Shown here: one piece after another, positions 1-64,000 of the stretch | How positions within the stretch are numbered: position 1 is the stretch's first letter | Layout: every line of letters starts with the position of its first letter | Source: Paramacrobiotus metropolitanus | Taxonomy: Eukaryota; Tardigrada; Eutardigrada; Parachela; Macrobiotidae | Reading direction: 5' to 3' | DNA length: 64,000 bases | NCBI RefSeq assembly: GCF_019649055.1 | Contig: NW_026570282.1 | Location: forward strand, 496,001-560,000 | Program-made: the position numbers and the translations under genes | The notes under the pieces: model-generated | The model's database searches: none | The model's input: only the letters and a program-made list of their open reading frames with translations | What the model was told of the DNA's origin: nothing

Positions 1-1013
1 GGTTTAAGGACGGAAAGATTATTGGCGCTTAAATCAACATCCGTATCATTTCTGATGTTCTTTAGCCCAACAGGGAAGTTGCTAATTAAGTTATCTCTCA
101 GAATAATGCTCTCGATAACTGGCAGTTCAAAGATGGACGCCGGTATGTCGCGGATATGATTGCTAACCAGCCGGAGACTCTTCAGACCCGGCTTCAGCTG
201 CTTCAGGGCGGTAAGAAACTCTTCCGGGATGCGGCTAATCTGATTGTGCTCTAAATGTAAGGCCGACAAGGAATATGGAAATGCCACAGCAGAAGGGATG
301 GAATTGCTTTCCAGGGTTGATAAATAACCGTGATTGATTGTTAACGTCTGAAGATTACGCAAAGTGGTCAGAGCAGCATAAGGTATGTACCGGATGGGAT
401 TTCCTGACAAGTCGAGTTGATACAAGTTGGTATTGTAACTGAACGCGTCATCGTCGATGCTCTCTACTAAACTGTCAACAATTGATAGGGACTCTAGATT
501 GCTGTTTGGAAAAGCATTTGCTGGAATGCGTGGAGATCCAAATCCACCATCACGAAACTTCAGCCAATTCAGATTGGAAAGGTCACCGAGGAAAGTTAAC
601 GGAAGTCGCAGGTCGGTGAAGTCGGATATCTCCAACCGGCTAACGCGGTGAGTGATATTCGCTAGTTTGTCGTGCCATGACTCCGATGAAAGGGATGCTG
701 ATGTTTTGAGGCTGATCTTGATCCAGAAAGTAAACAATTTCTCTATCTGATTTAGGTCAAGAAGATCGTCCAAACCGTTGGAACACGATATGATAACTAG
801 CTGACCGGCGACGGAGCAAGCGCAGGGAAGAACGATGGCCAGCAAATCATCGTTACAAGCTGATGGTAGGGCATATGCAGTTGCGGTAGTGTTTGTGTTT
901 TTACGCTCTGCATTGCCCGTAGAAGCCACGGCGTAAGATGGTACTGACCACACATTCATCAACAGGTATACTTCAATTATGTATACAGCAGCTGAGATCC
1001 TACGCCCATCCAT
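1..1013 (-). CDS. Secreted leucine-rich-repeat protein, 3' part cut off by window edge
   Basis: The reading frame is open on the minus strand from an ATG at 1013 to the window edge, 337 codons with no stop and no intron needed. The first 30 or so residues are a hydrophobic signal-peptide-like segment. A cysteine cap follows (PCACS then IISCSNG, about residues 55-75), as in LRRNT regions. Leucine-rich repeats of the L..L.L..N.I..I type then run to the edge (for example LYQLDLSGNPIRYIP and LSALHLEHNQISRIP). This fits an extracellular or GPI-anchored adhesion or receptor protein of the chaoptin or slit-like LRR class; the exact family cannot be named. The C-terminus, and so any membrane anchor, lies beyond position 1. 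The start is the first ATG before the signal peptide. Confidence 0.85.
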   Translation of the reverse strand, partial: MDGRRISAAVYIIEVYLLMNVWSVPSYAVASTGNAERKNTNTTATAYALPSACNDDLLAIVLPCACSVAGQLVIISCSNGLDDLLDLNQIEKLFTFWIKISLKTSASLSSESWHDKLANITHRVSRLEISDFTDLRLPLTFLGDLSNLNWLKFRDGGFGSPRIPANAFPNSNLESLSIVDSLVESIDDDAFSYNTNLYQLDLSGNPIRYIPYAALTTLRNLQTLTINHGYLSTLESNSIPSAVAFPYSLSALHLEHNQISRIPEEFLTALKQLKPGLKSLRLVSNHIRDIPASIFELPVIESIILRDNLISNFPVGLKNIRNDTDVDLSANNLSVLK

Positions 1014-3399
1014 TTATGAACTCTCTAATAAATAAAAAAACGATATGCTTTTGAAAAGTTTGATACACCTGATAAGTATTCGTACGTGCGTGAAAATAAG
1101 TAATTATTGATAAGGACAAATACAAGCATCATTATACTGACTTCTTTAGACGTGTACAAACAGAATCCCACAGTAGACGCTCGCTAGTCATTTGTAGTGA
1201 TAAGCAACAACGAATAACATTAATATGGTCAAAAAGTAATATAGAAAAATTTCTTATCATTACTGTCGACAGTATTAACTGCAACTTGATGAGTCGTAAT
1301 ATTAGCATAGGAAGTAAAAACAATTGTCTATCGAATTTGGATAAATATTATACATACATATTAGGCCTTTCCATGGGGCTCACGATACTCTGGGATGCTA
1401 CGGGCAGTTTCCGCTGATAATTTTGGCCTTGACAGCCAAAAGAGTACACGAATAGACTTTAATCTTCCGTCATGCAAGAAGACCATTGATTGAAAACCAG
1501 CAAAATTGTACTGCTTCAGTATATAATTCTGACTAAGTGAATTAGAAAATACCGTTAAGCAAGATGTATCAATCTGTAGCGGTTGGTTGGTTAAAATCTG
1601 TTAAAAATAACAGATGCCATTCGTGGATATCAGTCATCCATGTACAGCACGCGGAATGTTCAAGGGAAAATGACCGGCCGGCTATCCACTAGAAAAACAA
1701 ATTAGCCGGCACAAATGCCACTGTGCACAAGCAATCAGTCGTAAAAATGGGATAGACTGTACGTGTTTGGGATAATTTGACAGTAAAATCCTTGTCGTAT
1801 ACCGCATCTCTCATAAACATTTTACGAGGTTTTCCAAATGAAAAATGATGACAGAATTAAGTGGGTCATTCATACAACATTAAAGTGGAATTCCTCACTA
1901 GAGCAACATCCTCATCTTCTCCGTATATACAATACGTACATTCCGCACAATACTTTTCCAACTATAGTATTTCTAGAAGTACTTGTGTACAATACGTAAA
2001 GCTGAGGTATTGCGAAAAATATTTACAGTGATCCGGATTTCCAGTTTTGTGAACTGGTTCATGATTTACAATAAATCCGTGCTTTAAAAATTTCTGTTTG
2101 TGTATTCCATTTTGTACCAATAGCTGTAAGAACGGAAGATTAAGAGATGCTAGGCAAACAGGCATGTAACCCAACATGATTGTATGGCTGTCGGATCGGT
2201 CAGCCAGAAGCAAACGCAATATTCGGTATTCCAAATGCTTTATAGTACTCGTATGCTCGCAAATATTTTAAATAAATAATCCTCTACTGTAAAGTGACTT
2301 GAACCTTTCAAATCAATCGATTCGATTCGAGTATAATTATATACAAGAAGTTTTTAAAATTCAGCAGAGAAGTACAGCTAACGGCAACTTTATAATATAT
2401 CCATGAGATGTACGATGCGTGCGTGTATTGTGCCACCGGATGCTTTCTTGATCTCGTTACTATAAAGTACAGATAGTGCTTTTAAAGTAAGCGCTTTGAT
2501 GGCGCAGCTTACTCCGTAAAAATGTTGAGTGAGTAATACAGTAAATAAGTACTGCAATTTTCAATATATGAATACTGTAAGCAAATATACCAATTACATA
2601 AGTCTCCTGGATACGGGAAATGTCGAAGGCATTATCCTACAAACTTTCAGTGTTTGCTCTTGAACAATGGGTATTCTGATTATCATTGCTTACTTTAATT
2701 TTAGCTCAATTAAAACTCAAATAAGTAATTCATCATGTAATTGTTATTACACTTAACAAAATTATAAACAGAATATTACTTACTTAATTACGTGGCACCA
2801 CGAAGCACGTGGATTTGATACACCTGCTTTAATGAATTATGTCGACAAAGATGACCTAATCCTTTTTCCGACGAGAAATCAATGCGTAGTATATAAACTT
2901 TACCATTTTGGTACGGAAAACACGAGTAGCCCCGTGTTAAAAGAGCCGGATCCCTATAAAGGCATTTTGGTACGGTGGAATTTACCACAGTTCAAGTCTT
3001 CTGTTACATAAGGATGCCAGTATCGGCAGTAATTAAGCGCCCAGAAAAAGGTTTATCCAGGGCTTTCGAATATTTATATACTTGAAAATATGCCCGTGAA
3101 AAATTTCATACCAAGCAAATTTTCAGCATTTGGACAACTGGATACAAAAGTGTTTTGCCGATAACAATGTTCCACTTCCCACGAATGGAATTCACAGATT
3201 CGAAGAACTATTGCGGGTGGTACATCAATTAACCCATTGCATGATCTCTTAATATAGAATTTGAAAAGTTTAAATTAATTATATAAGGGATGTGCCCGTC
3301 AAGTGCTATAAACTTCAAATCAGCTATTGACTTCTGATAACACGTACTCTGTAGTTCTGTACGTATGCATTGTAGCGAGCCTGGCCGAGCTCGCCCGAT
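1014..3399. other. Intergenic, no convincing gene
   Basis: AT-rich sequence between the divergent starts of the LRR gene and the unrecognised plus-strand gene. It contains open minus-strand stretches at 1962-2234 and 2788-2988, with no ATG that decides a start, no matching splice partners and no recognised motif. The 13-base motif CATTTTGGTACGG occurs twice near 2904 and 2962. Promoters of both flanking genes presumably lie here, but I see no decisive element. Confidence 0.5.
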
Positions 3400-6300
3400 A
3401 TGGCCACGGGGGTCAGCGAAATACTGCGAAAGCTGCAGGATATGGAGATGGAAACGATACCTCCAGTTCTTCCTGAAGCATCTTATGTAAGTTGCTTTCT
3501 CGAATCGAAAACAGGATTAAGCAGATTTATGGAACCACTGAAAGAACTACTGCAAAAAGGCAGGGAAGCTGAGCGCCTAATTAAAGGAATGCTGGGAAAA
3601 TTTTCCCTGTCGACCAAAGGAAGCTTATTCGAAACAGGAATACACAAAGTGGAAATGCAAAACGGCTTAATTATAACATCACTTCTGTCAAAGCAAGTAG
3701 CTAAATTTTACTGCAGTCCACTTTAAAACTACGTTATTATAGTATTTTGTCCACTTTAAAACTACGTTATTATAGTATTTTGTGTAACAAGTTTACTGCA
3801 TTGTCTATACTAAATCCCGAATACTGCTGTGCGATTACTGTTACGTAGTAGGGTAATACACAGTAATCGTACAGCAGTATTTAGGATGAAGTTTATATTC
3901 TAAGATAAAGTTTAAGTACTTTATTCTTTTTTTAGAATATCTTTGTGTCTATACTTATTGGCATGCATATGTGCGCCGCTTGTGCAGCTGTGGCGTGAAT
4001 ATTTATCACGAACTGCTGCATACCTGTACGAGAAACTTTACCATGTATGTGTTGCATACAGGCACTCATGTCACGTATGCAGCGTATTATGGTCAGTCAT
4101 AATAATAATGTTAATGTGATGATCAAAATTAGATATTCCGCTCAAGTAGCGCGTCGTCGCATGGAACGAAGACGGCTTACTGATGAAGTCCTGGCTTACG
4201 ATAACGATGCCATTATGAATGTCAAGGATCCTTCGACTGCGATGCAAATTCATTCGCACGAAAATTCTGATCTTGTTGAAAATTTACCACATCCTGATCA
4301 GTACGATCAACCAACGAAAGCCGAACTTATAAGGAAAATGATCCATCGTACATTTATGGCAAGTAAAAGAAGGCAAAAGATAGTACGATGCATAAAATTA
4401 ATTTTCCTAGTCATGCATAAAATTATTTTTCCTAGTCATGCATAAAATTATTTTTCCTAGTTATGCCGAAATGTTACGAATACAGTACCCGCAATGTGTG
4501 TACATACCGCGATATTTCGGTTGCTGTTGTAATTTGGTACCTCCGTAGGAGTACTGATCAAATCCAGTGTCCATTATTCCTACTTTAAAATGTGCATTGT
4601 AATTTGTAAACGGATTACGTGTAGGTACTAACTTATAGACATATATCACAGAAGAATTCCAAGGCCAAGGAGCTGCCAAATTTAATAAAACCTAATTGTT
4701 TGCAAATTCGGACTTTGCAAGAGTCAGTCGATAAAATTGTGCAAAATCTTTGGTGCAAATCATGTTTTTATCGTGCTTGATGCTTTTTACAGGGATTGCC
4801 CATTGCCTCTGTTGCAGCAAAGGATTTCAAACTGCCATACAATGTTAACGATAAAGCAGTATTGCAAAAGGTCACAAATCTTCAACCCAGTGATGTACGT
4901 GTTCGGCTGCCTAACAGTTTTACAATCCGAGGCTTTGGCAGTGAATGTCTCATTCTCAGTTCTTGCATTGTTTTACTTCAGAACGGAATATTCTCCAGTT
5001 TTTCATGGCAAGTCGCTTTCCATAGCCGTTGTTCGCGGGAAATCCTTGTGTGCGCTTGGTGGTGGATTTTCCTTTACTATTTTCGCACGGTAGTGTAGAA
5101 TTTTTATTTGTGTTTACCGTCGCTGTTGCTACTTTACAGGCAAATAACGCCAGACCTTTTTAGGAAGATGAAAATAACAGAGCAAGCAAACTGTGTCTGC
5201 TTCTCCGGCGTCTTGGCAAGTCGTACCGAAATTTGTATAAAACTATCACGGCAAACTTCCGGGATCGAGTTCTGGAGGTGCATAGTAGCGACTGCCTAGC
5301 TGCACTTACATAATTAGAGGCCACCTTATAACAATATTTCAGTTCGTATTGGAAAGTTTTAGCGTTTTCCGGACTGCATGTCTCAAGCCATTTTCATAAT
5401 CTTCAATGAAGTCTTTCCATTCCAAAGAGTCAAATTTGTCCAGCCTGAGTTCTTGACCTCTATGGAAACTCACCTCCACCGTTGGTTTATGGGAGGAAAT
5501 GGCGCCGCCTCCGAACATTATCGGTTTAGGTAAAAACTTTGCATTTGTTGTACTCGTATACTACGAGTGATAAAGATTTTACTCTTATCGCATTACAGTA
5601 CAACATGATCAGCAATCGCCAATCGGCCAACCGTATTACAGGTGGCTAGAATGGCGTTTCCAGTACATGGACCTAAATAAAATTCATGATCCGCTTTGCT
5701 ATCCACAATTTTTTGACTTGAAGTTGAAAACTGATCCCATTCCACAAGCCTGCGGTAATTCTTAAATCTTACCCCATCCTTCACTTCACAGACCTTGTTC
5801 TGTCATTAAGGGCATGTGCTTTTATAAGTTATAGGACAATTAGAACTAAAATCTTGACTATTAATTATATTCCGGTGTACCAAGTTACAGTACCAACAAG
5901 CAACAGTACAGATATGTTAGGCAACGCTATTGACCCAATGCTTTTCCAGTAAGAGTATACTCCTCTGAACAAAAATTAATCCCAAATGGCCCTTTGTAGA
6001 TGTTTTGGGTACCGAAAAGGTCGTTCTGGAAATACCAAAGTTTAAGGCGGATTTAATGAAAATAATTCGAAAAGACAATCAACAGAAGCGAGACATGGTG
6101 AAGTTGAAGCTACCGACTCCGGGAAAAAATGCCAAAGCAGACATGCCGGTCGTTACCAGCGCAAACGATAACAACGAGCGTACTCCCATCATTCCATACG
6201 TATTAGTAAGTGCGATTTTTCTTTTAAAAGCGCTTTAGCTTTTGATTCGGCGTTAAACTACAAGGCTTTTGGTTAGTACAATAAAATCATGCTATGCATC

Positions 6301-7140
6301 ACCCGCTCGACTGTTTCTTTGCTTGCTTCAGTTGCTTGTAATTTCGCACAATATTAATCATAAACTGTAGCTCCTGAATCGTTTTCAGCCAAGTTATTTG
6401 CTCCAACTTCGGTGTCTCATAAGTTTTATGAACTGTACGATGTCAAGGCACTTTAAATGCTGACCTTACAATTATTCACTGTAAATTAGTTAAAAATCGA
6501 TTTGAAAAGTATATCTGCTCGTTATCTGTGCATCATTTAATTTCAGGAAAGCGACTGCGTCCCGGGTTACCATGTTCAATTCGAAACTGCGCCTGTGGAA
6601 ATAAATCATCAAGTTACGCCACTTCTATCAGCTGAATTGCCTTTATACGGCAAACCGATTCGCTTTAGAACGAAGACAAACATTACTAGAATTAAACGGA
6701 AACTGATCTCGCCATTCACGTTTGCTGACGTTGTTCGAGATGTGCAGAACCGCATTCGTCATCGGCGCATACAAGTTAAACGACACGCAAACGCACTGGA
6801 AACTGAGAACAAGAAGAAGAAACGCAGTTTTTGGACAGTCAGCCATGAAAGTGGATTACTCAAAGAGTATATCACCGTTCAAAAAGTGAAAAGGAAAAAT
6901 CTGGGAGAGCTGCGATTGGAAATTATGGCAGCACAGGATATTGAACGCCACCTGCCGGGTGTCATGAGACGAAAACTGCGCAAGGGCCATTTGCCCCCTC
7001 TGCTGGGTTTCAAAACCACAAAGGAAATAATAACAGGCCATCAAAGAAACAACAGTAATTTCGAGACTTTTCTAGGCTCGTTTTTCGATTCTGAAAAGAA
7101 GACGAAGCTCACAGAATGGGATAAAATGAATGTTCCATGA
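3400..7140 (+). CDS. Unrecognised multi-exon gene, basic protein of about 476 residues
   Basis: The proposed exons are 3400-3486, 4062-4382, 4793-4894, 5164-5284, 6000-6205 and 6547-7140. All join in frame across GT-AG introns; GTAAGT or GTACGT donors follow 3486, 4894 and 6205. The product would be about 476 residues, rich in Lys and Arg, with a basic segment in the last exon (KKKKR) and no signal peptide or membrane segment. I do not recognise a family. The weak points are the donors after 4382 and 5284. If exon 4 is not spliced at 5284, the frame stops at 5311-5313 and the locus becomes two genes: a 219-residue protein, and a second one (6000-7140) without a visible start. An AATAAA lies at 7475-7480, so the 87-codon open frame at 7205-7468 is probably 3' UTR. 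Confidence 0.42.
3717..3782. repeat. Perfect 33-bp tandem duplication
   Basis: The 33-base unit at 3717-3749 is repeated exactly at 3750-3782, inside the first intron of the proposed gene. The lack of any mismatch points to a recent duplication. Confidence 0.95.
3820..3881. repeat. 22-bp inverted repeat (stem-loop)
   Basis: Arms 3820-3841 and 3860-3881 are reverse complements with a single mismatch, separated by 18 bases. The element is intronic in the proposed 3400-7140 gene. It could be a small foldback element remnant or a structured intron element. Confidence 0.9.
4391..4465. repeat. 25-bp tandem repeat, three copies
   Basis: Copies lie at 4391-4415, 4416-4440 and 4441-4465, each beginning CATAAAATTA, with one change in the first copy and one in the third. 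The array lies just after the proposed donor at 4383. Each copy contains CCTAG, so it also offers repeated weak acceptor-like sites. Confidence 0.95.
5339..5799 (-). CDS. Coding-like minus-strand exons inside an intron (possible nested gene)
   Basis: Two open minus-strand stretches look coding by composition. The first (5605-5799, 65 codons) contains DHEFYLGPCTGNAILATC and follows a good acceptor. The second (5339-5536, 66 codons, ending in TGA) contains MFGGGAISSHKPTVEV and FIEDYENGLRHAV. They join in phase 0 if a weak GTTGTA donor is used. A further minus-strand open stretch with a perfect GTATGT donor lies near 4509-4668. No start codon could be fixed and I do not recognise the family. It may be a gene nested in the intron between 5284 and 6000 of the plus-strand gene, or a gene remnant. 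Confidence 0.3.
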
Positions 7141-7395
7141 TCAGTAATTGTCCACGATGATTATTACGATGTATGTATATACTGCATTGATGCCATAAGA
7201 TAGTATGATCTTGCATTCTTGCCCATTGATTGTCGAAACTAGGATTAATTTTCAAATTTCCAATTCAGCAATGCACTGCGAGTGCAATCAAACGAAAATT
7301 TTAAAAAAACCGGAAAAGGGCAAAAAGTTAAAATGTTGCACGGTCATTCTAGTTTTGGCAAAAGTTTACGTTATAAGTGAACCGGAAGTCTTGTC

Positions 7396-7424
7396 GGATG
7401 GTAGCACCCAAGGAACTACCATCC
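7396..7424. repeat. 9-bp perfect hairpin
   Basis: GGATGGTAG (7396-7404) pairs exactly with CTACCATCC (7416-7424) across an 11-base loop, in the likely 3' UTR of the gene ending at 7140. Confidence 0.7.
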
Positions 7425-7474
7425 GTTTGTGGCCAAAGCAAGCCGATCACGATGTACTATCACGATGAAGCAAA

Positions 7475-7480
7475 AATAAA
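7475..7480 (+). terminator. Candidate polyadenylation signal AATAAA
   Basis: The canonical hexamer lies about 335 bases after the stop at 7140 and is the first clear one downstream of that gene. Confidence 0.45.
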
Positions 7481-7820
7481 AATACGCAGCTTTTTAAAGA
7501 CTTTAATGAGCAGAATTTTTTATTTTTGATTTAGCATGTTCAATGTTGACACTGCACGGACATTTCGTGCAAGTAACGAGTGAATTACTATTACTTTTGT
7601 CTCTGTAAGCACCACTGTTTTTAAGTTTTGGTCTTTTGGAATAAAAGTAAGCAGTTGTAGCTTACTTGGGAAGGAGTTAGAGTCACAAGTGAACATAGCG
7701 ACTTTCAATCCCGAATCTTACGAGGGAGGCATACCAGGCGGGAGGCTCTCTGCAGTGTTGTACAAGCAAGGTACGAGTCAATTAGCCACTGTAAGTGGCA
7801 GGAAGTTCCTTTCCGTGAAG

Positions 7821-9414
7821 ATGGATCCCAATCCTGCTGCACCCGATGATCCTCGGAACCGACCTTCTTCCGCTTCGAACCAAAATCTCAGTGATTCCGC
7901 AGATGCGGACGGTCTGCGCCGTAGACAGGGTGATAGCGTCCATTCCAGCGAAACCCAGCAGCAGCGTACCGACCTAGGCAACGCGGACCCCTCCGCGCCC
8001 AGCATGGCTCCTTATCAGGATTATTACATGCGTCTCCACCAGTGGATCTGGACGTACCAATGGTATAGATTCTGCTGGGAGCAGCAGCAGCGTGAATGGC
8101 GGGATCGGTATTTTTGGCAGCAGTGGTCGCATCATACACATGCGCTGCCGTCCACGTCAGCATCGGCCGCGGGCCCATCCTGGCCAGGTGCTGCCCCACA
8201 GGCTGCTCCGCGACCTCCTCTTCCTGGACCGGCCATTCAGGTGCAGCGCCCCCAAGGCAATCCCCTACAGATTCCACTGGCAGCGGCGGGGCATCCCCAG
8301 ATTTTTGTAGGCGCCGTCGGACCAGATAATCAGCTAGGTGACATGCAGAAGCATAATTTGCCCGTATTTATAAGAAAGTTATCATTTTAGGTCTAAAATA
8401 TTGAACGCAAAGGAAGAAAGTAAAACTATATGTGCAGATTTAAAATTCATTTTTGTGCATTAAAATATAATTTATTGCGCGTTTTCCTTCGATTCTTTAC
8501 GGTTTTATTCACCACATCAGAAACGTTGTTGGTTCATTCATTCAACATAATACCCACTCCGTTCGAACATAAGTTTCCTGTGTCCGGTTGAATATCATCC
8601 ATCCATCTTGACAGATCCATCTTGGAAAGGGTTCAAAATGGCACCTATATGGAAGCGCGTGGTGGCGGAGTGTATCGATATCTTTCTGCTGGTGCTGCTA
8701 AAGCTGATATTGACCTACACGATCTTTGACGATCTATTCTTCATGTAAGGGTTTTGCAGAATATATCGTCACACTCTTGCATGAAAGTGGTAATAGTATT
8801 CTGCTGTTTCGGGACTGCTTAGTGATTTCAAGAAGTACGGCGACCTTCTGGATCCGGACGTGGACGTTACTGCTGATATGGCCCTCGATTTGGCTTCGGA
8901 ATTGATGTTGATGGAATTCTGCCATCGTTTGATATCGTGTTTGTATGAGGTAAGGACCGTAAGGTGGTACCGAGTGGGAATTGCAGCTCTGTTCAATTAG
9001 TTTCTTTATTCATAAATGTGTTTACGTGCAGATGATAATGACTGTGCACGGTTTTCCCCACGGCGGCGCCACTTATGGAAAGCGTTTTATGGGTCTGCGC
9101 GTTGTGACTTGTCAGGAATTTATTTTACTGGACGGAATGGTTCTGGTCAAGCCAGCGGATACTCCGAACTGGAAGCAGTATGTCATAACTTCCGTCTTGC
9201 CTGTTTTTAATTTTTTCGGAGGCGGAAATTATCCTTTTCATCTGTTTGTTGTAGAGCTGCAGTTCGGGCATTCTTGAAGAATTATTCCTGGGCCGTGGTC
9301 GTGCCATTGCCGCTAACGGCGCTTTTAAACCGTGAACGCCGTACAATGTATGATACAGCCTGTAAATGCATGGTAGTGGAAGCCGGAGATCCTATGGTCG
9401 CTTTTCTGCGATAA
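7821..9414 (+). CDS. FAM8A1: FAM8A1-like RDD-domain membrane protein, 359 residues
   Basis: The five exons are 7821-8337, 8615-8744, 8823-8949, 9032-9177 and 9255-9414. All phases agree and total 360 codons. The N-terminal half is Pro/Gln-rich and disordered, with a Trp-rich patch (YYMRLHQWIWTYQW, about residues 70-83) typical of FAM8A1. The C-terminal half is an RDD domain: it starts near residue 180 with MAPIWKRVVAE and a membrane segment, continues through GATYGKRFMGLRVV, and ends with LLNRERRTMYDTACK. FAM8A1 is an ER membrane cofactor of the HRD1 ubiquitin ligase complex in protein quality control; that role is family knowledge, not visible here. The ATG at 7821 fits the family N-terminus, although the frame stays open further upstream. 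HMG-CoA lyase converges on its 3' side. Confidence 0.9.
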
Positions 9415-9700
9415 TGCTTGTTTCTTTGTTTCACATTTCATCGCTTTCCGAAAATGCTTTTTTTTAATACCGATAGTGTTTTATTCTTTTTATCATTGAA
9501 TCATTCGAGATTCCGACAGCATTACGAACTGCCGGAAGAATTCTGCCGTGTAAATTAATTACAGTACAACTACTCTGTTGTCGGCTGGGTATTGCTTGCG
9601 AGTTTTCATGTGGTTTCCAGTGATATTTAAACAGATTTCTAATTTAAATACTGCACAGTAACACGAGTGAAAGAGATATAAACAATCGCACAGAATGTGA

Positions 9701-9706
9701 AATAAA
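9701..9706 (+). terminator. Candidate polyadenylation signal AATAAA for FAM8A1
   Basis: The hexamer lies 287 bases after the FAM8A1 stop and 55 bases before the end of the convergent HMG-CoA lyase coding sequence, so the two transcripts may overlap at their 3' ends. Confidence 0.4.
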
Positions 9707-9760
9707 AACTAAAAATATGGTGCAGTTCAAACAGAACGCGGACAAATACCGTTATCACAG

Positions 9761-11911
9761 TTAAATGCATTTTTCTTTTTGATTTCCTTCCTTGCTTAAT
9801 CGTCTTTGAAAAGCCTGAGCCACTTTGGAGTTATTCGGTCGTTTGAGGAATTTACAGATGAAATCACCAGTAATAATTAGCTTGTTCAGATCTACACCAG
9901 TATCAATCCCTAACCCGTCCAACATATATACAACATCTTCCGTTGCCGCGTTCCCACTGGCGCCGGGAGCATACGGACACCCTCCCAGTCCGGCGACGGA
10001 AGTATCCACCACGTTAATGCCCATCTGCAGGTGAAAAAACATTATGGTGACATTCATCGGCCAGATTTCACCATTAGGGAGACCAGGATATAATGCTAAA
10101 AATATAATTTCTGATAATGAGAAAAATTCATGTTACCTCAATTGCTACTAGAACGTTAGCAAGGGCCTGTCCGTATGTATCATGGAAATGGACAGCCAGT
10201 GATTCGATAGGAACACTTTTGCACACTTGAGACAAAATTTTTTGTATCGATCCCGGAGTACCCACACCAATGGTGTCACCGAGGGAAATTTCATAGCAGC
10301 CCATCTTGTAAAGCTCGGCAGCAACTCTTGTTGTAGCGGAAGGATCAATTTTGCCTTCGTACGGACATCCGGCTATGCACGACACGTATCTAATGCACCC
10401 AAAACACAACACATATTAGCGGATGCGGCCGAAAACGCAAATTCCGAAAACACCCTTAAATTAAAATTATTTTAATCAAAGAGTTCTGACTCACCAGCAT
10501 AAACACGAAATGCAAATTCTCCGGAATTACTACAGATTATTCAAAAACGCTCATAAACTGCTTAACCGTATGACTCACCCTCTTACTCTGATATTATTCT
10601 GCTTGGCGGCGGCAACAATTTCTCTGCATCTCTTCAGACTTTCTTCAACCGTGCTGTTCGTGTTTTTCCTAGAAGATTTTTATAAAACCTACAATTTTTT
10701 ATAACAAAAATCTGAGTCATTGAAACTGACTTGCTGAAACTTTCCGAAGCGGTGGTGAAAACTGCAACTTCCTGTGGATGCACTTCCAACTGCAATACAG
10801 AGATTTTTAGTGGCTAGCAATGACTTCCATGAACGGCAATAGGTGAGTCAACAGCGCTTACGGCTTTTTCGAAACCTTTCAGGTTTGGCACCAGAACTGG
10901 ATAGACGACACCCGGTTTTCGTTTTAATCTGGACATTATTTCGTGATGATCGGCCATCTACGTATAACAACACGAGCCATATATGTAATCCATTCCAGCG
11001 GAAAAAATCGCATACTGTCGTCTATCTTACATTAATATTATAATAACTGTTTGGTATAATTATGGTGTATCATCAGCGAAAAAACAAATAGCGATAACAT
11101 TACAAGCAAGAATACGACATAATCATGAAATTTTCCACAATGGAAATTAAAGGACGGAATGAAAACACGGAAAAGCTTTCACAGATGCAAAAATACAAAT
11201 AAAATATAATTAATGCAATGAGATAATAAGTGATGCTCGCCACGGCTCGTGTCCGCAGAAAAAAAGCCAGAAAGTTGGTGAAAATTCAGAAAATTCCATT
11301 TAATACCTGTGGAACCCATTTTGGTGAGACGAAGCTTGTAGCCTCGATGGTTGTTAAACCGGCATCCGCCAATTTTTCAATGAGCTCTATTTTAATTTCC
11401 GTCGGCACAACTTCCTTCTCATTCTGTAACCCGTCTCGCGCTCCCACTTCCACAATGCGAACATGGCGCGACTTCATTGTCGAATATTCCTAACGAACAA
11501 CCTAATTAAACCAATGCATTTAAGCAGATCCGGCTTAATCGTAATAAGGAATACAGTTGCATATGAAACTGGAAATGCAGCAATAACTCTACAATCAACA
11601 AAGTCTTAAAAGCGTATGAAACGAAGTGACGGTTTTTATGTTGTCCGGAACTAGTATATTACGCCACGATCATTAAAAAGGAAATAATCTCGAAATAATC
11701 GGAAAATTAAAAAAAATTAAACATGGCCGAAGAAAAGCCCATCAATGGCACGCACACGAACGATAATTTCGTATGCAACGATATAAAAACTGGAAACACT
11801 TACTGCATGATAACCATAAGGTTCTCTACAGCGACTTGACAGTTCGCTGGATGCGTGGATCCTGGAATTCCAAACAGAGCGGCTGTGACGAGCAAACAAA
11901 CGTACAGCCAT
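9761..11911 (-). CDS. HMGCL: Mitochondrial 3-hydroxy-3-methylglutaryl-CoA lyase, 350 residues
   Basis: The seven minus-strand exons are 11804-11911, 11307-11489, 10862-10957, 10731-10789, 10579-10668, 10137-10389 and 9761-10024. All are phase-consistent and total 351 codons. The enzyme cleaves HMG-CoA to acetoacetate and acetyl-CoA in ketogenesis and leucine breakdown. The first 36 residues are Arg/Ser-rich and acid-poor ([12 protein letters not shown]), as in a mitochondrial targeting peptide. The TIM-barrel landmarks are present: [10 protein letters not shown] with the catalytic Arg-Asp, [18 protein letters not shown], the metal-binding VHFHDTYGQ, and the active-site Cys motif [19 protein letters not shown]. 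The usual GPRDGLQ reads GARDGLQ. The protein ends in KCI and so lacks the peroxisomal CKL tail of vertebrate enzymes. Exon 3 was ended at GTAAGC because that gives the family length. Confidence 0.96.
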
Positions 11912-13261
11912 GAATCCCAAGTGATGGATGAGTAATGAATAGACGATGCGATGTAAACAAGTATTATATATATAAAACTCCGCGACAATCAAAGCGATAA
12001 ACAAAGTCAGTCGTGTTTTCTTCGGATTTCTTGTTAATCGCTGATTTTTGCCTTCACGTGCGCCGTGAATGATCTACGCGATGCTACAGACATTCATTCG
12101 TATGTTGCATAACATTCCTGTCAGCTGTTCAGATTGCACTGATTACACCAACCGCGAGGTGGTGGTTACGTGTGTCAATATGTTGGACGGCTTCCATCGC
12201 CGTTCGTATGCCACCCAGTAGTGAGCATTATTAGGTATTCCAGCTCCCACGCATGCACAGCCGTGAACCGGAAGTTCCGTAGCTCGAATCATTATTCTGC
12301 ATTTTACCTTTGGTTTGAATGGCAAAACTGACAATAAAATAATAACGCGAACGGACAATAAAATACTGCAACCGTTAATCAATATATTTGCGCTTGTACA
12401 GCCACATCACTGTCATATGTATCGCTGAATCTGGAGAGTGGAGACGAGCAGCAAAACAACACAAGACCCACAGAACCCCATATATATATAAACTGAACTA
12501 TTAAAATTAATACGAGTGCGGTAAAACCGTCTAAAAAAGTATTGCTAGCTTCAGTCGTGGCCTCGGATAAGGCACGTACCGAGTAAGACTCTGCCAATTT
12601 TGCCTGGAATATGATGTGACTGCTATGCTGCTAAGTTTTTGCGTTTTGTAGACTTTTGTCCCGTACCTGTTCAGTGGGTAGTAAATTATCCTCAGACAGC
12701 AAAACTGACCATGTGCAAGGATTGTGACAATTATGACACTATAGATATACTGTACTCGATCCGAGGACAGGATCTATATGAATTAGAAGTATAGAAATTA
12801 AATGAGTGCTTGTAATAAATATGTACGTACTGAAAATACGTGCAGATGCAAATTACGCAATATTAGCAGCGTGACACTCCTGCGCCTCGAGCAACCTCGA
12901 AATCGAGATAGCAGGGTACATCAGCAATAATAATATTGGGGTATTGCAGTATTATGGTGTTTGACAGAAAAACATCATTATCCCAGTATCACTTACACTA
13001 ATGTAACTGCAAGCTGAGATACCTGATTCACATGCATCGGAACCGGTTAATAATCTCGTTAAGGTCACGTTCTTCCCATTCCCATCAACCTTTATATTTT
13101 ACGTACAACACTTAGTGCTATAGCGGCGTTATGCGAGCTATAGGTGCTGTACTGTCCTACAATATCGTATGTTTGTTTGTGCGCCATAAACAGTAGTTAT
13201 TAAATACAGTACCTTAACATTTTATTAGAAAAGCATGCCGCGGCATCACATAAATCATGCA
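11912..13261. other. Intergenic, no convincing gene
   Basis: This lies between the start of HMG-CoA lyase and the end of the upstream GPCR gene. Minus-strand open stretches at 12143-12382 and 12379-12597 show no family likeness and no splice partners. Nothing else is supported. Confidence 0.5.
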
Positions 13262-15489
13262 TCAGATTGATCGCATGCAGCAGAATCTTGCAAAAGTATG
13301 GCTTTCCATTCTTCTCGTAAGCAACAAAATCCGTCCCACAAAAATATCGCGCAGTTTTCCACCAAATGCATATAGTAATCCTTTGAAAGCTTTACGAAAA
13401 TCGGAGTTCATCCAAGCGTAGACGATCTGTAAAAGAGAAACGCGTTTTTAATAAAAACTGCCATGTACGAAGCCATCATGCAGTAGTAAAGTCTGGTCTA
13501 CAAAGTAGGCATGTTAACCGGCAAAAGTACTGTATTATTATAATTATTATTATACCCTTCACATGGTAGTTTACTCGACTTCGTAAACTAGCTTCGTAAT
13601 TTACTAGCACGTACCGGATTTATGCAACATCCGGCAAAGTAAAGCCCAAACACCCACAAAAGTAAGGGCGGACAGTCCAGGAGGATACGGGATTTAAAGT
13701 GTTTAGCCACGGCGACAACAACTGTTGCCGGATAGTATGTCGCGCAAAACATTGTGAAGCAGATAAACATCATGCGCGCTCCTTTAACCTTTTAATGGAA
13801 AACATGAATTTTATTGTCAGCACTAAACGCTTTGCGTCGTCCGTGATATTTGTTCAGGCATTTTACCCATGACTCAGTATGAACACTTTTATTTTTTGTA
13901 TTGCGTATTTTCAGGAGAAAACCAGAAGATCATGTTGCCCCCTTCGTACAATTATCTTGTGAGCGTATACCAAAATATGGCTCGAGTATTTAAAACGTAT
14001 ATGTACTGTTTCCATATAGTTTTCATTAGATTAATATTAACGCATCGGCTGCTGAAACTGCAGTTTTTATTAAACTGAGCAAAGTTATAATTAATCGCTA
14101 AGCCGACCGCCGAGACTGGAAAACCCCGCAAATTAACTTATAGCTTTGTTCTTCAAAACTGCAGAACAAAATAAATATTTTTCTTACTAGACTTCGTAAC
14201 GTTATAAGTATAATGGTGTAGTTTTCTTGATTAAGCATACACATTTTAGACGCTCAGCATAGTCCCCCATGGCGATAACGAATCCATTTTTGATCTTACC
14301 CTGTGCTCGAATCTTTTTAAGCGGACACAAATAACAGTAGGTGCTTGTACGCATCCATTAGTGTTTGTACAGGACAAAGAAGAATCAGTGAGCAGATTGT
14401 TTGGACGTAATACTGGAGAGTAGATAGCCCTGCGCAGATTTCTTCGAACTTGTATGACCTTTAGATATATGGCCACATACGAAGCAGCAATAATTAGTGT
14501 TGGAAGCATCAGACATGGAACGGCCATGGCGATAATAAATTTCCAGTTGTGGTTCGAAGCAGTTTGTAAGTCGAGATTAAATGTGCACAATCCAATAGGA
14601 GTAAGATGAAAGCTATCTCCACCATATCTGTCCAATAATCCTAAGGAACTGACTCCGAGGGGAACAATCCACGGCATTAAAATCATCAGCAGAAATAACG
14701 GAAGTTTTTGCATAGTATGGTATTTCCTGGCGTACACGATGGCAATAAAACGATTGACGGCTATGGCGCAACTTGTCATGTTGGAAGAAAAACTCAGAGC
14801 AACATTAATAAACCCGTAATAACGGCAGAATATGGTGAACTCAAACTTGGTCTGATCCGTATATGGCAAAAAATTGTACAACAATACCATTATTACTTTG
14901 ATCGGGTAAATTACGCTGCTCAATAAGCAGTCCACGACCGCCATGTTCTAAAACAATTAAGAAAACAGTGCAGAACGTCAAGTTAATAAACGCTTTAATG
15001 CGGTAAGTTTTTCTGCAGAACACCAATATACGATAAATATAATTACGCGCAACATTTCTTTTTAGGATGTGTGTACTGTATATAACTAATTATTTCGGAT
15101 GATTAACGAAATTGACATAAAAGCATGTATTAAAGTAATAAATAAAATAATATAGTAATAAATGCGCAAAAATGCCATGGCTGTTATCAATTAAGCAGGA
15201 AGCTAATGTATGAAATAAACGGTTATTCCTACTCTGTACTCAGTATGTTGATTTACAGTAAAATTATGTAAACAGTAAATTACAGCTTAGACATAGTTAC
15301 CAGCACTAAAATGTTAGAATGGGTCTGCAACTTCTTCGTTGTCATTATGGCAATAATTGTAAGCAAATTTCCCAGGGTGCCACCAATAAATATTAGCAGC
15401 ATTAGAATTATCCATAACAGTAGGTGAGTTTCATCAATCGATGGCTTTTTCCACATGTCGGTGAAATTATGGAACTGTTTGGCATCCAT
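13262..15489 (-). CDS. Rhodopsin-family GPCR with NRF motif (moody/Tre1/melatonin-receptor-like), about 391 residues
   Basis: The four minus-strand exons are 15301-15489, 14300-14947, 13615-13788 and 13262-13426, all joining in phase 0. Seven membrane segments can be followed: TM1 with GNLLTIIAIM, TM2 with LNMAVVDCLL (formed across the first splice), TM3 ending AIAVNRFIAIVYARKY, TM5 near LMLPTLIIAASYVAIYL, TM6 with MMFICFTMFCATYYP, and TM7 with INPIVYAWM (also formed across a splice). The DRY motif is NRF (residues 128-130) and NPxxY is intact. NR[YF] together with NPIVY suggests the Tre1/moody/GPR84 or melatonin-receptor neighbourhood; the ligand is unknown. The start at 15489 is the nearest ATG before TM1. 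An acceptor-like site before 15540 leaves room for an upstream exon with a signal-like segment. Confidence 0.88.
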
Positions 15490-18133
15490 ACCCGAAAAAG
15501 GTGGCAACAAGCAGAGCAGAACGGTTATCGTTTGGCCAGACTATCCAAAAAGAGATAACGTTGTAATATTTAATTATTAACTGGAACAAATAGACAAAAA
15601 AAATATAAACACTGTTTATGCGTACTAATGAACAGTTGTCATAATTGTCCGTAGGCAGTACTATAGTATTATGAGTTATCATTTACGCATAAATGCGGTT
15701 CATTAAAACAACCCTGAAATCCGGAAGGACACCGGCAGTTTATAGCTGTTCCAACTGCCGGCAAGGCCTGCGTCCCGACGCTCCCGTCATATACCGTTGT
15801 CGTAAATTTGACGGATCATACAAATTTAATATGGTTAAACGAATATTTAGTCGATGAAATGACGAAAAGCAGGCAACGAAACGTTTTGTTTCAGAAATGT
15901 TTCTGCTTTGAAATTTGGCGATGCGCCGATCAAGTATTGCAGCCTGCAGTCCATGGTGTTCTCTCAATACAGTACTGCACAAAAGCCTTTGTAAATGCAG
16001 TGCAGCTAGGAGAGCTCTATCCATCGAAGGTCGAGTATGCAAGCGACAAATGCCAAGGTACACAGTAGGTGGATCACCATTCAACTCCCGTACTGCGGGA
16101 TATGAGACGTAGGTGTTCAGTGTTCACTGCTCACAATAATTGCATTAATGAACTTCCTGTCACACTGCTGTTTCGTTCCGGATTTGCATATCAAATTATA
16201 TACACTGTTTGCGAACTGTCAAAGCTGCGGATGCATAAAAGAAATCAAAAATACGTATGCCATTTACCAAGCGGAACTTTGCTTGCAAAAGCCGATAAAT
16301 TAAGCGTATGTTAATTATAAGGCACTTCTGGCCGATTCTTAGATCAAAAGCCAAAACCGCAAACTGCGGCGCAAAAAAATAGTAGCGTTAAAAATTGGTT
16401 AACGCTAACGGTCTTATGGGTTCATAATTTGTCATAAATCTAAAATTTCGTAGTGAACTGTGGGATATGCGCTAGCATGAAAAAATTCTGCCTCCCTATC
16501 TTAAACAGCATTTTCTGGCTGAAGGCAGTACTTTAAGTGGTTAGGAGAAGGTGCAGCGATTTAAAAGGAATAAATAAACACTCGGTCGTGGGCGAAAACT
16601 AGCAGCATTACTATGAGCAAATGAAAGGCATGTTTGTATTGACATGAATAAAAAAGGCTTGATACGTAGGTCTAAAAAACACAATTAATACTTCTAACGC
16701 TTTATTGGTCAAATCGAACACAAGGCGGAAGATATCGGAACATAATAAAGTATTAATACTATATACAAAAATGACAGTATAGTAAATGCATGTACAACAT
16801 CAATGTGTGCAATCACTTAGGCTTAACAATTAAAAAGAGCGGGAGACGCAGATCTGACCTATCATATTACAGTTAGGTAGTTGAAAAATGGTTATTTATA
16901 TATGTAGGATTATTGCTTTCTGGAAAACAAAACTTGTGCATTTATAATCGCTAGCCCGTTTTATCATAATAAGAGCTGGTGGCCATATTCCGCACATTCA
17001 TTATGTACTGTGAAGGGTAAAGCTACTTCGTGCTGTCTTAAATCATATAAAGCTTAAACCACCGGCACCATGGCAAAATAAATACTTGCGTAGTGTATAT
17101 ACAAGCCGAGCACGGATGAATATAGATAAGCCCACGATTAGTGGTAAATTTAATTCGTAATCATTTATTTTATAAAATTAGAGTTATCATTCATAAAATT
17201 TGGCCTGTTAACAGGACTTTCGGTGTTACGTTCACGGTTTACTTGTGCAAGGTTTCTGCGCTTGTGTCCATTTTAGAGATACCAATGGGGACTTGGGTTG
17301 ATGTATTCAACACTGGTAGAAACAGGTCGTTGAAATTCTTAATGCAGCTTGTAACTTTAGGTTAGGGACGTGTTCTCTGAACAATAACCAAAGCTGGCGA
17401 AACACAGTGGTCGTAACTACAGTATACTGTTGTCACTGTCATTTTGCAGTGCAACACAATGCGCGTGGTTACAAAGCAGCCCCTGTTAGTTCTATGGCAT
17501 CCATGGTAACAAGTGTTTGACTGACCACTGGGCGTAACGAAATAAAGTCGACAAAGCGCCAACAGCCCAGGAACACTTCCCGCAGTCTAAAGATTCTGTT
17601 GCACTTCAAACTAGCAAAATCGAGTGATTAGTAGCTGAGATCACTGGTCGGGAAGAAGAGGGGCCGCAATCCTGGCACAGATAAATAGTATTCATATAAC
17701 CAGTTTACGGGATCTACATCCAGTCGTATTGCCGTGGCGAACATTAGTTTCGAAAATTTTTATTTAAAGAAACTTATGAATCTTCTGTATTCAAAAAATT
17801 TTATGAGCGTAAGAATTTTAAGAAGCCTTACAAACGTAAGAAATATGAGCAACCTAAGAAAACCTAAGAAATCTAATAAATTTAAGAAACGTACGAAACG
17901 TAAGAAAGCTAAGAAAGCCTTAGAAATCTAAGAAATCTAAGAAACGCGGCATGCCGGCACTACGATGTACGTGAACAAATGAGCCAATAATCTGTACGTC
18001 AGCAGAATATGCGAGTAATTAATAGCGTTTTTATCACAGTGATACTTTAGTTATAACTGCTCAGTAGATCATAAACTGGAATCACTTGACCAAGATATCT
18101 TGCAAAAGTCACTCTAATCGTAGTTTAACTGTC
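15490..18133. other. Long intergenic stretch, no convincing gene
   Basis: There are several short open frames on both strands (for example 15740-16084 and 17141-17365), but none has family likeness, coherent splice partners or plausible composition. The only clear structure is the short-period repeat at 17805-17950. Confidence 0.45.
17805..17950. repeat. Degenerate short tandem repeat, period about 9-12 bp
   Basis: The run repeats variants of CCTAAGAAA and CGTAAGAAA about a dozen times. Read on the plus strand it gives an Arg/Lys-rich frame, explained by the repeat composition and not by a protein. Confidence 0.85.
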
Positions 18134-18842
18134 TTAGCCCAAACATGTTAAAATAAAAACAAAAATGTACAATAGGAGACTGCAGTAATGCAGCGCTGCA
18201 CCATTTGTTTTATCGTTACATAAATGATAATCATTGCAGCAAGAGTAACACATCTCCAAATGCACATTATCTCCAGAGGCAGGAGCTTGAATACATCCCG
18301 GAACGCATTCTGTGGCACAGGTTCGGTTGACATAACGAAATGTCATATTTCCAACAAACACGGTGCTCTGAAAAATAAACATTCTCGCAAAACTGCCCGT
18401 GAAAAATATAATTATTGCTTATAATCGGTAGTAGAAATTTTGATGACTTGCACCCTTAAGCGTACTGTTAACTTAAAACTCAACGCATGCGGGACAAATT
18501 TTTCGTTTAGATTGTTGACACTGAGCGGTACCAGTCCTTGTAAATGCGGAACAAATTTGGGTATTTACATTGCTTAAAAGCGTGTATATAATAAGTGTTG
18601 GATTAATAACTTTCTAATTGTACCTTGCAAAACATGTGGTCATCATTGCAAGTTATAATCATCTTTGCAGTTCCGATTGTATTGTTCATCGAATAGCAAT
18701 GACTGTCTTTGGTTTCAGACTGGCATGAGTAGCATCTAAGTTTTTCATGAGTTTTATTCCAGGCTTCGGCTTCTGCCAGCACGGCAGATCCGGAAATGCT
18801 CTGGGCGAAGGCTTTTGATACGGCTAAATTAAGAGACTGCAT
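18134..18842 (-). CDS. GPI-anchored Ly6/uPAR (three-finger fold) protein, start uncertain
   Basis: Two minus-strand exons join in phase 0: one ending at 18624 (donor GTACAA) and 18134-18367 (acceptor TTTTTCAG). The mature domain begins LRCYSCQSET and ends CYSCCNDYHLCN, which matches the Ly6/uPAR pattern: an LxCYxC start and a CCxxxxCN end, with about ten cysteines in all. After CN comes a short polar spacer and a hydrophobic tail ending at the stop (LLLYIFVFILTC), as in GPI-anchored proteins. Such proteins sit on the outer cell surface and often bind receptors or channels. The frame is open upstream to about 18929. The ATG at 18842 is used here, but the real signal peptide may lie on another exon, since a GTAAGT donor is found just upstream near 18930. 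Confidence 0.75.
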
Positions 18843-18929
18843 CTTTTGCACAATAAAAGCACAGAGACTCACGATGAATTGCGTATACACATTCACACTG
18901 TAGATTAATACGGAAAGGAAGCTAAACAC

Positions 18930-20391
18930 TTACCGTCAGTGAGCAGCATATGCAATAACTTAACGATTAAACATCCATATAAAACATCCTTTGTGTATTG
19001 CCGGAACATCTTATTTCCAATAGGCTACGTTAAAAAATCTGTACCGACTTTGTTCCGCTTTAAGAAAACTAACATTAAATGTGGGAGAAGCAACCCTGGA
19101 TGCAACACATTGCAGCGTATATATGATTGAGCGATAAAGCTATACATGATTTTCTCCCTTGTACAACGATGCGCTCAACTGCAATGCCATTGTAGGCAGA
19201 AAGAGCAATGTAGTCAGATCAGAGCACATGGTAAAACGATTCGAGGAACTTTAATTAGACTCCAGCATGCAAGAAAATCAATCGATAATGCCAAAATGTC
19301 GGTGACGATCACAACACTACTATTTACGTTTTGTAGAATCAACATAACTGCTGAGATGTCGATGCTGCAATGCAGTATTACGTGTTCTGCGTTCATACAG
19401 AAGTGTTCCCGGCATTTCTGCGCAACGGCGGCGGGATATGGTGATCGAGAAGCCATTCTTACAGCGTGTGAATAAAGCACTTGTTTAGCTATATGTATAT
19501 TATATCACATTATACATGGGAAAAAATGCTTGTTGGCACAGACGTTAACCCGGTGTATCAATTTTTTTTACTTTCGCATACATATTTTACATACATCTGA
19601 TGGTAATTTTATTCTTTAACCATTTAACGGATACATTAGCTTAAAAAGTCTAACTTCATGATATTAGCGAATCCCAGAATTGCTGAATGCTCAGCGTACT
19701 GATGAAAATTAAAAGAACCAGCACAGTTAGTTCGTCCACTGTTGGTGCTGTAAAGCATCCTTAATTTCAGAACCATTACTTACATACAGCAACTTCATTT
19801 TCTGGAAGTATTGCGAATAAAATAATGTATCTGTCTGTAGTGTAGGGGGTTTGTCCTAAAAGTAAGTTTGTGATTACATACTTCCATTTAAAATTACTGA
19901 CTTGGCGAGCTAATTTAATTAAAAGCACAATCAGGGTAGATTTACTGAATGCGCTTTGGTGTCGTAAATTACGACAAAGATGTAACATAAAGAAAGTACA
20001 AAGTAATAGCTGAACGATCGGTCAACCGGGCACGTACTGCGGACCAGTTTGGTCCGTAGAGGCTTTCCTTAAAAACATTTTATTTTTCGACAAAGTGCAA
20101 AACATAGAATTGTTCAGTATCAAATTAAAAAATCGCTACAGTGAATATACAGAACGATCGCACTTGTGATTTTGCATAAGACTAACTAGTTTCGCAAATT
20201 AGCATTGTTTTCATTAATGAAGTACCTATTGAAATGTGCAGGTAAACAATGGATATTCTGGAGTAACAAGAAAGCGTATGGCGCTCCTATAAACAAAGAA
20301 AGAGTCCCATATTATAATACAAACGGTAGTTACGTTCATTGTACCGAGTTACTGATGCTAACATGGTACACAGCTGTATAATATCATGCCC
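18930..20391. other. Intergenic, no convincing gene
   Basis: One ATG-started minus-strand frame at 19214-19480 (88 codons, Cys-containing with a hydrophobic centre) could be an exon of something, but it has no recognised motif and no clear partner. The rest holds nothing that I can support. Confidence 0.4.
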
Positions 20392-23193
20392 TCAGTTGTG
20401 AAACCTTTCCAGACGCTTCAGTTCTAGCTGCCAGGGTTGCAGTTTGTTTCCGGTTCGGTTCTTATTCAGAGATATTTGCAGTGCTTCTTTGTTTTGCATC
20501 CCAAATTTCAACGATCCATCATACTCATCTTTCGCGCTATCGATAAACAAGCGCTTCCATTCCGGAGACTGCTGAATTTGATTCATATCCTCTCCGTTCT
20601 ACGACAATACGGGACACAATGTATTACCGTGCTGTTCCATTGTTAAGAATTAGTCAGGGTCACTTGGAGGATTTATTTCATACTTTGAAACAGCTGTCGT
20701 AACTCGCTCACGATTTATTAAACAGGTTCCAGGAAAATACTCTCATCAGTTACGGCATCTTTGATAGGAAATTCATACGTGCCATACAAAATTCGCTGCT
20801 TTGCTTATATGTGTCGAGATTAATTATCAACTGGTTACCGAAACTAGAAACCTTGAAAGCACAGACTAGAAACTTACGTCGATTCTTGCTTGAAATTCTC
20901 GGCGAGCCTGATTTGCAGCTTGTTTAGCCAGGAAATTTCGTTTGTATTCTGCAATCTGAAATCCTTCTTCGTCGTAATAAGGCACTTGAGGCATGAATTG
21001 TTCCGCAGTTAGTCTCTCCAGCATTGCCAAAAATTCCTTCTTCTACAAGCCAGTCTTTTAGTTTTCAAGATACAATTAAGGAAGCCAAACTTCATCGCAT
21101 TGTACCTCTAATTTATCTGTGAACTCCTTCTCTATCCTGTTGCGTCGGGAAGCCGAGATATTGTTCGTTGTTTCTTTCAGCTCAGCAACCAGCGCCGCGT
21201 TTCGACTTTGAGGGTAGATTGCTATATGAATACAAATTTCCATAGAACGAACATAATTTTTTTCTTTTAACAAGTGAAGTCTTGTTAGACACCGTAAATT
21301 GTTATACTGACAGGCAGCGACGGCAAGTATGTATTACCTTTCTTTTGCCTTAATCGTTCATTTCGTTCTTCATCCGAAAGGTCGTCCAGTTCAGCCTCGT
21401 TACCGGGCCTGTACACGTAATATTACTCGACCAAGCAGGAAATTGCAGAGGATAGTTTGGTATCGTCAGTTCGGAATTTTAACTTATTGTTAGTCTAATT
21501 CGGGGCAAAGGTGGTCGTAGAAATCAGCTTTACCTGTCCAAGTAATCACGCTCGTACGTTGGCAAGCCTACACGTGATGCAGGACGCCCGGTCGAGTCTC
21601 CCCGTGACAAACTGCGTGTACGAGACGGAGACCTCATATTATCTTGCGGAGCCGGCGGAATTGGGGTGTTGCCGGAACGGGAAACAGGCCGGCTTGAAGG
21701 ACGAGCAAAACTGTCATCCACGGCGTAAGTCAGACTGGGAGAGTTAACGATGGCACCCCCCACATCCACTTTGCTGATAGATATTTGTTTGGAGTCCCCT
21801 GTAAATTAATTATATGGTACATTAATCTAAACGAAACCAGCTAAATATATCAACCAGCTATCAAATCAAGCCTTTGATACCGTTCACATCAAACCTGCAG
21901 CCAGACAAATACAAATATAAGCTAGTAGTGGTTACCTAATGAAACATTTTCGCGCTCATCCCTCACATAAGTATCCGTTGATGATGGATAATATTTATCA
22001 GAGTTAGATGCGCGCATCGGCGACTTATTTTGAGGAGCAGCATCCCGGACATATGTGCCGGTCGGCTCACCATATCCACTTTTTCGCACATACGTACTCG
22101 TCGGCTCAACATGTCCACTGCCATGCGCGCGCTCGCTATCGCTGCTATCGTCAAATCGCACCGAATGTCGACCTGCCGCAAAATGATCTTTTTTGTTATG
22201 ACTGTCGCTTCTAGAGCTGCGCGATCGGCGGCCATGTTCGCTTCTCCCCGATTCTGGCAAGTTGTTGATGACAATATCCGAATAACCCCCGATCGGTGTA
22301 TCAGGCAGGGGAGTAGCGACATATCCACCCCGACTTAAGGGAAGCTCAACGCTAGCCCTCCCAGAGTCCGGAGAAAACACCGAAGTGTGCCGACCAGCCG
22401 TCGGAATGTTTCCGCTATCGCCCCCGATGGGAATGGATGTCCGGCCTCGACTGCTATCGTAGCGTGCCCCTTCCTGTTGGATCGGGATAGAGTACTCGCT
22501 TCCCATCGCCATTTTCTTTGGCATCTGGCTGTGGTTTGATCGATCGGATAACACAGTGGTCGATGGAGAGTTTCTTGGTTCAAAGTTTGAATGCTGCTCT
22601 CTTCGGATGGGGATGTTGTATTCTCCTTGCATGGTCTTCGGCGAATACGCATGGTTGCGATTTATCCCAGAATCGCTGCCATTTATTGTTACCTGCGATC
22701 CGCTTGATGGCTGATTCGATGTATATGTTTCCTTGGTATTCGAATGATATGAGGAGCGGCTGGCGTTTGCTGAGCGGTTGTCATCGTACGTTCCTGGCCT
22801 GGATTGAGCAGGGGAATATGTTGAGGAAATCCTTCCGCTATATGCACTTCCCGCTGCATCGTTCTCGTCGCCGATACGGATTCGCACTGGTTCATAATTA
22901 ATATTGTACGATTTATGGAATTTATTGTCCACAAAGACATCGACGGTATCCTTCAGCGATACATTTGACCCGGTCGAATCAGCGCGGGACGTTGGACGCG
23001 AGGTGGGATGGGCATCCCAGTCGACAAAGGAATTGTCCGCTCTTTTATGCTGCATGGGAATGGTCGAGTAGTTGTCTTTATGTGGCCTGTGGACGACCGA
23101 TGCTGGTCCAATCTCGATAACCGTGGCACGGTTTTCAGTATGGAAATGTGGGCGAAGTTTTGCGTAATCGTTGAAAGGACTCAATGATGGCAT
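20392..23193 (-). CDS. Large intrinsically disordered Ser/Arg-rich protein with IPI repeats, 693 residues
   Basis: The six minus-strand exons are 21936-23193, 21534-21798, 21338-21408, 21106-21221, 20878-21042 and 20392-20598. All phases fit, giving 694 codons. I do not recognise the family. Residues 1 to about 510 are disordered and rich in Ser, Arg, Asn and Pro. They contain (R)P[TS]SR clusters, four IPI-type motifs (YSTIPMQ near 42, EYNIPIRRE 191, EYSIPIQQE 233, TSIPIGG 252) and three TYVR motifs near residues 360-410. The last 180 or so residues are charged and probably helical (LSDEERNERLRQK, then AEYKRNFLAKQAANQARREFQARI). This looks like a cytoskeletal or scaffold protein, by inference only. 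The ATG at 23193 is the first in frame after an upstream stop. Neighbouring GPCR, Ly6 and SMYD genes share its strand without sharing a function. Confidence 0.8.
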
Positions 23194-24828
23194 GGTTATT
23201 TGCAATCTAGCGACTTATGAAAGGAATAAAAAACAAGCCGTTGGCGCTTAACCGCAGCCGCAGCACAATAGTAACATACTCAGTGTTTTTCGGCCAATCT
23301 GCAACATTGGATCTCAATCAATAATCAGTAGTAGGCGGTTTAGTCAGCGAAAGTATGCGCAATGAAGAATTAAATGGTAAGAGTGCACGTCGGTGTTTAG
23401 CGTTTATGCATTTTGCAAAAGGTGGGCTATGTGGTTGATACTAATTCCAATGTGGAAAGACAACTCGGAGATGCATGCAACAGGTAGATGGCTGCCAAAG
23501 GTGATCCATAAATGGCAACGGTGGCGCAGGAGGAACTTACACAAACCGTGCGCGCTAAACTGATTTGACTCGGCTATAAAGTCAATAGTGAAAGCGTACC
23601 AATGCTTCACGCAAACCAAGCTGGAAAAAAGTGCATGGGTGTGCAATTTTTGGTGGGATTAGTAGTATGGATAAGAAGTTGGCAGGTGGTGCTATGGATT
23701 TGATTCACATTGAGCGATATTAAAGTGTGTGCCTTGTTGTGAAAATATTGTGTTTAATTTGTGTATTATATTGACATAATGCTATCGTGTCATGGAGGCT
23801 TATTAGATCGACTTATGGCTAGAAATGCAAAGCTGCATGCAGTCTTGACCATGTTATGAACATGATTACATCAGTCGTTGTCCATCAGTGTTTACTGTCA
23901 AAGAATGACGTTGTTCATGATACGGCGAAATGCAAAATCTACAATGCGATTTTGCTGTAAACTAAAATACGTACTTAAATTCAGGTATGTGCCAAAAAAA
24001 TACGTTAACTCAAAAACAGTAACTTAACAAATAATTTTTTCGAGATCACAAAGCTCTAAACAACAATGCATGCAGTGACCACAAACAACAACTTTAAAAT
24101 TATTAGTATTAACTTAAGAAAGCATCAATTTCAAGTGCGTTATAATAATATAGGTAATGTGTTGCCATAAATTAATAATTATGATCTTCACGTATTTGAA
24201 TTTTATCGTTAATTCAAGATCAGACGGTAAATTGGCGCGATTTATAATTATGCAGAAGCGGTGACTCTACCGTGTATATCATTGTACATGTTTCCACAAT
24301 TATTTCACCAGATCCATACGAAACCTTGTCGTACAATTAAAAATTAATTAATACAGTACATGGCTCTACGATCAGTACTGCCCGGCACATACTCTGTAGT
24401 AATAGGTGCAGAACTCAACTGGGAGGTCCGATGCCGGATGCCCGCTGTATCTGTACAATACATCTACGCATAGTTCCACGTAAATACATGTACGGTACAG
24501 CACTTTTAACTAGTCTGTGCAGACTTTTTATATAATATATTTTATTTATGTATATTTTTTTATTTTTCTGGTTTATTTCCGTGACTGAGGATTACTTCTC
24601 ATAACAACAACTTTCAACCGTAAGACAAGAAATGGTTCCCTTTCAGATACGGTAGTTGAAGCAACATATTCCTGTCCATCTTAAACTGACCATTCAGCAT
24701 AACACACGATATAAAATGAGCACGCTTAGTCAGTAAATTTTCTTTAATACGTTCCTGTTAATTGCTTACCGAATTCATCCCTACGCGCACTCTTGACGTA
24801 AAACTTAGTTATCTCACTAAATTCATAA
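23194..24828. other. Intergenic, no convincing gene
   Basis: AT-rich sequence between the disordered-protein gene and the 3' end of the SMYD gene. The minus-strand frame at 23404-23646 has no support. Nothing else is seen. Confidence 0.5.
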
Positions 24829-27186
24829 TTAATAATTGTTAATGGTAGATGTATGAGACTGCCAGAAGTAATAAACAGGAGATTCTTTTCCCGGAATAGT
24901 CCGCAGCTCCCGTTCAATATCTTCAGCAAAAGCCTTGGCCTCGTGTAATGAATTGCGGCGGAGCATCCACTCAAATATGGCAACGTACTTTGACAACGAA
25001 TAATCCTTTGCATACAGCCTACACAAAGTTTGCATTTTCCTGAACTAAATTTTCCCTGTCTAAATTTGCATAAGACAATGTCGGACCTTTACCTTCTTGA
25101 TGGCAAACATTTCAGAAGGTACGGTATACACACATCAGTCGGAGCGCCTATCGATTGCAGCATTTCGGAAAGGACTTTACATGCCACTCCCAATGTAAAA
25201 TTGGTGTTGTGGAGGACATCTTGAGCAACATGGACTTGCTCTTCTAGTTTGCGGCACCGGCTTAACCGTTGTGCTGTGTTGCAGTTGTTTTCGCAGTCTT
25301 TAATGCATTTTTTCAAGTCCAGGACAATTCCAGCGGCCTTTGTTAGTTGTTGTACATTATCTACACCACAATTAGGACACCGAAAGGATGTTAAGTTTAG
25401 GTCTCCTGGAATTACTTGCGAACACTCCGGTGAACCACTGCACGCTACCGAATCTCTTTTTGCCAGCTAAAAACAACCGTATTTAAGTTGAACCAAACAA
25501 TAATGAAGAAGAGTCTTCGATAAATATCGGTCTGTATCCAGACTGATAATTAAAAAATTTCCATGCGACTGATGGACTTATAGTTCAAACTGTATGCAAA
25601 ATTATGTACCTCGTTATCATTCACACAAGCCGCACAAGCGCAAATAAAGAAATAGTGTTTTTCCAAATACGCCGTCCGGTTTTCGGGAATTTCGAAAGGA
25701 GAAGTGTAGGCAATTCGAACCTGTAATTATACGGTTTCAGCCGTGCGACAAATTATTTCGCATGGACTGCATCTTTGTTGTACTACCGAATCGCTCCCGT
25801 ACTCCCTTACGTTTTCAAAGCAGTCAATATCCGTAACAGCTTTGATAACTAGCTGGATGCCGATTTCAGTTTGCATTGCGTTGGGAATGCAGGAATGGTC
25901 CAGCACGGATGGCCCCAAGTATAATCCACGTCCCGTTGCAGCAACTACTCCACTTTGCAAAGTGTAGATAAAAAAGCTATTGATGTTGAATCTTCCCAAA
26001 ATACTGATAAATGAAATGTAATCGCCGCATAGTTGATTTGAATCAGGGTTAATTAAGTTCAGATAGGGCTTTAAAATACGGTATGCTTCCCGGAGATCTG
26101 GTCTTTGCTTCAAATAATTCTGTTCATGCGACATTAGGTCATAAAACGAGCGAGTGCTGGACGGAGTACATTCTTCAGGCAGCTTCTGTTCGACTTCACC
26201 GCGCTGAAAACAAGAAAAAGGTCACACTAGAGTTTGTACCTTAAATATTTCTCGGGTAAACTGCAAAACCAAGTTGCAAACATAAGTAGTAGCAACTACG
26301 CGTCAATTTCAAGATACATAGTGGAAGAGAATAAATCAGCATGATTTATATATAAGAGCAGCAATCAAGTTAGGAAAATTTTCTATCCGTAATTATTTTG
26401 CTGGTTATGAATGTGACATGTGTTTTTCACCTTGCGTCTTTCCTAAAGGTTAATATCGCCAGTTGTATTTATTTTGTTGTAACACGGCGCAAAACAACAC
26501 ATAATAAGAAAATACCTTGTATGAAATCTAGCTAGACGTAAAATACAGGTGTTAGATACAACCATTTTAGATAGTTTTGATATCTAAATCTTGCACCATC
26601 CACTGCAACTGACCATACCTGGAGCTTGGGGAGAATTTTTGCAAGAATTAACAATCGATCCAAATGTTGAGCAACTTCAGAATCCGCGTCCAAACCAACC
26701 TGATATAGCATTTTGCACTCTGGTCGGTGTCGTTTGGTCCAATCCGTTTTCTGCATACGAGTACTTAAGAGATGCTAATACTTTATCTATCTTAATTCGA
26801 AGAACTTCAACAACACAACCAAACTTTCCTATCGAGTAGACATCGAATGCATGATAGTTCTGTGCAGCGCTTAAACCTTCGGCAGAATATAACCATGATA
26901 ATAACAGTCTGCCTTTTTTAAAAAGCGATTCGGCTGTCCTGCGGCTCATTGTTAAGTATCTGCAGCATATTAAAGTGTATTGTACCTGGCATTTGATGGA
27001 ACAGTAATGAGCGAAATAACATCCTGAACATTTTTTCAGGATTATGTCCGCTGGTTTGTGGAGGGCCCCTGGGGAGAAGCAGTGATAACAATGGAAATGG
27101 CTCTTCGAAGCTAAAATACAATACACCCATGGCTCGCTACGGAAAACCACATCGCCAGCTTGGTATGACTTGGTGTGAACCGCCAT
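24829..27186 (-). CDS. SMYD-like protein (split SET plus MYND finger), 473 residues
   Basis: The six minus-strand exons are 26986-27186, 26619-26750, 25811-26203, 25610-25720, 25093-25466 and 24829-25039, phase-consistent. The N-terminal SET half is AGDVVFRSEPWVYC. The MYND zinc finger follows: CYHCF, KKCSGCYFAHYCSIKCQ and HRPEC across the first splice. The SET core has GLYLGPSVLDHSCIPNA, giving DHSC in place of the usual NHSC. The post-SET zinc site is FFICACAACVN. A helical C-terminal domain of about 190 residues resembles the SMYD TPR-like domain. SMYD enzymes methylate lysines on histones and other proteins. Two departures are visible: the GEEL motif before the catalytic Tyr reads CFEN, and the GxG start of the SET domain is absent, so an upstream exon may be missing or the protein may be a weak enzyme. 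Confidence 0.9.
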
Positions 27187-27649
27187 GCACCAATGCTACA
27201 GATTTGTATTTCATCAACTCGGTAAACCTGGCGAAAGTAAATGAACGCTCACTGTGTGTGTTGCAGTAACAATTAATAATTTTCTATACATGTAAATGTA
27301 TAAGATAACTTTGCAAGATTCTGTGTATTCCGTGTATAAGTGTTTTGCTTAACGTAGAAGTTGTTTAAGTACGTCTATAAGGATCAGGACGAGGAAAACC
27401 AGCCTTTGCGGATCTGAAACTCATCGTCAAATATAGATAGTACAGTATGTAGTATAGTATATTCCGTATATATATAAGTACATCTATGCGACGTGCATTC
27501 ATATTGTAGGAAATGCCTGTCGATCAGGCGCGGTTTCTAATGACATATCATTCTAAAATTAGAATCTTTCTATGTTATTTACATCGGACTTACCAAATGC
27601 AACAAACTGTAATGCCCACCAAACTATTTTTTTCCTGCAGATCATGCTG

Positions 27650-27736
27650 TTTATAACGTAATGTATTTTAATTAATTAAAAAATTTAATTTTAATTTTTT
27701 ATAACGTAATATACTTTTTATAACGTAATGTATTTT
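27650..27736. repeat. AT-rich imperfect repeat around TTATAACGTAAT, three copies
   Basis: The motif TTTATAACGTAATGTATTTT appears at 27650-27669 and 27717-27736. A diverged copy lies between them near 27698, and the remaining sequence is almost pure A and T. Confidence 0.8.
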
Positions 27737-30700
27737 GATTTTAAAAATGTTAGTTACAAATTCCATCGTTAACGACACCGCCGCTTATAGCTTTTTCAGT
27801 GATCAAGACTTACAAAACTTTGGGTAAACTGGAAACATACGTATAAACCCAAACGAGAAATTCTTTGCAAGCGCAATTTCAAGGGTTACTCCACATTGCT
27901 TTTGCCGTTTTCGGTAATTCACACAAATTTGTTATGATTCTAGCTTTTCCTAAAGATCTAAACGGTCGACTCCAATGGTAAAATAATTTCAGTTGCAATG
28001 TAAGCGAACGGTATTACGACCGTACTAACAGATCAGGTTTTCAGAATTAATTGAAGCTGTATAGTCTTAAACGCATTTTTGCAGTACTCTAAAAAATGGC
28101 AGGCCGACGTCATTTTGATAAAATATCACTACTCCTTGTCACTCTAATAGGTCATGTCGCTAAAAACCAGCGAAGCTAGCTCAAACGTGCTGCTACCGCC
28201 TGACTGCCTTCGTTGTTCAACAGTGTCAAGGCACTTCAGATTCCAAATTATTATTAATACTTCTGCTCATATGCTTTTGAAAATGTCTCCGTATGATTAC
28301 AAAACCAAAGGAAAGTCTGCCTCCAACGTCATCGATGCATTCGATTTACGTCGGCCACTCTTGAACGGCTCTGATCGCAGTTTTCCCAGTTAGCTAGCTG
28401 CAGGCCACTGCCGCTCTCTCTCTCTCATACAAACATATATGCCACATTTATCCATGACTTAAAAAAACAGACTTCTCATATCGAAATCCAATACGTTATG
28501 CGCACAATCTTCCCACAGCCTTCATCATAAATCCCGGCCGACCGCTCTTCTGCAGCATAGCGGGTATGTCCAGGGTCTGTGTGGATTGTAGAGCACAGAA
28601 AGCGAGCATCATGTATGTACAATATGCATGGCGTCACAACGAAAGAAAACGCCCAGTTGTTTTAACCAGTTATTCGATATTATAACCGAATGATAAGGGA
28701 ATTCTTCAGCGGTCCTTTGTGAGTCTTGTTAAACACTGGACGGAAAAATATGTGACATCCGCGCGCCAGCGCGCATCACGTCGTAACACTATCCATTCGA
28801 TCCAGGCAACCCGGGCTAAGAATAGATTAGCTCGTGCCATTACAATGTTGTGTTTACTCTGGCTACAATAAAATGCGGCTAAAAAAACCAGTCGATTGTT
28901 AGCAGGAGCGCGTGTGTCCTTCATGTTTATCATCGCACGGCGCTATAGACAAGACACGTCGCGCGTATTAAACGGTGACACTTTCTCGTACCCTGCATAG
29001 ATAAGAGTAATCGGAAGACATCGCGGTTAAGTACTTTAATTACCGATCTGAAGATCGAACAGCGAAATTGTCTTCATGCTTATTTATCATTTTAACCTTC
29101 TTTCATAAATTCATGACTATATTTTTGATATGACCGTGCACAGGATATAATAAAATTCAGGAAAAAACTGTTGCCAATAATGCTGTATTTTATGTTCCCG
29201 CCGTCGCCGGCTTACAATTAAATGCAGATGTCGATATGTTATCGATTGCTGTCTAATTACAACCGTGCTATATCACAAACTCGAGATCCACTATTCCAGT
29301 CTAATTGGGATGACAAAGATAAATTCTTCTATTTTTACGAGATGCGTGACTGTGTATGATGAAACTTTATTTTCAATTTTAACAGATTATCGTTGATTAT
29401 TTCAACCGGCCTGTCTTCGATGGCCGTAGACACTCGAAACCAGTTACACCTTAATTTGCTCCATTATTTGCAACCGCTCAGAGACAGTTTAATCAACCAT
29501 TTGACATTTATTAATCAGGTTCATCTATCATTTCTACAATTACTGTGATTAAATTGCACCCTACTCGTTAGCGACCTTTCCAGAAGGTAAATTCGCCGGT
29601 TTACGCTGTATGCATAGCGCGGTTTATGCTATATGCATCGCTCTCCTCAGTGATTGCTGCGAAGCTATGTTTGCATTTCTACGCATTTAATTTCCTATGC
29701 ACACGCATCGTGCACACGTTTAATGCATATCATTGCTGCAAATCGCTTTTTAAGATACGTATTTTGGAGAGACATTTTAGTTAGGTAAAACCACATTATA
29801 CCGTTGGCTTCGGTGGTAAACAGTTGAGTTTGCGTAAATAATTTAAACGTGCGGGAAAGCTAATAAATACATAAAGATACTGGCAATTTTCGTTATGCAA
29901 CAAAAATCTCATCAGTGCAGTTGGCATATACTGCATGCATCGTTGCGAATAAAACGAACTCCGGTTTAAGGTTGCTCTGCGCGTTTTTGCGTTGCGCCAC
30001 CTTTATAAACATTTTCTTGGCATATTTGTCAGGAATTAGCAGTTCTTGAACACCTTGCCGAAGTGGGTGTTCGGAATTCACACCATCTCACAAGTGTTTG
30101 CGACATTTATCTTACCGCAGTTTATTGTTATCCTTCAGTGAAGTACGTATTTGTCAACACATTTGCGGATATTGTCTCTTAAGCATCGAACTTCATGGCG
30201 ACAATGCACAATCCCGCGGTTGCGTCAGCGTTGACGAGTATTAAAAAAGTTCACTAACCTGGTGAAAAGTTCACTCGATCCAGCGCGACTTCTATTCGTA
30301 TTAGCAGTTTGCCAGTATCACAGCTAATGACGCAGCAGTGTGCATGTCCAGCCAACCGCTCGACTTATTATACAATATTACATGTACATATATCGTACGC
30401 ATCCAGAATCCGACTCCGTACAGTACTTGAGATCTACGCTACACACTGGAACAGTGCCGCCAGCGAAACGCACGGCTAACCCAGGTGGCGATTGCTGTGT
30501 TGGAACGCTGCTGTGTGTGTATAAGCATGTATGAATTAGTGTTAGAATGTCTCTCGTTCCTGTCAACAGCACATCCTAACGTTTATCTACGTGATAATTA
30601 GTTGTTAAAAGTGCAAAACGGCGCCGCAGACAACACAGGAAGTTCTTTAAAGGAAATTGTGTTATGATCGATTTTAAAGCTAACCGACCCGAGCAGGGCG

Positions 30701-31210
30701 CTGTTGTATACTCCCAGTTATCCGAAGCCGTTGCTGCGCATGTACAAATTGCTGCCTGCACTTCCTGTCTGCCTATTAATACAATCTTAGGACTCGAATT
30801 TGATTTCAGCTGACCGCTGACGAGCTGCATAATGCACAACAATGTCCAAGCAGTGTCCCTGAAATAATTGCATTTATTTAGCGTTTTGCTTGCTTTTTGT
30901 TCAAGTATTTTGTCTTTGCTTTATTTTCCATTCACGTCATGGATGTTATTTTAATATGGCCTTGGATAACAGAATAGTTGCACTGGAAAATCGGATTTTT
31001 TCGGTGACCTTTACTGATCCCAATGTACTGTCCCCTAGGAGGAGTATCGTTTGTTTATTCAATATATCCAGTAAGTGAATTACAGTGCTCCTTTAGTTTC
31101 CCTATATTGCACAAACCAAGATGTGCTATAATTATATACTACTGTAATTTGTCTGGTTATGCCTAACGAGCACCCTTTTTTTAAGAGCATAATACACAAC
31201 CGTGAACAGA

Positions 31211-31714
31211 TGCACCCGATCCCAAGGCATGATTTCGTGCGCTCGCCTAGCGAGCACAAGCGGATACAGATTTCGAGCACCCAGCGGATCGCTTGGCGAA
31301 TACGCAAAACTGTTTGATTCAAAATGGCTATAACTTTATTCTGCCATTATGCGCGACAACTTCTTTGGTATAAAAAATCTTCCCAAACGTTTCTTCATCT
31401 TTTGACGCTTTGGTTGACAGATCTCATGAATCAGATCCTGTTATAACAAAAGATTTCATCCAAAACCAGATCCTGTTAAAACAGGATCAAGTTCTGGATG
31501 AAGTCTGCGAACCAATGCGTTAAAAGATGAGGAAAATTGTGGGAAGATTTTTGATACCAAAGAAGTTGTCGCGCATAATGGCAGTATAAAGTTATATCCA
31601 ATTTGAATCAAACAGTTTTGCGTATTCGCCAAGCGATCCGCTGGGTGCTCGAAATCTGTATCCGTTTGTGCTCGCTAGGCGAGCGCACGAAATCATGCTT
31701 TGGGATCGGGGCAC
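31211..31714. mobile_element. Near-perfect palindrome of about 500 bp (foldback or MITE-like element)
   Basis: The sequence from 31211 reads as the reverse complement of the sequence ending at 31714. The outer 200 or so bases of each arm differ at only a few percent of positions, and similarity continues, more loosely, to the centre near 31462. The arms contain the inner palindrome GCTCGCCTAGCGAGC and are more GC-rich than the surroundings. As a consequence, the same 36-residue frame opens outward on both strands (from 31322 leftward and 31603 rightward). No transposase gene or clear target-site duplication is seen, so a non-autonomous foldback element is the best reading. Confidence 0.8.
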
Positions 31715-34700
31715 TGTTTTATTACTCAAGATTGCACAGGGAAATGGCCGCTTTACTACTCGCACAAAATTCTGTTAATAAAATCTGTAGTTGCTTGCGA
31801 CCTAATTGGACAAATTCCTAAGCTCCAATTGTTCACGGGCAGCTGCTTTGCCACTAGAAATCACTTAAGAAAATTCTTTAGCAAACAAGGTATCAGTCCT
31901 TGCACATATGCTTCTTGGCCGCACTTAAAAACCACCAGCTAGATATCCGGGCTAAGGATTGCTTAAGGAGTGCTGATTTTGGCGTATTAACGGTATGCAC
32001 TGTGCCTCAGTGACAGCTGGTGAACAGTGCCGGAAGGTGCCCGAAAAAATCAGCATTCTTTTTTTCAAGTAATCCCTGCTGAGAAGTTCTAACAAATGCC
32101 TTGTAAAATTTGAAAACGAATATCTATCTGTGTTGCATAAGGAAAAACTACATCCGTGTATAAATGCGCCGGCATTTGTGTATATACGACACAGGCCGAT
32201 TCTCTGAAAGCATATTCGTATGATTTTTATAAACGCTAATGAAACTCATTCTTATCCGACATGTTCCAGTATGTTTTAAATGTTTGACTGATCCTTAATC
32301 AGTCACAGCTTTATCATTTGGCATCCGTGCGGAAACGTTGCTCCATATACTGGGCCTAAGGAAAAAAAGACTCGCTCGACAGAGAGAAGCGACATGAGAA
32401 GCAGCATCCTTTTGTGGTAGATGTGAGAAATTTTCAAGCGCCTGACGCTATGGTTCATTGCATTTTCATTGAAACCACAAAAATGCAATGAAATCCAAAT
32501 AGTCTCATATCTAGTGTGTGCAACCGCACCATACTGTCAGCTGGAAAGAAATATGGTGGGAAATGGATCCTAAGCAAACTCTTGATTTCTTCCCGCTAAT
32601 AGCACCCAAAAGTGCCGTTGCACAATTTTTTTGCCGGTTATGCGTAACAGTGTGTATACTTACGTTATATGAGTGTATGCATATAAGGCGCTATACATGT
32701 CAGTATGAAAAGATGGCTAATTTTATTTTTATGCCATTAAATACTCCATTGATGGGCTGCATCAAGGGAATATCTTTCGCGTGGAGTTGGATTGGCATGT
32801 GGCAGCAGCTTAAACCTGCGTTAACTCAAAATAATTGATGGCATTTTGATGAGATGAAAGGGAAAAATTTGGCTGTGCTTGTGTGTTTAATACAACGCGG
32901 GAGTTGTGTATGTTGCAAAACACGTTGGCCTTTTCCCTTCTAATTTCTTAAGCTCAAATCGGCTTCCACTTGATTCAGCTTTAAGCGAGATTAAATTTAA
33001 AGACACAGCAGGGGTAAACGACTAAACAGCTACGTTGATTGTTCTGGCTGCGAGAGATTTTTTCGCCCACGATGCTAAAGCAAGTGCCACATCAATCGTA
33101 CACTTACGGTCACAAACGCTTTTAACAGCAGCAGAGTATTCATCATTCATCCCTTTTATTGAAGTACGAAATTTAGGGACTTCACTAATGAGGATCATAA
33201 TCATGTTCACAGCTCTCTAATATCCTACCATTTCTGTTATTCTAATCAATATTCGTAAGTTATTTACTTGATCCTTCTTACACAACAATACTTCACAGCT
33301 TTACTGTAATGGCGCTAAAATCTAAGAGCGAAAAGGATGTTACTGTGGTTGAAATTGTCATTTCTTTTATTCATTTAAGTAATCGTCCCAATTTCATGGT
33401 TCAGGCCATGGCAAGTTTGATAAATATTGCAGCCGTACTTGCTTAATTTTAGTGGATGCAGTGTAATCAACAAAAAGTGCATTACCATACATGTTGAGCA
33501 AACAGTAATCACACTAAGTCTTTATTTATTGTTCGCTTGTTTTGTGTCCAAACTGTTTGACCGACTAAAATAGTACTGCACAGCATTCGAATTTTACTGA
33601 CTCCTTCTTGTCATGATCATAAGGTTCCTGCACTGTCAGGACTTTTATACAATAAAGAATAGCAACTATAACATTTCCGTTAACGTTTGAAGGAATGCCT
33701 TCCGGGCCATTAGTGACACTTTTCAATAGCTCTTAAGCACGTTGGTCAGCATAAATCCCGCGGATGTAAAGTGGTCGTTATGAAATAAAAAGGCCGTTTG
33801 CTCGTCTTTGTGGGCCTATTTTGCAGCGATTAGTTAATTACTATTCGCCTATCGATCTGCTCTTTCCCCAAATCAGATCAGCTATAACACTCTGATCCCA
33901 GACTGCTGTGTATATGCGCGCCGGCTGTGAACAGCGGCGTGCACTGACACTGCATTCTGCATCCTTTCCGGCCTGGACACCCACAAGTACTCAAGTACAA
34001 TACCGGAGAAGCCTGGAGCAGCCGGCTTGTTACGTACCCCATCCAGATCCTTAGCGAAATATTTTTGCTCGGCAGAGATTTTCCTATTGACCGGAATTGC
34101 TCCATCATGCAAAATTGCAAAATGGATCTATAAAAATTCTGGAATGTCGACCGCATAAAACCGCTAACGTTAGGCAAAACACTTTTATGCATGTGTATAC
34201 TCATAACAATTTGCACCATTCTGCTGTTTTTCAAAAGAACCATTTGAGTGTTTAGTGTAACTGTAAGGTGGCAATAAGATTTGCAAACCATAAAACCATG
34301 AAAATTTAAATTTCAGAAAATCAGCACGCTGAGCTTTAATTTTGCTACCTCAAGGCAAGGAAGGCTCAAGGTATATATCGACGTATACGACGTTGTTGGT
34401 CTCTGGGCACAGACTTGACGCAAACATTTCGTACCATTTTTTGTTAAGTCATTTCATTATCTGTCAGATTTGTCTTTTGTATTGGTACTTCTACTGCTAA
34501 TTGTTGAGTAATTTTCTGTCGTGCAACTCGTGTAAACCATTCACACATAGACCCGTACGAAAATCGAATGAAGCAAATACTTACTGGTACAATACACTAT
34601 ATTAAGTTTACTTCAGGCCGAAGCATTGTGTATTAAGTACGGTTACAGTCAAAGGAAAACTGGAATACTATCAATATTAATGCGTTGCAGCTACAGTAGG

Positions 34701-35963
34701 TGAGCAAAAAACACCTTTCATTTCATATTTTACTGCACGTGCTCGTACATGCAGTAGATACTAGATATATTATTGTATTTGCCTTTTTATGGAAACCAAC
34801 CGGCTTCCATTTGGTATTTGCTGCCTTTTTCTTGTAAAAAAATTTTGATCCATGCTAAATGGTCTAAGTGGATTTGTTGGCTATTGGGAATAGCGAATTA
34901 CTGTCTTCTACTCTGTAGCCTACGAATCCTGTCAACATTCCCCAGAGAAAAGCATGATTTGGCGTCCAAAGTAAACCGATTGCCCTATTAAAGGGCATCA
35001 TGCAGCAAGGAAGTCAATGAGTATTAACTATGCTGTTAAAAAATGTCGACATCCGTTTATTTTTACCTACAGTAACCACATTACTTGCCCAATTTCAGAA
35101 AGAGGTTTGGCCAAAAAAATTAAAATTGCAGTCTATTAAGTTGTTCTTTATAGCTTTATCATTGGATAGGAAAAATGCTGCTAATTGGATACGCTGGTCG
35201 GTACAGCTTGTGCAGATGGCTAATTTTAAGCGAATAAAGAATGTGCCCCAGGATTGAAGTAGAATGGCATAGATTTCACTGGTGTCATGTATACATGTTG
35301 ACTGTTTTTTCAGCATCTTCGACTTTACTCCTAACTGAAGCGTTTTTGTTATAACTGAACCGTTTTTAAAATAACAAACCGCATGCGTGGTGAACTAGAG
35401 TTTCCGTTTAAGCAAACAGCTTAAAATTCCAGACTAAAATTTTTCTGGTAGGTATATTTTGGTATGTTTTCCGCCGCTCAGCACGCGTTGTCTTTAGACC
35501 TAACTTTCGCTTTGGTCAAGACGCATCTTCGTAGTATAGTATGATAGTATCAGTGTGCTGCATCGGAAACTGAGAATATAGCTGATTATATTGATTCTGA
35601 CACCAATCATTTGACAAGCCGGCAACTTTAGATGAATACCCGTCCAAACCGTAAAGTGACCCAGCTAAATGCCTCCAATGTAATCAGTTTTTCTGTATAT
35701 ATCCACGTACTGTAATCCGGTCTTTTATTTGGTTCGTATGTTCTAAAAATTATTCTTTTGATATGCCAATGTCTGGTGTATGCACACATTATGCGATTTC
35801 CCGTTGGATAGCGATATAAGGAAGCGCTTATAAAATTGTGATTTTGTGTTGGCTGTATGTATGCTGACGTTGCTCTTGTCGAAATTGCGCTTCGTGTACG
35901 CACTATGCAGCTTGCTTAATTATCTTTCATGTTTTTAGATTAATTAAAATAATAATTCTGATT

Positions 35964-35998
35964 CATAATAATAATAACAATAATAATAATAATAATTC
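35964..35998. repeat. AAT trinucleotide microsatellite
   Basis: A run of ATA/AAT units with one CAA interruption, about 70 bases upstream of the first cholinesterase start codon. Confidence 0.9.
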
Positions 35999-36040
35999 TC
36001 GCCCATTACTTAATGGACCCGCCTGTTTTGCAGCCAGTAA

Positions 36041-41111
<5,071 letters not shown>

Positions 41112-41135
41112 ATGCGCCTGTAATCTGATAATTAT

Positions 41136-41141
41136 AATAAA
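41136..41141 (+). terminator. Candidate polyadenylation signal AATAAA for cholinesterase 1
   Basis: The canonical hexamer lies 25 bases after the stop codon. Confidence 0.6.
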
Positions 41142-41476
41142 CAACGATACAATACTATGTTAAACGTGTCTGATTTTTGGGTATGTGTAATTACAGTAAC
41201 CAAGATGTCCTGCCCGCTATAACTGCTTATGTTGCTTTTGTAATTTCTTGGTAGAAATGCATATACCGCATATCGGGATTGATGCACATTTGGTTTCTGA
41301 TTTTATTATTGCGTTAGAAAAAGATATTACATTCATCGTATATGGCACACTGATGTATCGCGATGTTCCCTATGAAAACAACTTTTGTGAATTTTTATTA
41401 TTTGTTGTGTTGCATTATTGCCTTTTCTGTAGCTTGTGGTTTGTAAAAGCTTAAAGTAATAAACAATAATATACCA

Positions 41477-41760
41477 TTAATATCGACACACGAACTTCAC
41501 CATATTTCTACGGAAGAATATTTTTGTGTCTAGAACGCGTTTGCCGGCGTCGTAGACCTGGCAGTGGGACGGCCAGTCTGTGGATGCTGTCACAGTCTCT
41601 CTCACGGGTACCAGTTCTAGTTTGCATTGCTGCCTTCCTCTGGATGACGATGATTTGAAAACCTGCACTGACCTGGTGATGCTCGCATTTTTTGTGAAAG
41701 TGTATTTCCGGGACAGACGGCCAGCAAACACTATCCAAGTTTTGGCCGGATTTGTTAATT
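41477..41760 (-). other. Coding-like open frame between the two cholinesterases
   Basis: The minus strand is open for about 90 codons up to a TAA at 41477-41479, with protein-like composition (for example TNPAKTWIVFAGRLSRKYTF and DTKIFFRRNMVKF). It has no ATG start, no matching upstream exon and no recognised family. The other minus frame is open here too. It may be a remnant exon or chance. Confidence 0.2.
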
Positions 41761-42082
41761 AAAAGGACCAATGCGCGGACTTATGTATGTACTCGTACCT
41801 CTAATTATTTTCAACCGTTAACCGGTGTCTTCTAAGATGCGCGCAAACTGAATGGTGGTTTTGTTATTGCAGTATATATCAGCCATTACACAACTACTCT
41901 GTTTAGTTAATGCTATAATGAGAGATGCGTGAGCGTGATGAATTTATGTTGAGTTTATATTAATTATTTCTTGTCTTTGATAGAACGACGCGTAACTGCA
42001 TTTATAAGTGAAATTGACAGTGTAACGGTCCCGATGAACGTAGAAACATTCGGAAATAAACAAAAAATCCCGTAAGAATTGT

Positions 42083-45585
<3,503 letters not shown>

Positions 45586-46537
45586 GGTAGGTTCATGTTG
45601 CACTTCACATAAGTGCCGAAGGTGTCGATTGTGCAAGACAGCCGGCGCTGGTGATAATAAAAGGTTTTTCCACTCCGAACCATTTTCCAAAAGTTCGATA
45701 GTTTGTACCATATAATACGTTGAGGGTGCTGGTTATAGCGATCTTTTAAGTATCTGCCTGCCGAATCAGCTTAGCGATGATCCATCGTAAAACTAATGGT
45801 GAATGAAAGATGCCATGAACACATGCGCCCTTGCCTTTCTGCTTGAGAGCCGTTGCGCGGAATATTGATCCTAAAATTTGGTAAATTTCTGCAGGCTGTC
45901 CGCGACTGTAACCATTTTTGCCATCCATGCTCACATTTTCTAGGTAGTTAGCAAATAGAACCATAAACCAAGAAGTACCATAAACTTTTAGCCAATATTT
46001 CGCGTGACTGCGTGAGTTTCCTTCTAGAATTGTATTAAGACGCGTGAAAATCACGTATTTGCTGTACTTATTACGTATGTCCAGTTGTCGATCTTATACA
46101 AATTGTTTGCTCGAGGAGAGCAGTAGATACTTTTTCATAAAAATATACATTTTATCCACAAGCTGTAGGACTACAACTTTGTGAATTTGATTTATAGGTA
46201 GATTTATAGGTTTCTTAGGGTTAACTGGTGGTCTGGTACTTATTAAATATGCATTTAGCCGCTTCAGTGTATGTTTCAGGTTTCCTGTAGCGGTTAAGGT
46301 GGTTGCGCTTACTCTGTATATTCCTTATATAAATTTGGGTATATTAGTGAATGTCATCGTAATTCTGCAAGAAAATAAGCTCAGCTTGGCTGTACAAGTT
46401 CATCACGGCATGGCAGTTGATTCGTCAGGACATACCGTTGCAGTTTTACATGTAATGCAGTTTTTGTTAGAGCTGGTTGGCGCAATATCTGATGTGCTGT
46501 AATTATTGGCTTGGACATATACCGTATATTATCCAAG

Positions 46538-46558
46538 TCAGAAAGGTAACCTTTCTGA
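46538..46558. repeat. 10-bp perfect palindromic stem
   Basis: TCAGAAAGGT (46538-46547) and ACCTTTCTGA (46549-46558) are exact reverse complements around a single base. Confidence 0.7.
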
Positions 46559-47378
46559 AGGGTCACCAACGGATTCCTGAATCGCTCCTTCTCACATTAT
46601 TTGCAAATTGCTTATACGGTATACGTACTCGTGCATGGAAAAATTAGTCTTAATTATAAGCTTACCCTGTGTTTCCCTTGAGCTAACCATAAGTAGTTTT
46701 CCGTAATTTTTCGGTAATCTGTAGTCTACAGATACTAGTGTAAGAGTACTCAGTTTCCATTTCAACAGAACTAGTAATAACTGCATGCACTGACAAATGC
46801 GCTAAGTAGTTCGAATTACAGTAATTTACATACTTTACTCAATTTATCGTTCTCTTATCCGCATTACTTTCGTACACGTCCGGTAGAATTAAAACCTATT
46901 TTTTTCAGGTTATCCGGTATAACCGCTACGTTGTGCTAATGCCAATGTGACAACGTTGCTTTTGTGAACGGGTTGCTGCAATTTACAAGTAATTACGGAA
47001 CAATTTTAACTTCGAAAAACCTTTTAACTTCGAATTTGGGCGCTGACAGCAAGTGAATAACGCTCGTGGTTGATGAAAGCCAATTACTAATTTTCTCATT
47101 TGCTGCAAATTAAAATACCTACTCAGACAAAAAAAAGCTTGGGCAACGTTATAAAATTAGTTTCTTTGTCCATCTGATTAACTGGAGCCAGAATACATTG
47201 ACATGCATCTATGCGCTTTACTTATGTGAAAGTTATAGCTGTAATACGGCACTGTAGAGTTTGCAGATGTATTGTACATGTATTGTATGTCGCACGAGTA
47301 CTAGTACTGCATATTGCAAATGCTGTTTTTGCTGGTACTTAGTTTTTAATGCACTAACTTATTTAAGATGACAGTTAT

Positions 47379-47606
47379 TTACTCTTTGGCGCCAGCGAAA
47401 ATACCCTTTGAGGGCGTACTGCAGATATATACGATCATGTTGGTTGTCCAGTCAATGGCAATCAGCATTTGGCTTCGTACGGCAGAACATTTTCCCATAA
47501 TAAACAAAACAGCAGACAGGTTCATAAAAATCATTGTGTAATAAGAATCGCAATATTGTAGATTGGTACGGGCATATACTCGCACAATAACAGCAATATG
47601 TAGCAT
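47379..47606 (-). other. Hydrophobic open frame, possible receptor fragment
   Basis: A 75-codon ATG-started frame has two hydrophobic segments and the stretch SQMLIAIDWTTNMIVYICS, which faintly resembles a GPCR third helix with its following loop. There is no splice partner and no second motif. It lies about 500 bases from the start of the second GPCR on the opposite strand. Confidence 0.18.
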
Positions 47607-48123
47607 TAGCCTGCAGCTAACCTAAATATGACGCTTCGCCACTAGAATGTTCACGCACTGCTCGGAAAGTAAATCGATGAAACCGGCTTTAAATTACATG
47701 TACTGTGTTGTGAAAGATAGGCCAAAAATAATTATGCTGATGTAGACTCTCGATTATGACCGGATTTTAGGTTTACCTACCTATATGGGCTTCCTATCAA
47801 CGCTAAGACTTGAACCTTAAGGTAAGACGGAGAATCAAAGTAGATGTACCAGATGTCTAAGTGAAAACTATATCCTAAATCGTCTACTTGTACATGTCAA
47901 GAGCGCTCGTGCACTTATTATGACCACCGATGTCGTCTGTTATCCTTAAGTTTTCTTTTTGGGTACTCACAATCAGCACAATTCAGAAGCTGGTCAAGCA
48001 CACGCTCTGTTACTACAAAACATTTCCGGGGATACAACGGACTCGCACTGTTTGTGTGCTCTTAATTAATTAATGTTTTCTTCTCCACAAAAACATATTT
48101 GGATCTAAACTTCCTAGACAAAG

Positions 48124-51053
48124 ATGCGGACGTTTAAAATATGTCCTCCAGCCGGTTTATGGGTGGGGAAAAACGATGATGGCGGAAATGATACGTTCTT
48201 TTCACCAGAGTATGGGAATCACAACTTTAGCAGATGGTGTCTAATGTGGGATTATAATCATCCTGGAACACACTTGTTCTGGCTCGATACCATTGGCTAT
48301 CCTATTTTGTTGGCTCTCTGTACATTTGGAAATGTGCTTAATTTATTAGTGTTTTCCTGTGCGGAACGTCCAAAATCATCGAAAAATATTTACTTAGCGG
48401 GGATTGCGGTATCTAATTTCATCTACATGTAAGTATCTAGATTGCTACGTAATAATATGTAAATTTAAAAGCTTGAGTTAGCAATTCAGATACGTTATGG
48501 TGCGAAATTAAGTTATTGTGTCGTGGTTACCTCTGCGAATCGGCGTATATCAGTGCCACTTATGCCATACATTTGTAGCCCAAGTTCTTAATCCAACAAA
48601 GATTTCAACAATGGCTTCATTAAGCCTACGTAATATTTTCTCTAGTACATAACATATGTACATAAATTTTGCTGGTGATTTGCTCATGAAGTCAGGTGAT
48701 TTATTCTTATCCCGATAATATTTAACTCAAGACAGATTGTAGTACCTTTCATAAATTAATCTTGAGAAAGTCCAAAGATCGCCAATCCACAAAATGTTTT
48801 TTATTTCTTCTGAGCCTTTTCGACTTGTAATATACCAGTGGAAATCGGAAAGGTGCGTTTAACGGGCATCACTATAATAATACAGATATGAAATGACCAT
48901 GTTGATCACATAGTAACTTGATACATTGTTTGGTGACGAAATCTGACCCTTGCTTGGTTAGATTACTTATTGTTTTAAAACCTGAAACAGGGTGTTGTAC
49001 AATACTCACGCCGGTACGTTATTAATTGATTTTTCGGTAGCGCAAACAAAAATCTGAGGATAGAGGCCGAAGGTTATGTAACCTTGTTCACACCGCTTCG
49101 TTTTAACAGGGACAAAGATAAAAAAAGAAAGTTAGCGGCTGTTGTACCATTTATTAACAAGCATCACTTATTAGATCGTGCACCCTGTGACTGTTTAGTG
49201 CTCTCGGATTGAGAATTATACTAGAACAGTAATTTGAAACTTGTCAAAATGTAGGCGTTGTACTGTAAACCTGTACTTCTATAATGATTAACTGTACATA
49301 TAATTGCCCCCCATTACAGAAAATAGCTATACAATGGTACAAATATAAACTAAACTGTGCTTCTACAGTTCTACCTAAGTACGAGGTAACTGCATGTAGA
49401 CAGTTTTGAATGAAATACACGTAATTTCAGCTTATATTGTTATTCGCCGCAAATTCAGAAATGCAAAGTAAGCCAGAGTTAGGTAAGTTTTCAAGGAAAT
49501 AAACTGATTTTGACCATCGATTTCAAATAATAATAATTAATTCACTAAAGCTTAATGTCAATCATATAAAATAATTCCAAATAGCATCGCACGATGCTTC
49601 TCCTGTTGCGCAAATCCCTATTAAGAATATCAAGTTCTACTGGGTAAGTGGTCGGGAAATTTCGATTTTAAATTCAGCTTGGTAAAAAGCAGGAATCTAA
49701 AAAGTGCATCATTGGTAATGGGTTTCTTTACCGTAATTCGTGCAAAATGCTACTTTTAACTGTCATAAGAAATACCGAACGTCAATTTTAGCGGCCAAAA
49801 TTTCTCATGGTAACTAGCGTGAATTTTAGCGGCCAAAATTTCTCAAGCCTTATTTAACATTGCCTTCTGATTATGTTCGCAACAGGTGGTCGCAGATGCC
49901 GTTGTATTTGCACAACAACTATGAAAATGTACGGAACACCGAATCCTTCCGTATATTCTTCTGGCGAAGCGAAGGCATTTGGAAATTCCTGATAAATCTC
50001 TTTGTGACTATATCTGATTGGTAACTATAATAAATGTTAGAGGTTTCAACACAAAAAACTACGGTATTTGTATTGTGATTCATTCATGTCATTCGTTAAA
50101 CTGACAATTGAGAATGTCATTGCTATGAACAATGGTTTGTATTGCAACAGGGTCCTCATAGTATTTTCATTTGAAAGAATGATATCGGTTTGTTCTCCGG
50201 GATCATATGCCAATCGAAGCGATAACGGCATCAGGAAATCATTTTTTGCTCTGACCGGTGTGTTCCTTGCCGCGTCGTTTTATAGTCTGTTCGACTTAAT
50301 TGGATACTACTGGTTTTACTACCATTTATCTCCCGATCATGGAGCGGTTGATCGCTTGCCCACAAGCTTACAAATTTGGAGTCATATGCAGCAGTTAGCC
50401 ATTGTAAGTAAAATTATGTACGCGTATTAATTGCTAATGTGAATTAATTTTTGTGAGCAAAATGCGTCTTGCAGACGTTGCGTGCTGCCGTAATTATCGT
50501 TAACATTAACAGGATTGTTTTAACTAAACAAAAGACTCTGTTCTGATTTCAGGTGTGTGTACCAATCGGCACCTACATCCTTGTCGTAATCATAAATCTA
50601 CTCGTAATTATGTTTTCCCTTGTGCGAAGGAAACGGTATCGCGCTGCGTTAGCCATTAGCCGGGATAGTTTATCCGGTGACCTTACTCGCATCGCCATTG
50701 CCAGTTTCTTACTGTACCTGCTGTGCATACTGCCAATGTTTGATCTGGATATTTTGTCTTTGTTACACGCATTTCATCTATACGACATGCCGCTCACTTC
50801 CCGCATGTATCAGATATGGTATCCCATTGCACTTTACATCCTAAATGTCAATTATTCTGTGAACTTCCTCATTTATCTGGCGGTAAGTCCGCACTTCCGC
50901 CGTGCCTTGAGCAGAATTTTCTTCTGCAAAAGATTTCATGAAGGGAGTTTAACTGGGCGACCCATACTGGCATTTCCAGACCGCAGTAATTCACCTGACT
51001 CTGGAGTATTTATTAGAAGTGGGGCGTTCCATTCCAGTATTGAGGATATTTGA
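48124..51053 (+). CDS. Rhodopsin-family GPCR, FMRFamide-receptor-like, 397 residues
   Basis: The four exons are 48124-48428, 49886-50020, 50151-50403 and 50553-51053, phase-consistent (398 codons). The N-terminus is extracellular with two NxS/T sites. TM1 contains GNVLNLLVFSCAERPKSSKN. The DRY region reads VFSFERMISVCSPG (FER at 154-156). A long TM5 to TM6 stretch follows, and TM7 ends NYSVNFLIYLAVSPHFRRAL, where NPxxY becomes NFLIY. The ER motif together with NxxxNFxIY is characteristic of invertebrate FMRFamide and myosuppressin-type peptide receptors, so the ligand is probably a neuropeptide (inference). The tail is Ser-rich. The first intron is about 1.46 kb and contains a 24-base direct repeat. 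It converges on the fucosyltransferase gene. Confidence 0.87.
49784..49845. repeat. 24-bp direct repeat, 38-bp period
   Basis: The 24-base unit at 49784-49807, beginning AATTTTAGCGGCCAAAATTT, recurs exactly at 49822-49845, just before exon 2 of the GPCR gene. Confidence 0.92.
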
Positions 51054-51666
51054 ACACAGCAACTGTTGTACAATTAAAGCATATAAATATGCCCGAAAAA
51101 GTTCTTCAACAAAATTTTGGCCGGGTTATATTATTTGCACAGATCTTTAAGGTGGAAAGATAAAAGCAATAAATTGAAATAGCCATCACTGCTGGAACTT
51201 GGTAATTCTTGTGCTCTGGGAAAAAATATTACAGAGTATCGATTGTACTCGTAATTCTGAACCAAAATTCACAAGTTCTCATGAAAATATTTTGGAGTTA
51301 ACAGTACAAGCAAAACGTCATGAGTATCCATTGATCTTGTTAGTTTCTTGTCTTACAATTTCAACCCATTCCCCAAGTAACAAAACCATTAAAACAAAAT
51401 ACAATAAACGGCCACAGTTACAGAGCAAACAAACGAGAACTAAAAAAGAATTAAAACTATTAAAAATACAAACAAAAACTATTCATAAAAAGATATAACA
51501 TACAGATCACAACAGCAAGTATCAATAAAAATTAAAATTGTTAAAAAGAACGAACAAACAAACCAGTGTTTTCCAATCAAAAATACCCAACACCATGAAA
51601 CGATTACAAACAACGGGTATTAGACAAAACAAAATTAAGACCAGAAAAGCAAACCGGAACATGAAA
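51054..51666. other. A-rich spacer between convergent genes
   Basis: This holds the 3' ends of the GPCR and fucosyltransferase transcripts. From about 51360 to 51660 the plus strand is strongly A-rich with few G bases, which creates a Lys/Thr-rich open frame (51199-51498) that composition explains. No gene is seen. Confidence 0.5.
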
Positions 51667-53201
51667 TCACCTTAAACCGATCCATTCTGGAACCCAATAT
51701 TCGGACAAATTCGTCATCGATGCAAGGACCGAGCCGGGTCGGGGCCAGTCCGCAAAGTAAATAACATTTGATGCATTGGAAAGGTATCCGGCAAAAAAAG
51801 AAAATGTTCCATAGCTCAGAATCAAATGATTGGACCTACTCAGAATGTTCAGATCAACTTCAGCACTTTCATTCACCACTTCCATTAGTCGAAAAGGAAG
51901 GTTTTCCTTCGCCCATTCAGGATCGTTGGTGCAAACAAGATAAAATGGATCAACTATACCTTTCTCGAAAAGATATCGGTTGGCATTTTCATAAAATACT
52001 GCAGGAATTTCCACATGCCCAACTTTTAGATGGTATGAAGTCAAAACATCTCCGCGCCGAATATGAACTCCAACAACTGGTCTTGAACGGTTCTCATGCG
52101 AAGCCAGTTTCTACAACATCAATCGGACAAAAATAACACATGTCTACAAAATAAATGAATAAGCCAGATTTTAAGCAAATACAACAGATGTCATTGCAAA
52201 ATTCATCCAACACAGTCACCACAAGAAAACAGATACCGACACTATAAATACTGCTTTTCACTCTTCACTACTGGCATGAAAACTTCTTCTTACCTCTGAC
52301 ATTTCATTTAAAATGCGGGTTCGAACGGCATCAGCTCTATCCAGAACATCTTGTTTAAAACGAAACTGATGCCGAATAGCTTCACGATAATGCGGATGAA
52401 AATACTTCCAAGACTGCAGATACCCCCATACCGAAACATTTCTTATTGTTGTTTGCGAAAACAAGTTTTCGGACCGTGAGTCGTAAAAGCAGCATTCCTC
52501 CATACCAAACACCAGGTTTTTGCAGTCACTAAGATCAAATTGTCCGACAACACTGGTACTAACATGCATAATATCGTGTAGGGTATTGCGAGAAATTGCC
52601 AGACGGAGATCGTTTCTGGCGGCGATTCCCCATAACGACGCGTATATAAACAGTTTGTTTCCCAGTCCGATTCCGGGATGAAAATTATGGGAAATATAAA
52701 ACCCTTCAGTGGATGAATGCACCAAAGAATAGTCGGCTGCCGCTGGCATGCCTTCTCTAGAAAACAACAACCAAACTACATTATTAATTTACGAGAATTA
52801 CTGATCTACAGTTATTGTTAGTTAAGTACTATTAAGCACATAATTTTACAGAGAGTTAGGCATATCAGAGATGAACATGTACGATGCACTAAATACCTTT
52901 AACCCCGTTATTCTGTATTACAATATTAAACCACTAGAGCCGTAACTGCGAAACAAATTTTACCTCTAACGACTTCACGAGTAAGTTTTGGTCATTTCCA
53001 TATATAACTTAACTAGGTGCATGGGAATACAGAGTACATGCACGTATTATACTTCAATTTCTACCGATGTACTCACGCAAAATCCAGACATTTCCAGCGG
53101 TTGATATTCCATTCCCTCAATCGGATCACACGGTAAACAGCTTCCCAACTAATGAACGTAGCAAAATACAATATCAACAGAATCGCGACCAGCCAACCCA
53201 T
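51667..53201 (-). CDS. Galactoside alpha-1,2-fucosyltransferase (GT11), 343 residues
   Basis: The three minus-strand exons are 53077-53201, 52294-52756 and 51667-52110, phase-consistent (344 codons), close to the usual family length. It is a type II Golgi protein: a short N-terminus and one membrane anchor (MGWLVAILLILYFATFISW) precede the catalytic domain. GT11 motifs are present: GIGLGNKLFIYASLWGIA near the start of the domain and VGVHIRRGDV (HIRRGD at 212-217), which forms part of the GDP-fucose site. The later segment LILSYGTFSFFAGYL corresponds to the third conserved motif. It should transfer fucose from GDP-fucose to a terminal galactose of a glycan. The start was chosen because it gives the membrane anchor and joins exon 2 in phase. 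Confidence 0.92.
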
Positions 53202-54382
53202 CACTGCAAAGCACTTCGGTCATTTTTCGGAATTTATGCCAGTAAGAGCCACAAGCCGCTGCTGTCCATGGAGAGGAAACGAATAAAGAAATATTCACCG
53301 CACTCAAGATTTTCTTACCTTTTCTAAACCCTTTAGCATACAGCACCCTGCCGAGGCCTAAACAAAACATAGAATAATTTCAACTAAAAGTAAAAACTCT
53401 TATTACAGTACATGATTACAGTAGCGTAAGTATCAGGTCAGATTCATTTGTGTTAGCACGGAGCAGATTAGAGAAAAGGTACAAAGATTATAATTTAATA
53501 TAGATACAAATCTTTGCCACTCTGCATTCTACGAAGCTGGAGAGAGCTCCTAATATTTTTTACTGATTTTATCAATTTTAGCTGCAATACGCAGCAATAG
53601 CTTAATTTCAAGCCGCATACCTTTGTATTGTACGGTACCTTTTTGCATACTATCTGCCGTTGTTGCGCGCAGAAACGCAGGCATTTCTTTCAGTCGCTTT
53701 CATACGCCACAAGCGAAAGGCGCGACCGCAGCAGCAGCAGGAAGAAACGGGAGTTTGTCGGGGCGATCTAACGCAAGCAGCTGCAGATGCCTAAGTTATC
53801 TTCTCTCTTTCCTCAAACAACATTTGCAAAGGCATAGTCACAACTTCCGCCTAGGTACACAGCACACTACAGATACTGCTTTGAAGTATGAATGTTTTCC
53901 CTAATTGATGAACAACTTTCAAGTTGCGTACGAGTCTGAAGGATTAGAGAATCAGTACTGTCATACAAGGAGTGCAAAATTAAGGTAAACATAAGTTCAC
54001 CAGTACATAAAACACACTTTAAAAAAATAAAACACGAAACTTACAAAACATTCCACTGATTGTTCCATACGAAATCATTATTCTCGAAAAAAGTTCAAAA
54101 TTGCTAGTACGTACTGTAATCAAAAAACGAGGTAGCTACTCCTTCTTTCACCGACAAAGCGCCGGCAGTTACTTTAGCGACTCTACTGGCTCATTTAGTC
54201 ACTGGCGTTCCTGTGGCGTAAAACTGGATTCCGGCGTTTTGCGCTAAAGTACTGTAGTACAAGATTTCAGTTTTTCATTAAATCTTAAGTCATAAGTTGG
54301 TTTGTCCCGATTTCTTCGAACAATATTGTTGATCCTGGTTTTATTTGGTTTGATTCACCACTGCAAACTGCTTCTTCACACC
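53202..54382. other. Divergent promoter region, no gene seen
   Basis: This lies between the starts of the fucosyltransferase and SNU13 genes. Short frames on both strands have no support. Presumably it carries both promoters and the SNU13 5' UTR. Confidence 0.5.
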
Positions 54383-54927
54383 ATGGTAAGCGTGACTAGA
54401 GATTTTCGATATAGAAATGAAAATTGTTTCGGATTGCAGACGGAGACCCAGGAAGAACCCGAAGTTAATCCCAAAGCATACCCTTTGGCTGATCCTTCCC
54501 TGACCAACAAAGTGATGAACCTCTGCCAACAGTCGGTCAATTATAAACAGCTGAAAAAAGGAGCAAACGAAGGTATAGTATAATATCAGTTTTGCGTTGA
54601 TTTCTTGCTGTGGTTGCGCATTTACGATACATACAGAACTGAGAACCTTGTCCGTATTCTGCAGCTACGAAGGCGCTCAATCGCGGCATTGCGGCTTTAA
54701 TCGTTCTGGCAGCCGATGCGCAGCCCCTGGAGATCTTGCTGCATCTTCCTCTGCTCTGCGAAGACAAGAATGTGCCCTATATTTTCGTCCGGTCGAAAGG
54801 TGCTCTGGGCCGAGCGTGCGGCGTTTCGCGGCCGGTTATCGCCTGCTCTATCCTGGCCAACGAGGGTTCCCAGCTGAAGGCGCAGATTGCCGATCTGCAA
54901 CAGCAGATTGAAAGACTTCTCATCTAA
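54383..54927 (+). CDS. SNU13: SNU13 (NHP2L1, 15.5K), kink-turn RNA-binding protein, 132 residues
   Basis: The three coding exons are 54383-54385 (the ATG alone), 54440-54572 and 54665-54927, giving 133 codons. The first intron is only 54 bp and starts directly after the start codon. The protein shows the L7Ae/SNU13 landmarks: [74 protein letters not shown] and a C-terminus ending ERLLI. It binds kink-turns in U4 snRNA and box C/D snoRNAs, in the spliceosome and in rRNA-modifying particles (family knowledge). It is a few residues longer than the human protein, at the N-terminus. Without the ATG-only exon the coding sequence would lack a start, so this splice is well supported. Confidence 0.96.
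54386..54439 (+). other. 54-bp intron immediately after the SNU13 start codon
   Basis: The donor GTAAGC follows ATG directly and the acceptor TTGCAG precedes ACGGAG. Splicing yields [12 protein letters not shown], which matches the family N-terminus. Confidence 0.85.
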
Positions 54928-55717
54928 ACTAATTCGTATGTGGAATTTACCGTATGAAACAATTCCAGGGATGCCATTAGTTTTATCTCCAGTTATGCAT
55001 AAACAACTGTTTCGTGTCGTGCGTATTAGCCGGGTTTTATGATTTACTGTAAGTGTATTATATCTTTATTTGTTATTGTTCTTGTTTGTGTACAAACTTA
55101 AAGAATAATGAAAAACGTAACTGAAGTATACGTACATTACGTTGTTTTGAGATATCCATCAGCTCAAGTAAAAGTTGCCCTCTAACCAATAACCATGATT
55201 ATAGCTGACCCGAATTCTTAATCACTACTTTCGCCGCTGTAAGTTTTGAAATGACTTTATAAATTATACTGAAATAAGAAAGCGTTGTAGCCTTCTTTGA
55301 TTTCCTTCTTTACTGGTTTAGTACGAAAATACACAAACATATGTTCGAGTATGTGTATCTTTGTAATTGCAGTAGCATATTAAACAATGTTCGGGTGAAA
55401 CATCAAACAAGGCAATCACCAAAAAATTCTTAGCCTCTTGAAGTTGTTTTCGTCATAGACCACAGTCAATAGGCCGTTTCACATAACTTGTAATTCATTT
55501 GGTAACAAAAGCACAAATATTCAAACCAGATTAATCATTACTAAACTTGTACGAGCTTTAGCATAACATAATTCTACCTGTCATTAGAAAACAAAAAAAA
55601 GCCACCTCAGTACGAAGTTACAAACTCCGCCGAAGTGCCCGACTATGCTGTTGCATTTGACCAGAAACAACAACTCGGTAGCAATCAACATGATATTTAC
55701 AGTGCATTTTACACTAA
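54928..55717. other. Spacer between convergent SNU13 and FZR genes
   Basis: AT-rich sequence containing the two 3' UTRs. The open plus-strand frame at 55635-56024 is the antisense shadow of the last FZR exons. Confidence 0.6.
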
Positions 55718-58658
55718 TCAACGAAAAGCGTTCAACAAATCCAAAGAAGAACGTCGCTCACGAGTGGATCGAGATTTTGAGAAAATATTCCAAAACCGTA
55801 ATGTTTCATCGCCAGCTCCTGTCACAATTGACTCTCCATCAGGTGACATCGCCTATATCAATTCCAAAGATTATCGAAAAGCACCGCGAAAAAAATTCCT
55901 AACCTTTTATCGTTGCTTACCAAATACAGAACGCGATATGTATGACCAATCAATTTGGCGATCTGCGTTAGCGATGGATACTTCCACAGGAGGATTTGAT
56001 TCTGTGAGTAACCATGTGTGCTAACCAGCTCCGATGCATGCTTGGACCAGGCTAAATTACACACTTGTGATCCGGTATCTACCGCCTGAAGTGCCTGCCC
56101 CGTCAGCGTGTTCCAAAATCTTATGTACCGATCCGCAGTACCACCCCCGCTTGCCAGTAAACCATGATGATGCGGAGACCACGCGATGGCTTTGACAGCT
56201 GCTTGGTGATCAGTATAAGTCTGCACGGGCTGAGATTCAGTGCCAGCGTTATGGGCCCAGACAAGCAGCTTATTATCATTTCCACCGGATGCCAGGTACA
56301 TATGGTCCGGAGACCACTTCAGTCCACATACCTATTTAAAAAAAACCATGCATTTCACCTATGCCACACAAATGAGGATAGTTTCATTTTTTTCGAGAGC
56401 TTATTTGGTTCGAAGCCTAACATACTCTGATCCTAGCACCTGGGAAATACCCGTGCATCAATTACAACGTCCTAATGATAATAAATAACCAAATCAATAT
56501 CATGACCTGTTGTGTATTTATCTCTCGCAAAGCGAAAAAAACGATCAACGTGCGTCTTAAGCTAATCGCAACATTATCATGTACAGTATCGCGCAAAACT
56601 GATAAACTGCTGATCTACACAGATACGAGTAAGATATCTTACTACAAATTTGTATAACATACTTACTAACCTCTTGTTTATGGCCATTGAATTTACGTCT
56701 GGCAAACAAAGGAGGGGTTCGCATATCATTAAGCCATATTATCCGATCACGGCTCCCCGAAGCTAAAACGTCGCTATTCCAAGCCAGAGCACCTGCGAAA
56801 ACACCAAAATCACGCAAAAGCAAGCACAAAGGTTTCGATAACAATATCACTCCCTAGTCCCTATCGAACACAAGCAGTGTCTCAGCTTGTGAGCTAGTGC
56901 ACCAGAGTTTATAATTATACTTACTGCAGCTTCTTGTTAAGCCTACTTGAAACAGTGGACAGAACATACCAACTCGAGCCGTATGGGTGCTCAGACTAGA
57001 AGTTCGTTCTTGATGAACTGCATCCCAAATCTGAATTTGTCCACGATTCGTACCAACGGCAACCAGGTTTCCTCTTTCTGACCAACTGACAGAAGTTATC
57101 GTGTTGTTGTCATTATGAAAATCACAGAGCCGCGTAACCTGAAAAAAATGTTTGTACAAATGAACATGGCAAAAAAGTGTTACTTAACTGCATAAACGGC
57201 AAAGGCGTCAGTGATAATTAAAAAGCGAGACATACTGAGCTGTTGCTGGCACTCCATAAATACACAGAAGTCCCCAATCCAACCGCCAGCACATTGGAAT
57301 GGGACCAGTCGACAAGATTCAAATAGAAATCGTCTTGCAACTCAGGTGCATCCAGCACTTTGTACGGAACTTTAGGAATTTTTCTTCCGACCTGAAAAAC
57401 AATGCCTTGCGGATCTTAAGCAACAACCAGAGCAGAATTGTGGTCTCAAACCTTGCGAGGCTGTCTCAGCATCTGGCAACTTTTTTCACTCAAAGGAGAA
57501 AGAGAGAACGGTGACGTGCTTGCCAGCAGACGGTCCGACGGCTTCTTTGGCGAATACTACAATCAAAGTACGAAAATATTTAGTTATGCTCGTATATACT
57601 AGATACCAAAAATAAAGACATCGCACACACGTGTAAATTTATGATTATCAATATCTGTTCAATTTGCAAAAATGGAGCAACTCAAACCAAAACAGCCAAA
57701 TTTAAAATTACTGCCCAAACAGCAACTTGGCGCAATCTTCAATTCAGTAAACATCAGTATCCATCGAAGTTGCCGTGTTGCGCAATATTTATTATGTAAG
57801 CTAATAAGTAAGTAATTCAAAATCAATACCAGTGGAAGCACAAAATTTTGCAAAACCAGAACTGAAACTGCCGTAACCAGCTACCCCGTCGATCGCAACA
57901 TACCGTAAAAACATTTCTTTTGGAGCTTTTTGTCGGAGTCAACGGAGCGATGCCAATAGTCGAACTGGAGTGCAAAGACGAGCTGGAAGTGCTGACAGCG
58001 GAAATGCCATTTCCAGTATGCTGCAAGATTGCCCCTGAGCTCGGACAATTCTCTTGTCCGTAAGTATCATCCATAGCATCTGGCATATCTGCGCCCATAA
58101 TTTCATTACGCAGAAGACGCTGGTACAGCTGCTGGCTAGCACCAAAGCCATCTTTGGAATCGTCACGACTGGTGGATGCAGCGTTTGTGGAGATTCTGGT
58201 CTGTTCATCGTAACGACAAGTATAGGCTATTCGCCACCGCCGAGGTTCTCGCTGGGGTATATAGCGATCCGGAGATTTCACTGGACTTGTGAAAGCCTTC
58301 TTTCGACGAAATGTTGGCTGCAAAACAATCAACTCATAAAGTAGAAATTAAAAGTAAAGTTAATACAAAGTAACGCCGATGGCGACCAGTTACAGTCTGT
58401 CACCTAGCTTGAGCTGCAAACTCTCCGATTTGGTTAGCGCAGCAATAGTTACTTTCCACAGTCAGTCAACTAATTATTTGCAAAAAGTTACCATATCGGT
58501 TCGATAACCTAAAGTGGGAGATTTGTATATCGTTACTAGTATATCTGTGTAACTTTGTTAAAGCACTAATAATCAGCACGAACCGAACTTGGAGGGGTGA
58601 TCATTTCCATGTCCGCGGGTCGTTCACTTTCCTGGTTATTTGAAATAGCGTCATCCAT
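55718..58658 (-). CDS. FZR1: Cdh1/fizzy-related APC/C activator, 528 residues
   Basis: The eight minus-strand exons are 58584-58658, 57904-58317, 57452-57556, 57236-57391, 56970-57138, 56671-56792, 55921-56331 and 55718-55852, phase-consistent (529 codons). This is the WD40 substrate adaptor that activates the anaphase-promoting complex in late mitosis and G1. The N-terminus carries the C-box (DRYIP at 42-46), then the FZR-specific [12 protein letters not shown] and [20 protein letters not shown]. The seven-bladed WD40 propeller runs from about residue 216 ([20 protein letters not shown]) through [11 protein letters not shown] and [18 protein letters not shown] to [13 protein letters not shown]. 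The protein ends LLNAFR, so the usual C-terminal Ile-Arg tail is Phe-Arg. The first exon, with a GTTCGT donor, is the least certain part. Confidence 0.94.
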
Positions 58659-59416
58659 GACGTTGGTCAAAATACCCACATCGACGAATCTCTTAAATTA
58701 GCTTCACAGGATAATTGTAAACACAAACTATAACTTTAAAAAATTAACGAATATTAATCAAACTAACGTGGAGCCAAAAAACGAAAAAACGGAGAACGAG
58801 TCAACGACATGTTGTGGACAGAAATGATTTTCCGTTTTTCTCTGGCTTGCTTTCCCTGAAGCAGGCTTTAGTGGTAATTCTAACGTAACTGCCACCTGTG
58901 TTGTATTCATAAGTATACAGGTCTATCATCACATCCGCCTCGTTTTTTTACGATGTTTAAAAAACTACCAGGTTAATTGCAGCATTCGGTAGAAAGTCCC
59001 AGTATGATACGGAATCAAAACATTTACTGAACTTGCAAAAATTTGTTTGTACTTTGTACTTCACCGCGAACGGTTTATATGTAGGGCAATAAAAAGTAAA
59101 AAATTATTGATCATCATGATCATGAGAAATGGTTCTAACTTTCATTCCGAATCGGTTTTGGTTACTGTACCATTTCTTTAACTGTTAATTTTGAATTTAA
59201 ATGCCGTAATACGTGATTAAAAAAGATTTATTCGGTTTCTCTTGAAAATTAGTGATTTCGAAGTCGCATGCAGAAGGCCAGCGTTCGCGATCAGCTGGCT
59301 TCCCTGACAAGCTGGCATTGGAGCAGGTTCTGCACTTGGTGGCGGTGTCGTTTGGAGCTTAATTCGTTGCAGTTTGCTCTAAGTTTTGTTCCATCTAGAC
59401 CAGTCCTGGATCCACT
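58659..59416. other. Divergent promoter region of FZR and the RRM-RING gene
   Basis: About 760 bases separate the two start codons. A GA-biased plus-strand stretch near 59230-59360 could be an untranslated or additional first exon of the RRM-RING gene (an acceptor-like site lies just before 59400). Nothing else is seen. Confidence 0.4.
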
Positions 59417-62395
59417 ATGCAATATCACTGTCGAGACTGCCAAAAAGATTTCGGTGCAACGCTTGTGGTTGGTGCTCTTTAAATTAACATGTTGTGACTG
59501 TTGTCTCTTTTGGGCTCTCTCGGATCCCTTGTTAGTGGAAGGTTTTTAGTGGATAATTAAATAAACGATTTTGTAGCCAGAAGTTTACGATTTAAATGAC
59601 TGTTTTCAGGTTTAATGAGAATTTTATGTTGTTCAGGATGGGAGCTGCCCGGACTGCTACAGCTCTGACGCTGTCGAACAACGAACATCGGTTCAAGAGG
59701 GTCAGTCCATTTCAGCCTGTTGATACTTTCACAGTGCAAACTCTGCAACACAAAATTTTAGTATTTGTTTTGCGGCAATATTTTATGCTCGCATGGCTTT
59801 TCGTAGGGGTTCCAATGCCGAAGGAGCCTGTAAGCGCACCCGCTGCGACCGGTTCGAGATTTCTGGTAAATGTCGGCAATGTGCATGCAGTAGGAGAACT
59901 ATTGTAGCTGAATGCTTTATCGCTTGATATTTCAGGCTGCTATTTCCAGCCAAACGGGAAATGCATTGCAGCCGGTGATCAACCCATTGGCCTCTCCCAT
60001 GGTTGCTGCACCGGCTCCGCCCGTGCATAATGGCCTGCACGCTGCAGGAAATCATTCTGCGCCAGATCTTCCAAAAATTGTCAGTGAAACGTTTTTTATG
60101 GTATTAGTGCAGTTTTCCAGGTCAGTGTTGTTAGGTTCCGAAGTATGCAATGCCAAAACTTCGCTCGACCCAGAGCACTACGTCGGTGCCTGTCAATACA
60201 TCATTGCCTGTTCCATCGGGATCGCAGATTCTTCCTCAAACTTTTGTCGGTAATCGTTATACTGCTGATGGAGCTTCTTCTGCCACAGTGAGCCAGAATC
60301 CCAAGTTGGTGTTTGCTCGAGCTTTGGCGAAACCGCTTTTGCAGGCGCCAGGTATGGTTTCTGTATGCGTGTATCTGCTCGATAACGACCATTAATTTTT
60401 CTGGAGATCGAAATTTGGCCGTCTGAATCGCCTGGGTTCGCAGACTATTTGTTGCATTTTCACTATAGGGAAAGCAAACCCTTTTGCTCAGCTATTTACT
60501 GCCGTCGACCATTTGAGCCCGGAAGTTATGATTTGTTTGGATGCTTGCTCCGACCCTGTGCTCCTCAATGCACATGCAAATCTGATGGTAGGAAGTGGAA
60601 CAGAAGTTTCTGGTACGAAACAGGAAGGGTTATTTTGTTTATTACTTTGTAGCAAAATACGATCGAAATCATGGATTCCATAAAGTTGCGGCTGGAAGAA
60701 AGGTAATTTGTAGTGCATCATACGGTCCTTGTATTGTGACATAATATTACTGGTACTACACCCATAGTGTGTTTAGTGTTATTATGATTGTGGTTATAAA
60801 TTTAACTTTTGCCTTTTTCGTACTCCTGAGCATTTATCTTCGTATTAACAGTATTTTGACGCCTTTTTGCGTATGAATAGGCTTAAAGCAGTGCTCAAAA
60901 CGGACATGAGTTTGTACGAAGCTGCTCACGGAAGAAAGCGGTCAGATTCTGGTGGCAGTTCGGTTTCGAGCAATCCTGTGACGGTTCACAGCAGTCGCCC
61001 TAAACGCATTATCAGGTGCATACATACATATGTTTGAAATCTCCACTCTGCCGCACTCATAAGCGTGTTTTTAAAGTTGACGCAGAAATAAACGTTTTGT
61101 TATTTTTCAGCACCATTGTGGCAAAAAAACTTCCTTCGAATATTACGGAAGCCGATTTGTTTGCGTATTTCAAAGATTTTTGTAAAGAGCGTTCTGAAAT
61201 TCAGAATATTAACATCGCCAGAAATCCTCGAACCAGGGAGTGTAAAGGGTTTGCTTATGTCAAGTTAGCACGCACAGAGATCGTTCAGGAAATTTGCCGG
61301 AGGACAAGGCATAAAATCACAGTTGGGCAGTTTAATGGAGTCCAACACGAGATCCTGGTGGAACCATTCGACGAGGTTAGTGCAGCGTTTTCCCATTTTT
61401 AAGCCACGCTGTTAGCGCTACTTCGTATGCTGAGCACTCACTTCAGTGGAATATTTTATTCCAGCATTACTGAAATTTGTGCTGTTGTTTTCTGTTTATT
61501 TCTGTTTTCTTTTTCAGCTCGACCAGTATAAACGAAGATTGAAATATACAATTTTTATTGGTGGCGTGTCATCGTTCATGAGTGAAGAAGATTTTGTACG
61601 CATTATGACAGAAAAGTATGGAAAAGTAAGTAGATCGAACGGTCCCGGTATTATTGTGCAGTGGTTAGCAGTAAATAATGATCATTGTTTCAGATTGAGG
61701 ACATTTACTATCATTCTAATGACATGAATCCTGGAACCGAAAATGGTTATGTAAAGCTGACATTCGCTGATCCTGAAATAAATAAAAAGCTGTTGGAAAA
61801 TGGTACAATCGAAATTAACCGCAGAAAGGTACATAATACCGTAACGGTGGGGAATAAACATGCGTACAAGTATTGTCGAAGTTTGGACAACAAAAAATTT
61901 ACTTGCATGTTAGAGTGCCGATTTTTGCACGTGTCTTACTGTTTGAGATTTTCTGTTCTTGCAGTTGCACTGTAAGCCTTGTGAAGATTCCCGGAAACAC
62001 GCAGAAAATATGAAGAAAGAGCGTGGAGAAATCAACAAAAATGATAAAAAAATTGATAACGATAAGGAAAACAGCGAAGGCAAAAAGAAGGAGAAGAAAC
62101 CTGACGAAGATGATAGTAAAGGAAAATGCTGTGTATGTAATGTTTTTGTTTTCATCGGTTATCCATTCTTGTTCTAGGATTTTTTTTTTACTAAAGCTCT
62201 TTTTAACTACCATTATCTAATATATATCTGAACCCTCGTGTGATTATATAGGTCTGTTTGGACGAAGACGTTTGCATGCTTTTCGTACCCTGCAATCACC
62301 TTTGCGTCTGCGAGGAATGCTCAAAAATGATGGATGATTGTCCATACTGCCGTGGTCGGATTACCAAGAAAAGCAAAGTCTTTATTCCTAACTGA
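59417..62395 (+). CDS. Zinc-ribbon, coiled-coil, two-RRM, C-terminal RING protein, about 552 residues
   Basis: The thirteen exons are 59417-59467, 59637-59700, 59807-59865, 59936-60079, 60135-60351, 60469-60587, 60653-60702, 60881-61015, 61111-61375, 61518-61625, 61694-61828, 61965-62132 and 62252-62395. All phases fit (553 codons). The order is: a C4 zinc ribbon (YHCRDC then GSCPDC, residues 3-24), a Pro/Ser/Ala-rich linker, a short helix (IEIMDSIKLRLEERLKAVL, near 221), RRM1 (IVAKKLP and KGFAYVKL, about 281-365), RRM2 (YTIFIGGVSS and NGYVKLTF, about 375-450), a Lys-rich linker, and a C3HC4 RING (CCVCLDEDVCMLFVPCNHLCVCEEC then CPYC, 503-545). It is probably an RNA-binding ubiquitin ligase. 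I know no family with this order. The start and the first two splice sites are the least certain; the RRM and RING exons are solid. Confidence 0.82.
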
Positions 62396-62964
62396 ATTTT
62401 GTGTTAAAATTTATATCTGCCAACAGTGAAATTATTACTTTTCTGCTGCTGTTTTTCCTTTTATTGTGATGCGCAGTATGCTGTGCGCCGGGTTGTGATG
62501 TCCTGATTGATAGTTTGTGATCTTCTAAAGATCGAAGAATGTTGTTTTGTTACGAGAGATTACTTAATTGTTTGGTGCACATAGTGGCATACGGACGGCT
62601 CTTCCTTAGGCTTTAAATTTGGTGATGTCATTTGCTCGATTTTTCTGGTGCGTTTTTCTCTGTATTCGTGTATAAAAAATTAAAAACACCTGGATGTTGC
62701 GCTGTGGGAAAACCCTCGTTTCGGAGGAGCTTGAATGTGAAAACTTCATAAAGCTTTCATCGAATTATGATTCGATCTGGAACATTTTAGAAACTAAACT
62801 ACTACTGAAATTACTGATACGAAGTAAGTACAGTACGAGTAGCAGAAAACACCTGTAGTAGCAGGATCGTGCTCTAGGAGCACTTTTAATGTTCTATATA
62901 AGGAATTAATGGGCATTCCTTAATTTAATTTACTTTTGTACTACTACTCGATCAGTACGCAGTA

Positions 62965-63024
62965 TACCAGAACCGTTGTCTGGTATACTCGTATACTACG
63001 TACTACCAGACAACGGTTCTGGTA
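62965..63024. repeat. 21-bp perfect inverted repeat
   Basis: Arms 62965-62985 and 63004-63024 are exact reverse complements (TACCAGAACCGTTGTCTGGT plus one base) around an 18-base centre made of further short palindromic bits (GTATAC, TACGTA). Confidence 0.93.
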
Positions 63025-63280
63025 GTACGTAAGTAGTATACCTCTACTAGAAGTTCCAATTTCGAAATGTTTCACTGAATTGTTTTAAAATAGAGCGTTC
63101 CAGGGATGTAGTAAGGTATTCAAATATCGATCGCGATCGTGATTCCCAGAAATTTTATACTTCTAGTTTGCTTACGCTTACCGGTAAGTGTATTTCGTTT
63201 TGAGCTTAACTTCGAATGCACAGCGGTTTGCGATATGAAGTACAAACTACAAAACACTACTTTGTTTTCGTTACAGCGCT

Positions 63281-63364
63281 ACTCGTTCCCTAAATTTTGA
63301 TAAAGAATTACCATGTAGGAACGCTCCTACATGAGAATTCTTTATCAACATTTAGGGAACGAGT
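63281..63364. repeat. 84-base near-perfect hairpin (pre-miRNA-like or foldback)
   Basis: The outer stem is 29 bp (63281-63309 with 63336-63364) with one mismatch. A three-base internal loop follows, then an inner perfect 8-bp stem ending in a four-base loop. The overall size matches an animal pre-miRNA hairpin, but the stem is more perfect than most, so a small foldback element is equally likely. Confidence 0.85.
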
Positions 63365-64000
63365 TAACAAAGCGTAATGCAACAAGTGCGGTTGAAATAA
63401 TTTCGATAGAAGAAACCAAAAACATTTTACCGGTATATACTTATCAGATTCACGTGTAACAAGATCTCGAAAACATGTATGAAGAAGCTGGATGCACATG
63501 CTACTAGTGGCGACATGCTTTATACATAATATCCATATATCTTCTTTGGTAGAATTGTGTCGAATCGATATCGCTACAATTATATTATACTTCAGATTTT
63601 AATTATGATAAAGTTTCGCTCATTATTTTATTTACATAGTCCAACAGCCAACAAGCTCCATTTTAATAAGAATTAATTATTGTCTCTCAGGCTTTGTATA
63701 AAACTATATTCCTGCAGTAGAGCGCTGCTTCGCATGTGTACGTACACGAATCACAAATTGTATATCTGTACTGTTGCAAATTTTCGCAGTAATTGTGACT
63801 GTACCTACATTTATTGAACATATTGTAGGTTCCTCTACGTAGGCTCATGTTTACAATAAGGTATACCAGGTCTAAACTTTGGCGAGATGGTACAATAAAC
63901 ACAGCATGAAAAAAGTGCAAATTAATAACTTGATTGGGTTGAGTGTGTCATGGTTGAAGTGAACTTTACTAATACATGCCCTGTGGGTGAATATCACGTC

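Follow-up and report, generated by a model that had tools for sequence, protein, structure and literature searches.

The window, the whole stretch of 64,000 nucleotides that was analysed, carries at 59417-62395 (+) a set of 13 predicted exons that join in frame into a 1656-base reading frame, encoding 551 residues plus the stop (Table 1). All 12 introns are bounded by GT and AG, with phases agreeing at each junction and sizes from 55 to 178 bases. The start codon is the ATG at 59417, which is preceded in frame by a stop at 59396. A sequence-only reading of this DNA had proposed the same 13 in-frame exons, and our rebuilt model agrees with it. Its total of 552 holds if the stop is counted, whereas the residues themselves number 551 with the first-exon donor used here; an alternative donor at 59468 would add one Val. 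When the predicted protein was compared with the 64,000-nt window by tblastn, matches were obtained inside the locus alone.

Divergent to this RRM-RING gene, and ~1 kb upstream of it if the neighbour's 5' end is near 58350, lies a Fizzy/Cdc20-type WD40 gene (APC/C activator) at 55858-58350 (-), with a WD40_CDC20-Fz match of 214.4 bits at 55861-56331. The position of that 5' end was read by eye from the list of open reading frames, and the reading frame at 57826-58347 is without a Pfam match. Carboxylesterase/cholinesterase-like genes occur on opposite strands at 38660-39313 (+) and 43327-44217 (-), with COesterase matches of 237.4 and 268.3 bits, respectively, and each is adjoined by a further esterase-like reading frame, identified by eye only (39453-39986 (+) and 45238-45732 (-)). 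A gene of Glycosyl transferase family 11 (alpha-1,2-fucosyltransferase-like) was found at 51667-52110 (-; 63 bits); the reading frame at 52261-52788, without a Pfam match at 0.001, resembles the beginning of that gene. Two inverted repeats lie downstream of the RRM-RING gene, one at 62965-63024 with perfect 21-base arms 18 apart and one at 63281-63364 with 40-base arms, 93% complementary and 4 apart; both are possibly remnants of mobile elements. We read the neighbouring genes as those of an animal. Searches of the window for tRNA genes found none, and Rfam gave no match at the gathering score.

Exon structure and the N-terminal region

RRM1 lies wholly within exon 9, and the exon 8/9 junction is a split codon just ahead of it. 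The RRM2 match obtained when the pieces were scanned singly (residues 379-450) crosses the exon 10/11 junction and reaches two residues past 11/12, and the RING match (residues 500-543) lies over the 12/13 junction, C503 being encoded by exon 12 and C506 by exon 13. Because RRM2 crosses two splice junctions and the RING a third, the two domains belong to one polypeptide. These domains over splice junctions, together with scores well above the cut-offs, rule out a chance assembly of the RRM-RING part. Judged by these matches exons 9-13 are firm, and the earlier claim that RNA-binding and RING modules share one protein, with the RRMs ahead of the RING, is well supported. Exons 6-8, in which a putative helix crosses the 6/7 and 7/8 junctions, are likely part of the gene. 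For the candidate exons 1-5, the evidence consists of the reading frame, the splice sites and the composition.

Table 1. Exons of the predicted RRM-RING gene, in window coordinates
Exon	Coordinates	Strand	Content
1	59417..59464	+	Residues 1-16; start codon, first half of putative ribbon (C5, C8); weakest part
2	59637..59700	+	Second half of putative ribbon (C20, C23); sub-threshold Zn_ribbon_6
3	59807..59865	+	Pro/Ala/Ser-rich linker
4	59936..60079	+	Pro/Ala/Ser-rich linker
5	60135..60351	+	Linker; exon 5/6 junction spanned by neither domain nor helix
6	60469..60587	+	Putative helical segment begins
7	60653..60702	+	Central part of the putative short coiled coil, whose residues 210-237 begin in exon 6 and end in exon 8
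8	60881..61015	+	Putative helix ends; basic Ser-rich linker
9	61111..61375	+	RRM1; RNP1 KGFAYVKL at 61244-61267; RRM_1 29.4 bits when scanned singly
10	61518..61625	+	First half of RRM2; RNP2 IFIGGV
11	61694..61828	+	Second half of RRM2; degenerate RNP1 NGYVKLTF
12	61965..62132	+	End of RRM2 match (2 residues); linker rich in Lys and Glu; C503 (62127-62129), the first Cys of the RING
13	62252..62395	+	RING from residue 505, linchpin R538 (62351-62353), tail F548 (62381-62383), stop

Coding potential was assessed with a codon score trained on ten open reading frame stretches of the window (1986 codons; the stretches are not in every case confirmed as genes). Per codon, the joined exons 1-5 scored +0.046, exons 6-8 +0.009 and exons 9-13 -0.034. 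For reference, 333 frames scored in overlapping stretches taken to be non-coding had a mean of -0.130, a 95th percentile of -0.044 and a maximum of 0.009. The score parts coding from non-coding DNA weakly, as the confident exons 9-13 barely exceed the 95th percentile. Single exons are too short for it: exon 1, with 16 codons, scored -0.266 and the firm exon 13 scored -0.190. The G+C content of exons 2-5 is higher (0.51-0.61), which may inflate the score of exons 1-5.

At the N terminus the cysteines follow a C4 pattern, C5-x2-C8-x11-C20-x2-C23, as the sequence-only reading had noticed. Every Pfam match to this part fell below its cut-off, namely Zn_ribbon_6 as the best (E 0.0064, 16.9 bits against 25) and seven others listed. 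Solved sequences in the PDB gave eight listed matches to the N-terminal piece, all at E 0.2 or worse, four of them PRT1 ligase chains at chance level (E 0.23-0.28). Taking CxxC, 8 to 16 residues and CxxC as the ribbon criterion, we asked how often a spliced ribbon follows an ATG: dinucleotide shuffling of this 411-base stretch produced one in 21 of 2000 cases (about 1%), and tiling both strands of the window gave one in 5 of 622 tiles, a count that includes tiles over the locus itself. A zinc ribbon is thus suggested by the sequence and not established. The earlier reading had also likened the ribbon to that of some RING ligases. A Pfam family for the RNF115/RNF126 ribbon exists, as does a solved RNF126-type chain; the Pfam listing, which ran to E 10, did not include the family, nor did the PDB listing for the N-terminal piece include the chain. 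Nothing links the ribbon to RNF115/RNF126, and that likeness is not borne out.

These observations bear on whether the locus holds two genes, in which case exons 1-5 would form a separate upstream gene or be partly mispredicted, and translation of the ligase would begin at an internal Met no earlier than exon 6, yielding an RRM-RRM-RING protein without a ribbon. Such a division, which we consider unlikely, would account for the junction between exons 5 and 6 that no domain spans, for the sub-threshold ribbon with its rate of chance occurrence, and for the negative score of exon 1. It is harder to reconcile with phases that match at all junctions, with an exon 5-6 intron of 117 bases, ordinary here, whose + strand has neither AATAAA nor ATTAAA, and with a joined score of exons 1-5 above the non-coding maximum, to whatever extent G+C raises it.

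Between the linkers lies the putative helical segment (residues 163-257), for which a coiled coil had been claimed. A single 28-residue heptad stretch was found (residues 210-237), amounting to about four heptads at best by our own simple score. When residues 178-262 were shuffled 1000 times, 25 of the shuffled sequences reached this score; the coiled coil is weak. Comparison of the segment with solved structures yielded two chance matches (E 1.3 and 1.4).

Tandem RRMs and the C-terminal RING

Pfam RRM_1 matched two stretches of the protein, with 47.1 bits for the whole protein and, when the pieces were scanned singly, 29.4 bits for RRM1 and 27.1 bits for RRM2, against a cut-off of 20.7. This domain search agrees with the two RRMs claimed before. 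The best solved match to the RRM region was hnRNP A1 (E about 1e-7, approximately residues 309-437), a span that runs from the middle of RRM1 through the greater part of RRM2. In NCBIfam only sub-cut-off matches were found, the best being TIGR01622 SF-CC1 (40.5 bits against 231.65). A prediction by AlphaFold of RRM1 alone, made with no alignment, lacked the first strand; the order of helices and strands was otherwise compatible with an RRM, at a low mean pLDDT of 46.

The RNP motifs had been described as clear, which proved true of two of them. RNP1 of RRM1 (residues 324-331) is strong, near consensus and aligned with RGFGFVTY of hnRNP A1, and RNP2 of RRM2 is likewise strong and aligned with IFVGGI. 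The RNP2 consensus usually has an aromatic residue, but RNP2 of RRM1, IVAKKL, is without one. RNP1 of RRM2 is degenerate: aligned to RGFAFVTF of hnRNP A1, it keeps the first aromatic and loses the second, with Lys at the position of the central Phe. With one degenerate motif in each domain, it is conceivable from the sequence that one or both RRMs could bind protein and not RNA. If both were protein-binding modules, the product would be an ordinary RING ligase that recognises its substrates through contacts with protein and makes no use of RNA. A precedent of a kind exists in DTX3L, whose RRM-like D1 is described as modelled as a dimerisation domain (PMC10955461). However, the two well-kept motifs, together with best solved matches that are RNA-binding hnRNP tandem RRMs, speak for RNA, and we regard protein-only RRMs as rather improbable.

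The C terminus matches zf-C3HC4_3 at 44.1 bits (cut-off 27) and has all eight zinc ligands (C503, C506, C518, H520, C524, C527, C534 and C537), which upholds the canonical C-terminal C3HC4 RING of the earlier reading. Among the 36 distinct solved sequences that matched the RING at E up to 1, the closest were BIRC2 (cIAP1; E 6.7e-12) and XIAP (E 1.6e-11); MEX3C is distant (E 4.5e-4), in an alignment that ends before the tail Phe. The linchpin position is occupied by Arg538, as in the cIAP1 alignment, and K546 and F548 align to the Arg and Phe of the cIAP1 tail (Arg614 and Phe616 in PMC6349121). In cIAP1 these two tail residues are described as touching the donor ubiquitin in trans, from the partner subunit, and replacement of Phe616 by His as leaving discharge defective (PMC6349121). 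In XIAP the linchpin is Tyr485, and Arg at that position is described as raising activity (PMC12326332). Judged by alignment, the E2/ubiquitin contact residues R538 and F548 are kept. Given the zinc ligands, Arg538 and the aligned K546/F548, we therefore predict an active, paired RING.

Comparison with known ligases

Beyond the RING, the CNOT4 (Not4) family offers a natural comparison: CNOT4 has an N-terminal RING, and we take the human protein O95628 to be CNOT4. A survey of human RRM proteins by Pfam domain shows eight isoforms of O95628, three with zf-C3HC4_3 followed by RRM_5 and five with RRM_5 only (PMC4367854). The RING of Not4 is described as accompanied by a single RRM and by a C3H1 finger, a set of domains that no other eukaryotic E3 is said to combine (PMC5970261), and in a table of human E3s, stated to be non-exhaustive, the RRM appears in CNOT4 only (PMC2198940). 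A divergent CNOT4 orthologue, which would share the union of RING and RRM in one E3 and the pairing of zf-C3HC4_3 with an RRM in those isoforms, is very improbable here, as neither the order of the domains nor the resemblance of the RING fits: the RING is last and not first, there are two RRMs and not one, C3H1 is absent from the Pfam matches listed, and the RING is nearest to those of IAPs, with CNOT4 not among the 36 solved sequences.

The sequence-only reading had held that known proteins with RRM and RING place the RING first, and that the reverse order could not be placed in any family. The first statement fits CNOT4 and is incomplete, as DTX3L is described with a modelled, N-terminal RRM-like D1 ahead of its C-terminal RING (PMC10955461); unlike our protein, DTX3L also has KH-like repeats, and a DTC domain follows its RING. 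As to the second, RRM with RING is indeed uncommon, but MEX3, with two KH domains and then a C-terminal RING, had been overlooked. MEX3 proteins share with this locus paired RNA-binding domains followed by a C-terminal C3HC4 RING, and the same logic is proposed for both; they differ in that the domains are KH there and RRMs here, and to our knowledge they have no N-terminal ribbon. In MEX3C, two KH domains are reported to bind the 3' UTR of the target, and the C-terminal RING, dimeric there as a homodimer in solution, is needed for decay of the target mRNA (PMC6194269); ubiquitination of CNOT7 by MEX3C without degradation has also been described (PMC4617606). No KH family and no BIR domain were among the Pfam matches listed for our protein at E up to 10.

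The remaining likenesses are to parts of other proteins. IAPs have BIR domains, and we know of no IAP with an RRM; hnRNP A/B proteins have a Gly-rich tail and are not known to carry a RING. The RINGs of IAPs (cIAP1, XIAP, BIRC7) are the closest by sequence, tail Phe included; cIAP1 shares the linchpin Arg in its alignment, whereas XIAP has Tyr there (PMC12326332); BIR domains are described in cIAP1 (PMC6349121). Among solved sequences, the tandem RRMs of hnRNP A/B match the RRM region best, although in the alignment their RNP motifs are better. At least 26 human RING-type RNA-binding ligases are described, in five families defined by RNA-binding domain that include CCCH, KH and RRM (PMC5707401). 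Of the features of such ligases (RBULs), those seen in our sequence are a RING with intact zinc ligands and RRM_1 twice above cut-off. On these domain matches, the RRM-RRM-RING architecture is real and uncommon; given MEX3, its order is not unprecedented, and it is best filed among the RNA-binding RING ligases and not as a new kind.

Pattern searches for relatives in viral and prokaryote contigs, collections not expected to contain animal genes, gave 8 and 26 matches, of which none was confirmed. In open-licence literature, the papers matching phrases for RRM together with RING all concerned Not4 or CCR4-NOT, and no protein with tandem RRMs and a C-terminal RING was found among the matches listed, tardigrade and nematode literature included. 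The main text of a survey of Drosophila RING proteins contains neither 'RRM' nor 'RNA recognition' (PMC3166285). Relatives in other invertebrates may well exist in databases, and novelty is unproven.

Proposed function

We read the locus as a single gene encoding an RNA-binding RING ubiquitin ligase with tandem RRMs and an IAP-type C-terminal RING, to which, on the sequence, we give a probability of roughly 0.7. The best reading of the product is an active, probably dimeric ligase in which RNA binding probably selects the proteins that receive ubiquitin. The analysis establishes a gene structure at the level of a sequence model, the domains it encodes and the catalytic residues that are kept; from these we infer that the protein binds RNA, pairs and acts as a ligase, as well as its substrates and their fate, and the term 'RNA-guided', used before, likewise interprets sequence. 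The two hnRNP-type RRMs would set the protein on single-stranded RNA, and the RING would recruit an E2 charged with ubiquitin, probably a UbcH5-type enzyme. Arg538 as linchpin would keep E2-ubiquitin closed, while Phe548 from the tail of the partner subunit would pack against the donor ubiquitin in the paired RING. The short helix ahead of the RRMs may aid pairing, and the N-terminal ribbon, if real, could be a docking site. Proteins on the same RNA would then be ubiquitinated, as CNOT7 is by MEX3C, and mRNA decay or translation would be altered.

RRM is very common among RNA-binding domains and RING among ligase domains. More tentatively, and with doubt outweighing confidence, the protein might belong to a lineage-restricted, undescribed ligase family in which an hnRNP-type tandem RRM was fused to an IAP-type dimeric RING, with a zinc ribbon of its own, so that the MEX3 plan was independently reinvented; the partner subunits could bind a bipartite RNA, with the paired RING switched on only when assembled on the transcript. 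A tandem-RRM ligase with a terminal RING would be a second origin of the MEX3 arrangement, and the RRM-RRM-RING order with a trans-acting tail residue would offer a natural case in which to ask whether the pairing and activity of a RING can be set by RNA.
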